Assembly: GCA_009760855.2 (NCBI GenBank)
Contig: WPIO01000126.1
Coordinates: 740,001-804,000, forward strand
Source: Cristatella mucedo
Lineage: Eukaryota; Bryozoa; Phylactolaemata; Cristatellidae
Direction of reading: 5' to 3'
Length of the DNA: 64,000 nucleotides
This document shows positions 1 through 64,000 of this stretch, piece by piece. The first letter of the stretch is position 1. The number at the start of each line of letters is the position of its first letter. Below the pieces are notes generated by a model. It was not told where the DNA came from. It saw nothing but the letters and a program-made list of their open reading frames with translations, and did not search any database. The position numbers and the translations under genes are program-made.

Positions 1-187
1 TGGAAGTGTCAGCGAAGAACGGCAGAAGGGTTGGGCAAAGGTGCCAGAGTTGGCAGCAGAAGAAAAGATGTCGTTGCAAAAGAATTTTTGAAGCGAGTTC
101 CAAAGTATAGGATTCTTAGAGCAAAAACTTCTCATGCCAACAGTCTTTAAGGAAATAATGGAATAGCAAATTTTATTTCCAGAGGTG

Positions 188-640
188 ACCCGAAGGCACG
201 AGGATGGCGAAACTGCTGGCAGTACTCCACCTAGGTACGAAGTAGCTAAGCCACGGTGAGCCGTATGGTCAGAGGTGGAATTTTGCTCTGTAGCCATTGG
301 CCAACTAGGTGCAATCACATCTCCTTCAGCAGACAGAAGACGAGTGGGTTAATTTCTTTGTTTAATTAACCGACCATGCAGCCATATTCGTCTTCAACTG
401 TAGAACCCTAACGGCTTTGTTCTTCGGCCCAGCCGCAACGGAATTACAGCAGTCCAGTCAGTCTAGTCAGAACCAGGAGGCTAGTAATATCTTTCACCAG
501 CCATTCGGTAAGCTGTCCCTAAGGGGATCAATCATGATTAAGAGCTGTGGAAGCAGTTTCCTAAACGAACTCTCATTGCAGCCGTAAGTTTACGGTCTGT
601 GCTGCTGTTCCTTCAAACGGCATCTTGCTTTAGATAGTGA
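188..640 (-). mobile_element. L2-B retrotransposon fragment (degraded)
   Basis: On the minus strand this matches the 3' half of the L2-B element seen better at 12693-13560 and 47180-47724. The shared blocks are the stretch around 'gctgaaactg.tg.agcag', the 'tttgctctgtagcc' segment, and the block reading 'cccagccgcaacggaatta'. No tail microsatellite remains and every frame is broken. It lies just upstream of the first NUBP2 exon. Boundaries are approximate. Confidence 0.5.
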
Positions 641-775
641 TACGCTTTCACGACATTGAGTCAACACAGTCTGGTTTAGCAATCAGTCTGGACATGTTGC
701 ACAGTGATTAGTTCACCTCGATACACGGAGCCTAAAAACATCTTGAAGTTTTCTATTTATTTACCTTAAAGTCGA

Positions 776-3700
776 ATGTTTCTTGTGTGTTTCGACGTTG
801 TAGATCCGCATAATGAGAACCTGGCGGCAGTCAAACACATAATCGTGGTTCTGTCAGGCAAGGGCGGCGTGGGAAAGAGCACGATTGCTACACAATTGGC
901 TCTTGGTTTGAAGCATGCAGGAAAGAAGGTATTTCAGCTCTGCTGTCCTGCATATACTATTGGTGTCTCTCTTGCATCTGAGCTCCCGATAAGTATTGAT
1001 CCAGTGGTCTGAACCTCGCAACACAAGCTACGATGCACGAACTTATTGCATCAATGCTGACCCACTGTTTGAGCATCCTGTAGATAATCTCCATTTGCAG
1101 GTGCATGTGACAATGACCGTGCACTACCCTGGTCGCAATCGCAGATAGATTGTGTGAATCTGTAGATAGCTGATTGGTTCAGAGGAACCTTACATAACTT
1201 GCTCTTTCTGTTTCTCAAATTAGAATGCATGCAGAGGCTTAAAAGGCCCAAAGGCCAACAGAAGTCAAGCAAATTCACAGAAAACATTGAAGCAGTTCAT
1301 ACTCTATCCATTGATACTCCATCCGATTCTAGAGATGTTTCAGTACGTAAGGAAAGCCAGACAGACCGTGCTGAGAAGTTGTCTCCAATATTCAGACATC
1401 GACTATAGTTTAAATACTATTGCCTCAAAAGTATTGAAGTTTGCATTTGAATTTAGTGTTACATTAAGGGCTGTGAGAACTAATGGCAATAATTGTGATG
1501 GCAAAATACGTCGAATCCGAAACTACACCATAGGCTGTTGCTATTACCGATTTTGCAAATAATAGACTGCCGCATATTTTCTGTATATTAATGAGAGCTA
1601 CAGTCTCAATAATGAGGAGGATGCGGTCATCTCGCACGACAAGCTACCTCTGACTCGGCACATGGCCATAATGACCTCTTTTCTATTAAGGAGCCGAGTT
1701 TTACACAGCGAAGTAGGCCGAACGCTTGCATCAGTCATTTGCACTGATTAGTGGCGAATGCACTCTCTTGGCATGCAAACAGACGATGGCACGTGCTCCT
1801 TCTTGCTCTTTAGTCGTTTTCCTTCATTCAGCCACGTCAGAGTGCTTGTGATTGATATTTCAGGTTGGAATACTCGACATTGACCTCTGTGGGCCCAGTG
1901 TGCCTAAGATGCTGCACGTGGAGCAAAGTGTCATCCACCAGTGCTCTCAAGGGTATGCTATTTATCAAAATTATTGCGTAACTCATGGTTGTGCCATTTC
2001 ATTATCTCTGAGATAAGCTCTCAGAAAAGGATGAGTACTTTGAAAGCAGCTCTAGCTAGTATCGGCATGTTCTGTTTGCTGTACTTATTAGTCAGGTAAT
2101 ACTTCAGGATTCTGCCCCCCAGCATGCACTTGGTCATTTAAAGCCAAGGTTGTATGTCTTGTCGATTGCAGTATAATGAAGCCGTGATAGCTTACTTGTT
2201 AAGTGTGCTGGCCCAGGTACCTGATGATGTGTTAAAGTTCCCTCATTCATGGTGAAATAGGCTGCTTGAAATCTTCCTTAACAGCCTTCGGTCATTCTCT
2301 GTTTCCGTATGTGAGGAATAAAAATAATTGTTCAAATTTATTTAGTGAGTGCAGAAAAAGTATTAGGATTAGCACCATCAGCAGCTTTGCCATTAAGTGT
2401 TTGGAGGAGTCGAGGTAATGTTGTAATCCACTATTTTTATCCAACGTTTTGTGGGCTACAACTTGCGTGCCTCTACAGGGGCAGTGAGGAACACGGGTGG
2501 AACAGTGGGGCAGGAAAGGAAGAAACTGGCTTCTAGTTAGGGCATGTGTTGCAAATGAATTTCTCGAAGTTCATCCCTCGGTATATTGTATCTGTGGAAT
2601 GTAACTCTTATTGACCGCTTCTTGATCAAGCACCTTCTTTGGTCGTGTTGGATCGTCTGCTATTTGATGGCTTGTTATTGCTCAGAACAGGTTCGATGGC
2701 TGCTCATGCTGATCGAAGGGTGCTGCTTGTCAGTTGCATATTAGATGTGAGCTGAGCACCCACCTTTGTGCATGCCAGATAGATGCTCTTGTGCATGAGA
2801 GCCGGCAGCACATTGGTAGGCTGTTAAATGCTTGCTGAAATGGTGGTGACCCACATCCAATGTGGCTGCCAGCTAACGGTTAAGGAAGCCACGGACAGCT
2901 AACAGAACTGACCTCGATGACTGTTCGGATTTGAAAGCAGGTGACATGTCTGCACAGTGAACTTGATGACACCGGCAAGGGTGGAGCAAATTTTTGGCCT
3001 ATGGTATTGTTGGTCTTCTCGGTCAGCCATAGCATTTGTCTGATGTAGAGTAGAGAAGTCTTTGTGCACGCCTACTTTGTACCCAAAAATGTATTTTAGA
3101 GGCTAACTTGGGTTACGTTTCCGGTGCTTCAAGACAGGGTATTTGCATTTTGGTATTTGCTGGACGGCCGGGTCGATTTAAATTGATAAATCATCAGCAC
3201 ATATGGAGCTAACCTTAGCTTTAGGTTCCATAGCTGCTCGTTACACCTATGATCTCTAAAACGTCTTCTGTGCCTGCTACTCTTTCCCTTCCTCTCTGCT
3301 GGTACGATGTGCCATAGGGTTGTGGCACCTAGGAATTGGCCAGCATATGAGGGGGCGAGCTGAAGAGCACTGGCAGCAGCAGCAGACCTCCACCGCAGCT
3401 GTGTGGCCTGGTGAGCCATAGAGAGATGGCAACGGTGCCAGTGATGGCAACGACGTTGACATAGGAGAAGGTAAAGGAAAAAGAGTAGGAATAGGACAGG
3501 AAGAGGAGGAGAAGAGAAGGAGGGAGAGATGTTTTGGCCTGCCACCGGACTCTGGACCGCTTTGTGGAGTCTTGCTAGCTGTGTCTGAACGTCTCGATTG
3601 CTTTGGCCTTCACTGCATCGCACGCCCAGCAAAAAACGCCCAGCAAACGATGAAGGCGCCTCTCTGCAGGGGCCACTGCTGGCAGGCATCTGGCTGCATC

Positions 3701-6700
3701 TACCCTGGGTAGCTGTACAGAGCAAGCCTGACAGGCTACTAGTTTATGACTAGTCTCCCCCACTTGTTCAAGTCAACGTGTCGTACTACGGCATCGGTTG
3801 TGCCAGGTCAGTTTCTGCTAAGGGCACGGTGCCCATAGCAGGCTGTTCAACATGGTTGCCAGCATCTGTTTTTATATTTATGTTAAATGAGCATGTCTTA
3901 GAGCTATCCTTTTGGCTCAGGGTTTAGGATTTTGGGTGCGGTATTTACAGGTTGTATGTTTTTTGTTGACGGCTTGGCGTTTAGTAGTTAGATTAGCAAA
4001 TTTTTTGGGGTTTGGAGTTTTTGTGCTTAGGGTTTAGGTTTTAGAGAGAAACTCGAAACAGAAAAAATATATCAAAACATATTTTTCAACGTAAATATAA
4101 ACAGCCGCTAGTGATTGGGTTGAGCACCGTGCCGTAGCAGAAACTGACCTGGCTCTCTGCATATAACAATGTCATCATATTGGCTGCATTGCATGGCAGC
4201 CTGCTCCGGCAGCAGCTGCCAGCCCACGTGTGCTTCTGCCAGCCGCTGCCTGCGTCGGTCGGTGCCACTCACTTGGCAAAGGCTGCGCGAGTGCCCGCGG
4301 TTTTGAGGCGTGCCTCCTCAGACGGCTGCTTTCCTCTCTGCGAGTGACTCCATTCACTGTGTGGATGGAAGGGGTTGAGGGTTTCCACGGCTCGGGCACC
4401 GGGGAGCTCCTGATCTGCCCCTCTTCAGACGCTTTCCTGCATCCTCATTTACCCTTCCCCGTCGGAGTGACCACACCTTGACGACCTTTCGAGCTGCTCA
4501 ATTTGGCCACCTGCATCAATGCATGCTGGCCTGGCTGTTCTCAAGCTGTGCTCAACGAGCTTTCGTGTTAGCCTAGCAATAGCGGCTCGATATTGGGCAA
4601 TTCTTTTTCCAGATGGGTGCCAGTGTATGCTGGTGGTGATGAAAATCTCGCGGTCATGTCGATTGCCTTTCTATTAAGTTCGAAAGACGATGCTGTGGTT
4701 TGGCGAGGACCCAAGAAAAACGGTACGTGTCACCCTCACTTATATCTGGTCACCTACATAATAATAATAATACATTTGTATAGCACCCTCAGAGAACTTA
4801 ATCTTTTTCCTTGGCACTTTACATATGCTGCAAAGAAAGCGTGGTCGAATGGTTAATTGTAGCATGCTAGCTCTGAGACCGAGCAGCCGTAGCCAACCAG
4901 CTTCCCACCCCAGCCTTCTCCCCACCCTAGAAAGGATGCCTCATCCCGTCCAGTCTCACCAGAGTTTGATCGGCTTGGGCAAGTCGAGCTCTTTCGTAAG
5001 CAGTTGCTAGCCGGCCTGTCACTGCTTATAGTTACTTCTGCTGCTGCCAATGTGAACACTTGGAGGAGCACGTGAAAAGGACTGCAAACTCGAATGAGCG
5101 TTTGCAATACTAACGAGTGCTACGCTACGCTTATGCCAGCTTGCACTAGCACTTTTAAAGAAGACACTCGTGACCACCGGTTAGCATGATGCGTGGTTTG
5201 TAGCATGCTGTCAATCGTGGGCAGGCGAGCACACGAAGCACAGAGGAACAAAAAAAGTCAAGTTTGCCGGGGCGCTGGTAAAGCTGAGCGCAACAGATGC
5301 ATTTTTAGCTGACACTTAAAGGATGCAATATATCGTGGCACGTGTTAGCAGAGGCCAGGAGGGCGTCCTAGACTTTTAGTGCATATGAACTAGAGGTTTT
5401 ATCACCAACGATGTCTATTTAGTGCAAGGGGCAGTTGCAAGACATCGTCCGACTATCTGGGCTCCATGAGCAGCCACGTGTAATCAATAACAAGTCTTTC
5501 AATCGTGTATTGAGGGGCCTTGGCCTGCTTGCCTGTGCCAGGAAGTGGATATGGACGGAGATACCTTGCCCCCCCCCCCGGAAACCGGACGAGCAGCCTT
5601 GCTTGAATCTTGGACTGCAGCTCCCCTGAGTTCTGAGTGCTGAGTCCCTGAACGATCTGGTGGCATGTGGCTGCCGTCTGGCCTGCCGATTGATGGGCGC
5701 ACAACAACGTGGAAAGGAAGAGAGCCTCGAGAGCTGGCTGCTCAGGGAAGCTGCACGATTCTCCAGATTCGGTTTCCATCTCTCTTCTATTCTATTCACA
5801 TTTCTACCTGCACAAGTAATCTTGACTCCGGCGTTATGCGGTCCTTTTGAAAGTGCACCGATGACAAGAGAGGCACGTGCACTATGTGAATCAACGGAAT
5901 GCCCCGCGATTTGACGGGTTTCGAGAGCGGATTGACGTTAATCATGCCGTGCAGGCTTTCTCGATGAAATCCTCAGAGGCGAGCACTGCAGTAGCGGGAG
6001 CTCCGGGAGCTCGAGGAGCTCTGACGATCGCAAAGTGCATGGTGCAGTGTGGTCCAAGGTAGATGAGTCGAGAGACTGCCGGATTTTTGCGAGTGCCAGT
6101 CTTCAGATTTTGTGACGAGGGAAATGCGATTCAGCTCTAGATGCCCTGCGGTGTCAGGAGGCCGGCTTTGCAGAGGGCTCTGCTCACTGCTGGGTGTACA
6201 TGTCAAAGGGTGTCATTTGTAGATTGGCTCCCCCTCCCAGAGTACTGACCTACGCATGCATGTTGTGTGGCCCACCAGCAAAGCATTGCTCCGGAGCCCC
6301 GTTTTTTCATTTTTGGCACATCGTGGTGACATGGCTTTCACGTTGTTCAGGTGTGAATTTTTCCTATTCATGTTTGAGCAGCTTCACCATGGCTATACCT
6401 TGTCAGGTGCAGACTTGGTCTTCATTAAAGAAGCCAAACTATTTTCACACGTTTCTGACACCGCATTTAGATTATTGCGATTCCCTTTATTTGCGACACT
6501 CGACCTTTTATTGTTTGCATCTGGTGCAAATCTCAGTTGCTCGCTTGTCGTCAGCAGCATAGCTGCCACATGACCTTGCTTCTGTCTGATCTTCACTGGC
6601 TCCCCATTAAGCAGTCAAATCGATTTCAAGATCCCCAATCTGGCTTTGAGGTCGCTTCACTCGCTAGCACCAGCCTACCCATCCAACCTCCTTGCCTGTT

Positions 6701-9700
6701 CAGTGTGCTTTCGCACCACCTGCTCGTCAGCATCTAGTAATCTCAACATGCCGCACACTAAATTGAAACCTCTAAGTGTGCACCAACAGTCTAGAACTTG
6801 CTAATGTGTACCGGCACTACCTGCAACGTGACCTTGCACCCTTGAAGTCTCAGCTGACGATGCAGCATCTGTTCCGATCAGCTTTCCCTTTATTACGTAT
6901 ATGCAGATTATTCCTGGTCATTCAGTGCCATAACTCAACAGCCTCTATATTACGTGCAACTTCACCGGTGCCGTGGGTGTTCTGCTTGCCCGTGGAAATC
7001 GAATAACGCAATGCATATTTTGTAGCTATGATCAAGCAGTTCCTCACTGACGTGTATTGGCAAGGGCTCGACTACCTAATTATTGACACACCACCTGGCA
7101 CATCGGACGAGCACATATCAGTGGTAGAAAACATCCGCAGCTACAATCCTGACGGTGCCATTCTGGTCACCACACCGCAGGCAAGTACTCGCAGCATGCT
7201 GTGAACCCGACTCCATTGCATCCCTTGCCCGAAATTTGTCAACTTCCTTTTTTATAAGACAGTATGCTCGCAAAACATGCTGACGTCACATGGGTTGTTG
7301 TGGTGCTATGCACAGACCTCTCGATCATTGAATCGAGATGCTGTTCTCATTGAGTGTGCTGTTGGTGTATCGGGTCTGTAAGCTAAGCACCAGTCAGGCT
7401 CTCTCTTTTTGTCGGCTTTCGTTGATTGATGGTGCTTTATGACTGACCTATGCTACTTTTTTATTATGCAAGCCAACAACCTGGCTTCCAACCTGGCTGT
7501 CATAGAAGCTATCATGCTGTGGATAAGACAGGTCGCTAAGCCCTCATGCTGTGGATAAGACAGGTCATCACTCTAGTAGAGATGTCTTTTTTGCAGATTT
7601 CCCTTTCCAGCTACCATTTAGCCAGCATTTTCCCTCCCCCCCAATGTACGTGTACAGGCTATGGACTGAGTGTCAACGGCTGCAGTCAGAGTTGGGGCTT
7701 GGGAGTCAGCCGATTGGCAGTGCGAGCACTCTTGTCTGTAGCTTAACCGAGTTTGCTGTTTTTGCCAAGCCTCAGCAGCTTAATGGCTGCCGGTGTCTGA
7801 CCCTTGTCACTCATAAGGTCTGTCAATGCAGATTAAAGCGATGCCTAAGCAGCTACGCCACTGGCACTATGCTGTGAGCTGAGGTCCGGAGGCCTGCATC
7901 TGACATTTTTGCTATAAGGCATTGATTCGTTGCTGTTCCTCACCATTACGTTTCCGGAGGCATATATGTCAATCGGCTTCTTATATCCTTCATAACTCTC
8001 TTGCGTAAACGTGAACTTGCCTGCGTAACACCCACACAGTCTTTGTGGCTTTGTGGAGTTACAGATGGAGATGCATTACATTACACTATATTACATTACA
8101 TTATGTCCTTTTCAGTGCAATGTAGCTGACAATAGCACCTGAACTGCTGTCGGATAAGAACGTTCAATCGTTTCCTCTAGTTTAGCTCAGGTGGAGGCGC
8201 TCGATGCAGATTGTTTTGTCGCACGCCTAACACCAGACGGATTTTCGTGGGATGATGACTGCTAATAAATCTTGAGATCCACCTCCGTAAATCGCATGCC
8301 GCGCAAAGCGTGACCAGGAAAACGGCGTGAAATAATGCTGAGATGTTGCAGCTAACAACTTTGAGTAGGCGAGTGTTTGAAATTCTTTTATCGAATCTCC
8401 GAGTTTTAGCATCAGCATGAAGATTAGATGCTATAATTAAGGTGTTTGTGGTGCTGAGAAACTGGACAACGTCAACGACGAGTGTTCCTTGTTTTTCCTA
8501 CTTAGTTCGGCTGATACCTCTCACCGGTTCTTGCCTTTCACGACCGAGGTCAAGGTGAATGGATTTGATGACCGAGGTCGTGGGATCGAGCCCTGCAGTA
8601 TACGTGAAGCGCCTGGATAGAGATTTTAGAAGTTCTCCAAGGGTCCTTTTTAAAAATTTATTTTGTCATCACAACGTTATGTTTGATTTTTCGCTTGCGT
8701 GGCTAACTTCATTACTGCACTTTGGCTTGTCACGCGTGTATGCTGGTGGCCTTGCACTAGTGTCATGAACATCGAGTGCGGGCTGTTTCAGGCTGTGGCT
8801 GTCGGCGATGTACGAAGAGAGCTTACATTCTGCCGAAAGACAGGGATCCCCATACTTGGAGTTATTGAGAACATGAGCGGATTCGTGTGCCCCACGTGCC
8901 AGGTGAGTGAAGTCGTTACGTAACTGTTCTTTTCGGACAAGCAGATTTTTGCATACGGCATGTTTGACAATAAATGCTTGACGATAAATGCTTGGCGAGT
9001 GAGCTGGTCATCTGAACAGACGGGCTCCTCCCGACTCGCTCACTTTGGAGCAACTATCCTGAAAAGCGACCGTTGCTTTCGTTGGTGGTCCCTGCTTGCC
9101 AGACTGGCTCGATGCGGCCTCACTGCATTCGCCTAGTTTCATATGCACGTTGAATGGCTTGCAGCGCTGGGCAGTAGTTGGCAACGGCTCATTCTAGCTG
9201 GGGCGATGGCTGCTACAGAGGCTGCAGCCACTGCCTCAGCTGGCTGTAGTGACACCCTTCTTTCGGACCGGGCTGATCGTTTAAGTGCCCTTCACCTGAC
9301 AATCAATGCCACCTCACGTAGCTGCCATTTTCATCAGCTTTGTCTTGTTGCATAATCTGAATGGTACGATCGATGAGTCGGCTTAATTTCGATGTAACAG
9401 CTTCGATGTGCCACGCCGCAGTCAAGCTGAATTATCTTGTGTGATGGGAACTTGGCTGGCACCAGTGGAGATGCGAGAGAGGAAGAGTTGTGCTAATGCA
9501 CTACTAAACAAACATGCTTCTTGACCCTCCGACCTTGTTCATGACTGGTGCTAATGTTCCAAATAGCTTGGCTAATAGTACCTAGTGCTGGTTATGCATC
9601 GAGCAATGCAGAGCCTGCAAATCCCGCCCTTAGTACCCGAGCATTTTCTTGCATTTAACTATTTCCCTAACGAGCGTGATGGTGACTGTGAACTTTAGTG

Positions 9701-11887
9701 CTACCCCATCGTCCTAGACAAATTACCAATGGGGACCATTGGTCGCAAAGGCCCAAGTTTTGGCTCCCAACTACCGCCTTGTCTACTACAGCCGTTGTAT
9801 CTATATCAGCTGCTTCTGACCCTTGGCTTATCGAAACATGGCCACGACAAAAGGCAGCAAAACCATTTTTGTTTTTTTAGCTGAGTCTTGACTGTCACCG
9901 GCTTTCCTGAAATCGTAATGCATACCGAGGCGTTCTATCCATGTCAGCAGACATAAGATGTTTCCATGTTACAACTCCAGCTCTCTTCGAATAGTGCTAT
10001 TATGGAATACCTAGCCAGTTCCTGGGAGTTTGTGGCTTCCAGAGCATCCGTTAGTTACTGGCAGTGTCTTACCTGGCAGGCTGTCTACGGTAGACATTTA
10101 GTAAGCTACCACAGTCATATCTTTACTGACGTAGCTCGATGCCTATACACTCTCTTGAAGCTATGCACTCTACTGAGGCACCATCTTAGTCAACTGTATT
10201 TATGATGCCTAGTCGGATTTCTCATGAGCACGGCTGAGGCTTAGTCGAGCTGTGATACAGTACACCCAGCTTGAAGGGCAGTAAAAAACAAACAGCAGAT
10301 GCCATAGTGGAGAACTATAATGCACCTAATTTCAATGTATTTGGATAGCTAGAGGTTACCTCGTTGTCATCTGTAGCACTGTCCCTGATTATACTGAAGC
10401 CTGTAGTTATTCACTGTGAAATTTGCAAATGCTAATAGTTTTGACAGCAAGGTAGGCCACCCGAAATACTGCTATAAACAACCGAAATCCCTACAAATCA
10501 CATTAAAAATGGCGGTTCCGACCTGTTCAGACCGTGGGCAGATGGACAGGCAAAATAGCATAAGTGATCCCTAAGGCTGTGCCCCGACTGAAAGTACCTG
10601 TTACCACTGGTCATGCCGAAGTGCTCATATTATTAATCCTCAAAAGAGGCTAGACTAGTCCCTTTTACAATGACACGAGACTGGTATAGTAGAGCAGTCA
10701 TCATTTGTAGAATACTGAAATAAACCCGGCGAAACAGGTGTAGCTGGATTGTAGGTGCTACGGAAATGCCTGGACTGGCTAGCCAGCACCAAGCTATGGC
10801 TAGACAGGTAAACTCATGCTAAATTTGAAAGGTTTTTTTTTAGTCTACTTTGCTCCTGCAGTAGGTTGCACTAAATTCTCCCAAGTATTGCCTGAAAAGC
10901 AAACAGACATGGAAGCCTTTAGGTAACTACTAAATGAGGGCTAGCCTTGTTATGGCCTCCTTCCTACCGAGTGATAGTCACCGGTGATGCTAGTGCCTCC
11001 AAGCAGGCTAGCGAGTCGTAAATAATGCTGCACCAATACATGCAGGTATGCCGACGGTAGGGGTGAATGCAGCAACCAAGAAAGCTCACAGACTAATAAC
11101 GAGTCCAAGTCCTGGGGTAGGGTTGTCTATTCGACAGCCACAGAGGTAGCATGTGCACAACTACCATAGTGTACAGCTCACTGATTCGAAGCCCTGAGTA
11201 CAACTAACAATCACCTTCAGATGGCTATTAATATAATCTAAACCACACATGTTGACATTTGATTCCTAATGCATATAGTTCAGGAATCTCGAATAATCAA
11301 TCTCAAGCAGCATCATAATCTAACTGATTAGGACAGTGCTTGAGCTTGTGTGCTTGTGCATGATCGGCTGACTGGCAGACCTTGCTTGGCTCATTTTAGG
11401 AATGCACAAATATATTCTCGAAAGGAGGTGGAGAAGCCCTAGCTAACCATTTCCGTGTACCCTTCCTTGGTAAGCACTACTCTGCTGCTGCTGCATCGTT
11501 TAATGGGCATGGCTGTGAATGGATTGAGTCTCAGCAGGAGCTTGCACATTGCGCGCAGGCGGTAGTCCAGCTCCGCTGCTGATGTCATGCCTACGTATGC
11601 GACGGCATGCCAAGTTCTTGGGTTGTCCCCCTCCTCACTCAGCTAGCGAGCTTGACAAGCCCAACTGTATGTGCCCTAACTGTGATGCGGCCTAACTAGT
11701 CTACTCTCACACAGGATGTCTGCCCTTGGAGCCACAGCTGACCAGGGCGCTGGAGAGAGGCGAAGACTTCCAGACCGTGTACAGCTCGTCCACTCTGGTC
11801 GGCCTGTTCCAGACAATTGTCAGGAAGGTCATGGCCGCCGTCGGCGAGACCTCTTCAGATGAGCAGCCGGCCAGCATGGACACGTGA
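776..11887 (+). CDS. NUBP2: NUBP2, cytosolic Fe-S cluster assembly ATPase (7 exons)
   Basis: NUBP2 (yeast Cfd1) is a Mrp/MinD-type P-loop ATPase. With NUBP1 it forms the cytosolic scaffold that assembles 4Fe-4S clusters for cytosolic and nuclear proteins. Exons inferred from homology, frame and splice sites are 776-928, 1864-1952, 4613-4722, 7026-7180, 8792-8902, 11400-11469 and 11715-11887 (TGA). All phases join to give about 286 residues; the human protein has 271. The deviant Walker A GKGGVGKS is at residues 28-35 (exon 1), [11 protein letters not shown] follows in exon 2, WRGPKKN in exon 3, [10 protein letters not shown] in exon 4 and [10 protein letters not shown] in exon 5. The cluster-binding CPTC is at 202-205. 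The C-terminal tail after about residue 265 is not conserved. Intron 4 starts with GC. The first 15 residues are uncertain: ATG 776 is in frame, but an acceptor-like tract ends near 802, so an upstream exon may supply the real N-terminus. Confidence 0.93.
929..1863 (+). other. NUBP2 intron 1
   Basis: The donor follows AAAGAAG and the acceptor is 'atttcag' just before GTTGGAATAC. It is a phase 0 intron of 935 bp. I see no recognisable element in it, and its short ORFs have no recognisable similarity. Confidence 0.8.
1953..4612 (+). other. NUBP2 intron 2
   Basis: A phase 2 intron of 2.66 kb with donor AAGG|GTATGC and acceptor 'ttttccag'. Its only clear structured element is the foldback at 3801-4158. 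A 198-codon minus-strand ORF near 3129-3725 lacks any domain and looks like chance. The remainder is unassigned. Confidence 0.8.
3801..4158. repeat. Foldback / MITE-like inverted repeat inside NUBP2 intron 2
   Basis: The left arm begins with GCCAGGTCAGTTTCTGCTA and its reverse complement closes the right arm (about 4128-4156). After a small insertion in the left arm, similarity continues through 'TCAAC', a 'CTGTTT' block and 'ATATTTA'. Each arm is therefore about 75-90 bp around an AT-rich centre. I see no clear target site duplication, so it could be a foldback transposon or a simple inverted duplication. Confidence 0.55.
4757..4866 (-). mobile_element. L2-A 3' tail fragment
   Basis: A (TAA)n run is followed by 'tagcaccctcagagaactta', the reverse complement of the L2-A tail, and then by the 'ttgctgca' homologue of its 3' untranslated region. 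It is a heavily 5'-truncated insertion within NUBP2 intron 3. Confidence 0.75.
6370..6960 (+). mobile_element. L2-C reverse transcriptase fragment (degraded)
   Basis: Broken frames read [34 protein letters not shown] and [10 protein letters not shown], then [18 protein letters not shown]. These align in order with the thumb and C-terminal region of the intact L2-A protein (LDFCNSLL, LVQNSAARL, CHITPLLADLHWLPVKQ, LTTFKRNLKTYLFRTAF). The VASLAS.SLP block matches the L2-C copy at 48985-50755 better than L2-A. It has several frameshifts and stops and is intronic in NUBP2. Confidence 0.6.
8018..8108 (+). mobile_element. L2-B 3' tail fragment
   Basis: It reads CTGCGTAACACCCACA, a short loop, then TTGTGGAGTTACAGATGGAG and an ATTAC-type run. 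This is the standard 3' end of L2-B, as also seen at 20160-20241 and 61560-61615. It is a 5'-truncated insertion inside NUBP2 intron 4. Confidence 0.7.
8541..8675 (+). mobile_element. SINE-A fragment (5'-truncated)
   Basis: It carries the B box GGGATCGAGCCC followed by 'gtgaagcgcctggatagaga' and an L2-A-like tail. The A box half found in the copies at 15003, 41526 and 62025 is missing. Confidence 0.65.
8903..11399 (+). other. NUBP2 intron 5
   Basis: A phase 0 intron of 2.5 kb with a strong donor (CAG|GTGAGT) and acceptor 'cattttag'. I recognise no element or gene in it. Confidence 0.8.
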
Positions 11888-12099
11888 CTTCCCTCCCATC
11901 CTTGGCTGGTCGTCAGCGCTGGTGGAGGGTCGATCGTCAGCCGAGGAGGGGCAGCTCACATGCCGGATGTACTCGGGCTGCTCGACGTGCCGCTGCATGC
12001 AGCTACTCTTATCGAGTCCAGTGCTCATGTCTGCTATGCATAACTGGCACGTTCTTGGTAGCTATATATCGAACGGTATCGAACTCTTCCATGCGTGCA

Positions 12100-12105
12100 A
12101 TTAAA
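12100..12105 (+). terminator. NUBP2 poly(A) signal ATTAAA
   Basis: ATTAAA lies 213 bases after the TGA stop and is followed by the GT-rich stretch 'gtggtcagtgggtg'. It is the first plausible polyadenylation signal after the coding region. Its use is inferred. Confidence 0.55.
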
Positions 12106-12692
12106 ATAGTGGTCAGTGGGTGCAGCAAGAGTCATTGGCCATTGCTGCTTTCCTACCAGCCTGTGATGGATCGTTCACACGCGGTTTATGCTGCACATGA
12201 ACTATCGATCCAGTCAACTACCAGGACCTAACGTACCCATTAGGCACACGCAGCAACTTGAATTTCACTTTCTCAAAGTTTGTTACTGACATTTAACCCA
12301 CAGGGCAATGGGTAATTACAGCACAGCTGTTCGGCAGCTGGGAGGACATAATATTCTCAAGTGAGAATTCCTCGTTTATGCAAGATTCATTTTTGCCACG
12401 AGACCAGATTTCCGGCCAGTGCTCTAGAGCTGATGATACCCACCGTTCCGTCCGTCCGAAAGTAGGAATCCTTTGGAGTCTCGGAGTCGCTGCACTGCTA
12501 TGCAGAAGATCTAATGCGCACGTGGCTGGAAAGCAGTTCTACATTTTCAAATCGGATCCCTGCGTGGAATACACCAGGGCGAAACGACCGATGCTCAATT
12601 GGAGGAAACAGCAAAGGGTCGGGCGAAGCACACCAATGCACACAGACCTGACACCCACCCCCACCAAGTCTGCGTTAACTTACGGCTGTTGG
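12106..12692. other. Unassigned spacer downstream of NUBP2
   Basis: Short ORFs only, none with a recognisable domain, and no repeat family I can name. Confidence 0.5.
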
Positions 12693-13560
12693 AGTAATGT
12701 AATGTAATGTATCTCCTTCTGTAACCCCACATCGCCAACGGTCTTTAAGCTGAGGAATGGATCATCTAATTTATTGTCCATACATGACGCGAGGGCACGA
12801 AGAGGCTGAAACTGATGCAGCAGTTCAACTACGTATGGAAGAGCCAATCAGTTGCAGGTCTTGTGGGTCAGCGTAAGAACTTTGCTCTGTATCCGTTGAT
12901 TAACCAACAGCCATCATAGCTCTTTTAGCAAAGGAGACACGTGCTCAAACCTCTGGGACTTGAAGACTAGCCTTGCAGCAATATTCATACCAGCTGCAAT
13001 GGCCTAGTTGCCTTTTTTGGTAGCCCAGCCAAAAGGGAATTACAATAATCGAGCCGAGACAGAACTAAGGAGCTAGTTGAATTTTTTGCAAGCCGCTGTA
13101 GAAGACAGCTCCTAATCTTAGATAGGCATTCGACGTGATAGCTAGATGTAGAGGCAGTCTTATGAATGAAGCTTTTAAAATTTGCACAGCTTTCGAAAAC
13201 GGCATATAAATTTCGAGCACGTGACGGTCGCACTACAGCATCACCTATTAGAAGAGCAAAGCCTTTTAATCCAGCCACACGTTTAGGGTGTCCTATGAGC
13301 AGCAGTTCGGTTTTATCGTCATTGGTTTCAAGAAGTTTTCCGACATCCAGCATCGAATGTCGGCAAGGCAAGCATCCAGCTTATTAGTTGCTGCAGCAGA
13401 TTCCGGCGGTCTGAATGACAAATAAAGCTTGAGTATCGTCAGCATAAAAGTGATATCCTATTCCACGGGCCTTAATCACTTTTCATAGAGGTTGAGCATA
13501 AATGGACAACAGCAAGGGACCCTTGAGGGACTTCGCAGGTCTCGTGTGTGAGACCTGACC
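12693..13560 (-). mobile_element. L2-B retrotransposon, 3' part with RT remnant
   Basis: The element begins (in + coordinates) with the reverse complement of the (ATTAC)n tail and the GTTACAGA.GGAGATACA block. It runs back through the C-terminal RT region LDYCNSLLAGLPKKA, the finger region LETNDDKTELLLIGHP, and the catalytic motif FYADDTQ near 13455. The order matches an L2/CR1-type reverse transcriptase. The longest open stretch is 12985-13371, and frameshifts separate it from the YADD block. No endonuclease is present, so the copy is 5'-truncated and inactive. Confidence 0.75.
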
Positions 13561-13784
13561 CCCACACGACACGGATTGAACACGACCATACAAGTACAAT
13601 TTAAACCACGCCAAATGCCTCGTCTGCCAGACCGATCGTTGTTCTCAATCGTTCAAGTAGAGTCTCGCCGTGACTTCAGCTGCACGGCGAGCGCTCACGA
13701 TTGCTGCGCTAGCTCTCGGGGACAGGAGCAGGCAGCAGCTTACCGTCCTTTCGGCCGAGCCCCTAGATCGGCACGACAAATTTA
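13561..13784. other. Unassigned spacer
   Basis: Overlapping short ORFs without domains. I see no repeat I can name. Confidence 0.4.
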
Positions 13785-13872
13785 ATAATACTAATAATAC
13801 ATTTGTACATCGTCCCCGGAGAACTGAATCTCTTTCTAGACACTTGACAGATCGAGCTTGGCCGGTGCTGTA
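13785..13872 (-). mobile_element. L2-A 3' tail fragment
   Basis: A (TAA)n run, then 'catttgtacatcgtccccgg' and 'ctgaatctctttctagac', which is a mutated reverse complement of the L2-A terminal stem-loop. Confidence 0.7.
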
Positions 13873-13973
13873 AATGCTGAGCAAGCTTCATTATTGCGCA
13901 GCATCATCGAAGTTTGCTAGCGCCTGCACAGCGATGAACCCCAAGGACTCCTGAGGTGAAGTGCGGGCCGATC

Positions 13974-14046
13974 TCCGGCTAGATCGAATAGATAGAATCT
14001 CGATAGATAGAATCTCGAATCTAGATAGAATCTCCGGCTAGATCGC
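13974..14046. repeat. Short tandem repeat (GATAGAATCTC-type units)
   Basis: Four imperfect units of about 14-18 bp built on 'tagatagaatctc' are bounded by two copies of 'gatctccggctagatcg'. A run of 13 C lies 30 bp further right. Confidence 0.7.
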
Positions 14047-14148
14047 CGAGGGAGCAACATGGCCTCGGATCAAGCCCCCCCCCCCCCGTTGGCCGCTCGA
14101 GTGTGAGCAGGAGCCCGAAGAGCAGAGCCGATCGTGACGCGTAAGCGC

Positions 14149-14727
14149 CTAACTGCCCACATTGGATCGAAGCCACTCGATGACGTCGGCCGCGTTTCGG
14201 TCCGGCGGAAACACCGGGTAGAAGAGCTTCGCGATTTCCCCGCCCAGGACGATCAGCGTTAGCCGCTTGAGCAGTGGCACGCCTTCGACCTCGAAAGTCG
14301 GCAGCGCCAGCGCCTCGGTAAGCGCAAGCTCTTGATCAGAAAGCAAAGGGAACGGCAGATGGAGGCGATCGGCAGCTTCACGCTGGTACGCTGTCGTCTG
14401 GGTTGAGAGGCCGAAGATGTGGGCGGCGCCAGCCGCTCGCATCTCCTCGAAGTGATCGCGAAAGGCGCACGACTGCGGCGTGCAGCCACGGGCACCCGGA
14501 ATCGCGTCCCAGCCTTCCGGCAAGGGCTCGCCAGGCTTGCCAGTCTTGGGATAGGCGTACACTACTGCGACGCCCTCGAGCGACGACAGATCGACGCTAC
14601 GGCCGTCTGTAGCTGACAGCAGCAGCCCTGCCGGTAGCGTAAGGCCGACAAGGTGCCTAGCAGCACCGTCGTCCGTCGGCTCCGGAATCCTGCTCCAGTC
14701 AACATCCAGGAGGTTTACCTGGTTCAT
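14149..14727 (-). CDS. PrxQ/BCP-type peroxiredoxin, bacterial-like, intronless
   Basis: Peroxiredoxins of the AhpC/TSA superfamily reduce hydrogen peroxide and alkyl hydroperoxides with a peroxidatic cysteine. The 192-residue product has the thioredoxin-fold segment VAVVYAYPKTG (residues 53-63) and the motif GCTPQSCAFRD (81-91). In that motif Cys82 is peroxidatic and Cys87 resolving, spaced C-x4-C as in PrxQ/BCP. SDQELALTEAL and the C-terminal FYPVFPPDRNAADVIEWL follow. The insert KPGEPLPEGWDAIPGA before the active site fits a bacterial branch of the family. I chose ATG 14727; the frame stays open upstream to a GTG at 14778, but the protein then loses its natural start MNQVNLLDVDW. The ORF is complete (TAG), uninterrupted and has no poly(A) tail, yet lies between an L2-A tail and a SINE. 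Horizontal transfer, or contamination or misassembly, is more likely than a native animal Prx6/Prx1-4 gene. Confidence 0.82.
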   Translation of the reverse strand: MNQVNLLDVDWSRIPEPTDDGAARHLVGLTLPAGLLLSATDGRSVDLSSLEGVAVVYAYPKTGKPGEPLPEGWDAIPGARGCTPQSCAFRDHFEEMRAAGAAHIFGLSTQTTAYQREAADRLHLPFPLLSDQELALTEALALPTFEVEGVPLLKRLTLIVLGGEIAKLFYPVFPPDRNAADVIEWLRSNVGS

Positions 14728-15002
14728 GTTTACGCTGTGTCGTCGCCCAATTCGGCCGCCGGCGTAGTAGCTCAGCACGTCAGTGGTTTAATAAGACCGG
14801 TCTGGCTCGCTGACTTGTGCTCTGGCCGCTGGCTGAAGCAGCTCCGTCCTGGCCAGCCAGTGTCGCGAGATGTGCCGCGGCCGCTTAGGACAAGCTCTTC
14901 TGGTTATCTCGGGATATCTCTTGTTAGCTCGAAATGAATCAAGAGACTGAAAGTAAACAGTTCCATTACTTTAGTGATGGGGCGGGGCGATATGCTGTAT
15001 GC

Positions 15003-15170
15003 CTCGCTGGATTGGCCCAGTGGCTAGGCTGCTCGCCACAAACCAAGGTCAAGGTGAATGCATTCGATGTGGGTTCGTAGCCTCAAACCCTGTGGCATAT
15101 GTGAAGCACCCAAATAGAGAATAAGTTCTCTTAGGGTGTTAATAAATGAATTATATTTCTATATTACATA
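15003..15170 (+). mobile_element. SINE-A (tRNA-headed SINE)
   Basis: The A box is TGGCCCAGTGG and the B-box region reads 'gggttcgtagcctcaaaccc' with changes. The body 'gtgaagcacccaaatagaga' is followed by 'aagttctcttagggtgtta', which resembles the L2-A terminal stem-loop. No acceptor-stem pairing is present, so it is not a tRNA gene. Confidence 0.75.
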
Positions 15171-15236
15171 TTAAATTTAACACTGCCAGCCAGCTTAGGC
15201 TGTGGTAAGGGGGGCAGGTGGACCCTTAACCCCTGA

Positions 15237-16358
15237 GCTTTTGATACCATCGATCACAAAGTACTTCTAGAGCGCCTCTCATCTCGCCTGGGCATCACTG
15301 GCACTGCTCTGCAGTGGTTCAGGTCCTATCTCAGTGGGAGACTCCAGAGTGTTGACGTGAATGGACAAAGATCATCTGAAGTACCTCTAAAATATGGAGT
15401 ACCTCAGGGCTCTGTGCTAGGTCCGGTCCTTTTCACCGTTTATACTCTCCCTCTCGCTGATGTGATTGCCAAGCACAATCTAGGCTTTCACTTCTATGCG
15501 GATGACACTCAGTTGTACCTTTGCTTTGATCCCTCCCAGCCTTCGAGCACCTCAAATTCTCTCAACTCACTTGCTGCATGCATTGATGACATCCGATCAT
15601 GGATGGCAGCACATTTTCTAAAACTAAACGATGATACAACTAACTTACTAGTTATGGGCAAACCTAGTGTTATTCAGAAATTGGAAAGGCTGACTTTCAA
15701 AATTGGCTCTGCCAGCATATCTCCAGTTGCATCAGCTCGAAATCTAGGTGTCATATTCCAAAGCGACCTCTCGTTAGACGACCACATCAGCTCCACAGTC
15801 AAATCAGCCTATTTTCAGCTTCATAACATTGCTAAAATTAGGGCTTGTTTAGATAAGGATACCACGTCCAAGTTGGTCCATGCATTCGTGACATCTCGTC
15901 TCGACTTCTGCAACTCACTGCTTACAGGCCTACCAGCATGTGCGATCAGACGATTGCAGCTGGTGCAAAACTCTGCAGCTAGGCTTGTCTGTCGTGAGCG
16001 TCGCAGTTGCCACATTACTCCACTTCTCGCCGACCTGCACTGGCTACCAGTCAAGCAACGGATTGACTTCAAGGTTTTGTCGCTCACTTTTAGGTCTCTT
16101 CATTCTATGGCTCCAGCCTACCTTTCAGATATACTACCCCATCAGGCAAAGCATCGTACCACTCGCTTTTCGGAATCCAACAGTCTAGAAATACCTCGTA
16201 CAAACCTTAAATCCTTTGGAGACCGTGCATTTAGCTCGTATGCTCCCACAGCCTGGAACTCCCTCCCGACCTGCATCAGAACATCCCCTGACCTGACCAC
16301 ATTTAAAAGAAACTTAAAAACATACCTATTTAGGACAGCATTTAGTGGGTCCTTGTGA
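15237..16358 (+). pseudogene. L2-A reverse transcriptase, C-terminal part
   Basis: An uninterrupted reading frame of about 373 codons from AFDTIDH to FRTAFSGSL. It covers the palm motifs GVPQGSVLGPVLF and FYADDTQLY, then thumb motifs NSAARLVCRERR and LADLHWLPVKQR. It lacks the endonuclease, the RT fingers and NYRPVSLLP, so it cannot work alone. The RT of non-LTR elements copies RNA at a nicked chromosomal target. The open frame reflects recent insertion rather than selection. Confidence 0.9.
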
Positions 16359-16523
16359 TTCGTCCTCGATGTGCTTATGCGTGCTGACACTGTTCATGCT
16401 GCCACTAACCACATTTGCATGCTGACCCAGTGCATGTAACCCCTAACCATGTTATTCATTTTGTTTGTTTTTCAAGCATGATTTTACTTACTATTCTATT
16501 GCGTATCACTTTGCAGCAAATGT

Positions 16524-16563
16524 AAAGCGCCTAGAAAGAGATTAAGTTCTCTGAGGGCGCTTT
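16524..16563 (+). other. L2-A terminal stem-loop (proposed RT recognition hairpin)
   Basis: The outer stem AAAGCGCC (16524-16531) pairs with GGCGCTTT (16556-16563) over 8 bp. The inner stem AGAGA (16537-16541) pairs with TCTCT (16548-16552) around the loop TTAAGT. It sits directly upstream of the (ATT)n tail. L2-clade elements of fish are known to need such a 3' hairpin; its role here is inferred. Confidence 0.65.
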
Positions 16564-16594
16564 ATCAAGTGCAATATTATTATTATTATTATTG

Positions 16595-19285
16595 GAAAAA
16601 TCCGATGGGTGTGCCGGTGGAAAGGTTAGCTCCTTACCTATTGATCCTTGAGGTCATCTAGTTGATCGTTTCTCTAGCGTCTTTGTCAGCAATATAGACA
16701 AGATCAACGAGTCCATCCCTAAGGTAGCAACAACCCTCCTTGATTGATACCCCTCAATAGTGTACCCAGGCTGGGTTCGGTTGGCAGGGACTGGACGGCT
16801 ACAGTGAGGGTTAGGGTCACCGGCTAGGCCGGGGTCGGACCCTACGGCATGGCCGGATGTATGCGGTGACGTGAGGTTACCGGGGCTCTTGGGTACAGGA
16901 AGTTGGCCAAGTAAGTCGTGGTGTTGGAGGCTCACGGTCTCGCCGAGTTATGCACCTGGATTCGTGCAGGCGTGCTCCGGCGATGCTGCTACGCACGCAA
17001 GGGAACGAGTACCCAAGGCCCGAGCGGAGCTGGATTGCTCGCTCGTTGTTGACTTGTTTATACCGCGTTCCCCGTGTAGCGTGTTCTTGACCCTCCCCCG
17101 TGTGTTGGCGTCATTCGGTGGAAGCTTACGACTGTGGTAGTTATCGACTCGGACTAGCCAGCAGTTACTCAGCCAGCGCTCGTACTGTTGGACTCGGAGT
17201 CGGTACGACGACAGGACTGCAGAAGCCGACTGACTCCCAACTAACACGTTTGTTCGCGCTTGCTGCGTCATCTTGCGCTCCCATAGTGTATAATGTATAG
17301 GACCCTCCCTGTAGACTTGTTTAGTTCCCCTGTTGTTGTTGGCGCATGCGTTATTACAAAGAGGTTTATCCTGACGGTCGCTCGTCTTACCCTAGCTCGG
17401 CGGCATGGCGAGCGGCAGCGTGGCCGGAGTATGGCGGGATTTGGCGGGGAAATAGCCTCTGACCCCTAGAACCCGGTTACAATAGCAAACCCACAAGACT
17501 CATCTCCCTTGATTCCGTGCAACGCCTCAATGTACCACATTCCCGCTGTCGTATTTCTACGATGCATATCTCAGCTGCTGCCATGCATACTAGCGCATAA
17601 ATATTTGCTTAGCATCAGGTAATGTCTCTGCATCTTTCAAAAAGCTGTAGTTAGGCCACTACACAAGAAAGTAACACTTGCCCAAGAGAACTTGACCAAC
17701 TTCGCCCAGTCCCTCTTCTACGGTTCCTATCTATGATCCTGAAAGGAGTTGTGGCAGACCAGCTGAACATATATATATTGAAACTTAACGCCTAGCTAGT
17801 AAGTTCCAGTCTGGTTTAAGAGCTAACCACTCCACGAAGTCAGCATTGATTCGGTTGTATAACGACATTATCAGGAATGCGAACTTAGATAAAGTCTTGC
17901 TTGTTTTGCTTGAAATTTCTGTAGCGTTTGATACTACGGATCATTAAGTCCTTCTCGAGTGGCTCTCAACTGGCCTGGGCATCACAGGCTGTTCGCCAGC
18001 GGCGCCATGCAATGGTATAGTTCCTACCTCAGTGGGAGACTCCAGAGCATTGACGTAAACTGACAAAAATCCGTAGAACTACTCGAGTATATGGTAGCTC
18101 AGGGCTCTGGGCTTGCTCCAATTTTTTCACAACTTAAACTCTCACTCTCTCTGAGGTGATCGCCGAGCACAATCTAGGCATTCACTGCTATGCAGATGAC
18201 ACTCAGTTGTACCTTTGCTATAATCTCTTCCAGCCCTCCAGCATGTCGAATTCCCTCAACTCGCTTGCTGCATGTATTGCTGACATCTGAACATGGATGG
18301 CAGCAAACAGTCTCAAAATAAATGACGATAAAATCAACTTATCAGTTATGTGCAAACCAAGTGTAAATACAAAAATGGAAAGCTTAATGCTCAAAATCGG
18401 CTGTGCCAGCATATCTCCTGTTGCATCTGCACACAATCTAGCTGTCTCGTTCCCAAGTGGCCTTTCACTAGACAACCACATCGGCTCTTCTGTCAAGCCT
18501 GCCTACTTTCAGCCACAACGTTGCTGAAATTCGGGCCGACACACACAGGGGTATTACATTCAAATTGATCCACGCATTTGTGACAACTGGTCTCGACTTC
18601 TGTAACTCACTTCTTTCTGGTCTACCAGTCTATGCAAAAAGGCGCTTACAGTTGGTGAACATTCTGCAGCAAGGCTTTTCTGTCGTAAGCATCGCAGCTG
18701 CCACATCCCACCATTTCTCGTTTACCCGCACTACCTCCCAATCAAGAAGCGCATCGATTTCAAGGTTCTGTAACTCACTTTTAGGTCCCTCCATTCTCTG
18801 GCTCCAGCCTGCCTTTCAGATGTACTCTCCCACCAGGCTAAGCATCATGCCGCCTGCTTTTCTGAATCTAATCGTTTACCTACACCTCGTGCGAACCTCA
18901 AATCCTTTGGAGACGGCAACTTTAGTTCGTATATTCCCAAAGCCTTGAAATCACTCCCGACATGAGCTACGACATCCCCTGACTTGGACATTTAAAATAA
19001 AGCTTAAAACGCACCTATTTGTCACGGCATTCAGTGGGTCCTTGTGATTTGCCATTTGTGTGCTTATGTGTGCTGACACTGAATACTATTACTAACAGTA
19101 TTTTAAATGCTCATACTGTGCATGTCGTATCAAACCATGTCATGCTTGTTGATATAGTGCATGTTACCACTAATAATTCGTTCAGTATTCCTCTACAAGA
19201 TATGAAAAATGCCTAGAAAGAGATTAAGTTGTCCGAGGGTGCTATTCAAATTCACATTAATATTATTACCATTATATAATGCGAG
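16595..19285 (+). mobile_element. Older L2-A copy, interrupted by a solo LTR
   Basis: Degraded protein blocks appear in the order of the intact element. SSLP.DP and DRFSSVFVSNIDKINESIP come first, then, after the LTR at 16761-17481, SFKKAVVRPLHKKVTLAQENL. These are followed by SVAFDTTDH-like, YADDTQLY (18190), LKINDDKINLSVM and LDFCNSLLSGLP, then the C-terminus and 3' untranslated region. It ends in the tail motif 'ctagaaagagattaagttg' and an (ATT)n remnant near 19255-19280. Many stops and frameshifts mark it as much older than its left neighbour. Confidence 0.85.
16761..17481. mobile_element. Solo LTR, copy A (721 bp, TSD ATAG)
   Basis: The element begins TGTACCC and ends GGTTACA, giving short inverted ends TGTA...TACA, and is flanked by the 4-bp direct repeat ATAG (16757-16760 and 17482-17485). 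A homologous element in opposite orientation lies at 28460-29186 with its own 4-bp repeat. There is no internal retrotransposon coding region, which is what homologous recombination between two LTRs leaves. The 4-bp duplication fits Ty3/gypsy-like elements. It interrupts an older L2-A copy, whose reading resumes after it. Confidence 0.85.
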
Positions 19286-19440
19286 TTCTGGACTTTCGGT
19301 GGATATGAAGCAACGACGGTGCACTAAGCTAACACTTATTCATATGCACGTCCACACAACTAGATGGCAAACTCATAGAAATAGGCCATGATGCATGCGA
19401 GGTGACGTCTGGAACGACTTCAGAGGCAAGGGAAGGTTGC

Positions 19441-20545
19441 TGATAATAATAATAATAATAGCACTCTTGATAAAGCGCCCCAGAGAACTCACTCTCTTTC
19501 TAGGCGCTTTACAGTTGCTGTAAATGAAACTGCGATCGAATGGTTAGCTGTAGCCTGCTCAATGAACAGCAAGCCTAACGTGGTTAGGGGTGACAGGCAC
19601 GGAGTCAGCATGTAAGTATGGTTTGTGGCAGCCGAACAGTGTCAACACGCATAAGCACATAAGGGTCGAATAACAGGGACCCACTAAATGGTGGGTTTTA
19701 ATTTCTTTTTAAATATGGTCAAGTCAGAGGATGCCGTGACGCAAGTCGGGAGTGAGTTCGAGGCTCTGAGAGCATACGAACTAAATGCACGGTCTCCAAA
19801 GGCTTCGAGATTTGTAAGAGGTATAGGTAAACAGATTCCGAAAAGCGGGTAGTACGATGCTTAGCCTGGTTTGGGAGAAGATCTGATTGGTAGGCTGGAG
19901 CCAAAGAATGAAGGGACCTAAAAGTGAGCGACAGAACCTTGAAGCCGATGCGTTGGTTGACTGATTACGAAACGACATCTACTCTCCAACTGCCGATTAT
20001 GGCACATCTTTTTCAGCGGTCCTGAACTGCTACTTCTATGCTACTCACTACCTCAACTGCTCTCCTGACTCTGCTATGCTTCCCACTTTCTCTTTGTTGC
20101 GTGAGACGAAGTCTGTTGGCTACCGAATGTGTACCGAAAGCCGCTTAGGCTGTGAGTGCGCTATACAAAACTCTCCTGCGTAACACCCACACGGTCTTTA
20201 TGACTTTGTGGAGTTACTGACGGAGATACATTACATTACATAGCCAGCGCAGGTCGGCGAGAAGTGATGATGTGGCAACTGCGACACTCGTGACAGGCAA
20301 GCCTAGCTGCAGAGGTTTGCACCAGCTGTAAGCACCCAATTGCACAGGCCGGTAGACCAGCAAGCAACGAGTTACAGAAGTCAAGACGGGATGTCACAAA
20401 TGCATGCCTGTCTAAACCTAAACAAGCTCGAATTTTAGCAATATCATTTAGCTGAAAGTAGGCAGACTTGATTTCGGAGCTGATGCGGTCGTCTAACGAA
20501 AGGTCACTTTGGAACACGACACTTCGTTTCGTGCAGGTTCCGTCA
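19441..20545 (-). mobile_element. L2-A copy (degraded), split by an L2-B insertion
   Basis: The plus strand begins with (AAT)n, then the reversed tail 'gataaagcgccccagagaac', then the 3' untranslated region and RT C-terminus. At 19973 the sequence switches to L2-B; at 20242 the L2-A reading resumes with 'agccagcgcaggtcggcgag', exactly where the intact copy would continue. The rest encodes ASRLDFCNSLLAGLPACAI and SAYFQL. It ends near 20545. Confidence 0.82.
19973..20241 (+). mobile_element. L2-B 3' fragment nested in L2-A
   Basis: It encodes the L2-B C-terminus (CYFYATHYLNCSPDSAMLPTFSLLRETKSVGYR) followed by the terminal hairpin region GTAACACCCACA...TTTGTGGAGTTAC and ACATTACATTACAT. The host L2-A is continuous across the insertion point 'gactgatta', so the insertion is clean and later than the host copy. 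Confidence 0.82.
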
Positions 20546-20820
20546 AAATCACGAGGTCGCACAACACTATGGTGAGGCATACTCATGCACGCACGAATAA
20601 TGAATAAACATGTTGATGAAACTTATATGGTGGCAAAAACGTTCGCTGACACATACCGAAAGCTGTTATAAAGGAGCGATGCCAATTTAACCTTGCTCCG
20701 AGGGAACATGATTACCGTCATGCTACACTACTAGTCCTACAATTTAGGGAAGGACTAAATAGACAATCGTACTAATAAAAGTCATACACATTAATATTGG
20801 AAATTTACGTAGCATTATCG
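20546..20820. other. Unassigned spacer
   Basis: AT-rich sequence with no ORF or repeat that I recognise. Confidence 0.4.
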
Positions 20821-20941
20821 GAGCACTCAATCTCTTTCTAGGCGCTTTACCGAAAGGCCATTACGAATAAAGCGCCTAGAGAGAGATTAAGTTCTCTGAG
20901 GGCGCTTTATCAAGTGAATTATTATTATTATTATTATTAAT
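20821..20941. repeat. Two L2-A tails in inverted orientation
   Basis: A reversed tail (20821-20850: gcactcaatctctttctagg and the rest of the stem) faces a forward tail (20878-20941) that ends in (ATT)n. The two can pair as a hairpin of about 30 bp around an 18-27 base spacer. It probably formed by insertion of one truncated copy at another, or by a twin-primed inversion during insertion. Confidence 0.7.
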
Positions 20942-22040
20942 AGAAACTCCAGCCTCTATGAGCATGCGAACTGGAGTCACGATCTCCACAGGGCTTGGGA
21001 GTTTGGCTAGAGGCGCAGCAGACGAGCGTAGTCAGACGAACGTGTTATTAATGGGCTACATGATGCTTCTGCCTCGGCGTGGCTAAATTTTGGCAGAAGC
21101 TTAACCCCGCGAGAAACAGTGTGGCGCAAGCCACTTTCCAGTAACCTATTCTAGAGGCTAAACCCTAAACTTGAGTGGATGCGACCAGAAGTGATACTCG
21201 GTTTCACATCATGCAGCCCATTTTCGTTTCCTGATTGCTTAGTAAGCTCAGAGCAGACCATCTTGATTTCAAATGCACCCATGATATGGTGATAGCTATT
21301 ATTATTGATTGATTATTAGTGCAAACAGTACTTCAAAGACGTTTCATAAAACGATGCACTGTATCATCAATAAGAATTGTGGTTCTAAACTTTTGAAGAA
21401 GGTTCTTGCTTTACTTAAAATGACATTGGTACTCTAGCAGCAATGCTATGCCAGGCTAGCACAGCTAACAGGGACACGGCTGAGTGTACAAATACAAAGG
21501 GAAATAGCTAAGATTAGCATGCGTATTTTGCACATTGCGAGAAAATGTCTAGCCGTTTTTAAAAGGTAAACTATCTTGGCAAAAGCGTGGCTGAAAAGCG
21601 CACCGGAAACTTCAGCTCTCTCCCAAGAGACCAACCATAAATGGGAGTGCCTGAGGCGGTCTCCCGGAACGGCCTCTTGCTCCCCTCAAGCCAGGTGCCC
21701 GCTTGGAGACAGAACATTAAGCCTGCGCGCCGGTGTGAAACATGCCGACCTCTTCAGCCTGCACACGAAAAACTGGCAATCTCTCTAAATAAAACCCTAG
21801 TCTCGTACAGAAAGTGACCCTAAATCTATGTACCGAATGCATAACACGCGGATGAGCTCTTGATCTTCCTCAGAAAGAGACTGACATACATCATTTTTTT
21901 AAATCTGAAATTCCGAACCTAACGGAGGCCTTTATAGATCGCATATAATCATAAATTAGGAGGTCACATGTGGGTAGAATAAAGGCGCTGTTCGGAAGGC
22001 CTTATGTAGCCCAATGTAAAACTTGATAAACCACCTTCTG
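20942..22040. other. Unassigned region
   Basis: Only short ORFs with no recognisable domains. I see no repeat here that I can name. Confidence 0.4.
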
Positions 22041-22417
22041 CAGGGGTCGGCAAACTTATCGGACTAGTAGGCAATTTCAGGAGGCCAAAATAGCAAATTA
22101 GGTCAGAAGAAACCACGCTCACTCCATCAGTTAGGTGGAGTGGGCGTGGCCATGCGGGCAATAGTAGGGGTAGCCATTTATCGTAGTCATTTATCCCCCC
22201 CCCCAGTTAGCTGCTTCTGTTTCATAGAAGCGCCTGACGCCAGTTCTAAAAATAAACACGAGCCTTGGCTTGAGCTGCAACCAGCAGTAATGAACGGGTA
22301 CAAAACCGCGACAATTTAATTATGCTGGACCCAAAATAAATGACAGGGGGCGTTAGGCCGGACTGGAGTACTAGCTAGGCCGTATCTGGTCTAAAGGCCG
22401 GAGTTTGCCGAGCTCTA
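22041..22417. mobile_element. hAT-like MITE (377 bp, degraded ends)
   Basis: The left end CAGGGGTCGGCAAACT and the right end (reverse complement TAGAGCTCGGCAAACT) form imperfect terminal inverted repeats, 12 of 16 positions matching. CAGGGGTCGGCAAACT-type termini are typical of non-autonomous hAT elements. The expected 8-bp target duplication is not clear (accttctg against ctctagag), so the copy is old or the ends are slightly misplaced. It has no transposase. Confidence 0.5.
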
Positions 22418-22865
22418 CTCTAGAGAATCGCCGTACAGCTGCGAATTGTCTTCGAGCGCCATCCGAAAGCGCTTGTTAGCCCTAATGAAAAACTATAGTT
22501 CTTCATATTTGGAAAACTTAAAATATGCCTATCGTTGGCGTACCTCGCTGCTGCCCGTAATGACATTCATCAAAATAGTGCTATTTCCTCTATTTAAAGA
22601 GCCGGAAGTTACGCTCCAAATGTACACCACCTATCAAGCCTCATTTGACCTATCGAAAGTAATTACTTCTTCCCTGTAGATCCTCTAAAAATGTAGCCAC
22701 CTTTTCTAAAAAATGAAAGCTGCCAATTAACCGACGAAGAAGGCGTCCGAGCTTTAAGAAGTACCATCTCTTTAGCCTCAGCTAAACAGAAAAAGTGGCA
22801 ACACACGGGCCTGGCAATAAGAGTATGCCGGGTTGGCTGAGGTGGCTCTGTCAGACAGGACAGGT
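22418..22865. other. Unassigned region
   Basis: A 78-codon ORF near 22446-22679 has no recognisable domain. Nothing else is seen. Confidence 0.35.
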
Positions 22866-23290
22866 AGCTACATAATAATTGCTAAAATTTAGGCTTGTTT
22901 AGATAGGGGTACCACATCTAAATTGGTCAATGCATTTGTGAAATCCCGTCTTGAATCCTGTAACTCACTGCTTGCTGGTCTACCGGCATGTGCAACCATG
23001 CTCTGACAGTTGGTGCAAAACTCCACAGCTAGGCTCATCTGTCGTGAGCGTCGAAATCGCCACATCACAACCCTTCTCGCCGACCTGCAATGGCTCCCAA
23101 TCAAGCAGCTCATAGGCTTCAAGGTTCTGTCACTCACGTTTAGGTCCCTTCATCCTCTAGCTCCAGCCTACCTATCAGAACTACCCCCTACCAAGCGAAA
23201 AATTGTACAACCCACTGATTTGACTCGAATCGTTGAGCCATACCTCGTACGAGCCTCAGACCTTTGGAGACCGTGCCTTTAGTTCGTATC
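22866..23290 (+). mobile_element. L2-A RT fragment (degraded)
   Basis: Translations give LVNAFVKSRLESCNSLLAGLPACA, NSTARLICRERRNRHIT, LADLQWLPIKQLIGFKVLSLTFRSLH and the block LWRPCLxF. All lie in the order of the intact L2-A thumb and C-terminus, and frameshifts are present. SINE-B follows immediately, so this copy was probably the insertion site for it. Confidence 0.75.
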
Positions 23291-23470
23291 TGAGCCGTGA
23301 TGGCACAATAGGTGAGGCGGTTGCTTTTCACAACCTCGCTTCCGATGTCGTGGGTTCGAATCCTTCGGTAGGCGATTCTTTATCGAAGCCACAAGCAGTG
23401 ATAATAGCCGAAAAGGCCCTTCTGTCGCACTACACAAAAGAGGCTGTTACATCAGCTAGTATTTATTTTA
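23291..23470 (+). mobile_element. SINE-B (second tRNA-headed SINE)
   Basis: The A box TGGCACAATAGG and B box GGGTTCGAATCC are 38-40 bp apart. A conserved body follows: a 'cggtaggcgat' block and 'agaggctgttacatcagcta'. The same order is found at 37762 (+), 38805 (-) and 43950 (-). Confidence 0.75.
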
Positions 23471-23999
23471 CACTTGTCGTGACACGCCTCCTTCTAGCCT
23501 GGCTAACCAGAAGTGACTAACGCTTGGCAGCGATGCAATTGCTTATGGTTATGTAATTTACTGCCGCCGATGGTAGCTAAAGAGTCCATTATCAACTCAC
23601 CTATTGAATCATGGGACAGCTGATGCTGTGTACGGCAGCCGGCGACTATTATGTTTTGCCGCGAAATCAGTCTGTCGTGTCGATTAGTTATCCGCCCCAC
23701 CTTGCGCATGGACACATGAGCCCGATGGCGGTAACCCGGGTTACCGAATTTCCGCAAGCAAAATCGCAATTAATTTTTTATTTTGTGGATAGCTGCTCTA
23801 CAAAATATAGTGTCTTAAAGTCGAAAGCGCCGTTGACCTGATTCAGGGGCAGCATCGTCAGAATCATGCATAAGCAATCTGAAGAAGTATGTTCTCAAGA
23901 GCTCGATGAAAGGATGCATGCTATGGTTGGCTCTAGCAATGACATTCTTAACGACGCAATGGAACCTGTGTGCAAGTTCTTGGAAAAATTCCCCAGCTG
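23471..23999. other. Unassigned region
   Basis: Short ORFs only, no recognised element. Confidence 0.35.
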
Positions 24000-24490
24000 C
24001 TCCGGGCGTGCAGATACGCTCCATGGGGCGCCCGAAGAAGGCACCAGCGGTCTTCCCAAATCAGCCATCAATCTGGAGCTATTTCTCCCATGTTACATAG
24101 CTGAAAATAGGCAGTCTTGATAGTGGAGCTGATGTGGTCCTATAGTTGAAGGTCATTTTAGAACAAAACCTCCTGAATCCGTGCAGAGGCAAGAGGAAAG
24201 ATCTTGGTTGAATAGATTCAGAGTGAGAGAGAGAGAGAGAGACAGAGAGAAAGAGAGATAGGCGTTTCAGTTTCTGAGTGACACTGGGCTTAACAAAAAC
24301 GTTATGTTGGTTTCTTTGCGATTTAATTCACAGCAGTTAGCTTCCATTTAAGCGCGACAGTCTGTAATGCAAGTTAAAGGTACAGTGAGAAATGCTTACG
24401 TATTGGAAGGTCGAGAAGGACTAAACACAGGTAGAGCTGAGTATCATCTGCATGGAAATGAAACCCAAAGATCTGATCGTTGGTGGTACG
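24000..24490 (-). mobile_element. L2-A fragment with a GA microsatellite
   Basis: The minus strand matches RT blocks from the 'catagctgaaaataggcagt' region (SAYFQL) back to the finger region LxVLNRKETN and the YADD-proximal part (24455). A (GA)n tract at 24222-24262 sits in the middle where the intact element has none. The part before about 24085 is very divergent. Confidence 0.6.
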
Positions 24491-24959
24491 CACTTTTTTT
24501 TTTACCACGGTAGAGTACTGCGGCAGGCGATTATTTAATGTCTGCTGCAAGCGGCATGAGAGTCACTACAGCTATTCTGGCGCTATATAAATTAGGCTAA
24601 GAGTCCGCCGAACCTAGATTTTTAAATTCTAACTTGTCGCCGTTAGTGAGGAGCTCTGAGAATGAAAGCGGCCGTGCGCATGCTCGGCTAAAAGCAACAA
24701 GTTTTAGCAATCCAACATCTGTCAGCGGCTTCGTTTTGGTCAGGCTTGTTTCAGACCTTCTGTGACAAAAGGTCACGGCATATGTTCATTTTATTCACTT
24801 CTTAAGTATTAAGACTTCTTTAAAAATGACGTTACAGTTTTATTTTTTTAATTTAACTGCAAATGTATGAAAAAAATGGACACCAAGAGAGTCTCATAGC
24901 CACTTGATTTGAGTAGCAGCCTACCATGCGAAGTCTCTCATCTTTAAAATCTATACTCT

Positions 24960-24964
<5 letters not shown>
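24491..24964. other. Unassigned AT-rich region
   Basis: No gene or repeat recognised. Confidence 0.35.
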
Positions 24965-24998
<34 letters not shown>

Positions 24999-25076
24999 TC
25001 TCTCTCTCTCCCTCTCTCTCTATCTCTCTCTCACCCTCTCTCTATCTCACTCTCTCTCTCTCACGCTCTCTCTCTC
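24965..25076. repeat. (CT)n microsatellite
   Basis: About 112 bp of CT repeat with a few CCT, TAT and CAC interruptions. Confidence 0.95.
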
Positions 25077-25694
25077 TTTTGCTGCATTCCTCAGCTAGCA
25101 TGAACTTTGAAGCGTCTACAGTACCTTCTGGTTTTCATACGCTGGGTCGTGAGCACTTCATTTGGCTTGAGACAGATGAGCACCTGTAGCTGTACCTGAA
25201 ATGATCTCAGACTGGAACGAGATTAGCATGGGCAACACATTAAGTAGCATACCTCCGAGCACTGTTGCACGAGCAATTGTGACTTTGTTATTTTCTTGCT
25301 CAGAGCTGGCATTCCCTCAGAAATTTGGTATTGTCTACTTTTATTTCAGTTAGACAGTCTGCGGGGTATGATAGACAACGTCCGGTGCCCAACGTCTCTT
25401 AAAAGCAAACAGCCACTGGCAGACTTTAGAAAGGCAGCGATCAGTTATGTTACTGCGAATCGGAACAAGAAGTCAAATGCAATCTGATTTTACAGCATGC
25501 CGATTTAGAAGCAGCAGCATGGTCGTAACAGCTCAAAGTTGGCCGACATTCACCAACTCGAATATGATAGCATCACTCACTAGGTCACAAAGTCGATGGC
25601 ACTATGGCAGGAAAAGTCACATAGACAGAATAACGCGAAAGTGAAGAAGTTACTTAAGTCGCCAAAAAATAGATGATTAGTCGTCCTTTAGTAG
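25077..25694. other. Unassigned region
   Basis: Short ORFs without domains. Confidence 0.35.
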
Positions 25695-25795
25695 CTTTCC
25701 TTTGCAGCAAATGTAAAGCGCCTATAAAGAGATTGAGTTATATGAGAGCACATTATCAAGTGCATTATTATTATTATTATCATTATTATTAGTCT
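25695..25795 (+). mobile_element. L2-A 3' tail fragment
   Basis: The run 'gcaaatgtaaagcgcctata' continues into the terminal stem-loop (mutated), 'tcaagtgc' and (ATT)n. Confidence 0.8.
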
Positions 25796-26470
25796 TCACG
25801 TAAGTGTAGAGATTACGACAAAGCCTGGTAGTTCTCTCATCGTTCACCGGCGGCATGCGACATAGAGCATTTTCACTGCACCGAAGATTGCCAAAGCGTG
25901 GTTCCTCGTCTGGCATGTTGTAAGGGTTATCTATGGTCATACTGCTTGTAGTGCAGGCGTCATCAGTAGTAGGCTCGCAGTGAGAGAAAACCGCTTTCAC
26001 AGCATCGCACCAGCAGTCGATAAGCACAACAGTTCGAACTGTAGTAGTCTTGAAGCAAGTTGCAGCACTCATAGACTCCACAGTGGCTATACCCAGCTAG
26101 AAAGAGCTATCTTTAACTTCGTTCGCACCTTAAATCATCAGTCAAGGCTAAGATACGAGATAACTGCATATTATCGGCTGTCCGTTCAATGATCTCGCGT
26201 AAAATATTAATCCATGGCTTCTCAAGCCGTATATTGAGCTTCCCGATTTCAACACACAGAGCTTCAACAATGGCCTGCAACCGTGCTATATCGGTCACCC
26301 TATCGACCTTGACATTATCTAGACTATCAGTTGCAAGTTCAAGCCTGCTAGCATCGTTAGTGCACTAAATTTCCATCCTTGTAGCAGTCCCAGCATCACT
26401 CTCAGCAGACTGCTGGCTAGCCGTGACATTTATGGTAGATCTTTTGGAATTTTTTGTCAGACGTTAACGT
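25796..26470 (-). other. Possible L2 ORF1-like remnant (coiled-coil segment)
   Basis: On the minus strand a broken reading gives IENIETMKAEAR, then RVTDIARLQAIVEALCVEIGKLNIRLEKP. The heptad-like spacing of hydrophobic residues suggests a short coiled coil, as in the ORF1 proteins of L2/CR1 elements. No intact ORF1 in the window allows a direct comparison, so the assignment is a guess from context. Confidence 0.25.
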
Positions 26471-26811
26471 GCCTCTGCTTTCATTGTCTCAATATTCTCA
26501 ATAATAGTACGCTTAAATGCTGCTATATGCTATTCGACCGTCAGTTCTGCCTCGGGAGATCCTTAGCCCGAGCATTTAATCATAATTTACGGATGGAAAG
26601 AACGATGCTCTTAGTCAATTTTCTTAACTACCTTCCCATCTCATGGCTTCAAATTTTTATGCGGCCTCGGACACAGATTATCGCACAATCGGCTCCTCAC
26701 CATTTCAAATCAGCAACGGCAAATAATGAGTATCAGTCATTACCTGGCTGATCTAGCTCGGCGTCGTTTCAACCGCACGACATGTTTTATGAGGACGCCC
26801 TGGGCCTTAGA
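26471..26811. other. Unassigned region
   Basis: A 74-codon ORF near 26527-26751 has no recognised domain. Confidence 0.3.
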
Positions 26812-26985
26812 CACAGGAGGGCTCAGACCCAGGAGGACTCAGATCTTGGAGGGCCGAGATCCAAGAGGGCTCTCACGTGGGTGGGCTCTCAGACCCGGGG
26901 GGGGGGCTCTCAGACCCAGGAGGGCTCTCACCCAATAAGGCTCAGACCCCGGAGGGCACAGACCCAGGAGGGCTCTCAGTTCAAG
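26812..26985. repeat. GC-rich minisatellite (CAGACCCAGGAGGGCT-type units)
   Basis: About ten imperfect units of 16-20 bp built on 'ggctctcagacccaggag', with a run of eight G near 26897. Frames through it give repetitive Gln/Arg/Ser-rich peptides that are unlikely to be real proteins. Confidence 0.8.
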
Positions 26986-27019
26986 ACGAACTTCAAGCGG
27001 TAACCTAATCTGCCTACTA

Positions 27020-28459
27020 TAGCCCCCGGCAGCCACTCTCTAAGTGCAACAATAGAATGTGCGTGAAATGTGCAACAGACCCCGGAATGAATGACTCGAT
27101 TCTTGAAGACGACCTTGACATGCTTGCTTTAATCGAGATCTGGCTGAAGTCGAAGGGATTCCTGAAAATTATCGACGGCGCCCCTACAGGCTTTTCTTGT
27201 TTTCAACCCCGCCGAGATCAATCAAAACTGTTGGAATCGTAGCCACTGTAGTAGTTCTCAGTTTCAAGCAGTTTACAGCATTTTCACAGCAGTCCATCGA
27301 ATCTGCTGTTTTGAGTCATTCCAACGGTAAGTTGGCCGATGAGGAGCAGTAATCCATTTCCACATATACCAAGACTGTTTCATTTACTGCAGATGTTTCT
27401 GTACTCATTTCAATTCCGGTTCAAGAGAACGTCTCTTTCTCGCACTGGAAGATTTTAACATTAATTTCGATGACCTAACGGACTTGTACGTAAGCTGAAT
27501 GTCAAACCCTGACTGACTCATTTTCTCTTGCGGCCCACGTGCGTGGCCACAATCGCAGAGGTCACACAAGAGATCAAATATTCTACATCAGTTGCATGCT
27601 ATCAACCTCTCTTATTATCAAATTATGCACGTCTGACCACACATGGATGCCATTCGGTCTGCAGTTTGTGCTTTTCTTGGCATCCATAATCATCTGTGAA
27701 TCTCGAATCTTTAGCATCCTTTACATTGAGGTTGTCTACGCAAAAATGCCTTCCTCACCTCTGATGTCTAATATTCTGTCCGACCTGCCCTCAGCGGGAA
27801 ATGCTACAGCACGACGCTAGCCGAAGCTCTCGATAGATTTGCACCACTGACAAGATGCGCAATCAAAATAGGTTGTTGTCTACCATCTATCATCTGGTAA
27901 ACTGCTCCCAGTTCAGGGCCTTACCTTGCAATAATTGTACGATTCAGAAAATTCTTTCTAAAGATTCGTTAAAAAGATAAATATAGTCAGAGAGTCCATG
28001 CCCGAAGTGACATCGCCGCTGGACTCATTACCCTCCATTTTTTGCAGCACCTCAAAGTTCCACCGTTCAGCATGCCACATATGGTAGCATGTCAAAGTTC
28101 ACCTCCCAGTCTAATAGTAAAAATAAAAATAATAATAATACATGTGATAAAGCACCCTCAGAGAACTCAATCTCTTTCTAAGCGCTTTAAATTTGCTGAA
28201 AAGGAAGACGACTAATAGCTCTGTAGACCTTATAACCACATTCTCCTTCTGAGTTTCATTGATGATTCGCTGCTGCTTTGCATAACTAACAATGCTAAAA
28301 GATCCTTAGCCGTCTCAGGTCTTGCCCATCCATCCTATTGTTGGGCGACTAATTAAGATGGCGACACCAGACAAAGAGAGCTGAAGTAACTGTCGCTCAG
28401 ATTCCCTACTTCCATTTCAATTTAAGAAAATGGAACGTAAACTGGTAGACCAGCTAAAC
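27020..28459 (+). mobile_element. Older L2-A copy, endonuclease and early RT part
   Basis: Broken frames give DMLALIEIWLKSKG and FNINFDDLTD. These are followed by GHTRDQIFYISCMLS, then CTSDHTWMPF (endonuclease SDH motif retained) and CESRIFSILYIEVVYAKMPSSPLMS. KKINIVRESMPE and LVDQLN follow. The order matches the 29785-32879 element. A minus-strand L2-A tail (28121-28205) is inserted in it. At 28460 it is cut by solo LTR B, and it resumes at about 29403. Confidence 0.8.
28121..28205 (-). mobile_element. L2-A 3' tail fragment
   Basis: A (AAT)n run followed by 'gataaagcaccctcagagaa' and 'tctctttctaagcgcttta'. It is a truncated reverse insertion in the older plus copy. Confidence 0.75.
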
Positions 28460-29186
28460 TGTAGCCGAGTTCCAGTGGTCAGAGGTTAATTTCCGCCAAA
28501 CCTCGCCATACTCCGGCCAGGCCGCCGCTCGCCATGCCGCTGAGCTAGGGTAAGACGAGCGGCCGTCAGGTTAGACCTCTTTGTAATATCGTATGCGCCA
28601 ACAACAACAGGGGCGCTAAACAAGTCTACAGGGAGGGTCATATACAAAGTACACTATAGGGGCGCAAGACGACGAAGCAAGCGCGAACAAACGTGTTAGT
28701 CAGGCGGGTTCCGCAGTCCCGTTGTTGTACCGTCTCCATTCCAACAGTACGAGTGTACGCCATAAAAGATCCGGCTAGCTGAGTAACTGCTTAGCTGGTC
28801 GGAGTCTACGTCCACCACAGTCGAGAGCTTCCGCCGAAAGACACCAACTCACGGGGGGCCACGAACAGGCTACTCGGGGAACGCGTATAATACCAAGTCA
28901 CAACAACGAGCGTGCTATCCAGCTCCGCTCGGGCTTTGGGTACTCGTTGCCGTGCGTGCGTGGCCACATCTCCGGAGCACGCCTGCATCCATCCAGGTGC
29001 ATAAATCGGCGAGACCGGGAGCCTCCAGCACCATGACTTACTCGGCCAACTTCCCTACCCAAGAGCCCCGGTGACTCTCGTCACCGCACATCCGGCCATA
29101 CCCACAGGTCAAACCCAAGCCTAGCTTGTGACCCATATCGCATTACAGCCGTCCTGTCCCAGCCAACCGAGCCTAGCCTGGGTACA
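28460..29186. mobile_element. Solo LTR, copy B (727 bp, TSD AAAC, opposite orientation to copy A)
   Basis: Read on the minus strand it begins TGTACCC and ends GGCTACA, homologous along its whole length to copy A. It is flanked by AAAC at 28456-28459 and 29187-29190. The flanking L2-A reading (VDQLN) stops exactly at the left boundary. It has no internal coding region. Point differences and small indels from copy A show that both insertions are old. Confidence 0.85.
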
Positions 29187-29402
29187 AAACTAATCACACA
29201 CAAATTTCTAACTTAAATAATTAGATAATTATTAGATAGTTAGAGTCTCTCTGTTTTTTTTGCTGTAACTATCAGCAAAGTGTGACACTAGCCTGGGTAC
29301 AAAGCTAATCACACACAAATTTCTAACTTAAATAATTAGATAATTATCAGATAGTTAGAGTCTCTGTTTGTTTTTGCTGTAACTATCAGCAAAGTGTGAC
29401 AC
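29173..29402. repeat. Tandem duplication across the LTR B boundary (2 x 115 bp)
   Basis: Unit 1 (29173-29287) and unit 2 (29288-29402) are almost identical. Each contains the last 14 bp of the LTR (ctagcctgggtaca) plus the adjoining 101 bp, so the duplication arose after the LTR inserted. The units differ at a few positions, e.g. aaac against aaag. Confidence 0.9.
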
Positions 29403-29784
29403 TAAATGACTACCATTTTGAACACCGGCCATCTCATCTGGGCTGCACTGGCACTGTACTGCAATGTTTCAGGTCCTATTTCAGTGGGATACTTCAGAGC
29501 ATTGTGAAGTCAATGGCAAACAATCATCAGAGCAGCTTCGAAACTGTGGGACACCCCAGGGATCAATGCTTGGTCCACTCCTTTTAACATTTACACTCTC
29601 GATCTTGTCAATGCCATCGCCCAGCTCGAGCTAGGTGTTCGTTTGTATGCAGAAGAAACACAGAGCTGTACCAGTGCTTTAAGTCTGCCCTGGATTTCAG
29701 CTCGTCGAACTCTTTAGCTCCCTTGCAGCGTGCTTAGCTAATATTCACACGTTGATTGCAGCAAACTTTCTCAAATTGAACGAC
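29403..29784 (+). mobile_element. Older L2-A copy, continued (RT palm)
   Basis: Reads LGCTGTVLQCFRSYFSG, a GTPQGSMLGPLLL-like block, then VRLYAEETQSCTSA and AANFLKLND. The last residues are immediately followed by the tail of L2-A copy 2 at 29785. The YADD motif is decayed to YAEE. Confidence 0.78.
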
Positions 29785-30019
29785 AATAATAATGATAATA
29801 ATATTGCACTTGATAAAGCGCCCTCAGAGAACTCAATCTCTCTCTAGGCGCTTTACATCTGCTGCAAAGTGATACGCAATAGAATAGTAAGTAAAATCAT
29901 GCTTGAAAAACAAACAAAATGAATAACATGGTTAGGGGTTACATGCACTGGGTCAGCATGCAAATGTGGTTAGTGGCAGCATGAACAGTGTCAGCACGCA
30001 TAAGCACATCGAGGACGAA

Positions 30020-31822
30020 TCACAAGGACCCACTAAACGCTGTCCTAAATAGGTATGTTTTTAAGTTTCTTTTAAATGTGGTCAGGTCAGGGGATGTTCT
30101 GATGCAGGTCGGGAGGGAGTTCCAGGCTGTGGGAGCATACGAGCTAAATGCACGGTCTCCAAAGGATTTAAGGTTTGTACGAGGTATTTCTAGACTGTTG
30201 GATTCCGAAAAGCGAGTGGTACGATGCTTTGCCTGATGGGGTAGTATACCTGAAAGATAGGCTGGAGCCATAGAATGAAGAGACCTAAAAGTGAGCGACA
30301 AAACCTTGAAGTCAATCCGTTGCTTGACTGGTAACCAGTGCAGGTCGGCGAGAAGTGGAGTAATGTGGCAACTGCGACGCTCACGACAGACAAGCCTAGC
30401 TGCAGAGTTTTGCACCAGCTGCAATCGCCTGATCGCACATGCTGGTAGGCCAGTAAGCAGTGAGTTGCAGAAGTCGAGACGAGATGTCACGAATGCATGG
30501 ACCAACTTGGACGTGGTATCCTTATCTAAACAAGCCCTAATTTTAGCAATGTTATGAAGCTGAAAATAGGCTGATTTGACTGTGGAGCTGATGTGGTCGT
30601 CTAACGAGAGGTCGCTTTGGAATATGACACCTAGATTTCGAGCTGATGCAACTGGAGATATGCTGGCAGAGCCAATTTTGAAAGTCAGCCTTTCCAATTT
30701 CTGAATAACACTAGGTTTGCCCATAACTAGTAAGTTAGTTTTATCATCGTTTAGTTTTAGAAAATGTGCTGCCATCCATGATCGGATGTCATCAATGCAT
30801 GCAGTAAGTGAGTTGAGAGAATTTGAGGTGCTCGAAGGCTGGGAGGGATCAAAGCAAAGGTACAACTGAGTGTCATCCGCATAGAAGTGAAAGCCTAGAT
30901 TGTGCTTGGCAATCACATCAGCGAGAGGGAGAGTATAAACGGTGAAAAGGACCGGACCTAGCACAGAGCCCTGAGGTACTCCATATTTTAGAGGTACTTC
31001 AGATGATCTTTGTCCATTCACGTCAACACTCTGGAGTCTCCCACTGAGATAGGACCTGAACCACTGCAGAGCAGTGCCAGTGATGCCCAGGCGAGATGAG
31101 AGGCGCTCTAGAAGTACTTTGTGATCGATGGTATCAAAAGCTGCCGAAAGATCGAGCAAAACAAGAAGAGACACTCTAACCATGTCTGCATTCCTAAGTA
31201 GGTCGTCGTATACCCGAAGCAATGCTGACTCTGTGGAGTGATTAGCTCTAAAGCCAGACTGGAACTTACTAGCAAGGTGTGAGGTTTCGATATACGAGTT
31301 CAGCTGGTCTGCCACGACCCGTTCCAGTGTCTTTGATAGGAATGGTAGAAGGGAGACTGGGCGGTAGTTGCTTAAGTTCTCTTGGTCTAGTGTAGCTTTC
31401 TTGAGAAGTGGCCTGACTACTGCTTTTTTGAAAGGTGCTGGGACCTGACCTGAGGCTAATGACATATTAATGATGTTGGTTATGCATGGCAGCAGCAGAT
31501 CAATGCAACGTAGGAGCAGGACAGTGGGAATAGGGTCCAGTGGACTTGTTGTCTTCTTTGATTGAGATACGAGCTTTAGGACTACATCACTAGTGACCTG
31601 TTTAAATGCAGACATTGAGGCGCAGCCAGGAACCGAGGAACAGCATTCTAGTGGGAAGGTTGTCATCGCAGGGATGGATTCCCTGATTTTGTCTATCTTC
31701 TGCACAAAGAATCGAGAGAAGCGATCGGCTAGATCATCACAAGGATCATCAGGTAAGGAGCTAACCTGGGAACGGTTGAGGAGATGGTTTATTGTCGACA
31801 TCAGCATTTTTGGATTGTGCAT
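30020..31822 (-). pseudogene. L2-A reverse transcriptase (600 codons open)
   Basis: Non-LTR reverse transcriptase for target-primed reverse transcription. RT motifs lie in order: NYRPVSLLP at 152-160, LLDLSAAFDTIDH at 222-234, GVPQGSVLGPVLF at 281-293 and catalytic YADD at 314-317. Thumb motifs LDFCNSLLTGLP, NSAARLVCRERR and LHWLPVKQR follow, with C-terminus FRTAFSGSL. The first ATG (31822) is not a real start. The frame should join the endonuclease upstream, but a single-base loss in an A run (plus-strand T run 31839-31845) separates the two. No stop breaks the RT part. Confidence 0.9.
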
Positions 31823-32879
31823 CTGTGATTCAACAATGTTTTTTTATAGAAGCTAGACTTAGCCTTTGCTAGGATCGATTGGTACGACCTACAGTAGTCT
31901 TCATATGCCTGTCGATGGACAGTTAGTCCGGATCTTTTGTATGCCTTTTCAAGCTTTCGTTTAGTAGACTTGGCTAGTTTAATGTCTGTGGTAAACCATA
32001 GGCCGTCTGGGCGGGGGCGCACAGTGCGCTTTGTCAAAGGTGCAAACTCGTCGAGCGTGTCAGCTAGTGTCGTGTTGTAGCAATCTACCAGTGATGACAG
32101 ATCGGAGGGAGGACTGAGCAGCAAAGGTGAAGCAGATATGCTCGCACGGACAGCATCGATGTCAAGGGTCTTGAGGTTTCGCGATTCACAGGTTATTTTA
32201 GAGGAGAATGTGGGCACACACTGTAGATTGAATGAGATCTGCATGTAGTCAGATAAGCAGGATTTGGTGATAACTGGTGATGACAAAGTGCAGTTATATG
32301 AGAAAATTTGGTCGAGTGTGTGACCCTTGATGTGGATAGGGCCATGCACATGAGTCACAAGAGATAATGAGTCTGTCAATGTACGAAATTCGGTGCTGAA
32401 AGCGTCAGATAAGTTATCAAAGTGAACGTTGAAATCATCCATAACGAGGAAGGATCGATTTCTTGCACACAGAATCGAAATGAGATCGGAGAAATCTGAG
32501 ATAAAGGAGGATTTGGTACCTGGTGAGCGATAGACTACTTCCACTATCGGTAGCTTGTTTTCGGGTGAGACCAGGACAATTGATTCAAAAGACTGCTTCG
32601 AGGGTACCGCAAATGGCTTGAAGTTGAATTTCGAGCGCACGATCATAGCAACTCCACCTCCAGTTTTGATTGATCTAGGGGTGTGAAAGAACGTGAAACC
32701 AGATGGAGTAGCGTCTTTAATTGTCGGGCAGTTTATCGATTTCAGCCAAGTTTCAGTTAGGGCGAGCAGGTCAATACCATTTTCAGAAATAAGGTCGTTT
32801 ATTAATGACGAACAAATGAACTTACTAATAATGGAAAAAATGAGTGCTCTTCTAAGAATCAGAAGGCCTAAGTCATAAA
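31801..32879 (-). pseudogene. L2-A APE-type endonuclease part, frameshifted, SDH changed to SDY
   Basis: APE-like endonuclease that nicks the chromosomal target. The frame is open from about 32946 down to a stop at 31801; codons before 32646 give LLALTETWLKS and GFTFFHTPRSIKTGGGVA. Further motifs are VLVSPENKLPIVEVVYRSPG, LVMDDFNVHFDN (Asp/Asn catalytic motif) and HTLDQIFSYN. The last catalytic motif reads CLSDYMQISF, with Tyr where the family has His. The older copies at 27.6 kb and 33.8 kb keep SDH, so the substitution is private to this copy and should abolish nicking. The frame ends early through the shift at 31839-31845. Confidence 0.85.
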
Positions 32880-33411
32880 ACGTGCTCGGCCAGGATATCT
32901 TTATTACCGTCTGCCCGAAATCAGAGTGAGCTGATCGGAATTGACCTTACAACGGACTACCACACCAGCTCCACTGTCAAGTCCAACTAAATTCATGTAC
33001 GGACCATTCAAAAAATGTGAGCCCGCTGAGAAAATTTACCCCAGCCAGGCTTTTCCTGCATTTGTTGCATTCGTCTAGAACTCGTTAACTCACTATTCGC
33101 ACGCATTCCAGCCTTTGTGATTTGGCGATTACAGTTGGTTAAAAAAACTCTTGCGAGTTGGCTTGTTTGCCACAATTGTCGCAATTACCACAATGCATGA
33201 CTTCTCACTGCCGTGCACTGGTCAACCATTAAACAGACTTCATGGTTTGGTCACTCACCATTCGTTCCCACTATTCTCTCGCTCCGCTTACCTATCCGAA
33301 CTGTTTCTTAATCAGGCTAATCATACGAACCACTCTTCAAACTCAAGCTGTTTAGCTGTGCGTTGAAACAACTTCAAATCCTTTCGAGATTGTACGTTTT
33401 GTTCGCTTGCT
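32880..33411 (+). mobile_element. Older L2-A copy, continued (RT thumb and C-terminus)
   Basis: After copy 2 the plus-strand copy resumes: ISLLPSARNQSELIGIDLTTDYHTSSTVKS, then AVHWSTIKQTS-like and NFKSFRDCTFCS. It ends near 33411, where a second plus copy starts at the endonuclease block KTGGGVA. Confidence 0.75.
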
Positions 33412-33858
33412 TTCAAAACTGGTGGTGGAGTCGCCACTGCCGCACGTCCATCCCTCTATTCAAAACCATTTGCAGTCACCTCAGGGCAGTCTTTCGAATT
33501 ACTTTATTTTGAGTTCATGCAATAATAAGGTGCCAGTTATGGCAGTAGTCTATTGCCCCAGGTTCCAATTCCTCCTTTATCCAAGATTTATCTGATCTCA
33601 TTTCGATTCTGCATGCAATCGATCGGTGATTTTAAAATTCATTTCTACAACTTATCTACTGCCTTCAGCGCCAAATTTCGTGCAATGAATGAAATTTTTT
33701 CTTGTGGCTCATGTGCATTACCCTACTTACATTAAGGGTCACACACTTGACTAAATTTTTTCCTACTAATCTGTGCTATCATTACCTATTATTACCAATT
33801 TTTGCTTATCTGACCACATAAGATCTCATTAAGTCTGCAGTGTGTGCCATCCTCAGCA

Positions 33859-34004
33859 TCCAGTGGCGTAACGGAGGAAGTGCACGGGGCGTATTTCCCG
33901 GGGCTCTGGATCAAAGGGGACGCCAGAATGAGCATCTAATGCTAGAGGGGGGCGCCATCTGCGAAGTTCGTTCCCAGGTGCACGATATCGTAGGAACGTC
34001 ACTG
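33859..34004. mobile_element. hAT-like MITE, 146 bp, 8-bp TSD
   Basis: The left end is CAGTGGCGTAACG and the right end closes CGTCACTG (reverse complement CAGTGACG). It is flanked by TCAGCATC (33851-33858) and TCTGCATC (34005-34012), a 7 of 8 target duplication. Joining the flanks restores the L2-A protein reading CVPSSASKVTRE, so the empty site is exactly known. The 8-bp duplication and CAGTG end place it in the hAT superfamily. It has no coding capacity. Confidence 0.75.
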
Positions 34005-34369
34005 TCTGCATCTAAAGTCACCCGTGAATGGTAAAACCTCAAGACCCTTGACATCGAAGCTGTCGGTGCAAATTTATTTTCCCCCTGCTGCTCAAAACCT
34101 CTTCCGACCTGTCATCATTAGTAGAATGCCACAACACGACACTAATTGACATTTTCGACGAGTTCGCATCTCTCACTAAGCCCACAAAGCGCTATCGCCC
34201 AGACGGCCCCCCGTCTTTTACCAAATACATAAGACTAGCTAGGTCTACTAATTGCAAGCTTGAAGAAGCATACAACAGATCGTTTAGTTATACTTCGTAC
34301 GAACCTCAAATTCTTTGGAGACCATGGCTTTAGTTTATACGCTCCCTAAGCCTGGAACAAATTCCAGAC

Positions 34370-34910
34370 AATAATAACAATAATGATAATAATACACTTG
34401 ATAAAGCGCACTCAGAGAACTCAATCTCTTTCTAAGCGCTTTACATTTGCTGCAACCGAAACACGATCGAGAGGTGAGCGGTATCGTGCTTGATAGACAA
34501 CGTGAATAACGTGGTTAGGGTGTCATGCACAGAGTCAGCAAGCAAGTGTGGTTAGTGGCAGCCTGCAACAGTGTCAGCATTCAAAAGCACATAAAGGACG
34601 AATCACAGGGACACACTAAATGCTGTCATAAATAGGTGCGTTTTTAATTCCTTTTTAAATGTGGTCAAGTCAGGTGATGTGATGACGCAAGTCGGATAGA
34701 GTTCCAGGCTTTGGGGGCATACGAACTAAATGACCGGTCTCCAAAGGATTTGAGGTTTGTACGAGGTATTGGTAGACTGTTGGATTCAGAAAAGCGAGTG
34801 GTATGATGCGTGGCCTGGTTTGGGAGTAGATCTGAGAGATAGGCTTGAACCTAAGAATGAAGGGACCTAAAAGTGAGCGACAAAACCTCGAAGTCGATCA
34901 ATTGCTAGAC
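34370..34910 (-). mobile_element. L2-A 3' fragment nested in a plus L2-A copy
   Basis: It begins with (AAT)n and the reversed stem-loop, then the 3' untranslated region and C-terminal RT part in reverse, ending at 'gatcaattgctagac'. Flanks give AGAC on both sides (34366-34369, 34907-34910). The host copy resumes with TSLDLTTFKKKLK. Confidence 0.78.
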
Positions 34911-35237
34911 TGACGTCAAGACATCCCTTGATTTGACGACATTTAAAAAGAAGCTAAAACGCATCGGTTTGTCACGGCATTCAGTGGGTCCTTGTAAATC
35001 GTTCTTTATGTGCTTATGCGTGCTTACACTGTGCATGCTGCTACTAACCATAATTACGTTGATCCTGTGCATGTCACCTCTAACCGTGTTATGCTTGTTG
35101 ACATTGAGCGGGCCACAACTAACCATTCGATAACGCTTCCTCTACAGCATATGTGAATTGTTTTGAAAGAGATCAAGTTCTCTGAGGGAACTACACAAAT
35201 TTGCTATTAATATTATTATTATTATTATTATTATTTA

Positions 35238-35955
35238 AGCCTAGAAATAACTCCCGAATCGCTTCTTGAGAACCCATGGATTGACGGTACGTAAACAGGC
35301 TGAAAGAAAACGCACCTGCTCCGCACAGCATTTACCGTATCCAAGTGATCAGTTCCATTTGAGCTTTTGCTTGCTAACACTTCGCATGTTATCACTAGCC
35401 AATGAAATGAATCCTTTTCAGTATATTTAAAGTCATTAAAGACAGATATATTTATGTGGGATCCTACGAAGTTATCTTTTCATTATTATAAGTATTATTA
35501 TTATAATACAAATATTATCATGCTGGATGTCATATAGAAAATAATTATCAGGTTAGGTGGGCTATAATTGCGATGATGCATAATTATAGCAATCTGAAAT
35601 TGATCTCTCCTGTACACAATATTAATAATATACTTAACAATAACCTCAAATGACCCCACATGACAATATTCACAATATAACGTGTAAAAAACACCAATCT
35701 TAAGGACTTGCTGCAAGCATATGCACAGTCAGGTCGTTTGCAAAACTGCCCTTGTAGTCACTGTTCTCACTTTACGATTGGTCTCTCTACATAGCTTCCG
35801 TGCTACTAAGATACCAAGAAGTCGCAGGTGCTAGAGATGAAACCTATGCTGAGGTCTTTGCTAACTAGATTGTTTTAGGCATTTTCATAGTGATGATACT
35901 TTCAAAACCTGCGTATACATTTAGGAAAATGTGCATTAAATGATTGGGAGCACTT
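35238..35955. other. Unassigned AT-rich region
   Basis: A 71-codon minus-strand ORF has no recognised domain. Confidence 0.35.
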
Positions 35956-37135
35956 TAATAATAATATAATTGTAATAAGTATGGTTCCCTCAAAGAACTC
36001 TATCTCTTTCTCGTCACTTCACAGATAGGGTAGAGGAAGCGCGATCAAATGATTAGTGGTAAATGCATAATGTCAACAAGTATAAAATGGTTAGAGGTGA
36101 CATACATAGTTGCAACATGTAAAACATGGTTAGTGGTAGCATGCACAGTGTCAGCACGCATAAGCACACACATGATATGTCACAAGAACCAACCAGATAC
36201 GTGAAAAACAGATGCGTTTTTAGCTTCATTTTAAATACGGTTAAGTCAAGGGATGTCTTGACGTCAGTTGGGAATGAGTTCCAGGCTTTGAAAGCATATG
36301 AACTAAAGCCACGGTCTCCAAAGGATTTTAGGTTCGTACGAAGTATAGCTATACGATTTGAGCCAGAAAAGCAGGTGATAAGATGCCTAGCCTAGTGGAG
36401 GAGTATTTCTGATAGGTAGGCTAGAGCCAGAGAACACGAGGGACCTAAACGTAAGTGACAGAACCTTGAAGTCGACGCGCTTCTTGATTGGGAGGTAGTG
36501 CAGATCAATGAGAAGTGGTGTGATGTGGCACCTGCAACGGTCACGACAGAAAAGCCTGGCTGCAGAGTTTTGCACCAGTTGTAAGTGCCTGCTTGCGCAG
36601 ACCGGTAGACCAGCAAGAAGTCAGTTACAGAAGCTGAGACGGGATTTTTAAAATGCATGGACCAATTTGGAGGTAGTATTACTGTCTAAGCAAGCCAGAA
36701 TTTCAGCAATGCTATACAGCTGAAAGTAGGCAGACTTGACTGTCAAGCTGATGTGGTCGTCTCTTGAAAGTTCACCTTGGAACAGGACACCTAGACTTCG
36801 TGCAGATTCAGCAGGAGATATGCTGGGAGAGCTAATGTGTAGTGGTAAGCATTCAAATTTCTGAGTAACACTGGGTTTTCCCATAACTAGTAAGTTGGTT
36901 TTATCATTATTCAAGTTGAGAGAGTTTTCTGCCATCCACGTACGGATTTCAGCAATACATGCAGCAAGGGAGTTAAGGGGATTCGACATGCTGAATGGCT
37001 GGGAGGAATAAAAGCAAAGGCACAACTGAGTGTCCTCTGCATGCAAGTGCATGCCTATGCTTAACGATCACATAAGCAAGAGGTAGAACGTTGAACTGCT
37101 AAAACTGCAGGACATTGAAACCAGATCTTAAGATA
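35956..37135 (-). mobile_element. L2-A copy (degraded)
   Basis: Reversed tail at the left, then the 3' untranslated region (cagtgtcagcacgcataagc), the C-terminus and SAARLFCRDRCRCHITPLLIDLH. Further on are SLNLNNDKTNLLVMGKPSVTQKFE and the YADD region, decayed to HLHAEDTQL near 37045. It ends in unrelated sequence near 37135. Confidence 0.82.
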
Positions 37136-37761
37136 CCCACCGTGAAGTTACTGGAGGTTTCAAAAGTAGCTTGCTAAGCCTTCCTAATATTTGTGCGTCA
37201 TCGAGCAATACAAATCAGGTGTGCTTCACTCGAGTGATCAGAGTAAGGGCGATACATGGTCAAAGGGCTGCTGGAGATGTTTAACTTCTTACCACAGCCG
37301 CACATTAGCTCGTACGCATTCGGCTTCAGTAGTCGCAGAGGCCACTGCGTTTAATAGTAAGGGCAAATATGCCTTTCCATTATACACACTATCACATCGA
37401 AGCACTCAGCCCGATGGGGTAGTAAATGGGCTCTGGCTTAAGAGGTCTGTAGAGACGCTGGCAAGAGCCTTTGGCTTTCGAAAAGCGATTGCGTTACAAG
37501 AGAGAAAGGCCTAAGACTATCGATTGGGACAGAGTTATCGCAAGCATGCGCTAAGTAAGTAGGCGCAGCGTGCAGAGATTCCATTAGCACTTGCCTCGGC
37601 TCGGCTAGATCTCATCAATAATGCACGCCGTCTCTTCAGTTGGTGCTACCGAGCGCTAGATCTACTGCAGTTTTTATGCGAATCTGCCGTGCCAGCTTCA
37701 AGGGCACTGAGTGAGTGCTACTTGCGAATAGGCGGATTCTGATGCTTTGTTAAAGAATTGT
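37136..37761. other. Unassigned region
   Basis: A 107-codon plus ORF at 37191-37514 has no recognised domain. Confidence 0.35.
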
Positions 37762-37925
37762 GGCACACTAGGTAAAGGGGTTGCACTTCACGACCTCAGT
37801 CCCGAGGTCGTGGGTTGGAATCCTGCGGTGGGCGACCATTTATTGCCGCTGCAAGAGGTGGTGATAGCACTAAAAGCTCTCCTCTCGTTACGCAAAAGAG
37901 GCCGTTGAATCAGCTATTTTCTTAT
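37762..37925 (+). mobile_element. SINE-B
   Basis: A box TGGCACACTAGG, the palindromic block 'acgacctcagtcccgaggtc', B box GGGTTGGAATCC (one change), then the conserved body to 'gaggccgttgaatcagcta'. Confidence 0.78.
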
Positions 37926-38804
37926 CATTTGCCGATTTTTCGAAAGGACTGTTGTTGCCAAGATGGTCGGGCTGTGCCCTGCATGCCCTGATGGTCTTGC
38001 TGAGTGACGAAAACCTGCATGCGAGTTGGGCTTCCACGCAGTCGTTTAGGCGTATGTGTATGCAGAGCAATGCATACACAATAAAATACACTGAAGAAAC
38101 GAGGTCGCACTGCATGTCACGCTAAAAAGTCGTATTGACTACCGTGTAACTAAACATCAAGAAGAAGAGGAGATATATAAATACTAGCATCATCCTCCGC
38201 CCTCAAGTTTTGAACACAAAGTTAGCTACTAAATGCAAGTTTGTGTTTAGCATACCTTTGGAATTGGCCGTCAGATTGAGACAGATGAAGATTACGATAC
38301 CAAAATATTTCTTGTTTTTATCTAAAGTCTACAAAATTAGATTCAACGCCGAGGTTAAAGAAAATTCCCGGTGTCGATGTTTCTGATCGAAATTTTGAAT
38401 AGCGAACGAGCTTTATCGAGACAGACTGGCCCAGCAGATTGACCTTCGCCTAGAACAGGTGCTCTTCTTTTCTGTTAGAAGAGGCTTCGAAGTGTTCGCT
38501 CGTTACAGGATGGCTTGCTTACCCCCCCCACTCATCTTCGAGGCGACTCTGACGGCACTTCAATATCATAACTTTTGAGCTAATAAAAATTTGAAAGACG
38601 GCAGGAGAACATTAGCCGTCAATGTTTGCAGCCTGGTATGCGAGTACTTCGGGCCTTTCAATGTCCACTGCTGCGCTGTTGCCGCTGTACATGCAATCGT
38701 ATAGTAAGGCCCAAATATAACTTTTGCTAGGATTTTATTTTCTCCCGTCTTCATATCTGAGCAGCACTCGCCTTGCCCGGGCATCGCCGGCTCTAACGGC
38801 CCAA
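37926..38804. other. Unassigned region
   Basis: No gene or repeat recognised. Confidence 0.35.
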
Positions 38805-38985
38805 GTAATAATAGCTGATTTAACAGCTTCTTTTTGTATAGCGGCAGTAGAGCATTAAGGACTATAACCACCGCTTTCAGTGGCAACACAGGATCGCCCA
38901 ACGCAGGATTCAAACGCACAACCTCGGGGCCGAGGTCATGAAGAGCGACCGCCTTACCTGGTGTGTCATCACGCAATGGTCTCGT
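38805..38985 (-). mobile_element. SINE-B
   Basis: The minus strand gives A box TGACACACCAGG, the 'gacctcggccccgaggttg' block, a B-box relative GCGTTTGAATCC and the body ending 'gaagctgttaaatcagcta'. Confidence 0.75.
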
Positions 38986-39228
38986 TCACTCTTAAAGGGA
39001 GATTTCAGAGCCTGGATATAGAAGGTCAATGGTAATTCGGTAAGCCTTTGAAGTATAAGTTGCTATAAGGATCTGTTTTAAGTCTCGTTCTTGTCACATT
39101 CTAAATTCACATCTGGCCGGTGTAATCTAAGAACGCACCAGTGAGCTTAATTTTCACGAAGATGACATTCTACTCTAATTCTACGCTTGGATCCATTATC
39201 CACTCTCCACTCTATACTGCCTTAGCAT

Positions 39229-39290
<62 letters not shown>

Positions 39291-39449
39291 GCGTCCCTTC
39301 GGCTCGTATTGCCGCGTCTGGCCGTCGAAGGGAACTAATGTTCGTACATTTAATAAAAGCAACACCAACCCGATATAAATGGGCATACCTAGTATGTCAT
39401 TTTGAAATTTTCTCCAAGCAGGTTCTTCTAACTGCACAATGAGACGCTT
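38986..39449. other. Unassigned spacer with a (CT)n microsatellite at 39232-39287
   Basis: A clean (CT)n tract of about 56 bp is the only feature. ORFs through it are repeat translations. Confidence 0.7.
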
Positions 39450-39835
39450 ACCGATTGTGCAATATCATATAGCTGGATTTGTCTTACTTAAAAATGGCAG
39501 CTGACGCATAGCACGGCTTCTCTCTGATCTGAACTGGAGGCTACTAGAGCAGAGTATCGACTTCAAGGTCCCGTCACTTATTAATTGGTTCCTTCGCTGT
39601 CTTTCTCTGGCCAGTCTATGCAAAATGCTTTCACCCGGGCCTTCACATGCACCGCCCATTTCCCTGAACGTGAACGTGAAACTGGGATGCTTCGATGGAA
39701 TGGCGTCACGAAGGAAAACTAAAGCATAAGCTCTTCGCAGGCATATGCTTTGTCCACGTGAATCGCTCCTAGGCCCTTATTCGTGCAGAAAGAGATTTAG
39801 TTCTCTTTGGTTGCTCTACAGATGTAGCGAATGTT
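39450..39835 (+). mobile_element. L2 RT remnant (very degraded)
   Basis: Reads LADHSTASLLSDLNWRLLEQSIDFKVPSLI-like blocks at 39510-39580, matching LADLHWLPVKQRIDFKVLSLT. A decayed tail 'gaaagagatttagttctctt' is near 39790. Confidence 0.5.
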
Positions 39836-40437
39836 TGAAGAATGCTGAGTTGAATGGCGTCTGTCGCCTCGCTCTGCTAGACCTTCCAGGAGCGTTCGAT
39901 TTCCTGTAATCCCGAAGTGCTCCTTGTGCGCCTCTCATCCATCTCCTGTGTGCATCGCAGGCGCTGCGCGGCGATGCATTGGGTTCTAGCGTATAGGAAG
40001 ATTTTAGAGCGGTAATTTCAACCGGCAAGTGTCGCACGTCGAGCCTAGCGGGACTTTCGATCGGGGATGGGAGGGGCGGGGAAGAGGAGGCAGCTCAATC
40101 GATGCGATCTCAGATCGATTCATTGATCAGCTCGAATTTGTCACTGCTCAGCGGCTGGAGTGAGAGACTGTATCGACGATGCCTCGAGTCAGCTGCTACT
40201 ACCTCGCCGCAGCAGTTCGTCTTTCGCTCGTCTCTTCTCGCTATCTAGCTCGCTTCTCTAGTTTGGCTCCTGTTTCTGGATGGCTGGCCGGCTGATGGCC
40301 TCTGCTCTCGCTCTTCGCACTTCCCCCCTTTAAACTGACTCGCAGCCGTCCGCAGGTCGTGGAGCGGCCAATCGTAGGATCGCTGTGGCCGCGGCGTCTG
40401 CCTTGTCGTCGTCGCTCGCCGTCACCGCTCTAAGCAA
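39836..40437. other. Unassigned spacer
   Basis: GC content rises toward the CpG-rich block. No gene is recognised. Confidence 0.35.
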
Positions 40438-40439
40438 CC

Positions 40440-40513
<74 letters not shown>
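40438..40513. repeat. (CGG)n trinucleotide repeat
   Basis: About 25 uninterrupted CGG units. The poly-Pro and poly-Ala ORFs through it are translations of the repeat. Confidence 0.95.
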
Positions 40514-40607
40514 AAATAGAGATGCCACGATCGTCATTTCGCAATGCTGGGAAGCTGGCATTAGAGTGACCTTGACCCCGAGCGAGCCGTCCCACGGGGT
40601 CCAGTTG

Positions 40608-40825
40608 GCTTTGATACTGTGCATGCAGCCGCTAACCACATTTGCATGCTGACCCTGTGCATGTCGCCCCTAACCGTGTTATTCATGTTGTTTGTTTATC
40701 AAGCATGATATTACTCACCATTTAATTGCATTTCCCTTTGCAGTAAATATAAAGCGCGTTGAAAAAGATTGAGTTTTCTGAGGGCGCTTTATTAAGTACA
40801 TTATTATTATTATTATTATTATTTG
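40608..40825 (+). mobile_element. L2-A 3' untranslated region and tail
   Basis: Matches 16385-16594 closely (ctaaccacatttgcatgctg; 'aagcatgatattactcacc'), then the stem-loop and (ATT)n. 5'-truncated. Confidence 0.85.
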
Positions 40826-41023
40826 ATAGGCAGGCGCAAGCTATTCGACACGGTGCGCGCTCTATTGGTACGGCGCCTACTAATTGACGCGGTGTGCACT
40901 CGGTAGATTGATACGGCGCGTACTCGGTAGCGGAGCGTATCGTATTTTGCCGCGCTCCCCGGTCTCTCGACACCGTAAGCCGACACCGTAGCTTTGCCCC
41001 GGTCTAGTGCGGACCTCTTTTAA

Positions 41024-41135
41024 TAATAAGTGGCCTAACAACAGCCTCCTTGAAGGATGCAGGGATGCGACCGGATATCGGCAGCTCTCCGTAGATGGCC
41101 TGACACAAGAGCTCGATGCCCGCGAGCGTCGCCTG
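41024..41135 (-). mobile_element. L2 RT remnant
   Basis: The plus strand 'aagtggcctaacaacagcct' and 'ccttgaaggatgcaggga' corresponds to 31398-31445 of L2-A copy 2, encoding FKKAVVRPLL. It is short and diverged. Confidence 0.5.
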
Positions 41136-41525
41136 TTGGCGACGAAAAAGCCCTGCCACGCCTCCTTTTCTCGTTGTCGCGCTCGCGACCGGCCGTCGCC
41201 TCTGACTCGGCAGATGACGTCCGGCTCGACGCCAGCGCCGACGATAGTGTCCGTCCTGGCTGACTTCTCAGGCAGGCTCGACTACATGCTAAGCGTGGTA
41301 AACTGCGTAAGCCATCTCTCGCGGCGCCCCGCTCGCGTAGCTTGGCTGCGCTGGTCTGGTCCTCAAGTCGTGCTGCCGCGCGGTTGAGAAGTGACGGGCG
41401 AATCCGTTGCGGCCACGAGGCGAATGAAGCGCGTCAGACGACCCGGGACGTCTGTCGACGACGCCCGGTTCGCATCGGCGGCTGAATGAGCCTGCCGCCA
41501 CGTGTCAGTCTGCGGGTATCTGGGA
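41136..41525. other. Unassigned CpG-rich spacer
   Basis: Overlapping ORFs on both strands, typical of CpG-rich sequence, with no domains. Confidence 0.35.
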
Positions 41526-41680
41526 TGCCGCGCTGGTTTGGCCCAGTGGTTAAGGTGCTCGCCTTGACCAAGGTCTGGGCGAGGTTGGTCGTGGGCTCGA
41601 GCCCCGTGGCGTATGTGAAGCACCTGAATAGCGATCCGAAATTCTCTTTGGGCGCTAAACAAATAAATTGTAATATCTCA
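41526..41680 (+). mobile_element. SINE-A (complete)
   Basis: Head 'ccgcgctggtttggcccagt' with A box TGGCCCAGTGG, B box GGCTCGAGCCC, body 'gtgaagcacctgaatagcga', tail 'aaattctctttgggcgct' and 'aaataaattgtaat'. The tail resembles the L2-A end. Confidence 0.82.
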
Positions 41681-41885
41681 AGTAGGAAGACGGAAGCCTC
41701 TGACTGCACGGCAGTCTGAGCACAATCGTGTCGCAATCGCTGCTCGCACGATCGCTGCGGAAGCAATCGCATTGACGGCCATGTTAATGCCGCCGTCGCG
41801 ATCGCTAGTAATCTAAACGGCCACTTCAGCCTGCAAAGTATGACATCGTTCACGACTCGTCTGTCGCGTGACAGCTCCTGAGCGC

Positions 41886-42051
41886 TCTCTCTCTCTCTCA
41901 CCCCCTCTATCTCACTCTCTGTCTCTCTGTCTCTCTGTCTCTCTCTCTGTGTCTCTGTGTCTCTGTGTCTCTCTGTCTCTCTCTGTCTCTGTCTCTCTGT
42001 CTCTCTGTCTCTCTGTCTCTCTCTCTGTCTCTCTCTGTCTCTCTCTCTCTG

Positions 42052-42138
<87 letters not shown>
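41886..42138. repeat. (CT)n(GA)n tract with a perfect palindrome centred on 42103/42104
   Basis: About 218 bp of CT-rich repeat with GT interruptions runs into CTCGAG (42101-42106) and then (GA)n to 42138. The innermost 35 bp on each side are perfect inverted repeats. It lies about 175 bp upstream of a TATA box and could bind GAGA-type factors or form triplex or cruciform DNA (inferred). All SLSLS- and REREr-type ORFs here are artefacts. Confidence 0.92.
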
Positions 42139-42140
<2 letters not shown>

Positions 42141-42313
42141 GCGAGCTGCAGAAGTGAGGGCGGTGGCGGCCGCTCTCGCGGCGCTATCGCCGCTGAATCA
42201 CTGGTGATGCGATCTCGGCGCGCCTCCACGTGTGCCAGCAAGTAGCGAGGAAAGTGCTTGACAGAGTCTCAAAATAGCAGCAGACGGCGGCACCTGGCGC
42301 AGCGGTGCGCCTG

Positions 42314-42320
42314 TATAAAA
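42314..42320 (+). promoter_or_regulatory. TATA box
   Basis: TATAAAA in the context 'gcctgtataaaagttgctac', at the edge of a CpG-rich block and about 590 bp upstream of the first good ATG (42911). Transcription would start near 42345. No transcript evidence is available. Confidence 0.5.
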
Positions 42321-42910
42321 GTTGCTACGCTCGCGCCCTAACAACCCGTCAATAGGTCTGCACAAAGGTCAAGAAAGCAGCTATTTATTCGCTCTGACTG
42401 ATCCCCGCCGAGATGTTTGCTAGGAAGTGTCAGTAGCAGCAGTTTGCTGACTCGACGGGGCGCAAAGAGCGAATCCACAAAAGAGACTCGCGCAGCAGGC
42501 CGCTCGGAGAGCGCTCGAAGAGCGCGCTCGGAGCGCGCTTGCAGTGGTCACGCCGGCGAGCGTTTTTTGTCGGCGCCACCGCGAAGCCCGGATGAGCCAG
42601 ACCAGCGCTTAGCGGAAACCTACTAGGAGGCGATACGCGGCGACCGCTGCTTCCGCCGCGACTACGCCTCGTCCTCTGGTCGCGAGCGCACGCTCGGGAC
42701 CGTGCGGCACGTCGGCCGCGCGTGCGAGCAGCGGTCCGAACGTGAGCCGCCGCCTAGTCGCGGGCCGCCCGCCGCAAGGGACCGTACTGCGCGGTGGCGA
42801 GGCGCGGCCGCCGCTGCAAATCGCGAACCGCCGGTCGGACTGCCGGATTATTCATTGAGCCGCAGCCACCTCGAGGCCGGCTCGACGCCGCCGACGCCGC
42901 CGCGACTCCG

Positions 42911-43218
42911 ATGGCGGCAATAAGCGGCCTGAGCGGCGTGCGCGACGAGGCGGCGGCTCACGCCGCGGCGCCGATATGGAATCCCTCGGCGAATTCGCCG
43001 TCGCCGCCGCGGTTTCGGCCCAAGCTCAAGTCGTCGCTGCCGCGCGTGCTGCTGCAAGACAACAAGAGCCTGTCCACCGGGCTCGAGCGGCGGCTGACCG
43101 GCCTGCTCAGGGCGCGAGCGCGCGCCGAGAGCCACTGGGAGAGCAACAAGCGCAAGCTCGTCGCGGCGCAGTCGTCGCGACGCCTCGAAGGTCGCCGCCG
43201 CCGCTCGACGACGCAGGT

Positions 43219-43249
<31 letters not shown>

Positions 43250-43834
43250 GCGCAGCAGGAAGGCGCGCGGCGAGGGTGCAGGCCGCCGCCCTACGGCGGT
43301 GTCGACTACGCGCCGTCGAGCGGCTGGCGCGCCGCCACCGCGCCGGACGTGGCCGGCGGCGCGCGCCGGACGCCGACTGCCGAGCGCGGAACGCCGACAG
43401 AGGAAGACGAGACGCCGCCGACGCGGAACGCCGACGCGCCCGCCGCCGCCGCGCCGCCGACGAGCGTCGAGCTTCCGTCGATTCGCGGCGTGACGAGGGT
43501 GCCGCGAAAGACGCGAGCCGACTCAGCGTCGCAGCTGCAGCAGCAGCAGCTGGGCGGTGAGCAATGGCCAGCGGACGAGCAGCAGCAGCAGCAGCCAATG
43601 CAGCAGCTGCTGCAGCCGCCGGCACTACAGCAGCGCAGACTGTCGTCGGGCAGCAGCTACAACCGGCCGCCGCTCGGACTCGCGCGAAGCGTCAGCCTGG
43701 CTCCGGTGGCGCCGGGCCGGCTGCAGTACGACATTCAGCATCAGATCGAGGAGGAGGACAGGTTCGTCGCTTATCTGACTTTCAGATCTAAGCCGAGGGG
43801 CGCTCACGCCGGTCGTTTGCCGCTCGGCGTGTAG
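42911..43834 (+). CDS. Unrecognised Gln/Ala-rich protein, probable first coding exon
   Basis: The product is unknown. From ATG 42911 (tccgATGG) the frame is open for 307 codons, and it stays open upstream to a GTG at 42794. The N-terminal part has a non-repetitive stretch with mixed charge, FRPKLKSSLPRVLLQDNKSL at about 36-55 followed by ERRLTGLLRARARAESHWES. An Ala-rich stretch, a Pro/Thr/Glu-rich region and a Gln-rich region with short Q runs follow. The last part reads SLAPVAPGRLQYDIQHQIEEEDR. Just after that lies a possible splice donor, CAG|GTTCGT at 43761/43762, so the gene likely continues in exons beyond or outside the window. Support is the upstream TATA box, CpG island and non-repetitive segments. 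Against it, GC-rich DNA gives long open frames on both strands. Confidence 0.4.
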
Positions 43835-43949
43835 CTCGGTTGTCATCCACAGGGGCACCGGAGCGCTCGCAGATGGAGGCGCGATTGATGACGGCGCACA
43901 GCGATTCAAGTAGCCCCGGCGCTCAGGCTTCAGCGGCCGAAGCGAAAAA

Positions 43950-44125
43950 AGACACTTTCTTATTTAACAGCCCCTTTTGTATGACGACAGAAGAGCCTCG
44001 ACGGCTATCACCACCGCTTGCAGCGGCGCTAAAGGATCGCCCACCGCAGGATTTGAACCCACGATCTTGGGGCCGTGGTCGTGAAAAGCAACCGGTTTAC
44101 CTAGTGTGCCATCACGGCTCACCGA
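43950..44125 (-). mobile_element. SINE-B
   Basis: The minus strand reads GTGATGGCACACTAGGTAAA, the 'cacgaccacggccccaagat' block, B box GGGTTCAAATCC, 'tgcggtgggcgatcctt', and a body ending in 'aggggctgttaaataag'. It is the best conserved head of the family. Confidence 0.8.
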
Positions 44126-46434
44126 ACCCACCCCTCGCATTCCTGAAGCTCAAAAAAGCTGCCTCCGCCTGCCTGGAGGAGGTTTGTCGACAATAGGTGA
44201 ATATACGAATTGAGTGGGTTTCCGAGCCGGTCGTGTACTTCTAAAGGGAACATGTATGCTTCTCATCCAACATTTAAAAACAAAAGTGGTCGTCAACCGG
44301 TCCGACAAAAGCTCCGTCCGCTTAGCCAATGGAGTTTCTCAATTATTTTTATTCTTATAATAATGATTCAATGTAAATCTAACTAAACAATTTCTTCGTT
44401 CCAAATGAGCAAAGGCAATCAATCATACTGGGATATAAATGAGTTGACAGTTTCTTGAAAATGAGCAGCAAACGAGGACGAGGCATGGAGTTAAAGGCAG
44501 GCATTCGGATGATCTTGTTGACTGTTATTAACTATTTATCAAGCCAGCTCGTTGCCCATCTGTGACAGCACAATATTTCCAAACACTATAATATCGTTGA
44601 ATTGAAGCCAAGCTACCACTGTGTTCTTATTTACGTATTCAGAAATACCTCTCTGGAATGATGGCTACAACTGCTCATCCCTTAAGTATCAATTTAACTT
44701 ATGCTCTCAGATGTATTCTCACATACTTTATCATATCACATCACATCTATGGCTAGACACTGCATCATGTCGTCCATAATGGCCATAAAGGCGAGCAAGA
44801 GTTAAAAGCTATCTCATGGACCCTGCTGGCATTTTCCTGTATACTTGGGAACACAGGCACCACCATTTTTTAAATGAAAAATATAAATCTGCTGCGTTTA
44901 GCACCACCGATTCTATTTTTTAGAACTTTATAAGATTTACCTTGATTAATTCACGAGCCCTCTCATGCTCCTGCCACAGATCAACAAATTTTGTTAGAAT
45001 ATAAACATCCGCTGTCGAAATTGTTTTTGCAAGATTGAGAAAAAGATGTGCGAGAGCGCATGAAGGAGCGTTTAGAGGCTGATTGAGCGAAGACGCGCAC
45101 GTGATTCAGCCAACGCATACTTCTCCTGCAGCCGTCGAAAGCCAGATACAAACACAGACAGGCAGAGAACAGAAAAATTTCGCAGATGTGATATTAATTG
45201 TACATCGAGTCGGCACTGCCGTACAACCTCGCACGCCATGCTGCTCTATCAAGAGAAACTCTCACGGTAAGTGTCGTGGGAAAGTGCAGACTGACATTAG
45301 GACGAGTGTTGAAGCTAAACCAGAATCTCGTTCTCCCGTAGCTCATAGGTTATCTCGCATCTCGGCCACTTGCGCGACCCCTAATTTCATTTTATTTAGA
45401 GAACGCATCAAGGAACGAACGTCTTTTCGGAACGATTGATTCGAAACGTTACCACCTGTTGCTCCTGCTTTTCAGAGACTTACATATGGGTACAGACTGA
45501 ATTTCGCTGCACTGTCGCAATTATATTGAAGTAATGCGCATTTGCCGCTGTTATGAACGCCATTGAGGCTCTTGAACCGCAGTACTTCCAACAAATACTG
45601 CAAACTTGCGGCTGCTAGTCTTTGCAAGTCCATGCATGAATATAATTCAGGAATTAGTAAAACTCTCTAGCACTCTTATAATTTGGCTGATTAAGCGTGC
45701 TCAATTTTTAAAAATGCCTCGTGGAGAGATTAAGGTGGTGGATCGTGGCCAGTAGATGGCTTTTATTGGTTGAGCATGTGCAGAGGACCTTGCAGTCGCA
45801 CTACTAAAATTGTAAGAACTTCATTCCAAAACGTTCCGTTGAGCACTAGCTGACTGCAGCGATCACGAGTGACGCAGTGGAGCCAGAGAAGAAATACCGA
45901 GTCACGAGCGAAAGGACCTTTCGCTTACGTAAAATAAGGATCACGCATACAGCATGGGTGAAACGGATACTGTGCAAGCTCAGTTTCATTTAGAAAGGAT
46001 TGTGCATGACCGCAGTAAAGCGTATAAGGCAAGCTCCACTCAGTCGCTTATGCTGACGACGCCCGAGGGACCAGCAAAGAGTACTTGAGCGGTTTGTATA
46101 TAAGCCACTGTTTGGTGAGCACTTTCGCGAGTCCGTAATTGACACGTCCCCAAACAATACTCTATAGAGAAAGGCAAATAGTCTTGGCCGCATCGACCCA
46201 CGTCCCAGGCACAGAAGTGGCAAAGCGAAGGGGCCAATCATCGGCGTCGCAGTGCTGTTCTCTATGTTTGGGACTGGAAGCGGCACGTAACTTCCGGCTC
46301 TCCTGCAGCTTCCGCAGCCCAACTAGTAGAGTAATAGCGCTTTCAAATTCCTAAGAAGCCCAGAGCACTCAGTGGGCGCGACGTGAATCGCAGCACACAC
46401 AAAATTTGGTAATGGTTACCTCGGCAGATCGTCA
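44126..46434. other. Unassigned region, mostly AT-rich
   Basis: A 118-codon plus ORF (45083-45439) and a 110-codon minus ORF (45990-46322) have no recognised domains. I see no repeat family here. Confidence 0.35.
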
Positions 46435-46456
46435 ACGTAAATAATCGGTCGCCAAC

Positions 46457-46527
<71 letters not shown>

Positions 46528-46550
46528 TGTTGGCGACCGATTATTTACGT
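46435..46550. repeat. Long palindrome with a (TG)n(TA)n core
   Basis: The left arm 46435-46463 (ACGTAAATAATCGGTCGCCA, then ACAGTGTGT) is the exact reverse complement of the right arm 46522-46550. The centre is about 55 bp of alternating TA. Another (TA)n run follows at 46551-46568. All poly-YI ORFs here are artefacts. Confidence 0.92.
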
Positions 46551-46581
46551 ATATATATATATATATATCGACCGTTCAATA

Positions 46582-46771
46582 GTAATGTACTTGATAAAGC
46601 GCCCTCAGAGAACTTAATCTCTTTCTAGGCGCTTTACATTTGCTGCAAATGGAAATGCAATTGAATGGTAAGTAAAATCATGCTTGAAAAACAAACAAAA
46701 TGAATAACATGGTTAGGGGTGACATGCACAGGGTCAGCATGCAAATGTGGTTAGTGGCAGCATGCACAACT
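46582..46771 (-). mobile_element. L2-A 3' untranslated region and tail
   Basis: Reversed stem-loop 'gataaagcgccctcagagaa', then 'aagtaaaatcatgcttgaaa' and 'ggtcagcatgcaaatgtggt'. Close to copy 2, so fairly recent. Confidence 0.82.
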
Positions 46772-46789
46772 CTCGTCTTAATGTCAATG

Positions 46790-48380
46790 ATAATATTAAC
46801 AATACATTTGTTATAGCACCCTCAGAGAAATAAATCTCTTTCTAAGCACTTTGCATTTGCTTTAACGGAAGCACGAGCGAATGGTTAGTGGTAGCATGCT
46901 CAGTAAACGACAAGAATAGCATGATTAGGGGTGACGTGCACAGGGTCAGCATGCAAGTATGGTTAGTGACAGCATGCACAGTGTCAGCACGCATAAGCAC
47001 ACAAAGGACGAATAACAGGGACCCACTGAATGCTGTGTTAAAAAGATGAAATTTTAGTTGTGTTTTTTAATGCGTACAAGTCAGGAGATGTCATGACGCA
47101 AGTTGAGAGTGATTTCCGGGCTTTGGGAGTATACGAAATAAAGGCACGGTCTCCAAAGGATTTGAGATTTGTACGAGGTAGAATGTAATGTAGTGTATCT
47201 CCGGCTGTAACTCCACAAAGTCATAAAGACCATGTGGGTGTTACGCAGGAGAGTTTTGTATAGCGCACTCACAGCCTAAGCGCCTTTTGGTACGCATTCG
47301 GTAGCCAACAGACTTCGTCTCACGCAACAAAGAGAAAGTGGGAAGCATAGCAGAGTCAGGAGAGCAGTTGAGGTAGTGAGTAGCATGGAAGTAGCAGCTC
47401 GGGACCGCTGGAAAGGATGAGCCACAGTCGGCAGTAGGAGAGTAGTTGTCGTTGCGTAAGAATTGTGGAAGCGAGTTCCGCAGTCAAGGACGTGCAGAGC
47501 TAAAGCTTCTGTCGCCAAAGGTCTTTAAGCGGGGGAATGGAACAGCTAATTTATCGTCCACACAGGACCTGAGGGCGCGAACAGGCTGAAACTGATGCAG
47601 CAGTTCAGCCAGGTGCGAAGGAGCCAAGCCGCGGCGGGCCCTGCGGGTCAGCGTAAGCACTTTGCTCTGCATGCGTTACTCAACCGGCGTTAACCATCCT
47701 CGTAGCTCTTCTTTTAGCAAAGAAGATTCCGAAAAGCGAGTGGCACACGATGCTTCGCCTGGTGCGGGAGTGGGGGTGTGACAGACAGGCTGGGGCCAAC
47801 GAATGAAGGGACCTGAAAGTGAGCGACAAAACCTCGAAGTCGATGCGTTGGTTGACTGGTAGCCAGTGCAAGTCGGCGATATGTGGCAGCTGCGACGCTC
47901 ACGACAGATAAGCCTAGCTGCCCAGTTTTGCACCAGCTGCAAGCGCCTGAGTGCACAGGCCGGTAGACCAACAAGCACTGAGCTACAGAAGTCAAGACGG
48001 GATGCCAAAAATGCATGGACCAATATAGATGTGGTATTCCTGTCTAAACAAACCCAAATTTTCGCAATGTTATGTAGTTGAAAGTAGGCAGACTTGACTA
48101 TGGAGCTGATGCCGTCGTCTAATGAAAGGTCACTTTCGAACAGAACACCCAGATTTCGTGCAGATTCAACAGGAGATATGCTGGCAGAGCCAGTTTTGAG
48201 CGTTAACCTTTCAAATTTCTGAATTACGCTTGGTTTGCCCATAACTAGTAAGTTGGTTTTATCATCCTTCAATTTTAGAAAGTTTGCTGCCATCCATGTA
48301 CGGATGTCATCATACATGCAGCAAGGGAATTGCGAGAATTCGACGTACTATAGGGCTGAGAGGGATCAAACTAGTCGGTT
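46790..48380 (-). mobile_element. L2-A copy, split by an L2-B insertion
   Basis: The left part has the reversed tail and 3' region up to 'tttgtacgaggta' (47179). The right part resumes at 'gattccgaaaagcgagtggc' (47725) and continues with RT blocks SAYFQLHNIAKIWVCLDRNTT and FLKLKDDKTNLLVMGKPSVIQKFE, ending near 48380. One stretch of 213 codons is still open (47676-48317). Confidence 0.85.
47180..47724 (-). mobile_element. L2-B 3' fragment nested in L2-A
   Basis: Begins with the reversed ATTAC tail ('gaatgtaatgtagtgtatct'), then the terminal hairpin region and the L2-B C-terminus LLRETKSVGYR. Upstream come the ATHYLNCSPDSAML block and LKTFGDRSFSSARP. The host L2-A continues on both sides. Confidence 0.83.
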
Positions 48381-48984
48381 AATGTTAACCTTCTTGTAAA
48401 ACCCACCGACCGGGTTCACATGTGGTATCACACATTCTCACTTTTCTCTATAAATATTTTTAGAGCTTGACAAGGCAGTGCTTCGATGTTGCGATGACTG
48501 ATCGCATGGAATGCGTTCACAGTAAACGTCACCGCTGATTTGATTGGCTCGTGACGAAAGGAACCAGTTACTGTGATTAAAAAACATTTTGTCCGGAAGC
48601 TAGATGGTATTATTTTCTAATTTCTTCGCACTGAGTAGCGTGATAATATTTGAGCAATGATTAGCCATGTTGTTAGAACAATCTTGACGTTGTAAAGTCA
48701 TACAGACAAATTTTCCACTATTAACATGTGGAAGATCATCCTAGACAAAGCCAGAGTCGGCTTCGTGAGTGGCATCTGGCATAGATAAATATGTCTTCTT
48801 TGAGGATAGAGTTTTAACTTTACTGTTTACAAGCCCTCTTTATTGTTTAATTCTTAAAATTTAAATATATATATTATGAACAAATGAATGATGACGTCAT
48901 CTCTGAGTTTAGGCCTTTCTGTCTGTCAAAAAGCAAGGAAGCAATCATACTAACCTGTCAGCACTGGTAGGAAGGCGATTCATT
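48381..48984. other. Unassigned AT-rich region
   Basis: No gene or repeat recognised. Confidence 0.35.
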
Positions 48985-50077
48985 GCCACGATAATGTAAT
49001 GCTATTTACATAGCGCCCAAAGAGAACCAGAGTTCTCTCCAGGTTATTCGCAGCTCACTTCGAGACCACCGAAAATAAAAAGATTTAATGACATGCAAGA
49101 GGTCAGGTTTAGAAAAGCACTCTGAAGAGCGCACCGGTATCGTGCTTAGACAAGCATGCAAGACAGGCACACAAGGAGAAGCACACTGAGAGCCGCTGGC
49201 TCGTTGGACCGCCTGCTAAAATGAGTTAGGCTCTGAATCATGCACAGGAGGTAAGAAAGCAAAGCACAAGAGAGCAAATAAGACAAGCTCATTCTGGCTC
49301 AGGGAAATCTGACCGGAATAGATCCGTCGTTAGCTGAGACTTAAATGATACCCAGTCAATGCAGGTGATGACTTAAGCGCAGAGGCAAGCTACAGCTGGT
49401 AATTGCCTAAAGATTTCAATTTAGCACGAGGAACGAGGAGAGACGATTGGAAGGCGAGGAGCGGGTGGTACGAGAGCACGTGACTGGGCAAGCAATGATG
49501 TCGGAATGGTAGGCTGGTGCCAGCGAGCGAAGCAACTTGTTGGGCCATGGCAGGATCTTGAAGTAGATTCAATGCTTGATTAAGGAGCCAGTGACGCTCA
49601 GACAGAAGCCATGCAATGCGGCAGCTACGCCGCTGATCGCAGACTCCGACGAGCTGCTGAGTCTACGACAGCTGCAGAGGATTAGTGGCTCTGGCTGGGC
49701 GGCCTGAATAAAGGAAATTTCAGTAAGCTAGACGCGCTGTCACAAAAACGAGTGAACCACTCTTGCTGTCGTCCTCTTATTGAGGCAGGCCATGCTTTGG
49801 GCAATGTTCCTCGGCTCAAAGGTGGCCGACTTGATGGGGGGGGGGGATTGCCAGTCACTATGCTCCTTTAATGACATGTAATTATGGAACAGTGCACTCA
49901 GTTTACAGGTAGACGTTGCCGGAGTGATGCTAGATGAACCAAACTTGAGATTAAGGCCTTCAAACTTGAGGGCGACATTAAGCTTGCCCTAATCTATGAG
50001 GCTGGTATTATTGTCACTAGCTTTCGGATAATAATAATAATAATAATAATACATATGTCTAGCTCTCTCAGAGAACT

Positions 50078-50137
<60 letters not shown>

Positions 50138-50755
50138 AGGCACTTTACAGATGCTGCATATAAAGCATCACCAAATGTTTGGCTGATGCTGGTGATCATC
50201 CAAGTTCGTGTGCTCGTCGATGCTAGCTCCAAGGCACAGGCTAGTGAATCGGAGGTGGATTAAGGCTGTGAGAAGTGTGAAAGGATAGGTACAACTGAGT
50301 GTCATCTGCATAAACATAAAAGACGAGATAGTGTTTGGAGATGATATCGACCCCGAGGAAGAGTATAGGCAGTGAAAAGAAGTAGAGAAATACGACTGAA
50401 TCCTGAGATAGTCCATACTTAAAGGCTCTCCGGATGACCGATAGTCAGTTACATTTTTACACCTGTCACTGAGGTATGACCCAATCCAGTCTATTACTGT
50501 GCCATTAATACCTAGGCGTGTCGAGAGGCGCTCCTTTAGGTTCTGATAGTAAAATATGTGAAAAGCTGCTGAGAAATCCAGGAGGACTAGTACAGAGGCC
50601 CTACCCTGGCCAGCATTGTCCACAAGGTAACGGTGAACCCGCATTGTAGTACTTTCTGGATAACGGTTAGCTCTTAATTCTGAACAATCTCAATCATACG
50701 TTTTAACCCACGTCATTGTACCGGACTTATGGCAAATGAAGGATAACTCTAATGC
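48985..50755 (-). mobile_element. L2-C retrotransposon copy (degraded)
   Basis: The left end is a variant tail 'tagcgcccaaagagaaccag'. RT blocks on the minus strand include VASLAGTSLPF, a CHITxLLADxHW relative, VLVLLDFSAAFH and GINGTVIDWIGSYLSDR. The open stretch 50168-50644 covers the SAAF palm region, and the YADD region is frameshifted near 50310. It is distinct from L2-A and L2-B in sequence. An L2-A tail (50029-50165) is inserted in it. Confidence 0.7.
50029..50165 (-). mobile_element. L2-A tail with expanded (CT)n inside the hairpin
   Basis: A (TAA)n run, 'cagagaactggatctctctc', then (CT)n to about 50137, and 'tttaggcactttacag'. The microsatellite occupies the place where normal tails read AATCTCTTTCT, so it grew from that seed after insertion. 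Confidence 0.8.
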
Positions 50756-52236
50756 AGTGCTCACAGTATTAGAGAAATAATGGAGGCGGTGAGTATCCAA
50801 GAAGGGTTTATGGGGGTGCTAGCTGTGTCCGAAGGAGATAATAGAGGCCCTTCGTGGCTAAGAAAGAAATAATGATGGTGGTACATGGCCTAGAAGGAAA
50901 TAATGGAGGCGCTACCTAATCTGAAAGGAAGTTGTGGAGGTGCTATGTACAGATAGAGAGGTGCAGATAGATGCGAACGAGAGGGAGAGAGAGATTCAGA
51001 TCAAGACAGAGAGAGGAATGAAAATATACAGACAGAAATATGAAGAGCGTCCTCGCTTGCCATTCGCCCTGTCTTTTAGAGAAGCTACAACCCCTGGTGG
51101 CAGCAGTCAGAGCTTCTCATGAGATCGAAGCCTCTCTCCTCGTTGAAGTTATTGCAACCGGTCTCCGGTAAGGCGGCGTCTCAATCTCAGAGGAGTTCTC
51201 CGACTAAAGTGCAGTAGCGTGGAATTGCCAGCCAGACTGGTAAAATGTAATCGGTCTTCTTCTGTAGCGATGTCGTTCTGATCGCTAAGTTCATTGCCTT
51301 AATGTAACGGCGGCTCAAGCGTGAGGGCTACATGGTACGCGCATCCACCCCCTTGAGGTCGAGCTACCTCGCGGCCAGGCAATGGTGCTAATTGAGAAGC
51401 CTAAAGTAAGGAGCGGATTGACAGGGGCATCGCACACGATGGCCTTTCACGCTGTTGAGTTAGCCTGACTTGCCCAGCCACCACACACTTCCGGCCGAGA
51501 TCCGACCGGATCCACTTTTGGCTACGCTCAGTAGCCGATCGAGCGAGCGAGCGCAGTGGCCGCTCAGACCCGGCTCCTCGTTCTATGACAAGTGGCAGCT
51601 GACTGAGCTTTTTCTTTTGCAGTGCGCGACTGATCGCACAAATCCAGCACGCTCTTCCCAGCAGGTTGGAGAGCTCGGCGAGAGTCCGAGTGACGCTAAT
51701 CGATCGCCTAATCGATGCCGAGGCTCTCGCTCCTTGGCACTCAGCGCTGAAATGGAAGCCGAGTACTTAACATCGAAGAAGTCACCGATAGCGATCTTCG
51801 ACGAGAAAACTCTCTAGATAGCTCGAGATAGCTCGTCCGTCGCATGCGTTCATACGAGCACGGGACAAGTGTTCGACACAGCCTGGAGAGATGGCGCGTC
51901 GACCCAAAATGCTTTGCAAGTCTGAAACGCAGGCATGATTTGAATGTAAGCTTCGAATTGAATTGAGCTTTTGTTCGGTATGCAACCTAACCGTAGAAAG
52001 ACCAGCCAACGTGGAACGGACCTCGCCGCCTGTGTGCTTCGAGATGTAACCGTCTCCTGCATTAGATAATGTCAACTGAAAGAAGTATCTTACAGTGAGC
52101 CTTATAATCGTGCGTCAGCAGGGCAGATTGAAACTTGCAAACGCTCTGCTAGAGCAGCACAGGAAATGCGCTTCAGACTAGAACAACCCCCCAAATATTT
52201 GCCTCAAGCAGGCGGCACCCAGACAAGAGCGAGCAA
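50756..52236. other. Unassigned region
   Basis: A 115-codon ORF at 51470-51817 begins with TTG and has no recognised domain. Purine-rich direct repeats of 'gaaataatggaggcg' type occur at 50770-50940. Confidence 0.35.
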
Positions 52237-52303
52237 GACAAAAACTTGCCGACAAAGACTCGCCGACAAAAACTCGCCGACAAAAACTCGCCGACAAAAG
52301 CGC
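52237..52303. repeat. 14-bp tandem repeat (GACAAAAACTCGCC)n
   Basis: Four full units start at 52237, 52251, 52265 and 52279, plus a partial fifth, with one or two changes each. Confidence 0.92.
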
Positions 52304-52496
52304 GAAATGCTAGATACGTCGATAAATGAGCGCATGACGAAAGCGCGAAACTGTGCTACTTTTGAAGTGTATAACTTAATTGATTAAAAATATTTCCTGT
52401 CGTCCAAATCAGTTGCTAATTTACTAAAAGAAACAAATATTGCATTCCGCGGTGGGTGTGGAAGTAATAATAGTACGCCCAGTTTATTTATGCATT

Positions 52497-53690
52497 AATA
52501 ATAACAATAATGGTAAAAATATCGATACATTTTTATAGCACCCTAAGGGTACTCACTTTTTTCTAAGCATTTTGTACATTCGTGGCAAAGGAAGCATCAT
52601 CGAATGGTTAGTGGTATCGTGCTCAATGAAAAAAAAAGGCACAATGGAGATAGAGGCAACATGCACAGGGTTAGTGCATGCACATACGGTTAGCGGCAGT
52701 ATGCACGGTGCCACCACCCATAAGATACCAAAGAACGATCCAAAGGGACTCACTAAATTCTGTGATCCATCCATTGACTTTTAGTTATTTTTTTATGTGG
52801 TCAAGTCAAGAGATGTCATGACGCAGGTCGGAAGTGAGTTTTAGGCTTTAGGAGCGTGCGAACTCAAGGCACGGTCACCAAAGGATTTTAATTTCGTACG
52901 AGATATAGGTAGACGATTAGATTCCAAAAAGCGGTCGATATGATGCTTAGTCTGATGAGGGAGTAGATATGATAGGTAGGCTGGAGCCAAAGAATGAAGG
53001 GACCTAAAAGTGAGTGAAAAAACCTTGAATTCGATGCGTTGCTTGACTCGGGGCCAGTGCAGGTTGGTGAGAAGTGGTGTGACGTGGCAACTGCAACTCT
53101 CACGACAGACAAGCCTGGCTGCGAAGTTTTGCACCAACTGTTTTGCCTGATTGAACAGGCCGGTAGACCAGCAAGCAGTGAGCTATAGAATTTGAGATGG
53201 GCCGTCAAAAATCCAGGGGCCAATTTAAATTTGGTATCCCTGTCTAAACAAGCCTGAATTTTAGCTATGTTATGTAGCTGAAAGTAGGCAGACTTGACTG
53301 TGGAGCTGATGAGGTCGTCTAGTGAAAGGTCACCTTTGGAACCGGACACGGAGATTTCGTGCAAATTTAACAGGAGCTATGCTGGCAGAGCCTATTGTGA
53401 GCGTCAAGCTTTCCAACTTCTGAGTCACGCTTGGTTTGCCCATAGCTAGTAAGTTGGTTTTATCATCGTCATTCAATTTAAAAAAGTTTGCCACCATCCA
53501 TGGGCTGATGCGATCAACACATGCAGCAAGAGAGTTGAGAGAATTCGACGTACTGGAGGGTTGGGAAGGATCGAAGCAAAGGTACAACCGAATGTCACCT
53601 GCACAGAAGTGAAAGCCTAGATTTTGCCTGGCAATCGCATCGGCTAATGGGAGAGTATAAACCATGAAAATGATGCAAACTCTGAGTAGG
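52497..53690 (-). mobile_element. L2-A copy (degraded)
   Basis: The reversed tail is mutated, then the 3' region, AARLVCRESCSCHVTPLLTNLHWPRVKQRIEFKVFSLTFRSLH and SAYFQLHNIAKIQACLDRDT. FFKLNDDDKTNLLAMGKPSVTQKLE follows, and the palm reads HFCAGDIRLYLCFDPSQPSSTSNSLNSL, with YADD decayed to CAGD. It is 5'-truncated near 53690. Confidence 0.85.
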
Positions 53691-54019
53691 AAAAAATAGC
53701 CTCCGACTTTGAGAAAGCCAGTCAGAATGCCTGCTCAGCCATCTTTCCCGGAGCGCAACTCGTTGGATGCTGCTAGTTTGATCTCGGACAGAATATTTGG
53801 TGCAAGGATCGACATTTCAATCTTGCAACATGATACAACGACGAAGACAAAAATCTGCGAATGCACGTCAAGATAGTTTTGTGTCTGAGCTTCGTTCCTG
53901 TAGCAATGTTTCTGCTGCTTTTTACGAGTTGACCGATGTCTGCCATCTTCTTCTGATGGCGTCGTTAATCAATTACTAGGAAGACATCCATTTGCAGACA
54001 GCTAAGATCGACATGCAAA
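53691..54019. other. Unassigned spacer
   Basis: A 60-codon ORF without domains. Confidence 0.35.
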
Positions 54020-55589
54020 TCCAAAGCTTAATTGCAACTGCAGAATTTTTGCAGTCCAACTAATAACTGCGATAGAGCTACCATTTTAACCAATAAAGGT
54101 CAGAACGTTGTGGCTTCAATTCCAAATTATACAGAATAGGGTTACTGGTCTACTCACTAAGTTTCATGCAATTGCTCTTGCGCGATCTCTTGCTGTGGCA
54201 TTAAATGACCAAGGTCAGCCAGCCCTATTTACGCATTAGAACGGCAATGCGGTTGCCATTTTTTCACGAAAACTTGGCGAAAAAACTGCGGTTCTTATCC
54301 AAGTTACAGAGAATAGCATGCGAACTTTTCCAACCAGATTTCAATGGTTTTCCCTTACGCGTTCTTAGAGTATGGCCCCTGATGGCCCGGCCCGAATGGC
54401 AGCATTAAGTAGTCAAACTGCAGTACATCTGTCATTTTAACAAAATGCTTCGCGTCACTGTGGGTTTGATTGCACATCATAACAAGGTATAAACCAGTTT
54501 AACCCACCGGCGATGTTCTGCTATCTCTCACGCTATGGCCTCCAATGACCTGGGCAAGCCAGCCTCCCTGCATATTTGAACTGCAATGCAGCTACCATTT
54601 CCACAATAAGCATTTGGCAGCTGCAGTTTGATACTAATATACAGAAAAGCGTTTACCGGATTTATCAATCAAATTACACGGCTTAGCGCATGGGCTTTCT
54701 CATGCTATGGTCTGCAATGACCGGGACCAAAGAGCCTACCTACATACTCCAACGGCGATACAGCTGCAATTTCCACAGTAGGCGTTGCACAACTTTGGTT
54801 TTGATTCCTAAGTAAATAAAACAATTTTCCGGGTTTGCCTTCAAAATTTCACGCGATAGCGCAGGACCTTTCACGCTGTGGCCTCAAATGGCCCGGACCG
54901 GCCAACCTACCGAAATATTTAAATTGTGATACAGTTTTCATTTCCAAAATAGGTGTTGCTAAGCAGAGGTCTTGATTCAAGGTATATGTTAAAAAGGTAT
55001 TTCAGGTTTTCCCACCTAATTTTATTACATCAGGCGGGCGTGTTCTAATGTAATGTATCTCCGTCTGTAACTCCAAAAAGTCATATAGACCATGTGGGTG
55101 TTACGCAGGAGAGTTTTATATAGCGCACTCACAGCGCGCTTTCGGTAAGCATTCGGTAGCCAAAAGACTTCGTAATGCTATGGCTTCCAATGGTCCGGGC
55201 AATCAGAAGCCACAGCAATTTACCGCATTAGCGAAATCGCATATAATTTGGAGGGTGAACCCAAAACACTGCTTTCTATTGTGCGGAATTAAAACCGCAG
55301 CTGCGCTACGCCTATTGTGTAAATTGCAGCTGTATTGCAACAGTTCGATTATTCAGGAAGGCTATCTGGCCCGGGCGATCGGAGGCCATAGCACAAGAAT
55401 GCGAAAGCGAAATCTCATAAAATTCGATGGGTTACCCTAAAATATAGTTCTCTATAGTTTGGAATCAAAACCGCATTTGTTATAAGTGTGTTTTTAGAAA
55501 TTTCATCTCTGTTGCAGTTTAAATGTTTTGGGATGCCATTTGGGCTGGGCCATCGGAGGCCGTGGCAGGAAAACGCGAAAACGCAATCA
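54020..55589. repeat. Tandem satellite of about 170 bp that reverses orientation
   Basis: Forward monomers are recognised by the block 'gctatggcctccaatgaccc' at about 54192, 54367, 54532, 54703 and 54877, with spacings of 165-175 bp. After an L2-B tail insertion (55046-55171) a partial forward monomer ends near 55200. About two monomers then follow in reverse: 'cgatcggaggccatagcaca' near 55377 and 'catcggaggccgtggcagga' near 55550. Monomers are diverged, so the array is old. Confidence 0.8.
55046..55171 (-). mobile_element. L2-B tail inserted in the satellite
   Basis: A reversed ATTAC remnant, 'gtatctccgtctgtaactcc', the hairpin region and 'ggtagccaaaagacttcgt'. The bases AATG on both sides suggest a short target duplication. 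The satellite monomer reads through when the insert is removed. Confidence 0.8.
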
Positions 55590-55795
55590 CAGAAAAAACG
55601 CACCCATTCCATACTGCATTCATTGGGTCCTTGTGAATTGTCCTTAGTCTGCTTGTTCGTCCCGACGCTGTGCATGTTACCGCTAGCCATGTTGGCATGC
55701 ATCCTTTACAGCACAGGTATAGTTCTTAGAAAGACCCTCTAAGAAAGGCTCTTCAAAGGTGCCATACAAATGCATGATTATTTTTTATTGTTATC
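55590..55795 (+). mobile_element. L2-A 3' region fragment
   Basis: Contains 'catactgcattcattgggtc', matching the terminal RT codons and 3' untranslated region, and a decayed tail near 55720-55790. Confidence 0.65.
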
Positions 55796-55924
55796 ATCGT
55801 TATCTTAAGGTGTTGCCGTGTTACGCTAATGCCTGCAGACCTGCGTGCATTGGTGCTGCACGCACAAGGCGCTAGCAGCGATGCCGAAGTCTCAGAGCAT
55901 CGCCGAACATTCGTCGAACATCGA
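55796..55924. other. Unassigned spacer
   Basis: Short spacer with nothing recognised. Confidence 0.3.
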
Positions 55925-57215
55925 CTCAGACTGGCACCTCGGGGCTCTCTGCTTAGTCTCGTTATTTCCACAGTTTATACTGCCCCTCTCACCTACGTGG
56001 TTTCCTAGCACAACCTAGGCACCTTTCACTTCTTTGCAGATCGCACTCAGTTGTACGTTCACTTTGATCCCTCGCAGCCCTCCAGCACGTCGAATTTTTT
56101 CAATTCCCTTGCTGAATGCATTGATGGCATCCACACATGGACGGTGCAAACTTTCTTAAATTGAATGATGATAAAACCAACTTACTAGTTATGGGCAAAC
56201 CAAGTGCGATTCAGGAAAGCCTAACGCTCAAAATCGACTGTGTCAGCATATCTCCTGTTGAACATGCACAAAATCTAGGCGTCCTGCTCCAAAGTGACCT
56301 TTCAATAGACGATAAAATCAGCTCCACAGTTAAGTCTGCTAACTTTCAGCTACATAGCATTGCTAAGTTTCGGGTTTGCATAAACAGGGATACTATACCT
56401 GAATTAATCTACGCATTTGTGACATATCATCTCGACTTCTGTAGCTCACTGCTTCCTGGTCTCCCGGCTTGTGCAATCAGGCGCTTACAGTTAGTGAAAC
56501 ACTCTACAGCCAGGCTTGTCTGTCGGAGCGTCGCAGTTGCCAAATTAAACCACTTCTCGCTGACCTGCATTAGCTTCCAGTCAACGAGCGTATCGACTTC
56601 GAGGTTCTGTCACTAACGTTTAGGTCCCTTCATTCTCTAGCTCTAGGCTGCCGTTCAGATCTACTCATCCACCAGGCTTGGCATCCTATCGCTTGCTTTT
56701 CTGACTCATATATCGACTAGCTCTATACTTCGTACGAACCTCAAACCTTTTGGAGACCGTGTCTTTAGTTCGTATATTCTCAAAGCCTGGAAATCACTTC
56801 CGACTTGCGTCACGACATCCCCTGAGTTGACGTAATTTAAAAAGCAGCTAAAAACACCTCTATATGTCACAGAATTCAGTGAGTCCACGTGGTTCGTCCA
56901 GTGACCTGCGTCACGACATCTCCTGAATTGACGACATTTAAAAATAAACGAAGACGCATCAATTTACGAAAGCATTTAGTTGGTTCATGTGATTCCTCCA
57001 TTGTGTGCTATGCGTGCTGACACCGTGCTTGCGGCCACTAACCATATTTGCATGCTTACCATATGCATGTCACCTCTAACCGTGTTATGCTTGTTGTCAC
57101 TGAGTATACTAACACTAACCATTCGATCATGCTTCCTTTTCAGCAAATGTATAATGCCGAGAAAAAGATTGAGTTCTCTTCGAGCGCTATACAAATGTAT
57201 TATTATTATTATTAA
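55925..57215 (+). mobile_element. L2-A copy (degraded) with a short internal duplication
   Basis: Starts at the GAPQGS region and reads FFADRTQLYVHFDPSQPSSTSNF, NFLKLNDDKTNLLVMGKPSAIQE and SANFQLHSIAKFRVC. LDFCSSLLPGLPACAIRRLQLVKHSTARLVC follows. A block of about 100 bp containing 'gcgtcacgacatc.cctga' occurs at 56807 and again at 56898. It ends with 'cgctatacaaatgtattatt' at 57215. Confidence 0.85.
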
Positions 57216-57839
57216 CGTTACAAGCGCTGTGTTTACTGCCTTGTTCTGTCCGGAAGTGGAAGCCACAACTACGCAGCTTGAAACACAGTCGCAGGTTGCT
57301 CCTACCCTGATCGTCCATCGGAGCCTCTCTTGGGTACATGGGCACGGCGCACGTGACCATGAAAATCCCTTGGAAGGAGCTGCTTGCTATCTCCTTCACT
57401 AAGCCCCGTCCCTGTAGCAGCTCTGCTGCTCGAAAGGAGCTGCTTCCGCTTCCGGCTTATGTGATGAGCTTTTGACAGGACTGCGGTTTAAAGCTGTTTA
57501 AAATCTTCAAACGATTGACTCACAAAAACACTGCATTAGAAGCTCTACCCATGCTCCTGATTATGTTACATCCTTGCAGAGGCGCAGTAGAGGCGTCGTC
57601 CATTCCGGAAAGCCAGCTCTACCGCAAAGCCACCAGACTTGACCAGTCCTCTGTTGCTGCTCATACTCGGTCTCTCCGAAGTGATCATTCTGGATGAGCA
57701 ATGGACAATGGCTGGAAGTGCATGATCAAAAACAATTGCTGGGACATGAGGAACAATACTACACTTTGATCGTAGCAACATCAGAAACTCTCGAACATTT
57801 GGAACAATGTGAAATTAAGAATTGTAGAAAGATAACGCT
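57216..57839. other. Unassigned region
   Basis: Two short ORFs in opposite directions without domains. Confidence 0.35.
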
Positions 57840-58205
57840 CATGAGCAGCATTGCTATTTTAGCCGTTTTAGCCTCCTCGTGCCCTCAGGTCCTGTATGGA
57901 AAATAAATTAGCTGGCTTAATCCTCCGCTTAAAGACCATTGGCGACGGAAGCTTTTGCTCTGCAGGACATAGACTGTGGAACTCGATTCCACAATTCATA
58001 CACAGCAACATCTACTGCTCCCGAATGTGTCACATCTTTTCCAGCCGTCATGAGCTGCTACTTCCGCGCTACTCACTACCTCAACTGCTCTCCTGACTCA
58101 GCCATGCTTCTCACTTTCTCGTTGTTGCGTGAGATGAAGTCTGTTGGCTACCAAAGCGTAAACCGAGAGCAGCTTAGGTTTTGAGAGTGAGCTACACAAT
58201 GTTCT
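57840..58205 (+). mobile_element. L2-B C-terminal fragment
   Basis: Reads LRLKTIGDGSF, HRLWNSIPQFIH and SCYFRATHYLNCSPDSAMLLTFSLLREMKSVGYQ in mixed frames, followed by a decayed 3' region. No ATTAC tail remains. Confidence 0.78.
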
Positions 58206-59225
58206 CTTGAACGGCACCACTTCGTTACGAAAAGTTGCTATCCCTGAGCTTATGTTGAACGCGAGTTCGCGTAAATTTCTTACCACGATCCTATTCATGT
58301 CGGCTTACTTCAGCTTATAGATTCTTGGAGTTAGTTCCAATAAGCACACTAGACACTATATTCATGCATGTACTCACGCAAAAAATGAACTAGCAAAATA
58401 AAACACGACCAAATCGTGACCGTGGTACAGCAAGCGCTTGTCAAGGTCATGTCAGACATGAGATCAAAGTCAGCATCGTTATTAGCAGCGCCCAGCATTC
58501 ACTTTCGCGGACGTTTCATCCACTCATTCCGACTCACCTCTCATCGTTCAACCGATCATTCGTCCTTCGCTTCTATCCTCGCTCGCCGTCTCCAGTATCT
58601 GACACCTGTTGGTGCCACGTGTGACAGAGCCATGAGGCTGACGGACACCACGCTCGTCTTCATCATCAGTAAGATGCCGTTGCCTTCACTTGAAATGCTC
58701 AGATCTCTGCCTTCCATGCCACTCGTCTTCGCGAAACTACCAGCCTCATGTCATTTGTCCCGCGTCATTTCCACCAGCGATTGGAATCGCAATCTTAGGC
58801 TACGCCTGAAACATAGAATTAATGTCCAAGTTCTCGTCTGAAAGCCGGATTTCTCCAACACACGGACGGACCTTCCCAAGGACTCAAAATCTTCGTCGAG
58901 AGTACTTCTTAGATCCGAGGACTTAAAAGTCAAACGTTGTTACCAAGTTGCATTTGGAGCTCAAAGGCTTCAAATGAGCTCGCTGCTTCTATTAGAGTGT
59001 AAAGATGGCTAGGTTTTCTCTATAGCGATTGTAAAAGTCTGAAAGCCGTTCTTGTATATCTTCTGACACAATCGGGACCAATAGCCTCAGGCTGATCAAG
59101 AGTTGGTATTCTAGTCAACGAATCCACTGGTATTCATCCATTTCCGCTGGAGAACACGCATTAGACAAAGCTCCGCTGAATGGTATGCCGTCAGCAAAGG
59201 CCGAAAAAACACGTAACAATCGTCC
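58206..59225. other. Unassigned region
   Basis: A 141-codon ORF (58416-58841, GTG start) has no recognised domain, and its codon pattern does not persuade me. Confidence 0.35.
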
Positions 59226-59300
59226 TGCCCTTTGTTACACTACTATAACAATCATTACTATAACAATCACTACTATAACAATCATACTATAGCAATAACA
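59226..59300. repeat. (ACTATAACAATC)-type tandem repeat
   Basis: Four imperfect units of 15-16 bp containing 'actataacaatca'. Confidence 0.85.
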
Positions 59301-59464
59301 TTCATCACCATCATGCGGTTACATCATTCCACGATGCCATCTCACTTGGGATATGGAGGATTAGTCCACTTTTGTGGATATTCAATAGCTCTATGCAGCT
59401 TCTAAAAATATACAGGATTCAAAATTGCTTCCCTAATCACAATGCAATTTATTAGGTATCACAA

Positions 59465-59642
59465 AGAGATTTTTTCAGCATATGTAAAGTACCTAGAAAG
59501 AGATTTAGTTCTCAGAGGGCGCTATACAAATGTATTATTATTATACACAACTCTGTTCTGTGAAACCAGCATAATCTTTGTGGCTTTGTGGAGGTACATG
59601 CGGAGATGCATTACATTACATCACATTACATTACCTGTTCTT
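59465..59642 (+). mobile_element. L2-A tail followed directly by an L2-B tail
   Basis: 59470-59540 has 'gtaaagtacctagaaagaga' to (ATT)n. From 59541 the sequence changes to the L2-B end 'tttgtggctttgtggaggta' and ATTAC repeats ending at 59640. Confidence 0.75.
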
Positions 59643-61484
59643 TTTTGGTAATGTAAACTTAAACTTATCTGACCTCCGCCTCTGTCTCCACGCTTCGCTG
59701 CTGCGCAGCGACATAGCCACGATGCGGACCCCGGGTAGTGACCTTTAGGGTTAACTTGGCGCTCAGCGATAAGTCCGCATTGCTGCATGAAATCCATGGT
59801 GGCTCATACAAGAATGCGACTTGGAATGCCGAATGAGGGAGATGGCGTTGTTCTCAAAGAAGATACGGGAGAGTACAGTACAGGCAACTAAGTTCTACGT
59901 GCAGCTGTTGGTCAGTGTCGTTGGTGGCGGTCGGGTCTCGTCTGGCAGACCCATCACCTGCGGAGCTCCGTTGGCATCCGACGTCGGGTCCTGGCTGTCG
60001 TCAACCTTGGTGGTGCATTTCAAGAAGATAGCTAGGACTCACTGAGTCGCCCGTCGCGTTCGTGCCATCGACCCGCAATTGCACCTATTCGCTTAAATCT
60101 AATAATCAGCTGCGGCCACGTGCCACGACGGAACCGTCTTGCTCGTCGCGACCAGTTCAGCAACAGAAGCAGATCGAATGCAAGGTAAGAGAAAGACACG
60201 ACTCAGGGTTTGTGAGTTTGAACCTTTTGCTCTACAGTAGACCGGACTCCTCACCAATAGGACAGCGGACACCCACGCACGTCCTCCGCATCTGCGCGTC
60301 CGCAACTGAGCCGCCACCGCCAAGAGCTCGGTAGGCACCGACCAGTAAAGTCCGGCGGCTCGCCGCCGCCGCCGCCGCCGCCGCCACCGCCCGTTCGCAC
60401 TTTTCACGCCTGCCGACCTCCGGCAGGCAGCAGCCGCGGCGCCGCGCGCCGCCATTCTGGCGGGCGCCGAGTCGAATGCACACGCGCGATTTGACCGACT
60501 TGACCCGGCAGGATCGACCAAGTGGCGGGCGTCCGTCGTCTTTGACGCTTCGCCGTGCGCCCAGCGGGCCAGCGTTTGCCATTCACGTCGCGACGTGCCC
60601 GCTGCTCACCTGCAGCGGCGCGACGTCGCCGGCGCCTATCGAGAGGCGTTAACCTGTGTAAGTCGCATTAGGGAATCGAGCGCCCTGTGAATTATAGATT
60701 AGCTCTAGCGCCCGAGCTCGGACGCTGGCGCGCGCGCGCGACAATGCGACGCGAGAGGCAGCGCAGTGCGGCGGCCGCGGCGCCAGAGGAGCGAGCGCGA
60801 AGCGGTCGCGAGCTTTCGTCGGCGGTGGCGGCGAGCTCCGATTGGCTGAGGCAAATGAGCGCTGAGCGCATATGCAGCTCCGAGCGGGGGGGGGGAGGGG
60901 ACGGGGAGGGCGGACGGACCGACAGCGAGTCGCGCGGACGCGACGCAAACTACGGGAAACGAGCGTGCGAAAGCCGTGCGTGAGTAGGCGGCGATTCTTC
61001 GCGCGGCTGCTGAACCGCCACAGATGCTCTGCCGACGCTACATTCACTCACTCGCCGCTCTCGTGCATACGGCGCGCACGGACGCACCGCACGCACTCGT
61101 TACTGGCTAGACACGCGGCGGCGCCCGGCCAGAAAGTGCGTCCGACTTTGCGAGGCCGACGTTCAGCCGTCGGCCTTAGCTTGATAAAAAAAAGAAAGTG
61201 GTCCTAGCTATTGGCGTGCTTTCTTCCAACGACGTGCTTTTTATGAGCATGTTCTGCTAACGACGCTCGCGTTCCTACGATTAGCTGTACGCTGGCTGAC
61301 CGGATCTCCGCGACGCCGAAGCGTCCGTCCGTGCAGGTGCCCGCTGCAAGGCGCCGACGCAATGCGAAGGTCTCCCGTCAGCGCCACCGCTGGGCCTCGC
61401 GCGCGCGCGCGTAATTCCGCCGCGGGACCGCGAGAAGTCACCAATAGCTTCCGTTAAACGTCTTACCAGAGTCTCGCTCGCTCG
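59643..61484. other. CpG-rich block without a recognised gene
   Basis: From about 60300 the sequence is strongly GC- and CpG-rich, with a short (GCC)n at 60365-60386. Many overlapping ORFs on both strands are Arg/Ala/Pro-rich and none has a domain. It could be the CpG island of a gene whose body lies elsewhere. Confidence 0.45.
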
Positions 61485-61622
61485 AAAGCGAGATAAAGTC
61501 AGTTGGCCACCGAATGCGTACCGAAAGTCGCTTAGGCTGTGAGTGCGCTATGCAAACTCTCCTTCGTAACACCGCATAGTCTGCGTGGCTTCGTGGGGTT
61601 ACAGTCGGAGATACATTAAAAG
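61485..61622 (+). mobile_element. L2-B 3' end
   Basis: Contains 'agtcagttggccaccgaatg', the hairpin region GTAACACCGCATAG...GGGGTTAC, and a short 'acatta' end. Confidence 0.78.
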
Positions 61623-61804
61623 CCCGATTCTTTTAGTTTCTGTGACGTGTGCCCGGAGGAGAGGCGCGCTCCAGGCCGTATTCGCAAGCTCCTCTAGTAA
61701 ATAGCTTATTTTTTTTAGCGAATTTAGCAAATTCTCCATTTTCAGCGCGAATATTATGGCTGCACAAAAGGAACTCTTATAAATGAGAGAACCGCTTTAG
61801 AAAC

Positions 61805-62024
61805 GAGGCAATGTCTCTCCGTCTGTACTCTACATAGCCAAGAGGTAGAAGTAGATGCTACTCTTTCAAGTTTTCCAGAGCGCCCTCGAAGCCTGGGAGC
61901 CTTCGGTTCGCATGCGGTAGCCGACATAATTCTCGTTCACTCAATAAAGAAAAGGTGAAAAGCACAGACGAGTCAGGAGGGCAGCCGAGGAAGTGACATG
62001 TGCATGGAAGTAGCAGCTCAAGGC
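61805..62024 (-). mobile_element. L2-B 3' fragment (degraded)
   Basis: Reversed L2-B tail at 61810 ('aatgtctctccgtctgtact') through 'ggaagtagcagctcaaggc'. SINE-A starts exactly at its right end and probably inserted into it. Confidence 0.65.
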
Positions 62025-62190
62025 TGCCGCGCTGGTTTGGCCCAGTGGTTAAGGTGCTCGACTCGAACGAAGGTCAAGATTTATATGTTTGATGACCAAG
62101 GTCGTGGGCTCGAGCCCCGTGGCAAATGCGAAGCGCCTGAATAGCGATTAAGTTCTCTTAGGATGCTGCGCAAATGAATTGTATATAGGA
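62025..62190 (+). mobile_element. SINE-A (complete)
   Basis: Head 'ccgcgctggtttggcccagt', A box TGGCCCAGTGG, B box GGCTCGAGCCC, body 'gcgaagcgcctgaatagcga', then 'ttaagttctcttaggatgct' and an A/T-rich end. It has the closest tail to L2-A of the four copies. Confidence 0.85.
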
Positions 62191-62373
62191 CGGCTGGAAA
62201 TTAGGTGCTGCAGTCAGCTGCAGGAGAAAGCATCGTTGATGAAGATCGCGGCGAATCGGCGGGCGTTCTTCCAGCGCTACACCCCTTCGGGCAGTGCGCT
62301 GCTGGCGTCTCCTGCTCTCACGCTAGTCCCGCTGTAGTCGATGCGGCCGCAACCTAAGTCGGCGCTAGATATG

Positions 62374-62375
<2 letters not shown>
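62191..62375. other. Short unassigned spacer
   Basis: No feature recognised. Confidence 0.3.

Positions 62376-62464
<89 letters not shown>
62376..62464. repeat. (TA)n microsatellite
   Basis: About 44 uninterrupted TA units. ORFs reading IYIYIY are artefacts. Confidence 0.96.
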
Positions 62465-62466
<2 letters not shown>

Positions 62467-62548
62467 ATAATTCATTTGCCTAGCGCCCCGAGAGAGAGAG
62501 AGAGCTTGATGTCTATCCAGACGCTCCGCATAAGCCGCAGGGCTAGAG

Positions 62549-62582
62549 GTGCTCTGACCTCGGTAGTCCGAGGTCAGAGCAC
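62549..62582. repeat. 15-bp perfect hairpin with a 4-base loop
   Basis: GTGCTCTGACCTCGG (62549-62563), loop TAGT, then its exact reverse complement (62568-62582). No following T run, so it does not look like a Pol III or Rho-independent terminator. Confidence 0.9.
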
Positions 62583-63009
62583 GTTGACCACAGGCCAAAG
62601 AGCAACCGCGGGTTGCTATCGAGAGGACAGCTGCAGCCGGCGGCGCAACAGCTGCAGCTGCCTACATGCAGCTGGCGGCTGCATCTACTTCCTCGGAGGC
62701 GCGCGCTCTGGCGCGCGGCTCCGCGCGAACAGCACGCGGCACCGCCACCGCGCCCACGCCAGCCGCCGCCGCCGCCGCCGTTGGGCTCTCGGGCGGCGGG
62801 AATGGCCGCTTGGCGGCGCTTGGCTTCCTTCGCTTCGTTCACGCTTTGTCGGCTAACGGAGCTGGCAAGAGGATAGACGCAGCCGAGCGCTGCTGCTGGG
62901 CCGCCGCCTGCCGCCTGAAGCCTGAGGGCCACTGAGCGCGGCGGCTGCTTGCCAGTGCTGTCGCCCTCTTTCTCCGACGATCGGCGACGAAGTTCTGACC
63001 TATTGCAGT

Positions 63010-63066
<57 letters not shown>

Positions 63067-63756
63067 GCGGCGCTCTTCGAGCGCCAGCACACTCGGGTAC
63101 GTTTTGCGCTGCAGGCGCGCGCCGCCGCCGCCGCACTCGAGCGATCGCACGCGCGCTCGCGCGCGTGCCGAGAAACCGAGCAACGGGCAACGCTGAACGC
63201 GCCGGCGCAAATTTTCTGGCGCTGCCGGCAGCGCTCGGCGTCGTGGATTGGTTGGGAGCACCTGACCGACGCTCGGACGGTAAATGCTGCGCCTTCATCC
63301 GAGGGATAGAAAGCCCATTGCTTTGCTGCAGACAGCTGGGGACAGCGAAGCGTGTAGTGCGGCCAGCTGCAGGCCGAGCTATCTCAGGGGATAGTCTTTT
63401 GTGTGCAGGTGGAAATAGCAACTAAGAATTGACAAAAGGGGAGAAATAAGAGTAGTGAGAAGGAGAGGGAGTGAGCGAAATAACGAGGACGCGAACTGCA
63501 GACGCGAGGAACTCTCTGAAAAGATGAGAGGAGACCACAACAGGAGAGTCTTTCAAAAGGAAAATCCGTCAGCTTTGTGCAGACGCGCCTGCACCGCAGC
63601 GCTGCGGGCGTGGTTAGAACGTCAGCAAAAAAATATGGCGTCCGCCTTTATCCGGGAGCAGCGATACGATCGCCGGTCGACAGCGAACATTACAAGTAGT
63701 GACCCATAAGTAGCGCTTGCCCGGCCGCTGCATCGCCACCAGTTCGCTGATTCGCG
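62583..63756. other. CpG-rich block with a (GCA)n tract at 63010-63062
   Basis: The trinucleotide tract has about 17 units. A minus ORF of 292 codons (62543-63421) crosses the tract in a frame giving a Cys run and is not credible. No gene is recognised. Confidence 0.45.
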
Positions 63757-63867
63757 ATGGACGCATTCGAAGGCGGCGGCGCGCCGCCGATGACCACCGC
63801 GGCGCTTCCCGCGCTGGCCATGACCGAACTCACCCTGAGGTTCACCGAGGTCTTCGAGCCTGAATGA
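63757..63867 (+). CDS. Short ORF (36 codons), possible first coding exon
   Basis: ATG 63757 in the context cgcgATGG encodes MDAFEGGGAPPMTTAALPAL and then AMTELTLRFTEVFEPE, ending in TGA. It lies in CpG-rich sequence at the window edge. It may be a short peptide, a spliced first exon or chance. I do not recognise it. Confidence 0.2.
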   Translation: MDAFEGGGAPPMTTAALPALAMTELTLRFTEVFEPE

Positions 63868-64000
63868 ACCGGGACGCCAATAGCGCTAATGGCGTTCGCT
63901 GAGCCGTCGCTCGTCGCCTAAACGGCTCTCAATGCTCCCGAATGTCGCCGCTCGAACTCGGCCGACGACGCGACGACTGCGCATCGTCGGTCAGTCGGTC

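Follow-up and report, generated by a model that had tools for sequence, protein, structure and literature searches.

Animals are well known to gain bacterial genes, and each such gene that is well anchored in an animal genome is valuable singly, as the use that the animal makes of it is testable. The locus described here raises this question in a compact form: is an intact reading frame for a bacterial-type peroxiredoxin, found in an animal contig, a gene that the animal acquired and kept, a foreign sequence carried without being used, or a product of the assembly? The stretch of DNA analysed, called the window throughout, is 64,000 nucleotides long (C29:740001-804000) and belongs to an assembly of 572 Mb in 688 contigs. 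A preliminary description of this DNA had claimed an open reading frame (ORF) of 192 codons at 14149-14727, with a complete active site, a bacterial-like insert before it and neither frameshift nor intron, and had proposed either a recent transfer or an artefact. The structural claims hold, and the strand, which that description had left unstated, is the minus strand:

14149..14727, minus strand: PrxQ-like peroxiredoxin ORF of bacterial type, intronless, 192 codons and a stop.
14482..14484, minus strand: codon of Cys82, the putative peroxidatic cysteine, in GCTPQSC at the start of the model helix 82-91.
14467..14469, minus strand: codon of Cys87, the putative resolving cysteine, in the same helix 82-91 of the model.
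14494..14541, minus strand: insert of about 15 residues ahead of the putative peroxidatic cysteine, relative to 5enu; boundaries approximate.

The ORF runs from an ATG at 14727 to a stop at 14149. Its 192 codons contain no internal stop, so neither a frameshift nor an intron interrupts it, and the plus-strand frame of the same interval is interrupted by stops. The insert consists of about 15 extra residues that are missing from the solved PrxQ-type protein 5enu and present in the bacterial relatives. A methionine aligned to residue 1 and a similar N-terminus are found in 12 bacterial rows (L112, L116, L118, L121-L129), which probably makes the ATG at 14727 the original bacterial start; start codons are unannotated in those genomes, and the starts of 48 rows are the start codons nearest to the expected place, chosen by a script, which biases the comparison toward agreement with residue 1.

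The family to which the protein belongs can be stated with some precision. It matches the Pfam domains Redoxin (E 5.7e-15) and AhpC-TSA (E 7.9e-11) far above chance, and its structure model (mean pLDDT 93.8) has a peroxiredoxin fold, with PrxQ/BCP structures among the best matches of this confident model. Furthermore, six PDB profile matches were obtained at E <= 1e-6, all of them PrxQ/BCP-type or generic peroxiredoxin entries; domain and fold are thus those expected of PrxQ/BCP. A peroxidatic and a resolving cysteine five residues apart in one helix are the mark of PrxQ, and in the model Cys82 and, five residues on, Cys87 share the helix 82-91. The NCBIfam cut-offs for PrxQ/BCP are not reached (44.2 of 260 and 36.3 of 140 bits), and all five prokaryote relatives scored against NCBIfam PrxQ and BCP also remain far below them; therefore, the protein is termed PrxQ-like rather than a PrxQ/BCP equivalog. 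This draws attention to an insert-bearing PrxQ-like group of bacteria and haloarchaea in which six of the six proteins tested fall below the curated family cut-offs.

Relatives are widespread in prokaryotes. In 84,980 prokaryote species, a pattern scan picked up 26 loci, of which 25 are 51-68% identical to the window protein over most of its length and the 26th (L027) has a 62-residue match at 39%. The plasmid collection contains 61 matching records, including 35 from Agrobacterium, 11 from Streptomyces and 4 from Haladaptatus. Genomes were also drawn from the order, the class and the phylum of L024, a Rhodobacteraceae record, and matches were found in 31 of 390 (E <= 1e-30), 11 of 385 and 13 of 398 (both E <= 1e-68), respectively; these draws overlap and comprise about 1,170 genomes in all. 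The best relative overall is L083 (Rhodobacterales), 69% identical, and none above 69% was found in the 84,980-species pattern scan, the plasmid records and the approximately 1,170 drawn genomes, all of these searches being pattern-based or made on drawn samples. The transfer would thus be old, or its donor unsampled, and the suggestion that it was recent is unsupported. Viruses offer nothing closer: viral contigs gave nine pattern matches and no relatives, phages two matching records at 28-34% identity, and BFVD two matches at E <= 0.001, of which the stronger is a phage peroxiredoxin at 14% identity.

Among the prokaryote relatives, three variants were observed. In a Streptomyces plasmid gene (L034:1081-2037) an N-terminal MerR regulator domain is fused to a peroxiredoxin of the same type, and in a plasmid gene of Microvirga ossetica (L035:1453-2310, annotated grxC) such a peroxiredoxin is fused to a C-terminal glutaredoxin. 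A relative from Methyloceanibacter (L026:2064-2570) is without both active-site cysteines (GSTPELE) and keeps much of the family signature.

Conservation was assessed column by column. In a comparison with 80 prokaryote rows, the window protein agrees at all 33 columns that are conserved at 98.5% or more, at 17 of the 18 conserved at 95-98.5%, at 31 of the 33 in the 80-95% class and at 59 of the 102 variable columns; its private residues occupy 6 of 186 columns. The same complete retention (33/33) was found for the columns strictly invariant among 25 bacterial rows, which are the pattern-scan loci minus L027 with its short, 39% identical match. When each row was left out in turn, the median row retained every highly conserved column, the window protein 50 of 51 and the lowest row 41 of 47. 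In the 81-row count, made from 83 rows minus L025 and L026, cysteine stands at the position of Cys82 in 80 of 80 other rows and at that of Cys87 in 78 of 80 (L025 has the first cysteine; L026 lacks both). The window protein is preserved to the degree expected of a functional bacterial protein, a level that is ordinary for the family. This conservation may partly have accrued in an unsampled bacterial branch leading to the donor; selection on the protein within the animal is presumed.

These results bear on the alternative that survives best, according to which the transferred bacterial gene was inserted without being expressed and is intact only since it is young. An ORF without intron and a conservation equal to that of ordinary bacterial rows would agree with an unused gene, as would the region below the stop, where AATAAA was not found in 649 bases and the only similar signal is a single ATTAAA at 13786; but a close donor was not found, the identity being at most 69% in the searches described above, and we regard disuse as unlikely, though as the alternative most deserving of attention. 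Other properties of the gene do not discriminate. Its GC3 of 0.72 falls inside the spread seen in 34 prokaryote rows (0.31-0.90) and also inside that seen in three host ORFs (0.46-0.75), so composition is no proof of residence in the host, whose GC is 48% in 210 kb sampled; and the codon usage score, -1.201 on the host set versus -1.257 on an Aureimonas set, is uninformative. The host also possesses an intronless gene of its own, a copper amine oxidase on contig C100 (L056:700-3120) with one open frame of 807 codons, so that a single-exon structure is by itself not foreign in this genome.

Whether the gene belongs to the animal contig at all depends on its surroundings. The ORF lies at about 754 kb of contig C29, which is 1,196,869 bp long, in the following setting:

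13400..13661, no strand assigned: dispersed repeat, 84-87% identical to at least 39 other places (40 of 6975 candidates scored).
13783..13850, no strand assigned: putative L2-like 3' tail repeat below the ORF, sharing 75-83% identity with eleven further sites in the window.
13840..15010, no strand assigned: unique stretch of 1.17 kb around the ORF; the 572-Mb assembly has no other match to it (a single candidate, with very common words passed over).
15000..15156, no strand assigned: repeat above the ORF, labelled SINE-like in the preliminary description, 72-74% identical to 41525-41672, 62025-62184 and 8543-8644.
15236..16400, plus strand: LINE piece with reverse transcriptase, L2-like, 99.3% identical to 29978-31142.

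The label of the L2-like tail is suggested by one of its copies, at 16521-16588, which follows just past an L2-like frame ending at 16358, and the LINE piece at 15236-16400 is presumably a member of the L2 family. In the assembly, host repeats therefore stand on both sides of the ORF within one 1.2-Mb contig. They had been described as uniformly decayed retrotransposons, a view that has to be abandoned: the stretch 13840-15010 is unique in the assembly, and the L2-like copy at 15236-16400 is young, as its 99.3% identity to 29978-31142 indicates. The matching LINE, at 29978-32646, carries an intact ORF for a reverse transcriptase of 600 amino acids and an upstream ORF of 281 amino acids without a Pfam match, and the identity between the two copies suggests recent activity. 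Next to this LINE, a 115-base unit occurs twice in tandem at 29173-29404 (94% matches). Searches for tRNA genes and Rfam families in the 64-kb window found nothing.

An assembly chimera, in which a piece of bacterial DNA was mistakenly joined into the animal contig, has to be weighed because the assembly does contain bacterial DNA. Contig C3 (L062, L063) is bacterial, exceeds 1.4 Mb and represents a symbiont or a contaminant; it is the single place in the assembly with an rpoB above the curated cut-off. It also encodes an ispE above its cut-off, a glmU-like protein below it, a BCP-like protein (129.8 bits against a cut-off of 140) and an AhpC-like one (134.2 bits against 272). As a source of the gene, the C3 bacterium was rejected, its BCP-like protein being 26% identical to the window protein over 77 columns. 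Three weaker rpoB matches are on C110, C55 and C3; the one on C110 (6087785-6088363, 74 bits, six stops) may belong either to a host gene split by introns or to a decayed fragment of bacterial DNA.

The flanks of the ORF were compared with prokaryote loci as open pieces of at least 20 residues, in six frames on both sides. Against 26 bacterial loci (E <= 1) and 88 prokaryote loci (E <= 0.05) nothing convincing was found: a match of 47 residues at 30% identity to L020 (E 0.007 and 0.013) was the only one to fall under 0.05, and the remaining ones, from the comparison with the 26 loci, lay at 0.1-1. Nucleotide comparison by blastn, with at most five subjects per query, yielded nothing beyond exact runs of 14-16 bases (E 0.024 to 0.43). 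The transfer of a longer bacterial segment was rejected on these grounds. A chimera would require the insertion of a bare gene, free of bacterial neighbours, from a bacterium undetected by rpoB, and a thinly covered contaminant without rpoB would indeed escape that search; but bacterial homology is found on neither side of the gene, the gene sits deep in a long contig, and C3 is the sole rpoB source over the cut-off. Against its own assembly, moreover, the window protein has one match at E <= 0.001, the ORF itself, so the gene is single copy. We consider a chimera very improbable. Since the single copy lies in a unique stretch of 1.17 kb with repeats on both sides and flanks free of convincing bacterial homology, and since the PrxQ of C3 is different, horizontal transfer is much more likely than contamination. 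Of the two original proposals, transfer is thus favoured over an artefact, on the up to 69% identity to bacterial proteins, the lack of another own-genome match, the flanks and the exclusion of C3 as source.

A phylogeny had been recommended, and its bacterial part was carried out with trees of prokaryote rows plus the window protein, a sampling in which a eukaryote sister would not show. In a 35-row tree, built on all of the rows then in the set minus L027, the window protein joins L024 with support 86/84. A 71-row tree, which omits 12 of the 83 rows as near-duplicate, partial or divergent (L004, L007, L022, L023, L025, L026, L029, L107-L111), places it beside L083 with support 91/70. This join should be read as tentative, its support being modest and the smaller tree having chosen L024 instead. 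In the larger tree, the window protein and 46 bacterial rows, from the order, class and phylum draws plus three Agrobacterium rows, lie on one side of a branch supported at 99/94; Aureimonas, Rubrobacter, Acidobacteriota, Streptomyces and haloarchaeal rows are on the other side. Both trees place the window protein among bacterial rows; with a midpoint root, long branches and prokaryote-only rows, they do not fix the donor. The least credible alternative, vertical descent from an ancient animal gene that most animals have lost, could find room in a comparison set of prokaryote rows plus the window protein, but that protein reaches 69% identity with bacterial proteins and is placed among, not outside, them, and a survey of ROS genes reports no PrxQ in the animals that it covers except for a bdelloid rotifer (PMC7730656).

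The assembly was also examined for what the animal has of its own. Pfam Redoxin is found at seven places in the whole assembly, one of which, a piece on contig C657, is closest to the Prx5 2wfc (Arenicola, according to its title; E 2.2e-18), and the peroxiredoxins of the host do not match the window protein at E <= 0.001. Contig C688 (21,008 bp) reads as a mitochondrial genome in the invertebrate code, its gene names being a reading of the translations. The block ND5-ND4-ND4L-CYTB-ND6-ND1 lies on one strand, an arrangement that we take to be spiralian-like; COX1, ATP6 and COX3 are on the strand of this block, ND2 and COX2 on the opposite one, and the large rRNA and one tRNA were found by search. 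From this contig and the Prx5 piece the host is taken to be an animal, probably a spiralian. Chaetoderma nitidulum, for which a duplicated cox2 is described (PMC4189740), was rejected as the host in view of this arrangement, since the three ancestral blocks are said to be retained in Caudofoveata (PMC11488289); Enchytraeus crypticus was rejected for its GC of 35.4% (PMC8460440), against the 48% sampled here. The same contig (L059) has a direct duplication of about 2.1 kb at approximately 1515-5515, with the same small ORFs 2115 bases apart.

Taken as a whole, the results lead us to favour a single integration of a bacterial insert-bearing PrxQ-like gene into the nuclear DNA of an animal, probably a spiralian, which has retained it intact and in one exon. 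That the gene is integrated, whether it is used or not, appears highly probable; the full reading is likely, a lower grade that reflects the prokaryote-only trees, the family-ordinary conservation and the upkeep in the animal that it includes and that disuse would deny. The donor would most likely be an alphaproteobacterium near Rhodobacterales. By analogy with PrxQ, Cys82 would attack H2O2 or an organic hydroperoxide and become a sulfenic acid, which Cys87 would resolve into an intramolecular disulfide, to be reduced by thioredoxin or glutaredoxin; the Microvirga fusion hints at glutaredoxin as a plausible partner. Expression, peroxidase activity, reductant and selection in the animal are the parts that we infer. 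A literature search under terms other than the host species name found no report of this gene. The chances seem to us evenly balanced that, in a spiralian other than a bdelloid rotifer, a bacterial peroxiredoxin that bears the insert and is fed by glutaredoxin or thioredoxin has been domesticated into a functioning single-copy gene and has added a peroxide-reducing class that animals otherwise lack. The gene is short, intronless and single copy and carries a clear biochemical prediction, which makes it a quickly decidable case.

Several known systems invite comparison. The closest by sequence is the insert-bearing group of prokaryote "peroxiredoxins" (Aureimonas, Rhodobacterales, Agrobacterium plasmids, Rubrobacter, haloarchaeal plasmids), whose members align with the window protein over most of its length, have the insert in common with it and, in almost every row, the same cysteine pair; the window protein differs in lying on an animal nuclear contig and in sharing no more than 69% identity with any member found. 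Proteins of the PrxQ/BCP type, such as Xanthomonas PrxQ and BcpB of M. tuberculosis, are also among the closest known systems. The host Prx5 belongs to the same peroxiredoxin superfamily but its matches are split into several segments, as a gene with introns would give, whereas the window ORF is single-exon. Among animals, the PrxQ reported from a bdelloid rotifer likewise resides in an animal, a likeness drawn from the description in the survey rather than from sequence, and the abstract of that survey ties the expansion of rotifer ROS genes partly to horizontal transfer (PMC7730656). The putative prokaryote-derived Mn-SOD of the leech Helobdella robusta and of a rotifer, as described in the same survey, is likewise a spiralian antioxidant gene that may have come from a prokaryote, in an enzyme class different from that of the window peroxiredoxin (PMC7730656).
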